From: Prolixibacteraceae bacterium
GTDB lineage: Bacteria > Bacteroidota > Bacteroidia > Bacteroidales > Prolixibacteraceae
Direction of reading: 5' to 3'
Length of the DNA: 33,072 nucleotides
NCBI GenBank assembly: GCA_009773765.1
Contig: WTWZ01000035.1
Coordinates: 22,938-56,009, forward strand
In this document: piece after piece, positions 1 to 33,072 of the stretch
Numbering within the stretch: position 1 is the stretch's first letter
How the letters are laid out: every line of letters begins with the position of its first letter
Program-made: the position numbers and the translations under genes
Notes under the pieces: model-generated
The model's database searches: none
What the model was told of the DNA's origin: nothing
The model's input: only the letters and a program-made list of their open reading frames with translations

Positions 1-137
1 TTTTTTACCCTGAAAGTAACAGTTTTAGGCGATTCGGGATGGAAGCCAAGTAGGGTAGTGGCGAGTTCGAATTGGGGCCGGGCTGCTAAATGGATGGAGA
101 TTAGGGCGGTTAAAATGATAGAAATGAAAGTTTTCAT
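1..137 (-). CDS. N-terminal fragment of a secreted protein (runs off the left edge)
   Basis: A reading frame opens at the ATG at 137 and stays open to base 1 (45 codons). It begins MKTFISIILTALISIHLAA, a clear signal peptide, so the product is exported. The next stretch contains GFHPESPKTVTFRV, which resembles the first strand of the immunoglobulin-like domain at the N-terminus of some Bacteroidota glycoside hydrolases (for example GH9-type enzymes, where a 'GY.P..PK' motif occurs). That assignment rests on a few residues only. It lies downstream of ribokinase on the same strand but is separated from it by 220 bases holding an inverted repeat, so it probably has its own promoter. Confidence 0.55.
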   Translation of the reverse strand, partial: MKTFISIILTALISIHLAARPQFELATTLLGFHPESPKTVTFRVK

Positions 138-196
138 AAAATATAAAAATTTAATTGATGAAACACTACTCGACTACTCTATCAATGACAGTTTAT

Positions 197-264
197 TGTC
201 ATCTCGACGAAGGAGATTCCTGTAAATTTGAAGAGATTTCTCCTCGTTCCTTGTCGAAATGACA
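197..264. repeat. 68-bp intergenic inverted repeat (TGTCATCTCGACGA type)
   Basis: The outer arms read TGTCATCTCGACGA on the left and TCGAAATGACA on the right, and the inner parts AAGGAGA and TCTCCT also pair, giving a long imperfect hairpin. Sequences of the form GTCATTTCGAC...GTCGAAATGAC are a common dispersed intergenic repeat in Bacteroidota genomes. It sits between the ribokinase stop and the start of the left-edge gene, so it may also act as a transcription stop or mRNA-stabilising stem. Apart from it I see nothing gene-like in 138-357. Confidence 0.7.
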
Positions 265-357
265 GCATTAATGTAACTATCCATTACGCATTGTATATAA
301 TAATATTAAGTCAACTCTCAATGTTATGGCCACTCAAAGTGCAGTTGAAGGGTGTTT

Positions 358-1281
358 TTACATATTTTTTAAACTCAAAAACGATTCAATTTCTGAACGC
401 GTTGGCGCCGATGGCTGCGCCCCCATTCGGGTTACACTGATTGCAGCGGCGGCGCTGGCAAACTGCAAAGCCTCTTTCATCGGTTTTCCTTCGACAAAAG
501 CCACAGCAAAAGCGCCGCAAAAAGTATCGCCGGCAGCGGTGGTGTCAACAGCATCAACTTTATAAGCCTGAACACTAATTTTTTCGGTTTTGGTTACTAC
601 AAAGGCGCCTTTTGAACCCAATGTGATAATAACTTTTTCAACGCCGCTATCAACCAGTTTTTGCGCGGCTTTTTCAGCATCCGTTTCGTTTTCAACCAGA
701 ATACCCGCCAGAAAACCGGCTTCAACCTCGTTTAAAACGAGTATATTTATTTTCGGGATGTATGACACGTCAAAAGCACGGGCAGGCGCGCAGTTCCACA
801 TTACCGGAATCCCTTTTCGGTTTGCCAGGCCGATAACATACTTAATGGTTTCTTCCTTGATTTCGTATTGCATTACAATCAGGGCCGCCTCATCAATCAC
901 CTGAATTGCCTCATCAATTTTTTGAGGGGTAAGTTTGTAATTCGCCCCCGGCGCCACCGAAATATAATTCATCCCTTCGCCGCCAATCATAATTAACGCG
1001 TGCCCGCTGGCAATTCCTTTTTCGTAAAAAACAAAGCGGGCGTCAATTCCGTCACTTATATAATTCTGCACCATTTGCGGGGTGTAGGCATCTTCGCCCA
1101 CACAGTTTACAAATGCCACATTTCCGCCGGCGCGTGCCGCAGCAACGGCCTGGTTGGCCCCTTTTCCCCCATACACCTGAAAAAATTCAGCATCGGTAAC
1201 CGTTTCACCTTTTTCCGGAAGGTGATCCATTTTCATTAACAAATCGACATTCGAACTGCCGATTACAACTATCTTTCTCAT
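358..1281 (-). CDS. rbsK: Ribokinase / deoxyribokinase-like PfkB sugar kinase
   Basis: The product (307 aa, usual ribokinase length) is a PfkB-family kinase that phosphorylates ribose or 2-deoxyribose at O5 in the cytoplasm using ATP. The N-terminal GSSNVDLLMK (8-17) and GGKGANQAVAAARAGG (38-53) are the substrate-side signatures, and VDTTAAGDTF (245-254) is the anion-hole/catalytic motif with Asp252 as base. The usual DTTGAGD reads DTTAAGD here, a mild substitution. The ATG at 1281 lies one base after the stop of the upstream sugar transporter, so the two are cotranscribed. DeoC and a GRP transporter just upstream suggest 2-deoxyribose as an alternative substrate; ribose and deoxyribose cannot be told apart from sequence. 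Confidence 0.9.
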   Translation of the reverse strand: MRKIVVIGSSNVDLLMKMDHLPEKGETVTDAEFFQVYGGKGANQAVAAARAGGNVAFVNCVGEDAYTPQMVQNYISDGIDARFVFYEKGIASGHALIMIGGEGMNYISVAPGANYKLTPQKIDEAIQVIDEAALIVMQYEIKEETIKYVIGLANRKGIPVMWNCAPARAFDVSYIPKINILVLNEVEAGFLAGILVENETDAEKAAQKLVDSGVEKVIITLGSKGAFVVTKTEKISVQAYKVDAVDTTAAGDTFCGAFAVAFVEGKPMKEALQFASAAAAISVTRMGAQPSAPTRSEIESFLSLKNM

Positions 1282-1282
1282 C

Positions 1283-2287
1283 TTAATTCAGTCTTGCAAT
1301 TACAATCAACGCCAACCCGATAATAAACAATGCAAACATGGCAGCCAGCAGTTTATTGGTTCCCTTTGGCGCTGCGGCGAATTCCTTCCACACAAAAACG
1401 CCCCAGGCAGCCGAAATCATAGTGGCGCCCTGCCCAAGTCCGTAAGAAATTGCAAATCCGGCCTGCTCGGAAGCCATCAGGTTGAATTCCATTGCAGCAC
1501 ACCAGATTAGTCCCCCCAGAATTCCGATGAAATGCAGTTTTGGAGTGCCAATTTTGAAATAATCACTGTAAGACACTTTTCTGCCGGTAACAGGTTTGTA
1601 CATAAACCAGGTGTTAAACACAAAATTCGACAGGAAAATTCCGATGGCAAAAACAAACATGGCCGAATACGGGGTGAGCAGCCCTGTATCGGGTGTGGCA
1701 AAGTTGGTGGTCATGGATGCAGCCACAAAACGGTAGAAAAACCCCATCAGAATACCTGAAATGATGGAAATGACAATGCCTTTTTTCTGGTCGCCTTTCT
1801 TGTCCTGCGGAAGTTTTTTATATGCTGCCGTATCAACCAGAATGGCAAAAACAACAAGTGCCAAACCAATAAAAAGCAGGTACGGATCCCCCAGCGGCGT
1901 GGCAATATAATTTATCACCACACCAATTACAAGCGCCAGTCCAACCGCAATGGGAAAAGCAACTGCCATTCCGGCAATTGCGGTAGCCGCCACAATCAGC
2001 AAGTTTGAAAGATTAAACACAACTCCCCCGATAAAAGCTGAAGAAAGCGCCGAAAAATCGGCTTGAGAAAGGTCGGCCACAAAACTGCGCCCTTCGTCTC
2101 CGGAGCTGCCAAAGGTAAATCCGAATAACAAAGTAGTCAACACAAGTCCGATGGAATAATCCCAGTAATAAAGGGGGAATTCCCATTTTTTCGGGGTCAT
2201 TTTCAGGGTATTGGCCCACGAGCCCCATCCCAGCATGGTAATGATGCAGAATACTACTGCGAGCGAGTAAGAATCGACGATGTACAT
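1283..2287 (-). CDS. GRP-family (RhaT/GRP-like) sugar transporter
   Basis: This is a 334-aa integral membrane protein with about ten hydrophobic segments and no signal peptide. The start MYIVDSYSLAVVFCIITMLG followed by WGSWANTLKM and PLYYWDYSIG is typical of the GRP (glucose/ribose porter) branch of the drug/metabolite transporter superfamily, common in Bacteroidota beside ribokinases or nucleoside hydrolases. It would import a pentose across the inner membrane by cation coupling. It is followed after one base by ribokinase and preceded by deoC, with a GC-rich repeat in the 69-base gap. The operon context points to ribose or deoxyribose as substrate; this is inference, since the family carries several sugars. 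Confidence 0.85.
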   Translation of the reverse strand: MYIVDSYSLAVVFCIITMLGWGSWANTLKMTPKKWEFPLYYWDYSIGLVLTTLLFGFTFGSSGDEGRSFVADLSQADFSALSSAFIGGVVFNLSNLLIVAATAIAGMAVAFPIAVGLALVIGVVINYIATPLGDPYLLFIGLALVVFAILVDTAAYKKLPQDKKGDQKKGIVISIISGILMGFFYRFVAASMTTNFATPDTGLLTPYSAMFVFAIGIFLSNFVFNTWFMYKPVTGRKVSYSDYFKIGTPKLHFIGILGGLIWCAAMEFNLMASEQAGFAISYGLGQGATMISAAWGVFVWKEFAAAPKGTNKLLAAMFALFIIGLALIVIARLN

Positions 2288-2304
2288 AATAGTTTATAGT
2301 TTAT

Positions 2305-2333
2305 AAGCCCCCCTTAATCCCCCCGATGTGGGG
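2305..2333 (+). repeat. CCCC/GGGG intergenic repeat, copy 1
   Basis: The sequence AAGCCCCCCTTAATCCCCCC followed by GATGTGGGG matches the short palindromic repeat found three more times in this window (2391-2423, 24565-24600, 29105-29143). It lies in the gap between deoC and the GRP transporter. C-rich and G-rich arms can form a stem, which may modulate expression between the two operon genes. Confidence 0.65.
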
Positions 2334-2356
2334 AAATTAGGAAGCAGGTTAGTATT

Positions 2357-3127
2357 TTATTGACTGTTTCTCTCATTTATGGCACTTTCAAAGCCTTCCC
2401 CCTCGGGGGAATCAGAAGGGGGCCACCTTTTTTTTGCCTCATCAATCATAGCGGAGGTTGCTGTTGCGCCGCTGCGTGAACAGCCTGCGGCCCGCACAGC
2501 CAGCAACTGGTCGAGGTTGCGAACGCCACCGGCAGCCTTCAGTTTCACTTTTGGACCGATGCTATTCTTCATCAATTCGAGTACCGGAATTGTCGCGCCC
2601 TGGTAGTTGTAATCGCCGTTGGGTTGCTTTACAAATCCGTAACCCGATGAGGTTTTTACGTAATCGGCGCCCACTTTTGTACAAATCTGGCAAAGTTTCA
2701 CAATGTCGGCTTCTTTTGTTACGTAATCGGTTTCAAAAATGACTTTCACAATTGCACCATTCTCGTGGCATTTTTGGGTTACAGCGCCAATCTCGGTCTC
2801 AATATAATCCCAATCGCCTTGCAGCGCCTTGCCGATGTTAATAACCATGTCGATTTCCACCGCACCGTCATTGCAGGCGGTTTCCGATTCGAAAACCTTA
2901 ACTTCGATGGCCGAATTACCGGCAGGAAAACCGATAACACAACCAACCAGTACATCACAACCTTTGAGCAGTTCAACGGCCTGTTTTACTGCATACGGTT
3001 TTACGCAAACTGACGCCACATCATACTTTTTAGCCACTTCACATTCTCTGCGCAAATCTTCATCGGTCATTGTAGGATGAAGAATGGAGTGGTCAATCAT
3101 TTTTGCGAGTTCTTTTACTTTGTTCAT
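2357..3127 (-). CDS. deoC: Deoxyribose-phosphate aldolase
   Basis: DeoC cleaves 2-deoxyribose-5-phosphate to acetaldehyde and glyceraldehyde-3-phosphate in the cytoplasm. The family motifs are all present in order: MIDHSILHPT near the N-terminus, EIDMVINIG, the Schiff-base lysine in DYVKTSSGYG, and KLKAAGGVR with the second lysine. The ATG at 3127 (MNKVKELAKMIDH) is chosen because it starts after the stop of the upstream hydrolase; in-frame ATG at 3145 and TTG at 3148 would overlap it. After the normal end (SGATATSAMIDEAKKR) the protein carries an odd tail, WPPSDSPEGEGFES and a few more residues, encoded by an intergenic repeat. It sits between the serine hydrolase and the pentose transporter/kinase pair. 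Confidence 0.93.
   Translation of the reverse strand: MNKVKELAKMIDHSILHPTMTDEDLRRECEVAKKYDVASVCVKPYAVKQAVELLKGCDVLVGCVIGFPAGNSAIEVKVFESETACNDGAVEIDMVINIGKALQGDWDYIETEIGAVTQKCHENGAIVKVIFETDYVTKEADIVKLCQICTKVGADYVKTSSGYGFVKQPNGDYNYQGATIPVLELMKNSIGPKVKLKAAGGVRNLDQLLAVRAAGCSRSGATATSAMIDEAKKRWPPSDSPEGEGFESAINERNSQ
2391..2423 (-). repeat. CCCC/GGGG intergenic repeat, copy 2, inside the 3' end of deoC
   Basis: On the minus strand it reads GCCCCCTTCTGATTCCCCCG then AGGGGGAAGG. It is translated as the non-homologous PPSDSPEGEG tail of DeoC, so the repeat appears to have inserted across the original stop region and the gene now ends about 40 bases further on. Confidence 0.65.
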
Positions 3128-3137
3128 ATTTAAAAAT

Positions 3138-4430
3138 TTAATCATCAATCGTTTGAAACACCAGTTGCCTGAATTTCCAACCTGTTTCGTCGTTTACCTG
3201 GCCCTGGGTTTGTTTGAAGATAAGCCCGATAACCTGTTCTTTCGGGTCGGCAAAATACTGGGTGTTGAAATAGCCGCCCCAGTCGAAGGTTCCTTTACTG
3301 CCGTTTCCTCCCCTGTTCTGCCCTGTTTCTGTGGTTAAACCAAAGGCCAGTCCGTGATACTTCGTTGGGAAACTGAACAATTCATCTGTATGGTTGGCCA
3401 TAATTACATCAACCGTGGTGCGGCTTAAAATGCGTACACCATTTAATTCTCCGCCGTTAAGATACATTTGCAGGAAAGAGGCATAATCCTTAATTGTACC
3501 GGAAAGTCCGGCTCCGCCCGAGAAGAAGGATTTTGCCCCTTTAACCGGATAATCGGTATCGTAAAAAGTAACCGGGTACTTCTCCCATTTTCCATTTACT
3601 TTATGCTGAACGGCCACTAACCTCCTGGCTTTATCATCAGTAAAGTAAAAACGTGTATCGTCCATTCCAAGCGGATCGAAAATCCGGGTTTTCAGGAATT
3701 CATCGAGTGGCATACCTGAAACCACTTCGATAAAATATCCAAGCACATCCAACCCTTCGCTGTAAGTATATTTATCGCCGGGATTGTGATGGAGCGGCAG
3801 TTTGGCCAGCTTTTTCACACTTTCCGCAATCGTAATTTTTTCGGCTGTAAAAAGGTCGGTAATGCCGGCTTTTTGATAAATAATTTTTATTTGTTCGTTA
3901 CCATCGATAATTCCATATCCAATTCCAGAAGTATGTGTAAGCAGTTGGCGGATAGTAATTTCCGATTTTGCCGGCTCTGTGGTGTAAGTTGTATCGGCAT
4001 ATTTGAATGATTTCAAAACCTGCGGATTTTTAAATTCAGGGATGAATTTCGAAATCGGATCATCGAGCCTGAATTTACCCTCTTCCCACAGCATCATTAC
4101 GGCGGTTGAAGTAATGGCTTTGGTCTGACTTGCAATGCGAAAAATATCGTCACGTTTCATGATTTTGCCTGCCTGATTATCGGCCATTCCGTAAGCCTTC
4201 CAGTGAACGATTTTGCCATTTCGCACAACCAAAGATACAATACCCGGCAGATTGCCATTTGCCACTTCCTCTTCGCACATTTTATCGATTCGCGCGAGTC
4301 GCTCGGGTGAAATCCCCACGCTTTCGGGCGATGCTTCAGTTAATACCGGCGATTTTTGCGCAGATTTGGTTTGGGCGGTTAATCCAGTGAAAATTAACAG
4401 GACAATTGTAGTAAGAATCAGATTTTTCAT
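3138..4430 (-). CDS. Secreted serine hydrolase of the class C beta-lactamase fold
   Basis: The 430-aa product begins with the signal peptide MKNLILTTIVLLIFTGLTAQ, so it is periplasmic or lipid-anchored outside the cytoplasm. The beta-lactamase/transpeptidase-like domain (PF00144) fills the rest: the nucleophile motif is Ser101-Gln-Thr-Lys104, the second catalytic motif is Tyr-Ser-Glu at 223-225 (YSN in classical enzymes), and the C-terminal WGGYFNTQYFADPKEQ matches the family's last conserved block. Members include esterases, D-amino-acid peptidases and PBP4-like proteins, so the substrate is unknown. It is unlikely to be a resistance beta-lactamase. Its promoter region holds the large TTATCGGT palindrome at 4451-4499, shared with the satD operon. 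Confidence 0.9.
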   Translation of the reverse strand: MKNLILTTIVLLIFTGLTAQTKSAQKSPVLTEASPESVGISPERLARIDKMCEEEVANGNLPGIVSLVVRNGKIVHWKAYGMADNQAGKIMKRDDIFRIASQTKAITSTAVMMLWEEGKFRLDDPISKFIPEFKNPQVLKSFKYADTTYTTEPAKSEITIRQLLTHTSGIGYGIIDGNEQIKIIYQKAGITDLFTAEKITIAESVKKLAKLPLHHNPGDKYTYSEGLDVLGYFIEVVSGMPLDEFLKTRIFDPLGMDDTRFYFTDDKARRLVAVQHKVNGKWEKYPVTFYDTDYPVKGAKSFFSGGAGLSGTIKDYASFLQMYLNGGELNGVRILSRTTVDVIMANHTDELFSFPTKYHGLAFGLTTETGQNRGGNGSKGTFDWGGYFNTQYFADPKEQVIGLIFKQTQGQVNDETGWKFRQLVFQTIDD

Positions 4431-4450
4431 TTATTTAATATTTAAATTTA

Positions 4451-4472
4451 TTATCGGTTATTATACCGATAA
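4451..4472. promoter_or_regulatory. TTATCGGT dyad, operator candidate 1 (upstream of the serine hydrolase)
   Basis: TTATCGGT (4451-4458) and ACCGATAA (4465-4472) form perfect 8-base arms around 6 bases. It is 20 bases upstream of the serine hydrolase ATG at 4430 and downstream of the DUF3307 stop. The same 8-6-8 layout recurs at 5903-5924. Confidence 0.65.
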
Positions 4473-4479
4473 ATCGTAA

Positions 4480-4499
4480 TTATCGGTATAATAACCGAT
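4480..4499. promoter_or_regulatory. TTATCGGT dyad, operator candidate 2
   Basis: TTATCGGT (4480-4487), 6 bases, then ACCGAT (4494-4499). This copy is the exact reverse complement of bases 4453-4472, so the two together make a 20-bp perfect inverted repeat with a 7-base loop. That could also form a strong stem in RNA at the end of the DUF3307 gene, so a terminator role is possible alongside or instead of an operator role. Confidence 0.55.
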
Positions 4500-4501
4500 G
4501 C

Positions 4502-5209
4502 TTATATGCTATTTATGAGAATTCCACAAAAAACTGCAATTCCAAAACTTAACAAAGTTCCAACCAGTACATATTCGCTTTTCGGTGTGGCGTTAAAACG
4601 TAGAATAGATTTAGCCGCAATTATCAATCCTAAAGCCTCATATTGGCCAGGTATTACCAAAGCCAGGGCAATTAACCGTTCAGCGATTCCAATTAATTTG
4701 CCTGCATTGGGTAAACTCAGTTCTTCTTTTTTATTTCTGTCTTCATCCGGTGTTTTAATGTCAAAAGCAACGAAAAGATATTTTATAATGATATTTGAGG
4801 GTTTGGTGCAGAATATAATTCCTGTGAAAATAGCAATTGTTTTCATTGAAAATTCAAGGTATTGATTTAGCCCAACAAGGGAACTAAATAAATATGTAAC
4901 AAGTAAAATGGCAATAATATGAATAAGCTGGTCCGCAAAAAAATAGTTCTTTCCCTTAAATTTCAGGATTAGCCAACTTTTCAGGATATCAATAATCATG
5001 TGCAAAAAGGCAATCAGTAGGGCTGCGGACCAAAATCCTAAATCGAAGGCCAATAAATATGAAAATATCCCAACAATCAGGAAATGCCTTAGATGGTAAG
5101 TCGAAAATATCTTTCTGCTCTTTTTGTCGCTCATTTTTTGTGGCTGAAAAACAAAATCAGCCAGCAAATGAGCGCAAAACTGAAGCAGGAATAAATTTAA
5201 TTCAATCAT
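4502..5209 (-). CDS. DUF3307 integral membrane protein
   Basis: This 235-aa protein has about six or seven hydrophobic helices. Its N-terminus carries the DUF3307 (PF11750) signature: LLQFCAHLLADFVFQPQKMS, then a basic loop and HLRHFLIVGIFSYLLAF, with LHMIIDILKSWLI in the next helix. The conserved His/Asp residues inside helices hint at a functional rather than purely structural membrane core, but no activity is established for the family. The ATG overlaps the stop of the upstream satD-like gene by four bases (ATGA), so the two are translationally coupled. The pairing of SatD and DUF3307 proteins recurs in Bacteroidota, to my recollection. Confidence 0.8.
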   Translation of the reverse strand: MIELNLFLLQFCAHLLADFVFQPQKMSDKKSRKIFSTYHLRHFLIVGIFSYLLAFDLGFWSAALLIAFLHMIIDILKSWLILKFKGKNYFFADQLIHIIAILLVTYLFSSLVGLNQYLEFSMKTIAIFTGIIFCTKPSNIIIKYLFVAFDIKTPDEDRNKKEELSLPNAGKLIGIAERLIALALVIPGQYEALGLIIAAKSILRFNATPKSEYVLVGTLLSFGIAVFCGILINSI

Positions 5210-5892
5210 GATACTGTTTTTTCGAAGTAGTTAATAACTTTTTCTATTGATAACCAGCCTGCTGCAGTGGAATGTTGACTTATAGTTGACTGATATTTTT
5301 TCAGTTTTGATGAAATGTCCTTCTCACTCAAATTCTGTAGTTTGTAATAGATAACTTCGCTCTGTTTGGCCGAATACCTGGAAAGGATTGTATCGATTAA
5401 GGAAAATATGGTATCGAACTGCTCCTGTAATTTTTCATCCGGGCTACAAAAAAACATCGTATTTTTAATCACAATCTTTTGTTTATCAGAGGTTGATAAA
5501 TTCTTAATTGTTCTTCCGGATAAATAAATTGCATCTCCATCAATTATTCCATTTTGCGGGTCGATGGTTAAAAGCGGGGCAACTGCTATTGCCATGCGGA
5601 TTCCATGTTCAAAAAAATATTTAAGCTTATTATTTGATGCATTTGGTATATTCAGGTCTAATGATTTTATGAATGTTTTGAGCAATAATCCGATTCGTAA
5701 TGCATCTTTTGGCGAGTTTATTACGCACTCGATATAATCTCCTTGCACCAGTCGTCCAAAAAAACCTTGTTCCTTGTATTTTTCCGACAATTCGGACAAC
5801 AACCGTTTGATGGAATTTTCCAATTTTCTCTTCGCTTCATCTGATAGAGAAGTGTACGAAATGACATCAGATGAAATAGTGGCAAAGTTCAT
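5206..5892 (-). CDS. SatD-family protein: nucleotidyl-cyclase-like domain plus C-terminal helix-turn-helix
   Basis: The 228-aa cytoplasmic protein is best placed in the SatD family (PF16264), named for a streptococcal acid-tolerance operon. Residues 7-17 read SSDVISYTSLS, then LVQGDYIECVINSPKDAL (48-65), GIRMAIAVAP (97-106) and GDAIYLSGR (119-127). In order and spacing these match the blocks of class III nucleotidyl cyclases: first metal Asp (D9), GD with second metal Asp (D52), the central strand, and the N-x3-R motif (here Tyr123 and Arg127). Residues about 180-222 (LSEKDISSKLKKYQSTISQH and AAGWLSIEKVINYF) look like a helix-turn-helix. It is followed with a 4-base overlap by DUF3307 and preceded by TTATCGGT dyads. 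The cyclase comparison is my own inference; activity is doubtful because Asn is replaced. Confidence 0.75.
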   Translation of the reverse strand: MNFATISSDVISYTSLSDEAKRKLENSIKRLLSELSEKYKEQGFFGRLVQGDYIECVINSPKDALRIGLLLKTFIKSLDLNIPNASNNKLKYFFEHGIRMAIAVAPLLTIDPQNGIIDGDAIYLSGRTIKNLSTSDKQKIVIKNTMFFCSPDEKLQEQFDTIFSLIDTILSRYSAKQSEVIYYKLQNLSEKDISSKLKKYQSTISQHSTAAGWLSIEKVINYFEKTVS

Positions 5893-5902
5893 ATTATCTT
5901 TT

Positions 5903-5924
5903 TTATCGGTAAATATACTGATAA
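5903..5924. promoter_or_regulatory. TTATCGGT dyad, operator candidate 3 (upstream of the satD-like gene)
   Basis: TTATCGGT (5903-5910), 6 bases, then ACTGATAA (5917-5924): the same 8-6-8 layout as at 4451, with one mismatch. On the minus strand the centre reads TATATTTA, one base from the Bacteroidota -7 element TAnnTTTG, so a bound protein would cover the promoter. The gene starts 11 bases away at 5892. Confidence 0.6.
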
Positions 5925-5931
5925 AAGCTAT

Positions 5932-5939
5932 TTATCGGT
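5932..5939 (+). promoter_or_regulatory. Additional TTATCGGT half-site
   Basis: A further exact TTATCGGT lies 29 bases (about three helical turns) from the start of the dyad at 5903, in the same orientation. It supports a multi-site operator before the satD-like operon. Confidence 0.45.
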
Positions 5940-5966
5940 GTTTTTGGCTATAATATTTATCCATAA

Positions 5967-7418
5967 TTATTTCATTCCTTCCAGCACCAGCACCCAATCG
6001 CAACCCCTGCCCGATTTCAGCCAGGTTAGTTCTTTCGACATTCCGGGCACATCGAAAGTGCGGGTTCCCTGATTTTCAAATTCGCCAATTGCGGTGGTTT
6101 CCCCGGTGCGAGGGTCGAACCATGAGGCTTTAATTTTTTGTCCTGAAATTTTACCCAACTGAATCTCAGGTTTTCCTCCCGAGGGTATATAAATAAGCGC
6201 GAACGATTTACCCCGGATGGCCGGAATATAATTGGCACAATCACCCTGCCCGGAAATTATCAGCGATTGGTCGGGCTGTAATTCGTTTAAAGGAAAACGT
6301 AGCATGAGATTCTTTAAATACCCGACCTGTTTTGCTCCGGGCATTTCCATCCCATCCTGCCAGTTTGAAAATGCTTTTGGCGAATGTTTTTTGCGGGTGT
6401 CGTCGGTAAATTGCCAGATGGGCTGACACCCGTAGGTAAATCCTGCCGCCCCTGAAAACACGCTCCAGTAGGCAGCGATGCGCACATCAGCCGACGTAAA
6501 AACCCCGTTATCATCGATTGCATAATTAATTCCGTGGCCTTCGTAGCAAGGTTCAGAATTTAGTGTTGGTTTCGGATTGGGCAGATTCCAATCGGCAATG
6601 GCTGCCATATACGAAGTGGTATTATTCACTTCGGCATGGTACGAGCCCCAGGTGTGAAAGTCAATCCATTCGTCCGTGTGAAACCATTTCGATGATGATG
6701 TGAATGAATGATAGGTCATCAGGGTGGATGTATAATCGGCCTTTCCATCCTGCTTTTTAATGTTGTTCGTTCCGTCGGCAACTCCTTCTGCCATGGCACG
6801 CCACAGTTCAATTCCATTTTTGCGTTCATCGGGCTGACGGTCGCCTCCGAGAATCCAAATAACATTTTCACTTTTTCTGTGCCGATTTCCCAAAAACCAA
6901 CCGTAGTTGTATGCTTGTTCCATGGTATTGAAAAGCGCTTTATCGGTTCGCGGGGTTACCCATTCGCCCCAGGTGGGAAGTAATGCCAGATACAAATCCT
7001 TTTTCGCAGCAGTTTCAACTGCAAAATCAACATGGTCCCAAAAATCGTATTCGTCCTGATATTTTGGGTTTTTACCCGCTGATATTTTGGGTTTCTCCGG
7101 ATTTTCGTCCACAAAAATGCTGTCGCCATAAAAATTGGTGACTTTATCCATGTGAATAAATTCGCTGATAATCACCGTCTGAATAACGTTAAAGCTTTTT
7201 GCTTTTCGGTTCTCCAGATAGGTTTCAATTTCTGTGCGATTTAACCGGTGTAGCATTTCCCAACCGGTATCGGCCATCCAGAAAAAAGGCGTTCCATCAA
7301 GGTGCGAAATGTAATGCGGGTTTTCTTTTGAAACCTGAAGCGGCCCGTGCGCTTTCCATGGCTGTGAAGAAACAGCGGCGGCAAAAAGTAAGTGAATGTA
7401 AAAACAGATAATTTTCAT
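5967..7418 (-). CDS. DUF4038 / GH140-like apiosidase with C-terminal putative collagen-binding domain
   Basis: This is a 483-aa exported enzyme (signal peptide MKIICFYIHLLFAAAVSSQP). The DUF4038 (apiosidase-like) TIM barrel is recognised by DGTPFFWMADTGWEMLHRL near the N-terminus, VIWILGGDRQPD in the middle and LNSEPCYEG, where the Glu is a likely catalytic residue. The C-terminal 90 residues (ALIYIPSGGK to KASWFDPRTGET and DWVLVLE) match the beta-sandwich labelled putative collagen-binding (PF12904) that usually follows DUF4038. GH140 members release apiose from rhamnogalacturonan-II, so a plant cell wall substrate is likely but not certain. The GntR regulator upstream may have belonged to the same utilisation locus. 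Confidence 0.9.
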   Translation of the reverse strand: MKIICFYIHLLFAAAVSSQPWKAHGPLQVSKENPHYISHLDGTPFFWMADTGWEMLHRLNRTEIETYLENRKAKSFNVIQTVIISEFIHMDKVTNFYGDSIFVDENPEKPKISAGKNPKYQDEYDFWDHVDFAVETAAKKDLYLALLPTWGEWVTPRTDKALFNTMEQAYNYGWFLGNRHRKSENVIWILGGDRQPDERKNGIELWRAMAEGVADGTNNIKKQDGKADYTSTLMTYHSFTSSSKWFHTDEWIDFHTWGSYHAEVNNTTSYMAAIADWNLPNPKPTLNSEPCYEGHGINYAIDDNGVFTSADVRIAAYWSVFSGAAGFTYGCQPIWQFTDDTRKKHSPKAFSNWQDGMEMPGAKQVGYLKNLMLRFPLNELQPDQSLIISGQGDCANYIPAIRGKSFALIYIPSGGKPEIQLGKISGQKIKASWFDPRTGETTAIGEFENQGTRTFDVPGMSKELTWLKSGRGCDWVLVLEGMK

Positions 7419-7481
7419 TTCAATCTAACATTAGAAATAAGAAATATAAAACCAACTCAATCGAACAATATTTTATACATA

Positions 7482-7622
7482 TTAAAGCCTTGTCAATCCA
7501 GTAAGCCAGCCTGCACTGTGCGGAATACAATCTTCATCCGTGAACGAGAAGGGACCGTCGTTCTCCCTTTTCGGTTCAGCATCGTATTTAAACTGTCCGC
7601 CTGTTGAAAAACCGTTGCAGGT
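7482..7622 (-). pseudogene. Possible C-terminal gene remnant, family not recognised
   Basis: In the gap between the GntR gene and the apiosidase, one minus-strand frame stays open for about 47 codons and ends in TAA at 7482-7484. It reads CNGFSTGGQFKYDAEPKREN followed by DGPFSFTDEDCIPHSAGWLT and a short tail. The composition is protein-like and differs from the AT-rich flanks, but there is no ATG start and a TGA lies just upstream in frame. I do not recognise the family. It may be the tail of a deleted neighbour or simply chance. Confidence 0.3.
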
Positions 7623-7696
7623 TTCCGTAAGCAATATTTTTCAATTTTGGTATATTCAGTAAAACGCGGGTAAAACTATTTTTCATTTGATATTGA

Positions 7697-8404
7697 TTAA
7701 ATAAAATAACTGTTTCCAACCGGATAAACCGATGTAACACAATACAACTCGCTGTAAATATTTAGTTTAGAATTACTGGTTGAAAATTTAACTGAAATAT
7801 GGAGCAGTGGAGTCCCTGTTTTTACTTTTAATAATCCGGCATTTTTTCCGCAGGCTAACTCTGCCCTGAGTTCCTGTGATGATCCGATAATTTCAATAAA
7901 ATATTTCTTGCTTAATGTTTTAAAAAACGAACCTTCAATAAATTCTGAACATAAAAAATCAGGAAGGACCTGGCCTGAAAACCAGTTTTTTTCAAGCATT
8001 ACCGGTTCGTTTCCAACAAATCGAATTCTTTCAAAATAAAGGCAAATTGAATTCAAATCGCTGTCATTAACCGGGAGCATTATTTCAGAATCCCACTTTC
8101 CTGCTGCTGGTTTTCTGAGAAAAAGTGTCTTAATATCTTCACCAACAGCCTCAGAAAAACCTTTTACATTTAGCAAACCCAGTGATTGCCTGCGTTCTTT
8201 TACTCGACTTCCTTTTCCATGCTGCCTTTCAATAAAACTTTCCTTAGCCAGTTCATCCAAAGCCTTCCGGGCAGTAGTCCGCGTTATCGAAAAACGTACA
8301 CACAGTTCATTTTCAGATGGCAAATAATCACCTATCTGGTAATTTCCCTGCTGGATTTGACCTTTAAGGTGATTGTGGATTTCTTTATATTTAGTTTCTT
8401 TCAT
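7697..8404 (-). CDS. GntR-family (HutC/UTRA) transcriptional regulator
   Basis: The product starting at the ATG at 8404 is 235 aa. Residues 1-70 form a winged helix typical of GntR proteins: LKGQIQQGNYQIGDYLPSEN, then FSITRTTARKALDELAKESF and IERQHGKGSRV. The remainder is a UTRA effector domain (MLPVNDSDLNSICLYFERIR, FVGNEPVMLEKNWF) that binds a sugar or related small molecule. An upstream in-frame start at 8434 would place coding sequence inside the operator, so 8404 is preferred. A near-perfect 28-bp palindrome just upstream is the likely operator for autorepression and for the opposite gene, of which only a SusC-like leader remains. Confidence 0.88.
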   Translation of the reverse strand: MKETKYKEIHNHLKGQIQQGNYQIGDYLPSENELCVRFSITRTTARKALDELAKESFIERQHGKGSRVKERRQSLGLLNVKGFSEAVGEDIKTLFLRKPAAGKWDSEIMLPVNDSDLNSICLYFERIRFVGNEPVMLEKNWFSGQVLPDFLCSEFIEGSFFKTLSKKYFIEIIGSSQELRAELACGKNAGLLKVKTGTPLLHISVKFSTSNSKLNIYSELYCVTSVYPVGNSYFI

Positions 8405-8432
8405 CAGGTTAGAGTTGAACACAATATTACAC

Positions 8433-8460
8433 AATAATACTTGTACGTACGAGTATTATT
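8433..8460. promoter_or_regulatory. 28-bp palindromic operator for the GntR regulator
   Basis: The left half is AATAATACTTGTAC (8433-8446) and the right half is the reverse complement of AATAATACTCGTAC (8447-8460), so 13 of 14 positions pair with no spacer. The core TTGTACGTACGA resembles operators of Bacteroidota GntR proteins. It lies 29-56 bases upstream of the GntR ATG and between that gene and the SusC-like remnant. Confidence 0.75.
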
Positions 8461-8502
8461 TTCAGGATAATTATTTTTTTTGATGATGGGATACAAAAAG
8501 AA

Positions 8503-8528
8503 ATCCCGGGAACCTCTGTTCCCGGGAT
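8503..8528 (-). terminator. 11-bp perfect GC-rich hairpin
   Basis: ATCCCGGGAAC (8503-8513) and GTTCCCGGGAT (8518-8528) pair perfectly around CTCT. Read on the minus strand the stem is followed by TTCTTTTT, as in an intrinsic terminator. Read on the plus strand it lies in the leader of the SusC-like remnant at 8556 and could be a 5' UTR stem. Both roles are possible. Confidence 0.5.
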
Positions 8529-8555
8529 CAAACTTAACCTAACTAAACCAAACTT

Positions 8556-8609
8556 ATGAAAAAATACAGCATGATGCTGCGAAGTATCTTTTTAAATTAT
8601 TACAATTAA
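8556..8609 (+). pseudogene. 5' remnant of a SusC/TonB-dependent receptor gene
   Basis: The leader ACTTAACCTAACTAAACCAA and the peptide MKKYSMMLRSIFLNYYN (17 aa, then TAA) look like the start of Bacteroidota SusC-type outer-membrane receptor genes, which often begin MKK.SMMLR after a leader rich in TTAACCTAA. After about ten codons the frame enters AT-rich sequence without any receptor-like coding up to lepA. The simplest reading is that the rest of the gene, and probably a whole utilisation locus controlled by the GntR operator at 8433, has been deleted. A short leader peptide is an alternative. Confidence 0.5.
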
Positions 8610-8746
8610 TGATCCAATTTGTTTTGAATTATAATCTCTTTTTTATAGACAAACAATATGCCAAATTATTTGATTCACAATTAAAATTAACATAGTTTCA
8701 CATTTGCCCGAGGAAGTTACCCGCCGACATAATCTCAAAAAATAGA

Positions 8747-8754
8747 TATATTTG
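8747..8754 (+). promoter_or_regulatory. Candidate -7 promoter element for lepA
   Basis: TATATTTG fits the Bacteroidota -7 consensus TAnnTTTG and would give a leader of roughly 45 bases. No clear TTTG -33 element is found 19-21 bases upstream, so this is tentative. Otherwise 8610-8746 shows only AT-rich intergenic sequence. Confidence 0.35.
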
Positions 8755-8806
8755 CCAAAAAATAAGCACTCAGTATAAACAAACAATAAACGATAACATT
8801 AAATCA

Positions 8807-10594
8807 ATGAATAACATTCGCAACTTTTGTATTATCGCACACATCGACCATGGGAAAAGTACACTGGCAGATCGCCTTCTTGAATTCACCAATACTATTG
8901 GCGAAAGGGATATGCACGATCAGGTACTCGATAATATGGAACTTGAGCAGGAACGTGGAATAACGATAAAAAGTCATGCTATTCAGATGGATTACATTCA
9001 TGAAGGCAGCAGTTACAAATTAAACCTGATTGATACCCCCGGGCATGTAGATTTTTCGTACGAAGTTTCGCGTTCGATTGCAGCTTGTGAGGGAGCTTTG
9101 TTAATTATTGACGCCAGCCAGGGTATTCAGGCCCAAACCATTTCGAACCTTTACCTTGCTCTTGAAAATGATCTTGAAATTATCCCAATTATGAATAAAA
9201 TGGACATGGACAGCGCCATGCCCGAATTGGTGGAAGAACAAATTATTGACCTTGTGGGATGTAAACGTTCGGATATTATTCGTGCCAGCGGAAAAACCGG
9301 AATGGGTATTGAAGAAATCCTGGATAGAATAATTAAAAAAATTCCACCGCCTAAAGGAGACCCTAACGCACCGTTGCAGGCGCTGATTTTTGACTCGGTT
9401 TTTAATTCTTTCCGAGGAATTATTGCTTATTTTAAAATTGTAAACGGGCAGATTGCAAAAAAGGACCTGGTAAAATTCATGGCCACAAAGAAAGAGTATT
9501 TTGCAGACGAGGTAGGTGTTTTAAAACTTGGCCTTTCGCCTCGCGAATATCTTACTACCGGCGATGTTGGGTACATAATTTCAGGAATTAAAACGGCAAA
9601 GGAGGTAAAAGTAGGCGACACAATTACGCATGTAAAGAATTCGTGTGAGAGCAGGATTGATGGTTTTGAAGAGGTAAAGCCCATGGTTTTTGCCGGAATT
9701 TACCCGATTGATGCCGATGACTATGAAGACCTTAGAAACGCAATGGACAAACTCCAGTTAAATGATGCCTCGCTGACTTTTGAACCCGAATCATCGGCTG
9801 CTTTGGGATTTGGGTTCCGATGCGGATTTCTTGGGCTGCTGCACATGGAAATCATTCAGGAACGGCTTGAAAGGGAATTCGACATGAACGTAATTACAAC
9901 CGTTCCCAATGTTTCGTATCTTGTTCATCTCACTGACGGCTCAACCACAACGGTTTACAATCCATCAGGAATGCCTGTGGCAACTACAATTGAGGAAATT
10001 GATGAACCATACATTAAAGCGAGCATTATAACGGCATCTGAATATATTGGGGCAATCATGACATTGTGCCTTGACAAGAGAGGCACATTGCTCAACCAAA
10101 GTTACTTGACTGCCGAAAGGGCCGAATTAATTTTCGATTTGCCCCTTGGCGAAATTGTTTTTGACTTCTACGATAAACTAAAAAGTATTTCGAGGGGGTA
10201 TGCATCTTTTGATTATCATATCAGCGGTTATAAACCTGCAAAACTGGTACGGTTAGATATACTTTTAAATGGCGAAATGGTGGATGCACTTTCAACATTA
10301 ATACATTTCGACAATGCTTATTATTTTGGGCGCAGAATGTGTGAAAAACTAAAGGAACTGATTCCAAGACAACAGTTTGACATTGCCATTCAGGCTGCAA
10401 TCGGGGCAAAAATAATTGCCCGTGAAACTGTGAAAGCGGTAAGGAAAGATGTTACTGCCAAATGTTATGGCGGCGATATCAGCCGAAAACGCAAATTGCT
10501 TGAAAAACAGAAGAAAGGGAAAAAGCGGATGAAACAAATTGGCAATGTTGAGGTGCCACAAAAAGCATTTCTTGCAGTTTTAAAACTTGATTAA
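8807..10594 (+). CDS. lepA: Elongation factor 4 (LepA)
   Basis: LepA is a 595-aa ribosome-bound translational GTPase that back-translocates or otherwise remodels stalled or mis-assembled ribosomes. The G-domain motifs are complete: AHIDHGKST (11-19), [24 protein letters not shown] and NKMDM. The LepA-specific C-terminal domain is also present and ends [12 protein letters not shown]. Length and motif spacing match the family exactly. It is transcribed alone; the next gene is convergent and only nine bases away. Confidence 0.97.
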
Positions 10595-10603
10595 ATTATA
10601 AAA

Positions 10604-11293
10604 TCACATAATCAACTTATACCCTTTCCCGTGAACATTGATAATTTCAACGGTTGGTTCTTCTTTCAGATGCTTGCGAAGCTTGGTGATATAAACATCC
10701 ATACTCCTGGCATTGAAATAGTTATCGTCAATCCAGATTGAACGAAGAGCATAATTTCTTTCCAGAATTTTATTGGCATTCTGACAAAGCAATTTAAGCA
10801 AATCCGACTCTTTAGTTGTTAGTTTAACAACTTCATTTCCCTGAGCCAAAGTCTGCTTTCGGGTATCGAAGGTGTAAATACCTAACGTAAAAACAGGTTG
10901 CGAATTTGACAAACTTTCCTGCGAAGAACGCCGCAGGATAGCTTCAATCCGCATGATTAACTCTTCCATACTGAACGGCTTAGTGATGTAATCATCAGCC
11001 CCAAGTTTGAAACCTTCCAGTACATCTTCCTTCATGTTTTTTGCGGTTAGAAAAATAATTGGGATATCAGGATTTACAATCCGGATATCTCTTGCAAGGG
11101 TAAACCCGTCTTTTTTAGGCATCATTACATCTAAAATACAAATGTCGAAATGCTCGCGCATAAAACCCTTGTACGCAACTTCCCCGTCAGGGTACAAATT
11201 TGTATCATACCCTTTTGCAATGAGATACTCTTTCAACAGTAATCCTAAATTCTCATCGTCTTCTGCAAGTAATAATTTTGTTTTCTGTTCCAT
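10604..11293 (-). CDS. rprY: OmpR/PhoB-family response regulator, RprY-like
   Basis: This 229-aa protein has an N-terminal receiver domain with the acidic pocket EDD (11-13), the phospho-acceptor Asp55 in ICILDVMMPKKDG, and the conserved Lys in DDYITKPFSMEEL. It has a C-terminal winged-helix DNA-binding domain from LTTKESDLLKLL to NVHGKGYKLIM. The wording of both halves closely recalls RprY of Bacteroides. It starts two bases after the stop of the cognate kinase, so the pair is an operon. RprY-type regulators in this phylum have been linked to redox and envelope responses; the signal here is unknown. Confidence 0.88.
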   Translation of the reverse strand: MEQKTKLLLAEDDENLGLLLKEYLIAKGYDTNLYPDGEVAYKGFMREHFDICILDVMMPKKDGFTLARDIRIVNPDIPIIFLTAKNMKEDVLEGFKLGADDYITKPFSMEELIMRIEAILRRSSQESLSNSQPVFTLGIYTFDTRKQTLAQGNEVVKLTTKESDLLKLLCQNANKILERNYALRSIWIDDNYFNARSMDVYITKLRKHLKEEPTVEIINVHGKGYKLIM

Positions 11294-11295
11294 GG

Positions 11296-12864
11296 TTAAT
11301 AATTTATTTGTGGGAATAAAATGGTAAATTTTGTTCCTTTATTTACAGCGCTTTCCACTTTTATTTTAGCATTATGCGAATCTACAATTTTTTTAACATA
11401 ACTTAAACCCAAACCAAAACCTTTTACATTGTGAATGTTTCCGGTGGGTACCCGGTAAAACCTGTCGAAAATCTGTGTTTGGTGTTCTTTGGGTATTCCA
11501 ATTCCCTTGTCCTGAACTGAAATTGCCAATTGGTCTTTTTTGTTTTCCGTTATTATTTTTATTTCAGGCGAATCGTTACTGTATTTTACCGCGTTATCGA
11601 GCAAATTAAATATAACATTGGTAATATGGACCTCATCGCCGCTGATTACCGGATTTTTAGCCATTTTTTCAGTTACAAGGATTCCGTTTTTATTTTTTAC
11701 CCGAAGTTCAAAATTTGCCGCTACTGTTTCAATCATTTTATTTGCATCAAATTCCTTGAACTTAAATTTTAATTTACCTTCGTTAAATACCGCCATTTGT
11801 AAAACTTTCTCAACCTGGTAACTTAACCTTTTGCTTTCCTGGTTAATCACTCTCGATATATGTTCAATGGTCTGCGGTGTATTCGTAATACTACCATCTT
11901 CAAGCATTTGGCTGGCTAGAGATATTGTTGAAATTGGCGTTTTTAACTCGTGGGTCATGTTATTAATAAAGTCATTTTTAATCATCGATAATTTCTTTTG
12001 CCTGAAAATGACCATGATGGTATAACCAAAAATTGCTGTTAAAATTGCTGTTAAAATTAAAGTTGGTATAATGGTAAAACCAGTCTCACGTAAAAGATAA
12101 CCTGAGCGTTTTGGAAAGTAAACGTATAAATAATTTGGTTTGGCGCCATTCAGATCGTTTTGAAAAAGGGGCTGTGGAAAAACCTTTATTTTTCCCGGAT
12201 TATAATCGGTGTCCCCAAATATCATCTTTTCGCGGCCGAGATTGGAGTTCTTAATTGCAAATTTATATTCCAGATTAATACCGGTTTCGCTTAATGCCAA
12301 AGCAAGTACCTCTTTTAAAAAAATCGAATCAATTCTTTCATGGATAGGCCTTTCTTCCAAAAATACTTTATAATTGCGGTACCAGTTAATGTCGTTCAAA
12401 AAACTTTCCCTTTTTCTCTGTTGTTCTTTGGTGAATTCAACAAGACTTTCGAATCCAAAAAAATTCTCGTTTTTCGAGTCTGTGATACTCTGTTGTGTTT
12501 TTAACGTGTCATGCAAATTAAACTGAATTTCTTCCTGATAAGAACTTACAACACCGTTTTCAGAATACCTTAAACCAAAGCTGATTGAACCTCCCCCGAC
12601 ACTGCTTTTGGGGAAAACATTAAACTTGCCCGACGACAACGCAGAGCCTGGCAACTGGTTGGTCATTGCGCTGTTACGCGCAACAATCTGCTCATACTGG
12701 TCCAATTGAGCGGCAACACGAAGCAACGCGTTGCGTACCAATTGGTTGAATTGTTCCTCCCTGATATCCGATGCTGTTTTTATCATTTTGCTTTGCACCA
12801 ATATCAATCCCGAAAGTACAAAAACCATCAAAACAATTAAGGTTATCAGCATTTTTCGACTCAT
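11296..12864 (-). CDS. rprX: Membrane sensor histidine kinase, RprX-like
   Basis: The 522-aa kinase has a first membrane helix at residues 4-24 (LITLIVLMVFVLSGLILVQ), a periplasmic sensor region of about 230 residues, a second helix around 265-287 (IPTLILTAILTAIFGYTIMV), then HisKA with the H-box FINNMTHELKTPIS. The ATPase domain shows N-box VIFNLLDNAVKYS, G1 VQDKGIGIP, F-box FDRFYRV and G2 GFGLGLSYV. All catalytic motifs are intact. It is the upstream gene of the RprX/RprY-like pair. The periplasmic part has no recognisable ligand domain. Confidence 0.88.
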   Translation of the reverse strand: MSRKMLITLIVLMVFVLSGLILVQSKMIKTASDIREEQFNQLVRNALLRVAAQLDQYEQIVARNSAMTNQLPGSALSSGKFNVFPKSSVGGGSISFGLRYSENGVVSSYQEEIQFNLHDTLKTQQSITDSKNENFFGFESLVEFTKEQQRKRESFLNDINWYRNYKVFLEERPIHERIDSIFLKEVLALALSETGINLEYKFAIKNSNLGREKMIFGDTDYNPGKIKVFPQPLFQNDLNGAKPNYLYVYFPKRSGYLLRETGFTIIPTLILTAILTAIFGYTIMVIFRQKKLSMIKNDFINNMTHELKTPISTISLASQMLEDGSITNTPQTIEHISRVINQESKRLSYQVEKVLQMAVFNEGKLKFKFKEFDANKMIETVAANFELRVKNKNGILVTEKMAKNPVISGDEVHITNVIFNLLDNAVKYSNDSPEIKIITENKKDQLAISVQDKGIGIPKEHQTQIFDRFYRVPTGNIHNVKGFGLGLSYVKKIVDSHNAKIKVESAVNKGTKFTILFPQINY

Positions 12865-12959
12865 ACAGCAAAGATAATTTTATTGAAATGCCATGATTTA
12901 GAGGGTTAACAATATTTAACAACAAATGTTAAATTGTAATCTTTATTAACCAGTGGCTT

Positions 12960-13532
12960 TCAATTTTCTCCGAATAAAACTTTTTCAATTACCTCTGGAA
13001 AATATTTATACTCGAGTTCATGAACTTTTATCGCAACATCTTCTGGTGTATCAGATGGAAACACCTCGCATTTAGCCTGAAAGACAATTTCACCTTCGTC
13101 GTATTTTTCAGTAACAAAGTGAACAGAAATCCCCGACTCATTTTCTTTGTTTTCAACCACAGCCTGGTGTACTTTCATCCCATACATTCCCTTGCCCCCA
13201 TACTTTGGCAAAAGGGCAGGGTGAATGTTTATAACCTTAAAATTCTGAATTAAGTTTAGGGGCATAAGCCAAAGAAAGCCAGCAAGTACAATTAAATTAA
13301 CATTTCTTTTTTTTAATTCCTCCACCAGTTTTGGTGTATTAACTAAGTCATCCCTGGTAAAAACAAATGTTTCGGCACCTAACATTTTAGCACGCTCCAA
13401 TGCATAGGCGTTTGGATTATTGGTCCATAACGAATCGACTATAACTCTTTCATTATCTGAAAAATATTCAATAATATTCTGGGCGTTTGTACCCGATCCG
13501 GAGGCAAATATTGCAATTTTTTTCACATCCAT
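12960..13532 (-). CDS. purN: Phosphoribosylglycinamide formyltransferase
   Basis: PurN transfers the formyl group of 10-formyltetrahydrofolate to GAR, the third step of de novo purine synthesis. The N-terminus KIAIFASGSGTNAQNIIEYF is the phosphoribosyl-binding signature, INIHPALLPKYGGKGMYG carries the catalytic His region, and ESGISVHFVTEKYDEGEIVFQ holds the conserved Asp of the active site. The 190-aa length is normal. The ATG at 13532 is chosen over a TTG three codons upstream. It stands alone, divergent from acpP with 185 bases between. Confidence 0.93.
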   Translation of the reverse strand: MDVKKIAIFASGSGTNAQNIIEYFSDNERVIVDSLWTNNPNAYALERAKMLGAETFVFTRDDLVNTPKLVEELKKRNVNLIVLAGFLWLMPLNLIQNFKVINIHPALLPKYGGKGMYGMKVHQAVVENKENESGISVHFVTEKYDEGEIVFQAKCEVFPSDTPEDVAIKVHELEYKYFPEVIEKVLFGEN

Positions 13533-13636
13533 TTTTAACAAATAATTAACTCATAGAAAAATTGAATAATATGTTCAAATCTAACGGTTTGAATCTTATG
13601 GTTAGTACAACCTTTACATCATTTTTAATTTTTTTC

Positions 13637-13668
13637 TTTGAGATATACATCGTAAATGTATTACTTTG
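13637..13668 (+). promoter_or_regulatory. Promoter of acpP-fabF-rnc with an internal dyad
   Basis: TTTG (13637-13640), 21 bases, then TACTTTG (13662-13668) resembles the Bacteroidota -33/-7 promoter, with the -7 one base short of consensus. Between them ATACAT (13645-13650) and ATGTAT (13656-13661) form an inverted repeat around 5 bases, a position where a repressor would block the polymerase. The leader would be about 40 bases. Confidence 0.45.
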
Positions 13669-13717
13669 CACCGAATTATTTTAAGAGAAATTTAAGTATT
13701 AATTAAAAATTACAATT

Positions 13718-13954
13718 ATGTCTGACGTTGCAGCAAAAGTAAAAGCAATTATTGTTGATAAATTAGGAGTTGATGAAAGTGAAGTAGTAAACAGTGCATC
13801 TTTCACAAACGACCTGGGTGCTGATTCACTTGACACTGTTGAGTTAATTATGGAATTTGAAAAAGAGTTTGATCTTGCTATTCCAGATGATGAAGCAGAA
13901 AAAATTTCGACCGTTGGAGAAGCAATTGCCCACATTGAAGCGGCAATTAAGTAA
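13718..13954 (+). CDS. acpP: Acyl carrier protein
   Basis: The 78-aa acidic protein is the phosphopantetheine-bearing carrier of type II fatty-acid synthesis. The attachment serine is Ser37 in [13 protein letters not shown], and helix II/III residues match the family ([20 protein letters not shown]). It is the first gene of the acpP-fabF-rnc cluster, with 21 bases to fabF. Confidence 0.97.
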
Positions 13955-13975
13955 TTAAAATCAGAAATTTCATTT

Positions 13976-15217
13976 ATGGAATTAAAACGGGTAGTAATAA
14001 CCGGATTAGGAACCGTAAACCCTTTAGGTAATTCCGTCGAAGAGTTTTGGAATAATTTAAAAAACGGAGTAAGTGGCGCAGGCCCCATCACAAAATTTAA
14101 TCCAACAAATCACAAAACCCAATTTGCATGTGAAGTAAAAAATTTTGATGCTGGTTTGTATATCGATCGGAAAGAAATCCGAAAGCACGATTTATATACT
14201 CAATATGCATTTGCAGGCAGTCATCAGGCAATTGAAGACTCGGGGTTAGATCTCGGTAAAATTGACCATGACAGGGTTGGTGTAATTTGGGGCGCAGGAA
14301 TTGGCGGACTTGAAACTTTTTTTGAGGAAGCAAGATCTTTTAAGGACGAAATGCCAAGGTTCTCACCGTTTTTCATTCCCAAAATGATTGCGAACATTGC
14401 CGGGGGGCTAATTTCGATAAAATACGGATTCAGGGGCCCAAGTTTTACTACAGTTTCTGCCTGTGCATCTGCATCACATGCCATGATTGAAGCGTATAAC
14501 CTTATCAGGCTGGGCAAAGCGGAAGTTATTGTTACAGGAGGGTCTGAAGCTGCAGTTAACCAGGCTGGTATATCGGGGTTCAATTCAATGAGGGCTATTT
14601 CAACCCGCAATGATGATCCTAAAACAGCTTCTCGCCCATTTGACCTCGATCGCGATGGTTTTGTTATGGGTGAAGGTGCTGCTGCGCTTATTTTTGAAGA
14701 ATATGAACATGCTGTTAAGCGAGGTGCGGCCATTTATGCCGAAATGGCCGGGGGCGGAATGTCGGCTGATGCTTTTCACATGACTGCCCCCGACCCCGAC
14801 GGGAGGGGGGCACACCTTGTAATGAAATGGGCAATTGAAGATGCCGGGTTAGAACCTGAAGATGTTGACTACGTCAATGTTCATGGAACCTCAACTCCGC
14901 TTGGCGACATAGCAGAACCAAAAGCAATTATCAAAACATTTGGCGAACACGCATACAAATTAAGTATAAGCGCCACCAAATCAATGACTGGCCACCTGTT
15001 GGGTGCTGCAGGCGCTGTTGAAGGCCTTGCCTGTATTTTAGCCATCAATAACAGTATAATCCCGCCAACCATAAACCATTTTACCTACGATCCTGAAATT
15101 GACAACAAACTCGACATGACATTTAATGTTGCGAAAGAAAGGGTTGTTAATGTTGCAATTAGCAATACTTTTGGTTTTGGGGGCCATAATGCAACTTTAG
15201 TTTTCAAAAAACTTTAG
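13976..15217 (+). CDS. fabF: 3-oxoacyl-[acyl-carrier-protein] synthase II
   Basis: FabF (413 aa) condenses malonyl-ACP with acyl-ACP in fatty-acid elongation. The nucleophile is Cys163 in TTVSACASASHAM, and the two catalytic histidines are in VNVHGTSTPLGD and SMTGHLLGAAGA. The C-terminal NTFGFGGHNATLVFKK is the usual ending. It directly follows its ACP substrate carrier and is followed after six bases by rnc, an order conserved across Bacteroidota. Confidence 0.97.
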   Translation: MELKRVVITGLGTVNPLGNSVEEFWNNLKNGVSGAGPITKFNPTNHKTQFACEVKNFDAGLYIDRKEIRKHDLYTQYAFAGSHQAIEDSGLDLGKIDHDRVGVIWGAGIGGLETFFEEARSFKDEMPRFSPFFIPKMIANIAGGLISIKYGFRGPSFTTVSACASASHAMIEAYNLIRLGKAEVIVTGGSEAAVNQAGISGFNSMRAISTRNDDPKTASRPFDLDRDGFVMGEGAAALIFEEYEHAVKRGAAIYAEMAGGGMSADAFHMTAPDPDGRGAHLVMKWAIEDAGLEPEDVDYVNVHGTSTPLGDIAEPKAIIKTFGEHAYKLSISATKSMTGHLLGAAGAVEGLACILAINNSIIPPTINHFTYDPEIDNKLDMTFNVAKERVVNVAISNTFGFGGHNATLVFKKL

Positions 15218-15223
15218 CAAATT

Positions 15224-15955
15224 GTGGTTAGAAATATAGTACAAAGAATAAAACTCTTTTCGTCAAGCCGGAAAGAGTTTTATTTGTTTTTAAAGAACCT
15301 TATCGGATTTTATCCCCGGAACATTAAATTGTATGATCTGGCATTTTTGCACAAATCAGCTTCCACCATAGATTCGAGGGGAAATTTTGTGAATAACGAA
15401 AGGCTCGAATTTTTGGGCGATGCCATTCTTAGCGCCGTAATTGCCGATTTCCTTTACAACCGGTTTCCAAACGAAGATGAAGGATTTTTAACAAAAACAA
15501 GATCTAAACTGGTAAACCGTACATTCCTCACAAAACTGACATACGATATGGGCCTCGATGTTTTTATTGATTCGAACACAACCAAAAACATTGATAACAG
15601 CCACATATACGGAGATGCGCTCGAAGCTTTAATTGGCGCAATTTATCTTGACAAGGACTATCAGACTGCCAAGTATTTTGTTACAAAAAAAATACTGTCG
15701 AAATTTGTTAATCTCACTGAAATAGAACAAAACGATTCCAACTTTAAAAGCCAGTTGATTGAATGGAGCCAAAAACACAAGAAGGAACTATTATTCGATA
15801 CCACAGAAGAATTTAACGACAAAACCAGGCAACCCAAATTTACTGCTGTTGTAAAAATTGACAATAAAAAAATTGGTTTCGGAACCGGCACCTCAAAAAA
15901 AGAAGCACATCAGAATGCTGCCCGTCAGGCATTGGATAAACTGGGAGATTTATAA
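15224..15955 (+). CDS. rnc: Ribonuclease III
   Basis: RNase III (243 aa) cuts double-stranded RNA in rRNA and mRNA maturation. The catalytic block NERLEFLGDAILSAVIADFL carries the metal-binding Glu and Asp, and a second block IYGDALEALIGAIYLDKDY supplies the other acidic residues. The C-terminal double-stranded RNA-binding domain runs from NFKSQLIEWSQKHKK to KKEAHQNAARQALDKLG. The start is a GTG at 15224, six bases after the fabF stop; no ATG is available before the first conserved residues, so a non-ATG start and tight coupling to fabF are likely. Confidence 0.95.
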   Translation: MVRNIVQRIKLFSSSRKEFYLFLKNLIGFYPRNIKLYDLAFLHKSASTIDSRGNFVNNERLEFLGDAILSAVIADFLYNRFPNEDEGFLTKTRSKLVNRTFLTKLTYDMGLDVFIDSNTTKNIDNSHIYGDALEALIGAIYLDKDYQTAKYFVTKKILSKFVNLTEIEQNDSNFKSQLIEWSQKHKKELLFDTTEEFNDKTRQPKFTAVVKIDNKKIGFGTGTSKKEAHQNAARQALDKLGDL

Positions 15956-15992
15956 ATCTGGCTTGCTCTGCCCTTTAATTATTGAAGTTTAC

Positions 15993-16000
15993 TACTTTTG
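15993..16000 (+). promoter_or_regulatory. Candidate -7 promoter element for the LAB_N gene
   Basis: TACTTTTG is a perfect TAnnTTTG element 19 bases before the ATG at 16020. A weak TCTG at 15967-15970 could serve as -33. The transcript leader would be only about 15 bases. Confidence 0.4.
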
Positions 16001-16019
16001 CCCCAATATTCAGCTCTAA

Positions 16020-16712
16020 ATGAACAATTACCTTGTTATCACATTCGGGTTTTTAGCACAGTTTCTGTTCTTTGCCAGAACTATTGTCCAATGGTTTAAA
16101 TCGGAGCACGAAGGGGAAGTAATTTCACCAGTTATTTACTGGCAAATCAGCCTGTTGGCTTCAATTTTAATGCTCACCTACGGAATTCTGAGAAACGACT
16201 TTTCGATAGTTCTTGGGCAAGTGCTGGTTTACAGTGTTTATGTTCGCAACCTTCAGCTTAAAAAAGCCTGGGAAAAAATGCATTTCCTAACCCGCTACCT
16301 GTCAATAATAATTCCGGCGCTTTATTTGGGCTGGCTCATTTTTGGGGAAAATTACAACTTCATATCCATAATCAGAAATGACAATGTTACCCTTTTCCTG
16401 CTCATTTGGGGATCAGCCGGACAGGTTATATTTACTTCACGGTTTTTATACCAATGGATTTACTCTGAATATCACAACGATTCTGTTTTGCCTCTTGGCT
16501 TCTGGATTTTCAGCACCATTGGTTCGCTAATGATTTTTATTTATTCAATACCCCGGTTAGATCCCGTTCTGTTTGCATCACACAGCTTAGGGCTTTTTAT
16601 GTATTCACGTAACATTCTTTTACATTACGGTAAAAAAGGCCTTTTTTCTAAGGTGAGTAAAATACCTTCAGTTAAAAATATCATTGCCAAAGTTTCTGAT
16701 AAAATAAAATAG
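16020..16712 (+). CDS. Membrane protein with two tandem LAB_N (lipid A disaccharide synthase N-terminal) domains
   Basis: This 230-aa protein is an internal duplication. Residues about 6-80 (FGFLAQFLFFARTIVQWFKS to QVLVYSVYVRNLQL) and about 125-205 (IWGSAGQVIFTSRFLYQWIY to HSLGLFMYSRNILL) share the pattern G..QF.F..R...QW..SE.......P..FW..S..GS.....Y, the LAB_N signature (PF07578). Each half has about three membrane helices, as in PQ-loop/MtN3-like transporters. The domain is found fused to LpxB in some bacteria, but the function of the free protein is unknown. It follows rnc by 64 bases with its own -7 element. Confidence 0.82.
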   Translation: MNNYLVITFGFLAQFLFFARTIVQWFKSEHEGEVISPVIYWQISLLASILMLTYGILRNDFSIVLGQVLVYSVYVRNLQLKKAWEKMHFLTRYLSIIIPALYLGWLIFGENYNFISIIRNDNVTLFLLIWGSAGQVIFTSRFLYQWIYSEYHNDSVLPLGFWIFSTIGSLMIFIYSIPRLDPVLFASHSLGLFMYSRNILLHYGKKGLFSKVSKIPSVKNIIAKVSDKIK

Positions 16713-16760
16713 AATAATGAAGCAGGCCAATTCAGATTCTGATATTTAATTTTCATTTAT

Positions 16761-16768
16761 TAATTTTG
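16761..16768 (+). promoter_or_regulatory. Candidate -7 element placing a near-leaderless start for the CDF gene
   Basis: TAATTTTG fits TAnnTTTG and ends five bases before the ATG at 16774, so transcription would begin at or next to the start codon. The -33 match upstream is weak. Confidence 0.35.
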
Positions 16769-16773
16769 GCTTT

Positions 16774-17637
16774 ATGCCCAACAGAAAGAAATATATTCTC
16801 CTCGAAGGTTGGATTTCTATTATCGGAAACACTTTATTGTTTGTCCTGAAATACTGGGCCGGAATTGTTACCGGTTCGCTGGCATTGATTGCCGATGCCT
16901 GGCATACCATGAGCGACACCATTTCGTCGGTTATTGTGGTGATTGCGGCCAGAATATCGCGCAAACCTGCTGACAAGGCCCATCCTTTCGGACATGGACG
17001 TGCCGAACATATTGCCTCCATTATCATTGGCGTTATGCTGGCAATTATAGCTTTCGATTTTATAGTTGGGGCAATTCAGAAATTCGGGACTAAAGAAAAA
17101 ACCATTTTCGGAACTGTGGCATGGGTAGCTACTATCGTTTCCATTGTCTCGAAAGAAATAATGGCCCAGTACGCTTTTTGGGCTTCCAGAAAGGTTGATT
17201 CATCAATTTTAAAGGCCGATGCCTGGCATCATCGTTCGGATGCACTTTCATCATTAGTAGTATTGATTGGGTTGGCTTTTGGCAATGCTTTCTGGTGGAC
17301 CGATTCCGTTTTAAGTTTTATTGTTGCTTTAATGATAGGGCACGCCAGTTACAAAATTCTTTCAAAAGAGATAATTTCGTTACTCGGAGAAAGTCCAAAT
17401 GAAGACTTATTGATTTCAATCCACGAAACGGCGCAAAAAACAACGAATCAACAACTTCATCTTCACCACATTCACATACATAATTACGGGCAACATTCAG
17501 AGTTGAGCTGTCATATAAAACTGCCCCCTGATATGTCACTGCACGAGGCCCATGATATTTGTTCAAAAGTGGAAATGGCAATTCTGGAAAAATTCGGGTA
17601 CATTTCAACCATTCACCCTGAACCGAAAGATTGGTAG
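16774..17637 (+). CDS. Cation diffusion facilitator (CDF) family divalent metal exporter
   Basis: The 287-aa protein has the CDF layout: about six membrane helices followed by a cytoplasmic ferredoxin-like domain. The transmembrane metal site is in IADAWHTMSDTISS (helix 2) and KADAWHHRSDALSS (helix 5), both carrying the HxxxD pair. The loop KPADKAHPFGHGRAEHIASI is the family signature. The C-terminal domain is His-rich (LHLHHIHIHNYGQHSELSCH). The His/Asp sites favour zinc or a similar divalent metal, driven out by proton antiport. It seems to be a single-gene unit convergent with the DUF1080 gene. Confidence 0.92.
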   Translation: MPNRKKYILLEGWISIIGNTLLFVLKYWAGIVTGSLALIADAWHTMSDTISSVIVVIAARISRKPADKAHPFGHGRAEHIASIIIGVMLAIIAFDFIVGAIQKFGTKEKTIFGTVAWVATIVSIVSKEIMAQYAFWASRKVDSSILKADAWHHRSDALSSLVVLIGLAFGNAFWWTDSVLSFIVALMIGHASYKILSKEIISLLGESPNEDLLISIHETAQKTTNQQLHLHHIHIHNYGQHSELSCHIKLPPDMSLHEAHDICSKVEMAILEKFGYISTIHPEPKDW

Positions 17638-17657
17638 AGTTACCTGGTTTGCAGTTG

Positions 17658-17688
17658 TTCATCAGATGAATTCGAGCCTTCTGATGAA
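17658..17688. terminator. Possible bidirectional terminator stem between convergent genes
   Basis: TTCATCAGA (17658-17666) and TCTGATGAA (17680-17688) form a perfect 9-bp stem with a 13-base loop in the 60-base gap between the CDF and DUF1080 stops. No T-tract follows on either side, so it is a weak terminator call. Confidence 0.3.
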
Positions 17689-17697
17689 TACAAAAGA

Positions 17698-18396
17698 TTA
17701 TGGGAGTTCAACTATTCTGATATTCCGAAAATGAATTTCAGCGCCTTCAGATTCCAGACAGATATATCCGTTTTTTTGTGATGACTGGCTGATACCGTTC
17801 ACAAATTTACCATTTACCGAAAGTTTGATGGTGCCATCCACGCAAACCACTTCGTACGTGTTCCACTCCCCTTTTCCCAGGCAGCGGTTTTCAACAGATT
17901 TACTGCGTTCGCCCCGCGGATTGTCGGGTATAATTTTAACGCCGCCAACACCGAATAATTCGCCATGAACATAAGCAATGGGTGGTTTTTCTCCATTTCG
18001 CATGTTCAGGTTTACCCAGTCGAGTTCAAGCATTTGAACCTCAACGCCATCGGGCAGGCGGTTCTCTCCCGGTTCGGCTTTGCTCCAGACAAATGTTCCC
18101 GAATTACCGCCGGCTTCCATGTGTTTCCATTCGATATGAAGAATAAAATTTTCGTATTTTTTTTCTGAACGGACAACGCCAATCGGATGTCCGCCACAAA
18201 TTAACTCTTTCCCGTTTACTTTCCACGTTGTATCTTCGGTATTCACCTGTATCCATTGAACAGGTTGCCCTTTGATTTTTTTCCCCGCAGTGATTTTATC
18301 AAAACCAATCTCTTCGCCAAACTTGAATAATGGTTTTTGTGCTGAAACAACTCCCGCAAAAAACACCATAATAACTATTTGTATTACCCTTTTCAT
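17698..18396 (-). CDS. Secreted DUF1080 (3-keto-disaccharide hydrolase-like) protein
   Basis: This 232-aa exported protein (signal peptide [20 protein letters not shown]) is a single DUF1080 jelly-roll domain (PF06439). Conserved blocks are [51 protein letters not shown] and the C-terminal [19 protein letters not shown]. Characterised gut Bacteroides members hydrolyse 3-keto-glycosides produced by Gfo/Idh/MocA dehydrogenases. Here such a dehydrogenase is directly upstream on the same strand, 53 bases away, so both probably act on the same glycoside in the periplasm. The exact sugar is not predictable. Confidence 0.88.
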
Positions 18397-18428
18397 CTTT
18401 TAACAATTTTATACTTTTACTCGAAACT

Positions 18429-18455
18429 CTGAACTTTAAACCCTGAACTTTAAAC
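18429..18455. repeat. Short tandem repeat, two copies of CTGAACTTTAAAC
   Basis: The 13-mer occurs at 18429-18441 and again at 18443-18455, one base apart. The second copy includes the stop codon of the Gfo/Idh gene (18450-18452). Similar TTTAAAGTTCAG tandem units are frequent between Bacteroidota genes. Confidence 0.6.
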
Positions 18456-19787
18456 TGCCTTATTTTCCTCTCCAACAACCGGTATCTTTTCTTTTATTTC
18501 CGGTAGCGGCCCAAAAACATAAGTTTTCGGACCCAGATACAAATCGGAGTTCATCAATTCTTCCCAGGTCACTTCCTTTCCGGTGTAAGCTGCAATTCTT
18601 CCCATTATTGTTATAAGTGTTGAATTTACCTGAGCTTCTGCATCGCTGATTGGTTTTCCGGTTCGTATTGCGGTTACCAGATTTATATGTTCCTGGACAA
18701 ATGGATTGGTTACTTTCCACGGCGAAGTTGTGTCACTTTCTTCCGGCATTGGGTATTTCCATATTTCATTTCCTTTCCAGTCGTAAATTATGCCGGCTGC
18801 ATTTGCAAAACCGGCAGTTCCGTTAATTTGTTCCACTTTCCGGTTGGTGCAACCGTTGATTTGCCGGGCAGCACAGTGGGTCCTGACACCGTTTTCATAA
18901 ACATATTCCACGCTGAAAAAATCGTACTGGTCACCTGTAACCCTTCGCTGACGGCCTCCCCAGCCAATTGCCACAACAGGGTTTTTGCCCATGTACCAGT
19001 TCATTACATCCACTTCGTGAATAAACTGTTCGGTAATGTGGTCGCCCGAAAGCCAGCAAAAATTAACCCAGTTGCGGAGCATGTATTCCATGTCAGTCCA
19101 CTGCGGCTGACGATTTCGAAACCAAAGAGCCCCTCCATTGCGAATAATATTAGCCCCGGTGATATCGCCAATGGCGCCGTTGGCAACCTGCCGCCAGGTT
19201 TCCATATAATCTTTTTGAACCCGGCGAATGGTGCCGCTAACCATACACAAACCTATTGCCTCAGCTTTTTTTGCCGACGCCAGCACCGAACGCGCGCCGA
19301 CCGGGTCAACCGCAACCGGTTTTTCCATAAAAACATGTTTGCGCGCATTTACTGCCGCCTCAACATGTGCAGGCCGGAAATGTGGCGGTGTGCAAAGCAG
19401 AACAATATCAACTCCTGAATCGATTACTTTTTGGTAACTGTCGAACCCGATAAAACAGTTTTCGTCGGCAATTTCAACATTTCTTTCCGTTTTCAGTTCT
19501 GCGCGGCACTGGTCGATTTTATCCTGAAATACATCACCCAATGCCGTAATTTGCAGATTTGGCCCAGCCTCAAGAAAATTAATGGCAGCGCCCGTCCCGC
19601 GGCCACCGCAACCAATCAAACCTGCTTTTAATACTTTCCCGTCAGGAGCCTGGTCCACCAGTGCGGGCAATTGAATTTCCCCTTTTTTCGGTTTGCCCTG
19701 CGAGCATGACACCAGAAGCCCCGCAGCGCCAATTGTGCCTAATGAAGTTTTGGTGATAAAATTACGGCGGTTGATTCCCTTGTCCAT
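18450..19787 (-). CDS. Tat-exported Gfo/Idh/MocA family oxidoreductase
   Basis: The 445-aa product starts MDKGINRRNFITKTSLGTIG, a twin-arginine signal, with AAGLLVSCSQ giving a lipobox-like Cys, so it is probably folded with its NAD(P) cofactor and exported as a lipoprotein. The Rossmann motif is GLIGCGGRGTGAAINFLEAG, and the family EKP motif is in HVFMEKPVAVDP. The ATG at 19787 is preferred over a GTG two codons upstream. Members with this signal oxidise the C3 hydroxyl of glycosides in the periplasm; the DUF1080 protein downstream would then cleave the 3-keto product. The substrate is inferred only from this pairing. Confidence 0.9.
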   Translation of the reverse strand: MDKGINRRNFITKTSLGTIGAAGLLVSCSQGKPKKGEIQLPALVDQAPDGKVLKAGLIGCGGRGTGAAINFLEAGPNLQITALGDVFQDKIDQCRAELKTERNVEIADENCFIGFDSYQKVIDSGVDIVLLCTPPHFRPAHVEAAVNARKHVFMEKPVAVDPVGARSVLASAKKAEAIGLCMVSGTIRRVQKDYMETWRQVANGAIGDITGANIIRNGGALWFRNRQPQWTDMEYMLRNWVNFCWLSGDHITEQFIHEVDVMNWYMGKNPVVAIGWGGRQRRVTGDQYDFFSVEYVYENGVRTHCAARQINGCTNRKVEQINGTAGFANAAGIIYDWKGNEIWKYPMPEESDTTSPWKVTNPFVQEHINLVTAIRTGKPISDAEAQVNSTLITIMGRIAAYTGKEVTWEELMNSDLYLGPKTYVFGPLPEIKEKIPVVGEENKAV

Positions 19788-19916
19788 ATCCACTTTTTAT
19801 GATTTGACCGGAAAGTTATCAAAAAAATATGAAAACCGCTTTTCAGAAATTTGTATAATTAATTTATCTTTAAAACATAAAAAATCGAATGGCTTTATCA
19901 TTTAAAAAGTTGTATT

Positions 19917-20801
19917 ATGAAATATTTAATAATGTTTTTAGCGCTAATTGCTTTAATTTCATGCAATTCAGTTAAAAAGAAAGAGACAAAACAAGTAAGT
20001 CCAACCAATTACAAAATTGAGTTAATCTGGGAATCTGACACCATTTTGCGAACTCCTGAATCGGTTTTAATCGACAGGGAACGAAATATTATGTACGTTT
20101 CAAACGTAAACCTGAATCCCTGGGAGAAAGATGGAAACGGTTTTATCTCGAAACTGGATATGGAAGGAAACATAACTGATTTAAAATGGATTGAAAACTT
20201 ACATGGCCCCAAGGGAATGGGAATCAGCGGTAATTCGTTGTTTATTGCCGATATAAACACCCTGGTGGAGGCCAATATCGAAACCGGCCAAATTATAAAC
20301 ACCATTGAACTGGAAGGCAAACCAGATTTAAACGATATTACGGTTAGCGACGCCGGTACTGTTTTTGTTTCGGGTTCGGCTTCAAACACCATTTATGAAT
20401 TAAAAAATGGCGCATTGGAAGCATATTTTAAAGGGGGCGAAGAACGCTTTAACGGTTTGTACTGGGAAAAAGACAGGATGTTGCTAATTACAAGCGGTAG
20501 CAGCCAGTTCAAAAAAATCAGCCATAATACCAAAGAAGTAAAAATAATTGCTGAGAATTTGGGTCACGGCGATGCAATTGCACCGGTAGGCGATGGCGGA
20601 TATTTGTGTACAAGCTGGGCCGGTAAAATTTTCTATGTTTCTGCTAACGGACAAACCACAGTACTTTTAGACTCTGAAGGTTCAGCAGAAAATGCTGCTG
20701 ACCTGGACTTTTCCATACAAAATAAAATACTTTATGTGCCCACCTTTTTTAAAAACCAGGTTAAAGCATACAAATTGGTTAAAACTGATAATATTTATTA
20801 G
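19917..20801 (+). CDS. SMP-30/gluconolactonase-like beta-propeller lipoprotein
   Basis: The 294-aa protein begins MKYLIMFLALIALISCNS with a lipobox (LISC), so it is a lipoprotein. The rest reads as a six-bladed beta-propeller of the SMP-30/NHL kind: ESVLIDRERNIMYVSNVNLN, LHGPKGMGISGNSLFIADIN, PDLNDITVSDAGTVFVSGSA, NAADLDFSIQNKILYVPTFF. Such proteins bind a divalent metal in the centre and may be lactonases or simply binding proteins. It is divergent from the Gfo/Idh gene, about 130 bases away, and might hydrolyse a lactone from the same pathway, but no operator shared between them was seen. Confidence 0.72.
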   Translation: MKYLIMFLALIALISCNSVKKKETKQVSPTNYKIELIWESDTILRTPESVLIDRERNIMYVSNVNLNPWEKDGNGFISKLDMEGNITDLKWIENLHGPKGMGISGNSLFIADINTLVEANIETGQIINTIELEGKPDLNDITVSDAGTVFVSGSASNTIYELKNGALEAYFKGGEERFNGLYWEKDRMLLITSGSSQFKKISHNTKEVKIIAENLGHGDAIAPVGDGGYLCTSWAGKIFYVSANGQTTVLLDSEGSAENAADLDFSIQNKILYVPTFFKNQVKAYKLVKTDNIY

Positions 20802-21111
20802 CGCTTCAATATGCCAATCTTCACCTTTTTAAATCAAATTTAAAAGGCGCCGGTTTCTGGTCTGTTAACCGATGCCCGAAGCTCAATACATGTACAGTAA
20901 CTTTTTTATTTTGATGCAGAATTAAATAACCCAACCGACTTAATAAATTCTGATTTATGTTTATTTTTAAAGCGACAATTAACCGAAAATTAAACAAGAA
21001 ACAATCAAAATAAAAACCATAGCAGGCAAATTGCCAGATACAACATGCTGAAACAACATTTAAAAATTTTAAACCCCGCTTGATGATAAGAATAATAAAA
21101 AACCGCAATTG
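20802..21111. other. Gene-free AT-rich stretch
   Basis: No convincing gene is found between the SMP-30-like stop and the hairpin at 21112. A minus-strand frame of 95 codons exists here but has low-complexity, Phe/Ile/Leu-rich translation without family resemblance. Near 20826-20849 an imperfect CCTTTTTAAAT/AATTTAAAAGG stem may end transcription from the upstream gene. Confidence 0.4.
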
Positions 21112-21153
21112 CTATACAATATTTCATCCAGGAGGAAATATTGTATAGTTTTG
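21112..21153 (+). promoter_or_regulatory. 14-bp inverted repeat overlapping a -33/-7 promoter before the T9SS gene
   Basis: CTATACAATATTTC (21112-21125) and GAAATATTGTATAG (21135-21148) pair perfectly around a 9-base centre. TTTC (21122-21125) and TAGTTTTG (21146-21153), 20 bases apart, fit the -33/-7 promoter and are embedded in the two arms. A dimeric repressor binding the repeat would occlude the promoter. An RNA-level stem is the alternative if transcription starts further upstream. Confidence 0.55.
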
Positions 21154-21169
21154 GTATATAGACAACAGA

Positions 21170-21178
21170 GTTATAGGC
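21170..21178 (+). other. GTTATAGGC, left boundary motif of a possible gene cassette
   Basis: This nonamer, 17 bases before the ATG at 21195, is the reverse complement of GCCTATAAC found two bases after that gene's stop. The layout recalls integron cassettes, in which a GTTRRRY-type core precedes and an RYYYAAC-type core follows each gene; the match to those cores is imperfect. Confidence 0.35.
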
Positions 21179-21194
21179 AATAATAAAACAAGAG

Positions 21195-22127
21195 ATGAAA
21201 GCACGAATTATATTACTGACAATTTGGGTATTCTTAAGTTTTAGTGCTTGGACAAGCTTTGCACAAAACAACAGAATAATAAGTGATGAAGAGATTTTAG
21301 ATATAGCGCTAGCTAATTTGAACCAATTTATTGAACATATTAATGGTTCGTACAAAGACTTTGGATTCAACCAAAAAGAGGACATGAACAACGTACAACT
21401 TGGAGCACCTTACGAAGTAGTATTTTTATCTTCCGATTTTGTAACAGATTCGGCATTCGTAGAAGAAAAGAACTATTTTATTAAAGAAAACTATGCTTGG
21501 GAAGTTCCATTAATTTTTAAGGATAAGATTCGCTGTTTTATGAAAGTATTTTATATAAACGACTCATTAAGAGCTATAGGTGGCGGTGGTGCTTTTTTTT
21601 GTCAATTTCTTGATAATTGCGAGAAAAAATACGCAGTCCCTAAAGAAGGAAAACGGTATTTACTACTTCCTGAAGTAATATATATGTGTGAGTTTATTAT
21701 GTTGAATGATTCAAATAATTCTTTCAAGTTATATCCTATTAATAAAAATATTGAAGGATACAATGATTGTACATATGACGCATCTTATAATAAACACAAT
21801 TCAATAAAAGATTTTTTTAATACCTATAAAACCAAAATCTACACATCAACAATTGATAAAATTGAATCTTCCTACAAATTTGAGATATATCCTAATCCCT
21901 TGAACATTAATAGCATTTTAAAAGGATTTATTCCCCAGTCAATAGTAGAAGCAAACATGAAAATTTATGACTGTAATGGAAAAGTATTATTTAAAAATCG
22001 AATAAAAGATAGAGGAGAAATTAAAATAATTTTGAATAGAGAAATATTTTTAAAAAGTGGAATCTACTTATGCAAAATCACTTTGGATAGAGAAATAATC
22101 TCAAAAAAAATTATGGTAACAAATTAA
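21195..22127 (+). CDS. Secreted protein with C-terminal T9SS (Por) sorting domain
   Basis: The 310-aa product has a signal peptide (KARIILLTIWVFLSFSAWTS ending FAQ) and a C-terminal 80-residue Por-type sorting domain: FEIYPNPLNINS, VEANMKIYDCNGKVLF, and the final block LKSGIYLCKITLDREIISKK. Proteins of this kind cross the outer membrane through the type IX system and are anchored or released. The middle (35-225) has no recognised domain; it holds several cysteines (AFFCQFLDNCEKK, IYMCEF, DCTYD), possibly disulphide-bonded outside the cell. Base composition is clearly AT-richer than the neighbouring operons, and the gene is bracketed by GTTATAGGC and GCCTATAAC, suggesting it was acquired. Confidence 0.75.
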   Translation: MKARIILLTIWVFLSFSAWTSFAQNNRIISDEEILDIALANLNQFIEHINGSYKDFGFNQKEDMNNVQLGAPYEVVFLSSDFVTDSAFVEEKNYFIKENYAWEVPLIFKDKIRCFMKVFYINDSLRAIGGGGAFFCQFLDNCEKKYAVPKEGKRYLLLPEVIYMCEFIMLNDSNNSFKLYPINKNIEGYNDCTYDASYNKHNSIKDFFNTYKTKIYTSTIDKIESSYKFEIYPNPLNINSILKGFIPQSIVEANMKIYDCNGKVLFKNRIKDRGEIKIILNREIFLKSGIYLCKITLDREIISKKIMVTN

Positions 22128-22128
22128 A

Positions 22129-22205
22129 GCCTATAACAAAGTGTAAATTTCAGAGCGGGGTCGGTGGTTTTCGAGCCGCAACTTACACCAACCGTTGTGC
22201 ACAAC
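22129..22205 (+). repeat. attC-like hairpin after the T9SS gene
   Basis: GCCTATAAC (22129-22137) is followed by GTGTAA (22141-22146) pairing with TTACAC (22183-22188), an inner GCGG/CCGC pair, and CCGTTGTGC ending at 22200. GTTGTGCACAAC (22194-22205) is itself a 12-bp palindrome. The 72-base folded unit with asymmetric inner arms resembles an integron attC site, though the right core GTTGTGC differs from GTTRRRY at one position. No integrase is in the window. Confidence 0.4.
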
Positions 22206-22257
22206 CGGGGAAAAATGCTACAAACTGATAATTTTCGGTACGATTAAAAAAAGTTAG

Positions 22258-22265
22258 TATTTTTG
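22258..22265 (+). promoter_or_regulatory. Candidate -7 element, near-leaderless start for the MNT gene
   Basis: TATTTTTG fits TAnnTTTG and ends four bases before the ATG at 22270, so the mRNA would be leaderless or nearly so. A TTTT at 22232-22235 is a weak -33. Confidence 0.4.
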
Positions 22266-22269
22266 TGAT

Positions 22270-22569
22270 ATGAAAATAATTGATAAAAATATAGATAAGA
22301 TTAGAGCTTTATGTAATAAACATAAGGTGGCCAGGCTATTTGTATTTGGCTCAATCCTGACTGATAATTTTAAAGAATCCAGTGATATTGACTTATTGGT
22401 TGATTTCTCAGGAGTAGATCTTTACAACTACGCTGATAATTATTTTGATTTAAAAACATCTTTGGAGAAATTACTTAAAAGACAGATAGACTTACTTGAG
22501 GATAAAGCTGTTAAAAATCCATATCTAAGAAAATCCATCGACTCGTCTAAACAAATGATATATGGATAA
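22270..22569 (+). CDS. MNT-type nucleotidyltransferase, antitoxin of an MNT/HEPN pair
   Basis: The 99-aa protein is a minimal nucleotidyltransferase with FVFGSILTDNFKESSDIDLL: Gly27-Ser28 and the metal-binding pair Asp39/Asp41. In characterised MntA/HepT pairs the MNT protein adds AMP to a tyrosine of the HEPN ribonuclease toxin and so neutralises it. All catalytic residues look intact. The HEPN gene overlaps it by eight bases, with the antitoxin first, the usual order for this type VII system. Confidence 0.88.
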   Translation: MKIIDKNIDKIRALCNKHKVARLFVFGSILTDNFKESSDIDLLVDFSGVDLYNYADNYFDLKTSLEKLLKRQIDLLEDKAVKNPYLRKSIDSSKQMIYG

Positions 22570-22900
22570 TGATATTAAAACCTGGCTTTATGACATTTTA
22601 CAATCGATAAATGAGATTGATAGCTTCTTTGATAATAAACCAAGGATTTTTGAGGAGTATGTTTCTGACATCAAGACTAAGAGGGCAATTGTGCGTGATC
22701 TGGAAATTATTGGTGAAGCAGTAAATCGTATACGTAAAAAAGATAAAAATTTCAAACTTGACAATGCGGAGAAAATAGTCGGTACCCGAAACAGGATTAT
22801 ACACGGATATGATAAAATCTCTGATGATTTGATTTGGAGTATTGTGATAAATCATTTACCAAAACTAAAAGACGAAGTTACCGGACTATTTTACGATTAA
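22562..22900 (+). CDS. HEPN (HepT-like, DUF86) ribonuclease toxin
   Basis: The 112-aa all-helical protein carries the HEPN ribonuclease motif R-x4-H-x-Y as Arg76, His81 and Tyr83 in GTRNRIIHGYDKI. Arg and His cut RNA in a dimer, and the Tyr is the site modified by the partner nucleotidyltransferase. RDLEIIGEAVNRIRK is the conserved DUF86 helix. The gene starts inside the end of the MNT gene in another frame, so the two are coupled. It could serve as plasmid-type addiction, phage defence or stabilisation of the surrounding acquired DNA. Confidence 0.88.
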   Translation: MDNDIKTWLYDILQSINEIDSFFDNKPRIFEEYVSDIKTKRAIVRDLEIIGEAVNRIRKKDKNFKLDNAEKIVGTRNRIIHGYDKISDDLIWSIVINHLPKLKDEVTGLFYD

Positions 22901-22991
22901 AGAGCAGCGCAGAGTCGAGTTGCCTCCGAAATCCGCCCCGACAATATGTACCAACCATAAATCCTTCCATAAAACAACACATCAGTTTCCG

Positions 22992-23022
22992 TTTGCTATT
23001 TACACAAGTTTAATTAGTTTTG
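22992..23022 (+). promoter_or_regulatory. Strong -33/-7 promoter for the GPH symporter
   Basis: TTTG (22992-22995), 19 bases, TAGTTTTG (23015-23022) is an exact Bacteroidota promoter. The predicted start is near 23029, giving a leader of about 55 bases before the ATG at 23085. No operator palindrome is obvious. Confidence 0.6.
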
Positions 23023-23084
23023 TTTCGGCCTGAAAAAAGGGTCAGCAAAATCAAATCTTCTGTTAATAAACTAAATTTAAACTA

Positions 23085-24545
23085 ATGAATAAACAGAAAC
23101 AAAAGGTATCACTTGTCGAAAAAATCGGCTACAGTTTGGGCGACCTTGCTGCTAACCTTGTTTTTCAAACCCTCATCACTTATCTGGCCTTTTTTTATAC
23201 CGATATTTACGGGCTAAAAAACAACGACGCCTCGCTTATTATGTTGATTGTAGGCCTCGCTGCCGCATTTTTGTTTAACCCGGTTATCGGAGCGATTGCC
23301 GATCGCACAAAATCGCGCTGGGGAAAATTCAGGCCATGGATTCTTTTTTCTGCAGTGCCGCTGGGAGTAATCGCCTTATTGGCATTCAGCACACCCGATT
23401 TTTCGTACAAGGGAAAAGTGATTTACGCTGCCGTTACCTACACGCTTTTATTGTTAATGTATGCCTCAAATAACCTACCGTATTCGGCATTAAGCGGCGT
23501 AATCACCGGCGATATGGCTGAGCGCAACAGCATTTCTTCAATCAGGTTTGTAGCCGTAATGTTTGCCCAGTTTTTTGTTCAGGTTTTCATGCTTCCGATT
23601 ATTGAATATGCCGGCAAGGGCGACAAAGCCGCCGGAATTGAAGCGGTAATGACCTGGCTCGCCATCGTTGGAACCATCATGTTACTAATCACTTTCTTTA
23701 CCACCCGCGAACGAATTGTACCGACCGAGGCACAAAAATCATCATTAAAGGAAGATTTATCGGACCTTATAAAAAACAAACCCTGGCTCATCATGCTGAT
23801 TTCCACCATTCTCGTGTTTATAACCCTTGCGATGAAGGGAGGTGCGTATGTTTACTACTTTAACAATTTTGTGGATGAAGTTGCTTTAGCCAGCTTTATC
23901 AGCCCGATTACCGGCGCTCTGACTGACATCGGCGTCAACTTTTTTGGTTCCGACCCGGTTTCTGCAGGTTTTGGATTGTTTAACGCCGGTGGTATAATTT
24001 TTATGATTGTGGGGATTTCACTTTCGAAAAAGCTTGCCGATAAATACGGCAAAAGAGATGTTTTTTCATCAGCGCTTTTTGTTTCCACGCTTTTCATTCT
24101 CTTTTTCATTTTCTACAAATCCGAAAGTGTGGTTCTGATGTTTGTTTCCCAGATTCTTCACGGGTTCTTTTATGGTATCACCATCCCTATTCTTTGGGCA
24201 ATGATTGCCGATGTTGCCGATTATTCGGAATGGAAAACCAACCGTCGTGCCACAGCCATTATTTTTTCGGCAATGATGGTTGGACTGAAAGCAGGACTAT
24301 CGATTGGAGGAGCTCTGGTTACATGGATTTTGGGCCAGTATGGATACATCAATAAGGAAAGTATAGCGATTGCTCAGGAAATAGTTCAACCTGAAACCGT
24401 TGCACAAGGCGCCAGAATGTTGGTGAGTATTTATGCTTCCATCCCGTTTTTTTTGGTTGTTGCCCTGTTGTTTTTATATGAAATAAACAAGGAAAAAGAA
24501 GTTCAGATTGAAAAAGAACTGAGCGAACGGAGAAAATTAAAATAA
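23085..24545 (+). CDS. GPH-family (glycoside-pentoside-hexuronide) cation symporter
   Basis: The 486-aa transporter has about 12 membrane helices. GYSLGDLAANLVFQTLITYL at the N-terminus and the loop GAIADRTKSRWGKFRPWILF are diagnostic of the GPH group of the major facilitator superfamily. It carries oligosaccharides or glycosides such as xylosides or melibiose with Na+ or H+. It is followed after 55 bases by a GH43 gene, and a GH120 beta-xylosidase lies a few genes on, so xylo- or arabinoxylo-oligosaccharides are the likely cargo. A 40-residue insertion-like stretch (ALTDIGVNFFGSDPVSAGFG) in the middle is also seen in Bacteroidota relatives. Confidence 0.9.
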   Translation: MNKQKQKVSLVEKIGYSLGDLAANLVFQTLITYLAFFYTDIYGLKNNDASLIMLIVGLAAAFLFNPVIGAIADRTKSRWGKFRPWILFSAVPLGVIALLAFSTPDFSYKGKVIYAAVTYTLLLLMYASNNLPYSALSGVITGDMAERNSISSIRFVAVMFAQFFVQVFMLPIIEYAGKGDKAAGIEAVMTWLAIVGTIMLLITFFTTRERIVPTEAQKSSLKEDLSDLIKNKPWLIMLISTILVFITLAMKGGAYVYYFNNFVDEVALASFISPITGALTDIGVNFFGSDPVSAGFGLFNAGGIIFMIVGISLSKKLADKYGKRDVFSSALFVSTLFILFFIFYKSESVVLMFVSQILHGFFYGITIPILWAMIADVADYSEWKTNRRATAIIFSAMMVGLKAGLSIGGALVTWILGQYGYINKESIAIAQEIVQPETVAQGARMLVSIYASIPFFLVVALLFLYEINKEKEVQIEKELSERRKLK

Positions 24546-24564
24546 TTAAAAAATTAAAATTAAA

Positions 24565-24600
24565 GAAGCCTCCCCTTTGGGGAGGTTTGGAGGGGCTTTT
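24565..24600 (-). repeat. CCCC/GGGG intergenic repeat, copy 3, abutting the GH43 start
   Basis: GAAGCCTCCCCTTTGGGGAG then GTTTGGAGGGGCTTTT. It fills the gap between the GPH stop and the GH43 ATG at 24601, so the start codon directly touches the repeat. The CCTCCCC/GGGGAGG arms form a tight stem just before the start codon, which may reduce translation. Confidence 0.7.
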
Positions 24601-25188
24601 ATGAAACCACGATATCTGACACCCGGAATATACACCGCCGACCCGTCGGCACATGTTTTTAACGGACGGATTTACATTTATCCGTCGCATGATATTGAAT
24701 CCGGCATCGCCGAAAACGACCTCGGCGACCATTTTGATATGCGCGATTACCACGTTTTTTCGATGGACGATGTTATCTGTGAAGTTACCCGCCATGGCGT
24801 TGTGCTCGATGTGAAAAATATTCCCTGGGCTGGCAGGCAACTTTGGGCGCCGGATGTTGCGCATAAAAACGGAAAGTATTATTTGTATTTCCCGCTTAAA
24901 GACCAGAACGATATTTTCAGGATTGGCGTGGCGGTGAGCGACAAACCCGAAGGCCCGTTTATTCCGCAAAGCGACCCGATAAAAGGCAGCCACAGCATAG
25001 ATCCGGCAGTTCTGGAAGACAACAATGGCGGCTATTACATGTATTTTGGCGGTTTATGGGGCGGACAGTTGCAGCGTTACCGCAACAACAAAGCCATTGA
25101 ATGCGGCCATGAACCGGCTGACAACGAACCGGCGCTTTCGCCAAAAGCGAAAATATGCTCGAATTTGCAGAAGTGCCGCGTGATGTAG
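24601..25188 (+). pseudogene. GH43 glycosidase, N-terminal part before a frameshift
   Basis: This frame encodes the first two thirds of a family 43 five-bladed beta-propeller glycosidase (typically beta-xylosidase or alpha-L-arabinofuranosidase). The catalytic base is the Asp in GIYTADPSAHVF, and the pKa-modulating Asp is in HSIDPAVLED. After PALSPK (about 25146) the frame continues into unrelated residues and stops at 25188, losing the catalytic acid. The matching C-terminal part continues in the -1 frame from 25146. The ATG at 24601 starts right at the homology. With one base restored in the AAAA run at 25143-25146 the protein would be 317 aa, normal for the family. No signal peptide is seen, so it would act in the cytoplasm after GPH import. 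Confidence 0.85.
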
Positions 25189-25553
25189 CTATTCTCGATG
25201 AAAACGGAAAACCATTAAAAGCCGGAGACCACGGCCGCCGCTATTTTGAAGGCCCGTGGGTACACAAATATCAAGGGAAATATTACCTTTCATACTCTAC
25301 GGGCAATACACATCAATTGTGCTATGCAGTTGGAGACTCGCCTTATGGGCCTTTCACTTATAAAGGAGTAATCCTGACACCTGTGGTTGGCTGGACCACG
25401 CACCATTCCATTTGTGAGTTCAAAAACAAATGGTACCTTTTCTATCACGACAGCGTACCATCAGGTGGAAAAACCTGGTTGCGAAGTATTAAAGTGCGCG
25501 AACTCAATTACTATCCGGATGGCACAATCGTTACCATGAATGGGATGGAATAG
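25155..25553 (+). pseudogene. GH43 glycosidase, C-terminal part after the frameshift
   Basis: The frame reads SENMLEFAEVPRDVAIL upstream and through the ATG at 25155, then HGRRYFEGPWVHKYQGKYY, where the Glu of FEGPW is the catalytic acid of GH43. It continues with the fourth and fifth blades (QLCYAVGDSPYGPFTYKGVI, TTHHSICEFKNKWYLFYHDS). On its own it lacks the base Asp and cannot be active. It belongs to the same gene as 24601-25188. A translational -1 shift on CCAAAAG is possible but no strong slippery heptamer is present, so mutation or a base-calling error is more likely. Confidence 0.85.
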
Positions 25554-25690
25554 CGATTGTCAATTAACGTTCTGCTTTTGCTGATTGAATAAAAAATATT
25601 TAGGTTTAACCTTACTAACCTGTTGCATTATTAGCAAAAAACAATTTGTCGGAATTACCGTCGATGGCTTCCAAATTATTAACAGAGGAC

Positions 25691-27115
25691 ATGAAAACAG
25701 CTAATATTTCAATCTCATTTTTTTTTCTGTTTCTGGTACTTTTTAGTACCGGCCAGAAAATTACCATTCTACATACCAACGACCTGCATTCAAAACTGAC
25801 CGGCACCGGGCCTGAATTTGAATACTCGCCGTTAATAGTGAACAATGATAAAACAGTTGGTGGTTTTGCCCGGCTGGCAACTATTTTTAAACAGGAAAAG
25901 GAAAAGTTTCCGGAAGGTACCCTGATTCTCGATGCAGGCGATTTTCTGATGGGGAGTTTGTTTCAAACTGCCGAAGAAGAAACCGGTTTCCAGGCCAGTT
26001 TGATGCAAAAAATGGGTTATGATTTTATTACTTTGGGAAACCATGAGTTTGATTTCGGGCCGCAAACCCTGGCAAAAATCATTAAAACTGCAGGCAATAA
26101 TGGCGAAATCCCGCAGATTGTGGCCACTAACCTTGTATTCAGTAAAAAATCGGCCGAAGATGATGAGCTTCATCAAATGTTTTCAGATGGCGTAATTCAA
26201 TCTTTTTCTGTAATAAATAAAAACGGGCTAAAAATTGGCATTTTTGGATTAATGGGAACTGATGCCGAAAGCGTGGCCCCGTCCAGTAAACCGGTTACCT
26301 TTTCAAACCCTGCAAAAAAAGCCAGAAAAGTGGCAAGGCATTTAAAAGACAAGGAAATCGCCGATATCGTTATCCTGCTGTCGCATTGTGGGATTGGATA
26401 CGATAAAAAAAATAACCGCTATTATGGCGAAGACATCGAACTGGCCAAAAAAGCCCCTGAGATTGACATTATTATCGGAGGCCACACGCATACCCGGACT
26501 TCGGAGTTCATTAAAACCGGAAACACTTACATTGTGCAAACTGGCAGTTATGGCGCTGAAGTTGGCAAAATCAGCATGAATTTTAAAAATGGAAAAATCA
26601 CGGATTTCAGGTTTGAACTACTGCCTGTAAACGACCAGGTCAAAGGAGATTTGGAAGTTCATAGGCAGATTGAAGATTTAATAAAACATATCGACCGGAA
26701 ATACTTGTGGGACGTGGGTTTAACGTACAACCAAATTGTGGGAAAAACGGGTTTCGATTTAACCCTTGATTATTCGGATTTGAAAAACAGCAACCTGGGC
26801 GGCTTTATTGCCGATGCCACTAATTTTTATTTGACCAGCACTGGAAATTCTGCAGATTTTTGCCTCGTTGCCTCGGGTACCATCCGCGAAAACCTGGTTG
26901 CCGGAGAAAGTGGAATAATTTCTGTCCCCGATGTTTTCAGGGTCATGTCGCTGGGTAAAGGGACCAACAATGTGCCGGGCTACCCGCTCACCAGGATTTA
27001 TATAACCGGACATGAAACAAAACAACTGGTGGAAGCGCTCGTAATGTCGCGAAATAAAGGTGGTGATGGATTTATCTATTTTTCGGGAATCAAAATATGG
27101 ATTGATTCCGAATAA
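25691..27115 (+). CDS. 5'-nucleotidase / UDP-sugar hydrolase-like metallophosphatase, cut short by an in-frame TAA
   Basis: The 474-aa product starts at the ATG at 25691 with a hydrophobic leader (SISFFFLFLVLFSTG) and is exported. The metallophosphatase domain shows TILHTNDLHSKL (Asp31, His33), LDAGDFLMGS, TLGNHEFDFG and IIIGGHTHTRT, the full set of metal ligands. A 5'-nucleotidase C-terminal domain (PF02872) follows from about 345. It stops at TAA 27113-27115, but the same frame continues with clear homology for another 120 codons, so the stop looks like a Lys-to-stop change (IDSE-stop-GLMRKVQKI). It would release phosphate from extracellular nucleotides. A TTG 45 bases upstream is an unlikely start. 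Confidence 0.88.
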   Translation: MKTANISISFFFLFLVLFSTGQKITILHTNDLHSKLTGTGPEFEYSPLIVNNDKTVGGFARLATIFKQEKEKFPEGTLILDAGDFLMGSLFQTAEEETGFQASLMQKMGYDFITLGNHEFDFGPQTLAKIIKTAGNNGEIPQIVATNLVFSKKSAEDDELHQMFSDGVIQSFSVINKNGLKIGIFGLMGTDAESVAPSSKPVTFSNPAKKARKVARHLKDKEIADIVILLSHCGIGYDKKNNRYYGEDIELAKKAPEIDIIIGGHTHTRTSEFIKTGNTYIVQTGSYGAEVGKISMNFKNGKITDFRFELLPVNDQVKGDLEVHRQIEDLIKHIDRKYLWDVGLTYNQIVGKTGFDLTLDYSDLKNSNLGGFIADATNFYLTSTGNSADFCLVASGTIRENLVAGESGIISVPDVFRVMSLGKGTNNVPGYPLTRIYITGHETKQLVEALVMSRNKGGDGFIYFSGIKIWIDSE

Positions 27116-27478
27116 GGATTGATGAGAAAAGTACAAAAAATTGAAATCAACGGAAAAGAAATCAGCTTTTCAAAAAAAGACAAAACACTGTACTCGGTTG
27201 CTGCTAATATTTACCTGGTTAGTTTTATGGACAGGATAAAAAAGTTAAGTTATGGATTGCTGAAAGTAGTACCAAAGGATGAAAACGGAAAACCAGTGGC
27301 CAACTTTAATCATCATCTTGTTGATATTAATGCTGAAAAAGAGGGAGTTCAGGAAGCCAAAGAATGGGTTGCGATGATTGAATACATCAAAAGTTTTGAA
27401 AAAAACAAGGAAGGGGTTCCTGTCATTCCTGATATTTATAAACATGTCGATGATTCAATTATTGATATAGCCAAATAA
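27116..27478 (+). pseudogene. C-terminal remainder of the 5'-nucleotidase beyond the premature stop
   Basis: Same frame as 25691-27115, reading GLMRKVQKIEINGKEI, then LYSVAANIYLVSFMDRIKKL and KEGVQEAKEWVAMIEYIKSF, the usual last part of the 5'-nucleotidase C-terminal domain that completes the substrate pocket. An ATG at 27122 could in principle start a separate 118-aa peptide, but it would be only a fragment of a domain. Read through, the whole protein would be 595 codons long, close to the family norm. Confidence 0.8.
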
Positions 27479-27482
27479 TTGA

Positions 27483-27689
27483 CTTATCCAGTTAATAGTT
27501 GGCAACACGGTAACCTATCCCCACAAGGGTGATTTTCTTGTCAATGATAAATTCCTGTTTGAAGTTGGCGGAAAAAGCAAAGCACAAAAACAAATTGAAG
27601 GCAAGCAAAATGCGTTTATCATTAAAGACTGCATTGAATACGCCTCTGAAAATATTATTCCGCTTCGGATGTTTGGTATGTTGTATTAG
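27483..27689 (+). pseudogene. C-terminal remnant of a DUF4143-type ATPase
   Basis: From 27483 to the TAG at 27687-27689 one frame reads VGNTVTYPHKGDFLVNDKFL, then FEVGGKSKAQKQIEG, NAFIIKDCIEYASENIIPLR and MFGMLY. This is the characteristic end of Bacteroidota AAA/DUF4143 ATPases (GDFLV..KY.FE.GGK..... and a final W/F-GFLY-like tail). There is no start codon and no Walker motifs upstream, where the 5'-nucleotidase gene lies instead. It belongs to a different DUF4143 branch from the intact gene at 31145. It marks an old insertion or deletion junction. Confidence 0.65.
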
Positions 27690-27776
27690 TGGCAAACCAA
27701 TTATTTTGTAACGTTCTTATTTCTTCATACCAAACGTTTTTGTATTTTCGGCAAATCATCAGCTTAACCAATTTTC

Positions 27777-29138
27777 ATGAAAGTCAACTTTCGGTATTTG
27801 CTCACCATTACGCTGGTTACCGCGCTGGGCGGACTGCTTTTCGGATTTGATATTTCAGTTATATCTGGTACAATCCCATTTCTTCAGGAGGTTTTTAATT
27901 TAACAGAAACCATGAAAGGCTGGGTAGTAAGCAGCGCCCTGATTGGCTGCATCATCGGCGCCAGTTTTGCCGGAAGGTTAGGCGATAAATTCGGGCGCAA
28001 AAAAGTTTTGCTGGTTACAAGCATATTATTTGCAGTTTCGGCCATCGGAAGCGGGGTTGCCAATTCAATCCCAACATTTGTGATGTACCGTATTTTAGGC
28101 GGGTTGGCGGTTGGGGGCGCTTCGGTCCTGGCACCCATGTACATTGCCGAAGTTTCGCCGGCACACCTACGCGGACGAATGGTTTCCATTAACCAGCTCA
28201 CCATTGTATTTGGTATATCTCTGGCCTATTATTCCAACTATTTTCTTTTACAAATTGGGGAAAATGCCTGGCGCTGGATGTTTGCCGCCGAAGTTGTTCC
28301 TTCGCTGCTGTTTTTCTTTGCGCTTTTCATTGTTCCCGAAAGTCCGCGCTGGCTGGTAGCCCGGAACAGGGAAAACGAAGCATACCAGGTTTTAAAAAAA
28401 GTTGCCGGAACCGGTTTTGCAAGATTTGAACTGAGCGAAATAAAAGCATCGCTGGCTGGAAATGAAAAACGGGGAACTTTGAAACAACTTTTCAAAAAGA
28501 AATATTCATTTATCCTTTTCCTTGGGGTATTTCTTGCCGTTTTTCAGCAATGGTCGGGAATTAACGTCATTTTTTTTTACGCGCCCGATATTTTTGCCAA
28601 AGCCAATCTCGGTGTCGATGCGGCGCTTTTTCAAACTACATTAATCGGATTGATGAATATAGTTTTTACCATTCTGGCAATGCGTGTAATCGATAAAATT
28701 GGCAGAAAATTGCTGATGCTGATTGGCGCTGCCGGAATGGCTGTTTGTTATCTGGTGATTGGATTTCTGTTTTCAACCGGAAGAACAGAAGACTGGTTAT
28801 TGCTTACCTTTATTATTATTACACCTGCCTTTTTTGCATTTGGGCTTGGACCAACTGTTTGGGTAGTTTTAAGCGAGATTTTCCCCAATAAAATAAGGGG
28901 TGCAGCCATGTCGGTTGCAACATTTTCGTTATGGGTAGCCTGCTATTTGCTAACTTTAACATTTCCTGTTTTTGTGGAATTATTCAATGCATCAAACACT
29001 TTCTGGTTATATGCTGTAATTTGTATCATCGGATTTCTGGTTATACTTAAATATCTGCCTGAAACCAAAGGGATTTCGCTGGAACAGTTGGAAAAAATGC
29101 TGGTAAAGCCCCCTACCCAACCTTCCCCCGAAGGGTGA
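27777..29138 (+). CDS. Sugar-porter (SP) family MFS transporter
   Basis: The 453-aa protein has 12 predicted helices and the sugar-porter signatures: LGGLLFGFDISVISGTIPFL in helix 1, GRLGDKFGRKKVL in loop 2-3, PMYIAEVSPAHLRGRMVSIN, VPESPRWLV at the middle loop, QQWSGINVIFFYAPDIF in helix 7 and PETKGISLEQLE at the end. It imports a monosaccharide such as xylose, arabinose or galactose with protons. The last residues, VKPPTQPSPEG, come from an intergenic repeat that overlaps the stop. With GH43 and GH120 nearby, xylose or arabinose is the most likely substrate. Confidence 0.92.
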   Translation: MKVNFRYLLTITLVTALGGLLFGFDISVISGTIPFLQEVFNLTETMKGWVVSSALIGCIIGASFAGRLGDKFGRKKVLLVTSILFAVSAIGSGVANSIPTFVMYRILGGLAVGGASVLAPMYIAEVSPAHLRGRMVSINQLTIVFGISLAYYSNYFLLQIGENAWRWMFAAEVVPSLLFFFALFIVPESPRWLVARNRENEAYQVLKKVAGTGFARFELSEIKASLAGNEKRGTLKQLFKKKYSFILFLGVFLAVFQQWSGINVIFFYAPDIFAKANLGVDAALFQTTLIGLMNIVFTILAMRVIDKIGRKLLMLIGAAGMAVCYLVIGFLFSTGRTEDWLLLTFIIITPAFFAFGLGPTVWVVLSEIFPNKIRGAAMSVATFSLWVACYLLTLTFPVFVELFNASNTFWLYAVICIIGFLVILKYLPETKGISLEQLEKMLVKPPTQPSPEG

Positions 29139-29143
29139 AGGAG
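29105..29143 (+). repeat. CCCC/GGGG intergenic repeat, copy 4, across the sugar-porter stop codon
   Basis: AAAGCCCCCTACCCAACCTT then CCCCCGAAGGGTGAAGGAG. The gene's stop TGA lies inside it, so the repeat supplies the last seven or so residues. It is in the same orientation relative to the gene as copy 2 in deoC and gives nearly the same peptide (PP..SPEG). Confidence 0.7.
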
Positions 29144-29181
29144 TAAGAACTGATAATTGGAATAAATCAAAAAACCTGAAA

Positions 29182-31047
29182 ATGAAAAAACTTCAACTTT
29201 TACTGATTACCCTCATCGTTGCATTTTCTCTTAATGCCAAAGAATTCAACGTAGCCAAAACCGGAAACGATAAAAATCAGGGTACTGCTGACGCCCCGTT
29301 TCTTTCCATTCAGGCAGCCGCCAATATAGCACAACCTGGCGATGTAATCACCGTTCATGAAGGTGTTTACCGCGAATGGATAAAACCTCCCCGCGGAGGG
29401 GAATCAGATACAAAACGAATTGTTTACCAGGCTGCTCCAGGCGAAAAAGTTGAAATCAAAGGATCTGAAATTATTAAAGGCTGGGAAAAAATTGCAGAAG
29501 GCGTTTGGAAAGTAAAAATCCCGAATCCTTTTTTCGGCGATTACAATCCTTATACCGATAAAATTCATGGCGACTGGTTTAATGATTTAGGCCGTTCGCA
29601 CCACACCGGCGATGTTTATCTGAACGGACATTCGCTTTGGGAATCGGCGCTGATGGAAAATGTGCTTAATCCGCCTAAAACGGAAATCAGGATTGGAGGC
29701 ACACCATCTCCTACATATTGGTTTTGCGAAAGCGACAAGGAAAATACATTTATTTATGCCAATTTCAAAAACGCAGACCCCAACAGTGAACTGGTTGAAA
29801 TAAACGTGCGAAAAGCCTGTTTTTACCCGGTAATCAACAATGTAAACTATATTACAGTCCGTGGATTTACCATGAAACATGCAGCTACTCAATGGGCGCC
29901 CCCTACCGCCGAACAAATTGGTTTGATTGGGACCAACTGGAGTAAAGGCTGGATTATTGAGAACAACATTATCAGCGATTCCCGTTGTTCGGGAATTACT
30001 CTTGGAAAGTATGGCGACGAGTTTGACAACACTTCAGAAGATTCCGCCGAAGGTTATGTTGAAACCATCCACCGCGCCATAAAACGGGGCTGGGGCAAGG
30101 AAAATATCGGCAGCCATATCGTTCGAAACAACACCATTTATAATTGCGAACAAACCGGAATTTGCGGAAGTTTGGGAGCCATTTTCAGCGTCATCGAAAA
30201 CAATACCATTTACAACATCTGGAAAAAGCGCCAGTTTACCGGTGCCGAAATGGGCGGCATTAAAATCCATGCATCTATTGATATGCTAATCAAAAACAAC
30301 CGTTTGTACAATTGCGGGCGAGGTTTGTGGCTCGACTGGATGGCACAGGGAACAAGGGTTACACAAAATTTGCTGTATAACAACACCACCGACGATATTT
30401 TTGTGGAAGTCAACCACGGGCCATTTTTAATCGACAATAATATTTTGCTTTCGAAACTTTCAGTCCGCGACTGGTCGCAAGGGGGCGCTTATGTGCATAA
30501 CCTTTTTGCCGGAAATTTCGAAGTCAGCCCACAGGACAGGTTTACACCTTACCATAAACCACATTCCACCGAACTTGCAGGGCTCAAACAAACCCAGTGC
30601 GGCGATAACCGGTTTTACAACAACATTTTTATAAACGGATGGCACGAAAAAGAATTTGAGAATAAAGGGCTTTCTCCTTATAAAAATGTGGCTTTGCCAG
30701 TTGTTGCCGATGGTAATGTGTTTATGAATCGGGTGGAAGTCTTTTCGACCGGGCAAAATTTCCTCGAAATTAAAACTGAAATCAAGCCCGAAATTCAGAA
30801 AAAGGATGATGTCTATCTAATTAACTTTCATTTACCCGCTGCAATAAATAAACTGAAACTGAAAACCATTACCACCGAAATTCTTGGTAAGGCGATTATC
30901 CCGGAACAACGATTTTCAAATCCTGACGGTACGCCTTTAGTAACCGATACTGATTTTTTCGGAAATAAAAGAAACGTGAAAAATCCGATAGCCGGACCGT
31001 TTGCAAAAACAGGGGAGGGTAAAATTGAATTAAAATATCAGGAATAA
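29182..31047 (+). CDS. GH120-type beta-xylosidase (right-handed parallel beta-helix)
   Basis: The 621-aa exported protein (signal peptide KKLQLLLITLIVAFSLNA) matches glycoside hydrolase family 120, whose founder is the XylC beta-xylosidase of Thermoanaerobacterium. Shared blocks in order are GDVITVHEGVYREW, HAATQWAPPTAEQIGLIGTN, SKGWIIENNII, ENIGSHIVRNNTIYNC, GLWLDWMAQGTRV and DIFVEVNHGPFL. Asp385 (LWLDW) and Glu409 (FVEVNHGP) correspond to the catalytic nucleophile and acid/base. The chain is a beta-helix with repeated NN.IYN units and a C-terminal sandwich. It would release xylose from xylo-oligosaccharides in the periplasm. The family identification rests on my memory of the XylC sequence. 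Confidence 0.85.
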   Translation: MKKLQLLLITLIVAFSLNAKEFNVAKTGNDKNQGTADAPFLSIQAAANIAQPGDVITVHEGVYREWIKPPRGGESDTKRIVYQAAPGEKVEIKGSEIIKGWEKIAEGVWKVKIPNPFFGDYNPYTDKIHGDWFNDLGRSHHTGDVYLNGHSLWESALMENVLNPPKTEIRIGGTPSPTYWFCESDKENTFIYANFKNADPNSELVEINVRKACFYPVINNVNYITVRGFTMKHAATQWAPPTAEQIGLIGTNWSKGWIIENNIISDSRCSGITLGKYGDEFDNTSEDSAEGYVETIHRAIKRGWGKENIGSHIVRNNTIYNCEQTGICGSLGAIFSVIENNTIYNIWKKRQFTGAEMGGIKIHASIDMLIKNNRLYNCGRGLWLDWMAQGTRVTQNLLYNNTTDDIFVEVNHGPFLIDNNILLSKLSVRDWSQGGAYVHNLFAGNFEVSPQDRFTPYHKPHSTELAGLKQTQCGDNRFYNNIFINGWHEKEFENKGLSPYKNVALPVVADGNVFMNRVEVFSTGQNFLEIKTEIKPEIQKKDDVYLINFHLPAAINKLKLKTITTEILGKAIIPEQRFSNPDGTPLVTDTDFFGNKRNVKNPIAGPFAKTGEGKIELKYQE

Positions 31048-31068
31048 AAACGATGGTTGAAAATACAT

Positions 31069-31124
31069 ATCTGTAAATATTTCATTACAAATTTGAACAT
31101 ATTTGTAAATTATTTTTTACAAAT
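31069..31124. promoter_or_regulatory. Two tandem 24-bp dyads (ATTTGTAAA-N6-TTTACAAAT) before the DUF4143 ATPase
   Basis: Dyad 1: ATCTGTAAA (31069-31077), 6 bases, ATTACAAAT (31084-31092). Dyad 2: ATTTGTAAA (31101-31109), 6 bases, TTTACAAAT (31116-31124), a perfect 9-bp inverted repeat. The dyads start 32 bases apart, about three helical turns, so two dimers would bind on the same face. Dyad 2 ends 20 bases before the ATG. Confidence 0.65.
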
Positions 31125-31144
31125 TTGCGTACATTGGTTTTGAA

Positions 31145-32326
31145 ATGAAAAAAAGATTTCTCTTCAATACAATTAAAAAATACATCGATCACAAAAATGC
31201 GCTGGTAATTACCGGAATGAGGCAGGTTGGTAAAACTACTTTAATGAAGCAGATTTTCGACGAAATTACTGCGCCAAAATTGTGGTTCGATTTTGATAAT
31301 CCGTTAGATATGCTGTTTTTTGAAGAGATCGACTATAACAAAATATTTCAGAAACTTAAAAACCAGGCAAAAGCAACCGGAGACAGGATTTTTGTTTTTA
31401 TTGACGAAATTCAGAATCTTCCGGAAATAACAAAAATCATTAAATTTCATATTGACCATTACAATTTAAAATACATTGTTTCAGGTTCATACAATTACTA
31501 TTTAAAAAATCTTTTCCCGGAATCACTGAGCGGAAGAAAATTTCTGTTTATACTGCCGCCATTAAGTTTTCAGGAATACCTGTATTTTAACGACAAGGCA
31601 CAACCCGGCGACTTGATACCCGATTTTAAGGAAATTGTAATAAACCAAAACAGGACCGGATTTGAACAAAGAAGCCTGGATTACAATAATTATATCGAGT
31701 TCGGTGGGTTTCCCGAGGTAGTTTTAACAAAAGATGTGGAAATAAAAAAGGCTGTCCTTAAAAATATTTTTGCCTCATTTTTTGAAAAAGACATTAAAAT
31801 TCTTACCGATATAAAAGATGTAAGAGAATTGCGTGATTTGATTCTTCTGCTGGTTCCGCGGACCGGCAACATACTCGACATCACAAAGCTGGCAAGTGAA
31901 CTCGGCGTAAACAGGGTTAAAATATACAATTATCTCGAATTTCTGGAGGGTGTTTTTTTCCTGCAGCTCATTCCAAAATTTTCAAGAAGTATTGATCGCA
32001 GCATTGCAGGCGGCAAAAAAGTATATTTTGCTGATACCGGTATTTTAAATGTAATCGGCAAAGTAAATGATGGCCAGCTATTTGAAAATGCGGTTGCGAA
32101 TCAGATTAAACTTTATGGAAACCTGAGTTTTTACAACCAGAGAAACACGGCTGAAATAGACTTTATCCTGAACAATGAAACAGCTTTTGAAGTAAAATTA
32201 ACAGCAACTGAAAAAAATTTAATACGTACCAAACAATTGGCTGAAAAAATTGGAATTAAACAATCTTTTTTGATTAGCAGAAATTATTGTAATTTGGAAA
32301 ATACTATTTTTCCTATGTTTATTTAG
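31145..32326 (+). CDS. AAA_14/DUF4143 ATPase
   Basis: The 393-aa cytoplasmic protein has an N-terminal P-loop ATPase domain (Walker A GMRQVGKTTLM with Lys30, Walker B RIFVFIDEIQN) and sensor-1-like YIVSGSYNYYLKNL. There is a winged-helix region (ILDITKLASELGVNRVKIYN) and a C-terminal DUF4143 domain. In the latter, FENAVANQIKLYG, TAEIDFILNNETAFEVKL give an E...D...ExK arrangement as in PD-(D/E)XK nuclease folds. These proteins are common, often laterally moved and of unknown function. The gene is monocistronic with tandem operator dyads directly upstream. Confidence 0.88.
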   Translation: MKKRFLFNTIKKYIDHKNALVITGMRQVGKTTLMKQIFDEITAPKLWFDFDNPLDMLFFEEIDYNKIFQKLKNQAKATGDRIFVFIDEIQNLPEITKIIKFHIDHYNLKYIVSGSYNYYLKNLFPESLSGRKFLFILPPLSFQEYLYFNDKAQPGDLIPDFKEIVINQNRTGFEQRSLDYNNYIEFGGFPEVVLTKDVEIKKAVLKNIFASFFEKDIKILTDIKDVRELRDLILLLVPRTGNILDITKLASELGVNRVKIYNYLEFLEGVFFLQLIPKFSRSIDRSIAGGKKVYFADTGILNVIGKVNDGQLFENAVANQIKLYGNLSFYNQRNTAEIDFILNNETAFEVKLTATEKNLIRTKQLAEKIGIKQSFLISRNYCNLENTIFPMFI

Positions 32327-32349
32327 CAATTGGTAAATCAAATCAAAAT

Positions 32350-33072
32350 ATGGACTCAAGGGAACAATTTTTAAAAACAGTGAACCACCGTCAGCCCGGC
32401 CGGATTGTAATCGATTTGGGATCTACAGCGGTAACCGGAATCCACATTCAAACCATATCGAAAATTCGACGCCACTTTGGATTGCAGCAGAAACCCATCC
32501 GCGTTATTGAGCCATTTCAGATGCTGGGCGAAGTGGATTGGGAACTAATTGATTCCATCGGCATTGATGTAATTGGCGCCTGGGGCAAAAACAACATGTT
32601 CGGGTTTCACAACCACGCGCCCTACAAAGAGTGGAAAACTCCCTGGGGGCAACGAGTTATGGTTCCCCTGAATTTTAATATAACGACCGATACAAATGGC
32701 GATATTTTAATTTACCCAAAAGGGGATACATCAGTTCCACCGTGCGCAAGAATGCCAAAAACCGGCTATTTTTTCGATGCAATTATTCGACAGGAACCTA
32801 TTGTGGAAGAAGAATTAAATGTGGAAGACAACCTTGAAGAATTTGGGTTGATTTCGGACATGGATTTGGAACACTGGCGAATTGAAGTTGACAAAGCATA
32901 TTTCTCGGGCAAGGCGGTAATTGCAGCGTTTGGCGGAACTGCACTTGGCGATATCGCATTGGTTCCGGGTTTGAACCTGAAACACCCGAAAGGCATCCGC
33001 GATGTGGCCGAATGGTACATGAGCACCGTGATGAGGCCCGATTATATTAAAACCATATTCGAACGCCAGACG
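32350..33072 (+). CDS. Uroporphyrinogen decarboxylase (URO-D) family protein, N-terminal part
   Basis: A frame opens at the ATG at 32350 and runs to the right edge (241 codons). The start MDSREQFLKTVNHRQPGRIV then IDLGSTAVTGIH is typical of URO-D-like proteins found in carbohydrate and methyl-transfer loci, which differ from true HemE. Later blocks are FQMLGEVDWELIDSIGIDVI, WKTPWGQRVMVPLNF and the conserved AFGGTALGDIALVPGLNL. Such proteins may be corrinoid- or folate-dependent methyltransferases, but no partner is visible here. True heme synthesis is unlikely, since the HemE arginine motif (RQAGR) is absent from the N-terminus. Confidence 0.8.
   Translation, partial: MDSREQFLKTVNHRQPGRIVIDLGSTAVTGIHIQTISKIRRHFGLQQKPIRVIEPFQMLGEVDWELIDSIGIDVIGAWGKNNMFGFHNHAPYKEWKTPWGQRVMVPLNFNITTDTNGDILIYPKGDTSVPPCARMPKTGYFFDAIIRQEPIVEEELNVEDNLEEFGLISDMDLEHWRIEVDKAYFSGKAVIAAFGGTALGDIALVPGLNLKHPKGIRDVAEWYMSTVMRPDYIKTIFERQT

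Follow-up and report, generated by a model that had tools for sequence, protein, structure and literature searches.

The closest described entries for the two genes considered here are the Pfam families SatD (PF16264) and DUF3307 (PF11750), whose names carry no mechanism. Both genes lie in the window, i.e., the whole 33,072-nucleotide stretch of Prolixibacteraceae DNA that was analyzed. DUF3307 is a clear member of its family, PF11750 being matched by 56 of 56 aligned members. SatD is placed through its relatives; the window protein itself did not match PF16264, which was matched at E<=0.1 by 12 of the 32 members of its family alignment. An annotation study repeats "secretion and acid tolerance" for SatD (PMC10326533), and a phage paper has DUF3307 in a gene table (PMC8504454). 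Searches on the streptococcal sat genes, the Pycsar/HTH theme and the family accessions found nothing on the SatD-DUF3307 pair. No description of the operator array, cyclase fold or operator-helix match of SatD was found in the literature searched, most subscription papers lying outside its scope.

Class III nucleotidyl cyclases have a transition-state Asn and Arg and a substrate-specifying Lys. SatD likewise has their fold and both metal-binding Asp residues (D9 kept in 66 of 67 sequences, D52 in 67 of 67, both corresponding in the alignment to Asp residues in Ma1120 and 3mr7). However, SatD differs at three positions lined up by motif: the catalytic Asn is lost (66 of 67 sequences have Y, T, R, V, Q, I, H or K in its place), Arg stands at the transition-state Arg position in 36 of 67, and the substrate-specifying Lys position is hydrophobic in 66 of 67. 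Because the Asp pair is kept and the Asn, Arg and Lys places are not, a nucleotide- or metal-binding sensor is favored over an active cyclase for SatD.

Fusions of a class III cyclase to a LuxR-type helix-turn-helix (HTH) are reported in Mycobacterium tuberculosis (PMC2447327, PMC4452763). Like them, SatD joins a cyclase-type domain to an HTH; SatD differs in being a small two-domain protein with its own operator array. The Pycsar system (see PMC11224242) pairs a pyrimidine cyclase with a membrane effector. SatD-DUF3307 likewise has a cyclase-fold protein and a membrane protein in a single operon, the cUMP synthase 7r65 is rank 15 among the fold matches of SatD, and one SatD-DUF3307 copy adjoins an annotated Pycsar operon. 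SatD differs by its HTH and altered active site, and DUF3307 is not an annotated Pycsar effector. SatD-DUF3307 did not qualify as a Pycsar system, which would have an active pyrimidine cyclase and a cognate PycTM/PycTIR-type effector: neither protein was matched by PADLOC models at E<=1, and the active-site residues are not kept.

Autoregulated toxin-antitoxin operons have an upstream DNA-binding autoregulator, an overlapping downstream gene and tandem palindromes, and are plasmid-borne and patchy. SatD-DUF3307 shares the regulator-first order, gene overlap, tandem palindromes, plasmid carriage and patchiness, but differs by its polytopic membrane partner with conserved His/Asp and by its cyclase-fold regulator. 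From the comparisons below, we consider SatD-DUF3307 to be probably a self-contained, horizontally moving, autoregulated two-gene cassette, in which SatD dimers would bind their own array and hold down both genes.

Genes and dyads at the locus

The features of the locus are as follows (window coordinates).

4451-4472: second 3'-flank dyad, an exact TTATCGGT-N6-ACCGATAA; the hydrolase start codon is 21 bp away
4480-4501: 3'-flank dyad immediately past the DUF3307 stop, two mismatches
4502-5209, minus strand: DUF3307 membrane protein, 235 aa (PF11750, E=1.3e-19, above cut-off)
5206-5892, minus strand: SatD-like protein, 228 aa, with a class III cyclase-fold domain and a C-terminal HTH
5263-5370, minus strand: predicted HTH, about residues 175-210, recognition helix about 201-210 (modelled secondary structure; Sigma70_r4/GerE-like family matches; covariation at 201, 203 and 206)
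5903-5924: satD promoter-side operator dyad, one mismatch to TTATCGGT-N6-ACCGATAA; tandem pair p=0.005 (window copy, L006)
5932-5953: degenerate second promoter-side dyad, three mismatches, 29 bp from the first (5903 to 5932)
7697-8434: GntR/UTRA regulator, 1.8 kb from satD
10604-11293: response-regulator-like open reading frame (ORF), recognized by eye

The start of DUF3307 overlaps the satD stop by 4 bases, and DUF3307 is translationally coupled to satD. An apiosidase-like hydrolase gene and the GntR regulator gene lie upstream of satD; a PF00144 serine hydrolase gene and deoC lie downstream. Window positions 358-4430 together with 7697-8434 form one gene group, whose members are ribokinase-like, sugar-permease-like, deoC, serine hydrolase and GntR genes. 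The initial annotation had described SatD as ending in an HTH and as the only DNA-binding candidate nearby. The modelled secondary structure and the Sigma70_r4/GerE-like family matches agree with the former, whereas the GntR/UTRA regulator and the response-regulator-like ORF contradict the latter.

The SatD model reached a pLDDT of 94.7. The SatD matches listed by Foldseek were class III nucleotidyl cyclases, 23 of them at E<=0.001, with a query TM of only 0.33-0.45; profile matches agreed with this fold. The DUF3307 model has ten helices (pLDDT 93.5), and solved relatives were found neither by profile nor by Foldseek at E<=0.001. H14, D18, H42, H70, Q94, H97, E177, R178, K200 and R204 were invariant in 56 DUF3307 sequences, which suggests an enzyme-like center. 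YdjM was matched by 1 of 56 DUF3307 members (2e-4) and was set aside.

Five dyad matches with at most three mismatches were found in the window against 0.19 expected, and at most two in each of 100 shuffles. The dyads with 8-6-8 spacing reported before the satD-like gene and before the hydrolase are thus real and beyond chance. The site at 5932 also exists; it is a degenerate full dyad, not the half-site it had been taken for. The 3'-flank pair is likewise spaced by 29 bp (4451 to 4480). Across the organism's own genome, five places matched with at most two mismatches, three of them at the satD locus, and a reversed control pattern matched none. The remaining two lie within deoC (window 2916-2937) and on another contig (C63). 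By our own estimate, chance gives about one dyad match per 4.27 Mb genome, so these two extra sites need no explanation, and no further SatD targets were evident in this genome-wide scan at two mismatches or fewer.

Operator-like arrays before satD genes and the SatD helix

Two 22-bp 8-6-8 dyads lying 26-31 bp apart were sought in the 250 bp before satD and compared with dinucleotide shuffles. In the first set, which includes the window's own copy and one near-repeat (L018 of L017), 59 of 71 loci gave p<=0.05. Of these, 46 stood at the floor of 0.005, and the period was 28 or 29 in 58 of the 59. The misses were L008, L011, L015, L029, L030, L069, L070, L084, L092, L097, L099 and L105; by eye, the stretch before L029, L069 and L070 resembles the end of an ATPase gene. 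Further plasmid records (300 bp) had an array in six of nine, the failures being L129, L131 and L133. L129 failed the test twice and was scored as a miss, with a dyad pair discernible by eye. Additional loci (260 bp) had an array in five of five; in L158, the ORF search gave no SatD. Among control genes (19 readable stretches), 7 of 144 gave p<=0.05, none at the floor and one with a period of 28 or 29.

Tandem 8-6-8 arrays thus precede 70 of 85 SatD-like genes, ranging from Bacteroidota to Gammaproteobacteria, Agrobacterium and haloarchaea, which supports an operator-like role for the dyad in the SatD-DUF3307 operon. The search upstream of satD orthologues, which the initial annotation had named as a refutation test, upheld the architecture but not the letters, which vary by lineage. 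Arrays with period 28 have half-sites every 14 bp in alternating orientation (L028, L033). The usual array has two to four dyads; in L086, a 29-bp unit with TTATAAGT half-sites occurs eleven times, from -379 to -38 of satD. Haloarchaeal L132 and L157 show TTCGCC/GGCGAA-type dyads 29 bp apart upstream of satD, so that the architecture extends to a second domain of life.

Of 62 arrays, 19 contain within their span the motif TANNTTTG, which we take to be the Bacteroidota -7 box, and 12 more have it no further than 25 bp past their end, compared with about 6% for shuffled segments. The last dyad of L037 and that of L038 contain the box. Half of the 62 arrays have no exact TANNTTTG nearby, and the window has a near match only. 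The box in or just past the arrays favors, short of proof, repression by occlusion.

The 62 arrays, including three with p>0.05, contain 44 distinct consensus half-sites; the L016 array, for example, has TTATAAGC half-sites. Half-site distances were correlated with protein distances in 55 of the 62 loci, with seven left out and eight half-sites assigned manually. With the cyclase domain removed, they followed HTH distance (partial r 0.29, p 0.0005); with the HTH removed, the partial r for the cyclase domain was -0.01. When only the inner four bases were used, the correlations were weaker and less specific (HTH 0.08, p 0.03; cyclase domain 0.08; C-terminal segment 213-226, 0.16). Among variable columns ranked by mutual information, the leading one was Q201 at bases 2-4, T203 at base 6 and Q206 at base 7; at bases 1, 5 and 8, columns outside the helix led.

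Bases 1, 5, 6, 7 and 8 were further analyzed after thinning to a single representative of each of the 16 clusters at 40%. A column within 198-209 took the top rank at base 6 in 14 of 40 draws, at base 5 in 11, at base 7 in 9, at base 1 in 7 and at base 8 in 1, the expectation being about 2; at bases 5, 7 and 8, the column that won most often lay outside the helix. The helix-base covariation is therefore confounded by phylogeny and weakens when relatives are thinned. In addition, a TCAA[C/G] dyad accompanied six of nine helices with Q202 but without Q201, in contrast to none of the other 60 (69 loci, 14 of them new to the analysis). This rule was framed after the enterobacterial sequences had been seen, and L125 and L129 are near-identical. 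As the rule is post hoc and the sequences are related, the p-values are optimistic. Nevertheless, half-sites track the HTH better than the cyclase-like domain, indicating that SatD is the likely reader of its own operator, a role that is well supported by comparison.

The downstream dyad pair and competing explanations

A locus-matched dyad was sought between -25 and +120 of the DUF3307 stop, and 50 of 55 loci could be scored. All five scored loci of the window clade gave p<=0.015 (L006, i.e., the window, L007, L036, L038 and L109). Overall, 7 of 50 reached p<=0.05, the other two (L103, L104) probably by chance, and 43 of 50 showed nothing significant. Downstream arrays were accordingly rejected as a general feature, five of the seven being window clade. 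L037 is truncated in the 3' region, and L008, which was unscored, shows no 3' dyad. Past DUF3307, L036 has no ORF of at least 70 aa for about 690 bp, L038 has none up to the contig end, and L109 has an opposite-strand gene, as judged by eye. In the window clade, the pair is thus found next to the DUF3307 stop irrespective of the sequence further downstream, which argues that it belongs to the cassette.

Hydrolase orthologues were found in relatives (L110-L121, about 65-76% identity). Their twelve upstream regions gave dyad scores of 8-11 of 16, compared with 16 of 16 in the window, and none had a convincing dyad; one reached p=0.03 with 11 of 16 letters. These scores are from the scored test, used in place of a strict dyad pattern that found nothing in L109-L122 and missed the genuine degenerate dyads of L109. 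In the genome G695, gntR, hydrolase and deoC are adjacent, with a gntR-hydrolase gap below 80 bp, and satD is on a different contig. From the dyad-poor orthologues and this uninterrupted gene order, we conclude that the cassette came to lie between gntR and the hydrolase, either together with the apiosidase gene or next to it. The contiguity of the three genes in a relative (L117) makes GntR the likelier hydrolase regulator.

These observations bear directly on the small regulon first proposed for this locus, in which SatD would bind both dyad sites and co-control DUF3307 and the secreted serine hydrolase. The 3' dyads, 21-71 bp before the hydrolase start, do occupy an operator-like place. However, the pair follows DUF3307 in five of five scored clade loci, two of which (L036, L038) have no nearby downstream ORF; none of the twelve orthologues shows a convincing dyad; and, of the 15 relatives searched, 13 are without SatD or, in one case, have it elsewhere, with no dyad before the hydrolase. 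With no further target found genome-wide, the regulon did not hold up, and we regard it as quite unlikely, although an incidental effect of SatD on the hydrolase is possible in this organism. A different reader of the dyads, be it GntR or some global factor, is very unlikely despite the GntR gene 1.8 kb upstream, given that satD takes its array along into unrelated contexts and that the letters of the array vary in step with the SatD helix. The window-clade dyads bracket a patchily distributed cassette, as the ends of a mobile element or recombination sites might, and RNA hairpins are a further reading that would deny them an operator role. Against these stand the 43 of 50 loci whose 3' end has no significant dyad and the failure to find a terminator-like site at 4400-6000; we give such readings hardly any credence. 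The remaining alternative concerns the sign of control, with SatD activating its own operon or switching between repression and activation. The 12 of 62 arrays followed by a box within 25 bp, i.e., lying upstream of the presumed promoter box, would fit this, as would the class III cyclase-LuxR HTH fusions cited above. The box inside the array span in 19 of 62 speaks against activation, which we judge unlikely.

The proposed autoregulated cassette, its distribution and meaning

Counting its own genome, 39 of 295 genomes of the order had a relative of the window protein, and the family profile matched 127 of 395 genomes of the phylum, many of the weakest matches being to the HTH region alone. 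Of 13 congeneric genomes, one had a SatD-like gene, and neither of two confamilial ones did, indicating that satD comes and goes. The Pfam SatD model found none in 21 relatives and also none in 14 control genomes, so this search was uninformative. DUF3307 adjoins satD in all 33 loci of one set, three of them truncated or partial, and in 35 of the 36 loci of another, the exception being L074. Among plasmid DUF3307 records, a SatD-like gene preceded DUF3307 in all nine examined of 19 matched, ranging from the 3.8-kb pEC34A to a haloarchaeal plasmid; three of eight were examined in another set of matches. A plasmid search with the SatD protein gave one record, and two haloarchaeal plasmids have the pair annotated at NCBI. 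On pEC34A (L125, 3.8 kb) and a K. pneumoniae plasmid (L129, 4.4 kb), the two genes are the main cargo. The 2-kb pEC34A stretch with both genes had no match covering 80% in 5,426 complete E. coli genomes, and the best 15 of 296 records matched its first 195 bases only. Two DUF3307 query proteins had no match in phages; in a further search, DUF3307 matched three viral contigs.

Some copies have conflict genes as neighbors, the following examples being not randomly chosen: a Sphingomonas plasmid copy (L131) beside an annotated Pycsar operon with TIR and ImmA/IrrE, a Pseudomonas fragi copy near an antitoxin and integrase, and an Agrobacterium copy near an antitoxin and a HEPN gene. In this Sphingomonas copy (L131, 3063-7514), the pair lies directly beside an annotated Pycsar effector, an E2-associated protein and a cyclase, and no dyad array was found. 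In Bacteroidota, 120 neighbor proteins from 20 satD loci were compared with 100 from 19 control stretches, a twentieth stretch being masked and two giant ORFs excluded. Type I restriction-modification (R-M) models matched at most three neighbor proteins each, among 25 of 217 families listed. The control stretches had no type I R-M, but SIR2, PDC-S01 and others, among 25 of 40 families listed. A defense-gene neighborhood of satD in Bacteroidota is therefore suggestive only.

In the autoregulated cassette that we favor, SatD would be a one-component regulator whose class III cyclase-fold domain, with both metal-binding Asp residues kept, is fused to the C-terminal HTH. SatD dimers are predicted to bind the tandem 22-bp dyads across their own promoter and thereby to repress satD together with the translationally coupled DUF3307. 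The half-site would be private to each cassette lineage and fit the recognition helix of that lineage. The second dyad pair of the window clade would close the 3' end of the cassette, probably by looping or as a transcription roadblock. The signal may be a nucleotide or metal in the cyclase-like domain, and DUF3307, with its invariant His/Asp, would be the membrane effector released upon derepression. A bolder and doubtful reading, which we offer tentatively, is that SatD-DUF3307 could be an unrecognized conflict or defense module across bacteria and archaea. The cyclase-fold repressor would then sense a nucleotide change during infection or stress and release a membrane-acting His/Asp enzyme, and lineage-specific operator codes, read by a few helix positions (201-206), would prevent cross-talk between cassettes that share a cell.

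Two widespread families, for which no tested function was found in the literature searched, thus appear to form a single unit that carries its own readable control element. SatD is predicted to bind at the array, and dozens of natural operator-helix pairs are available for learning its specificity code. The orphan pair is now directly testable, and whatever releases SatD from the array would tell when DUF3307 switches on. If DUF3307 proves toxic or phage-protective, the pair would be a new conflict system controlled by a cyclase fold, extending from small enterobacterial plasmids to haloarchaea.
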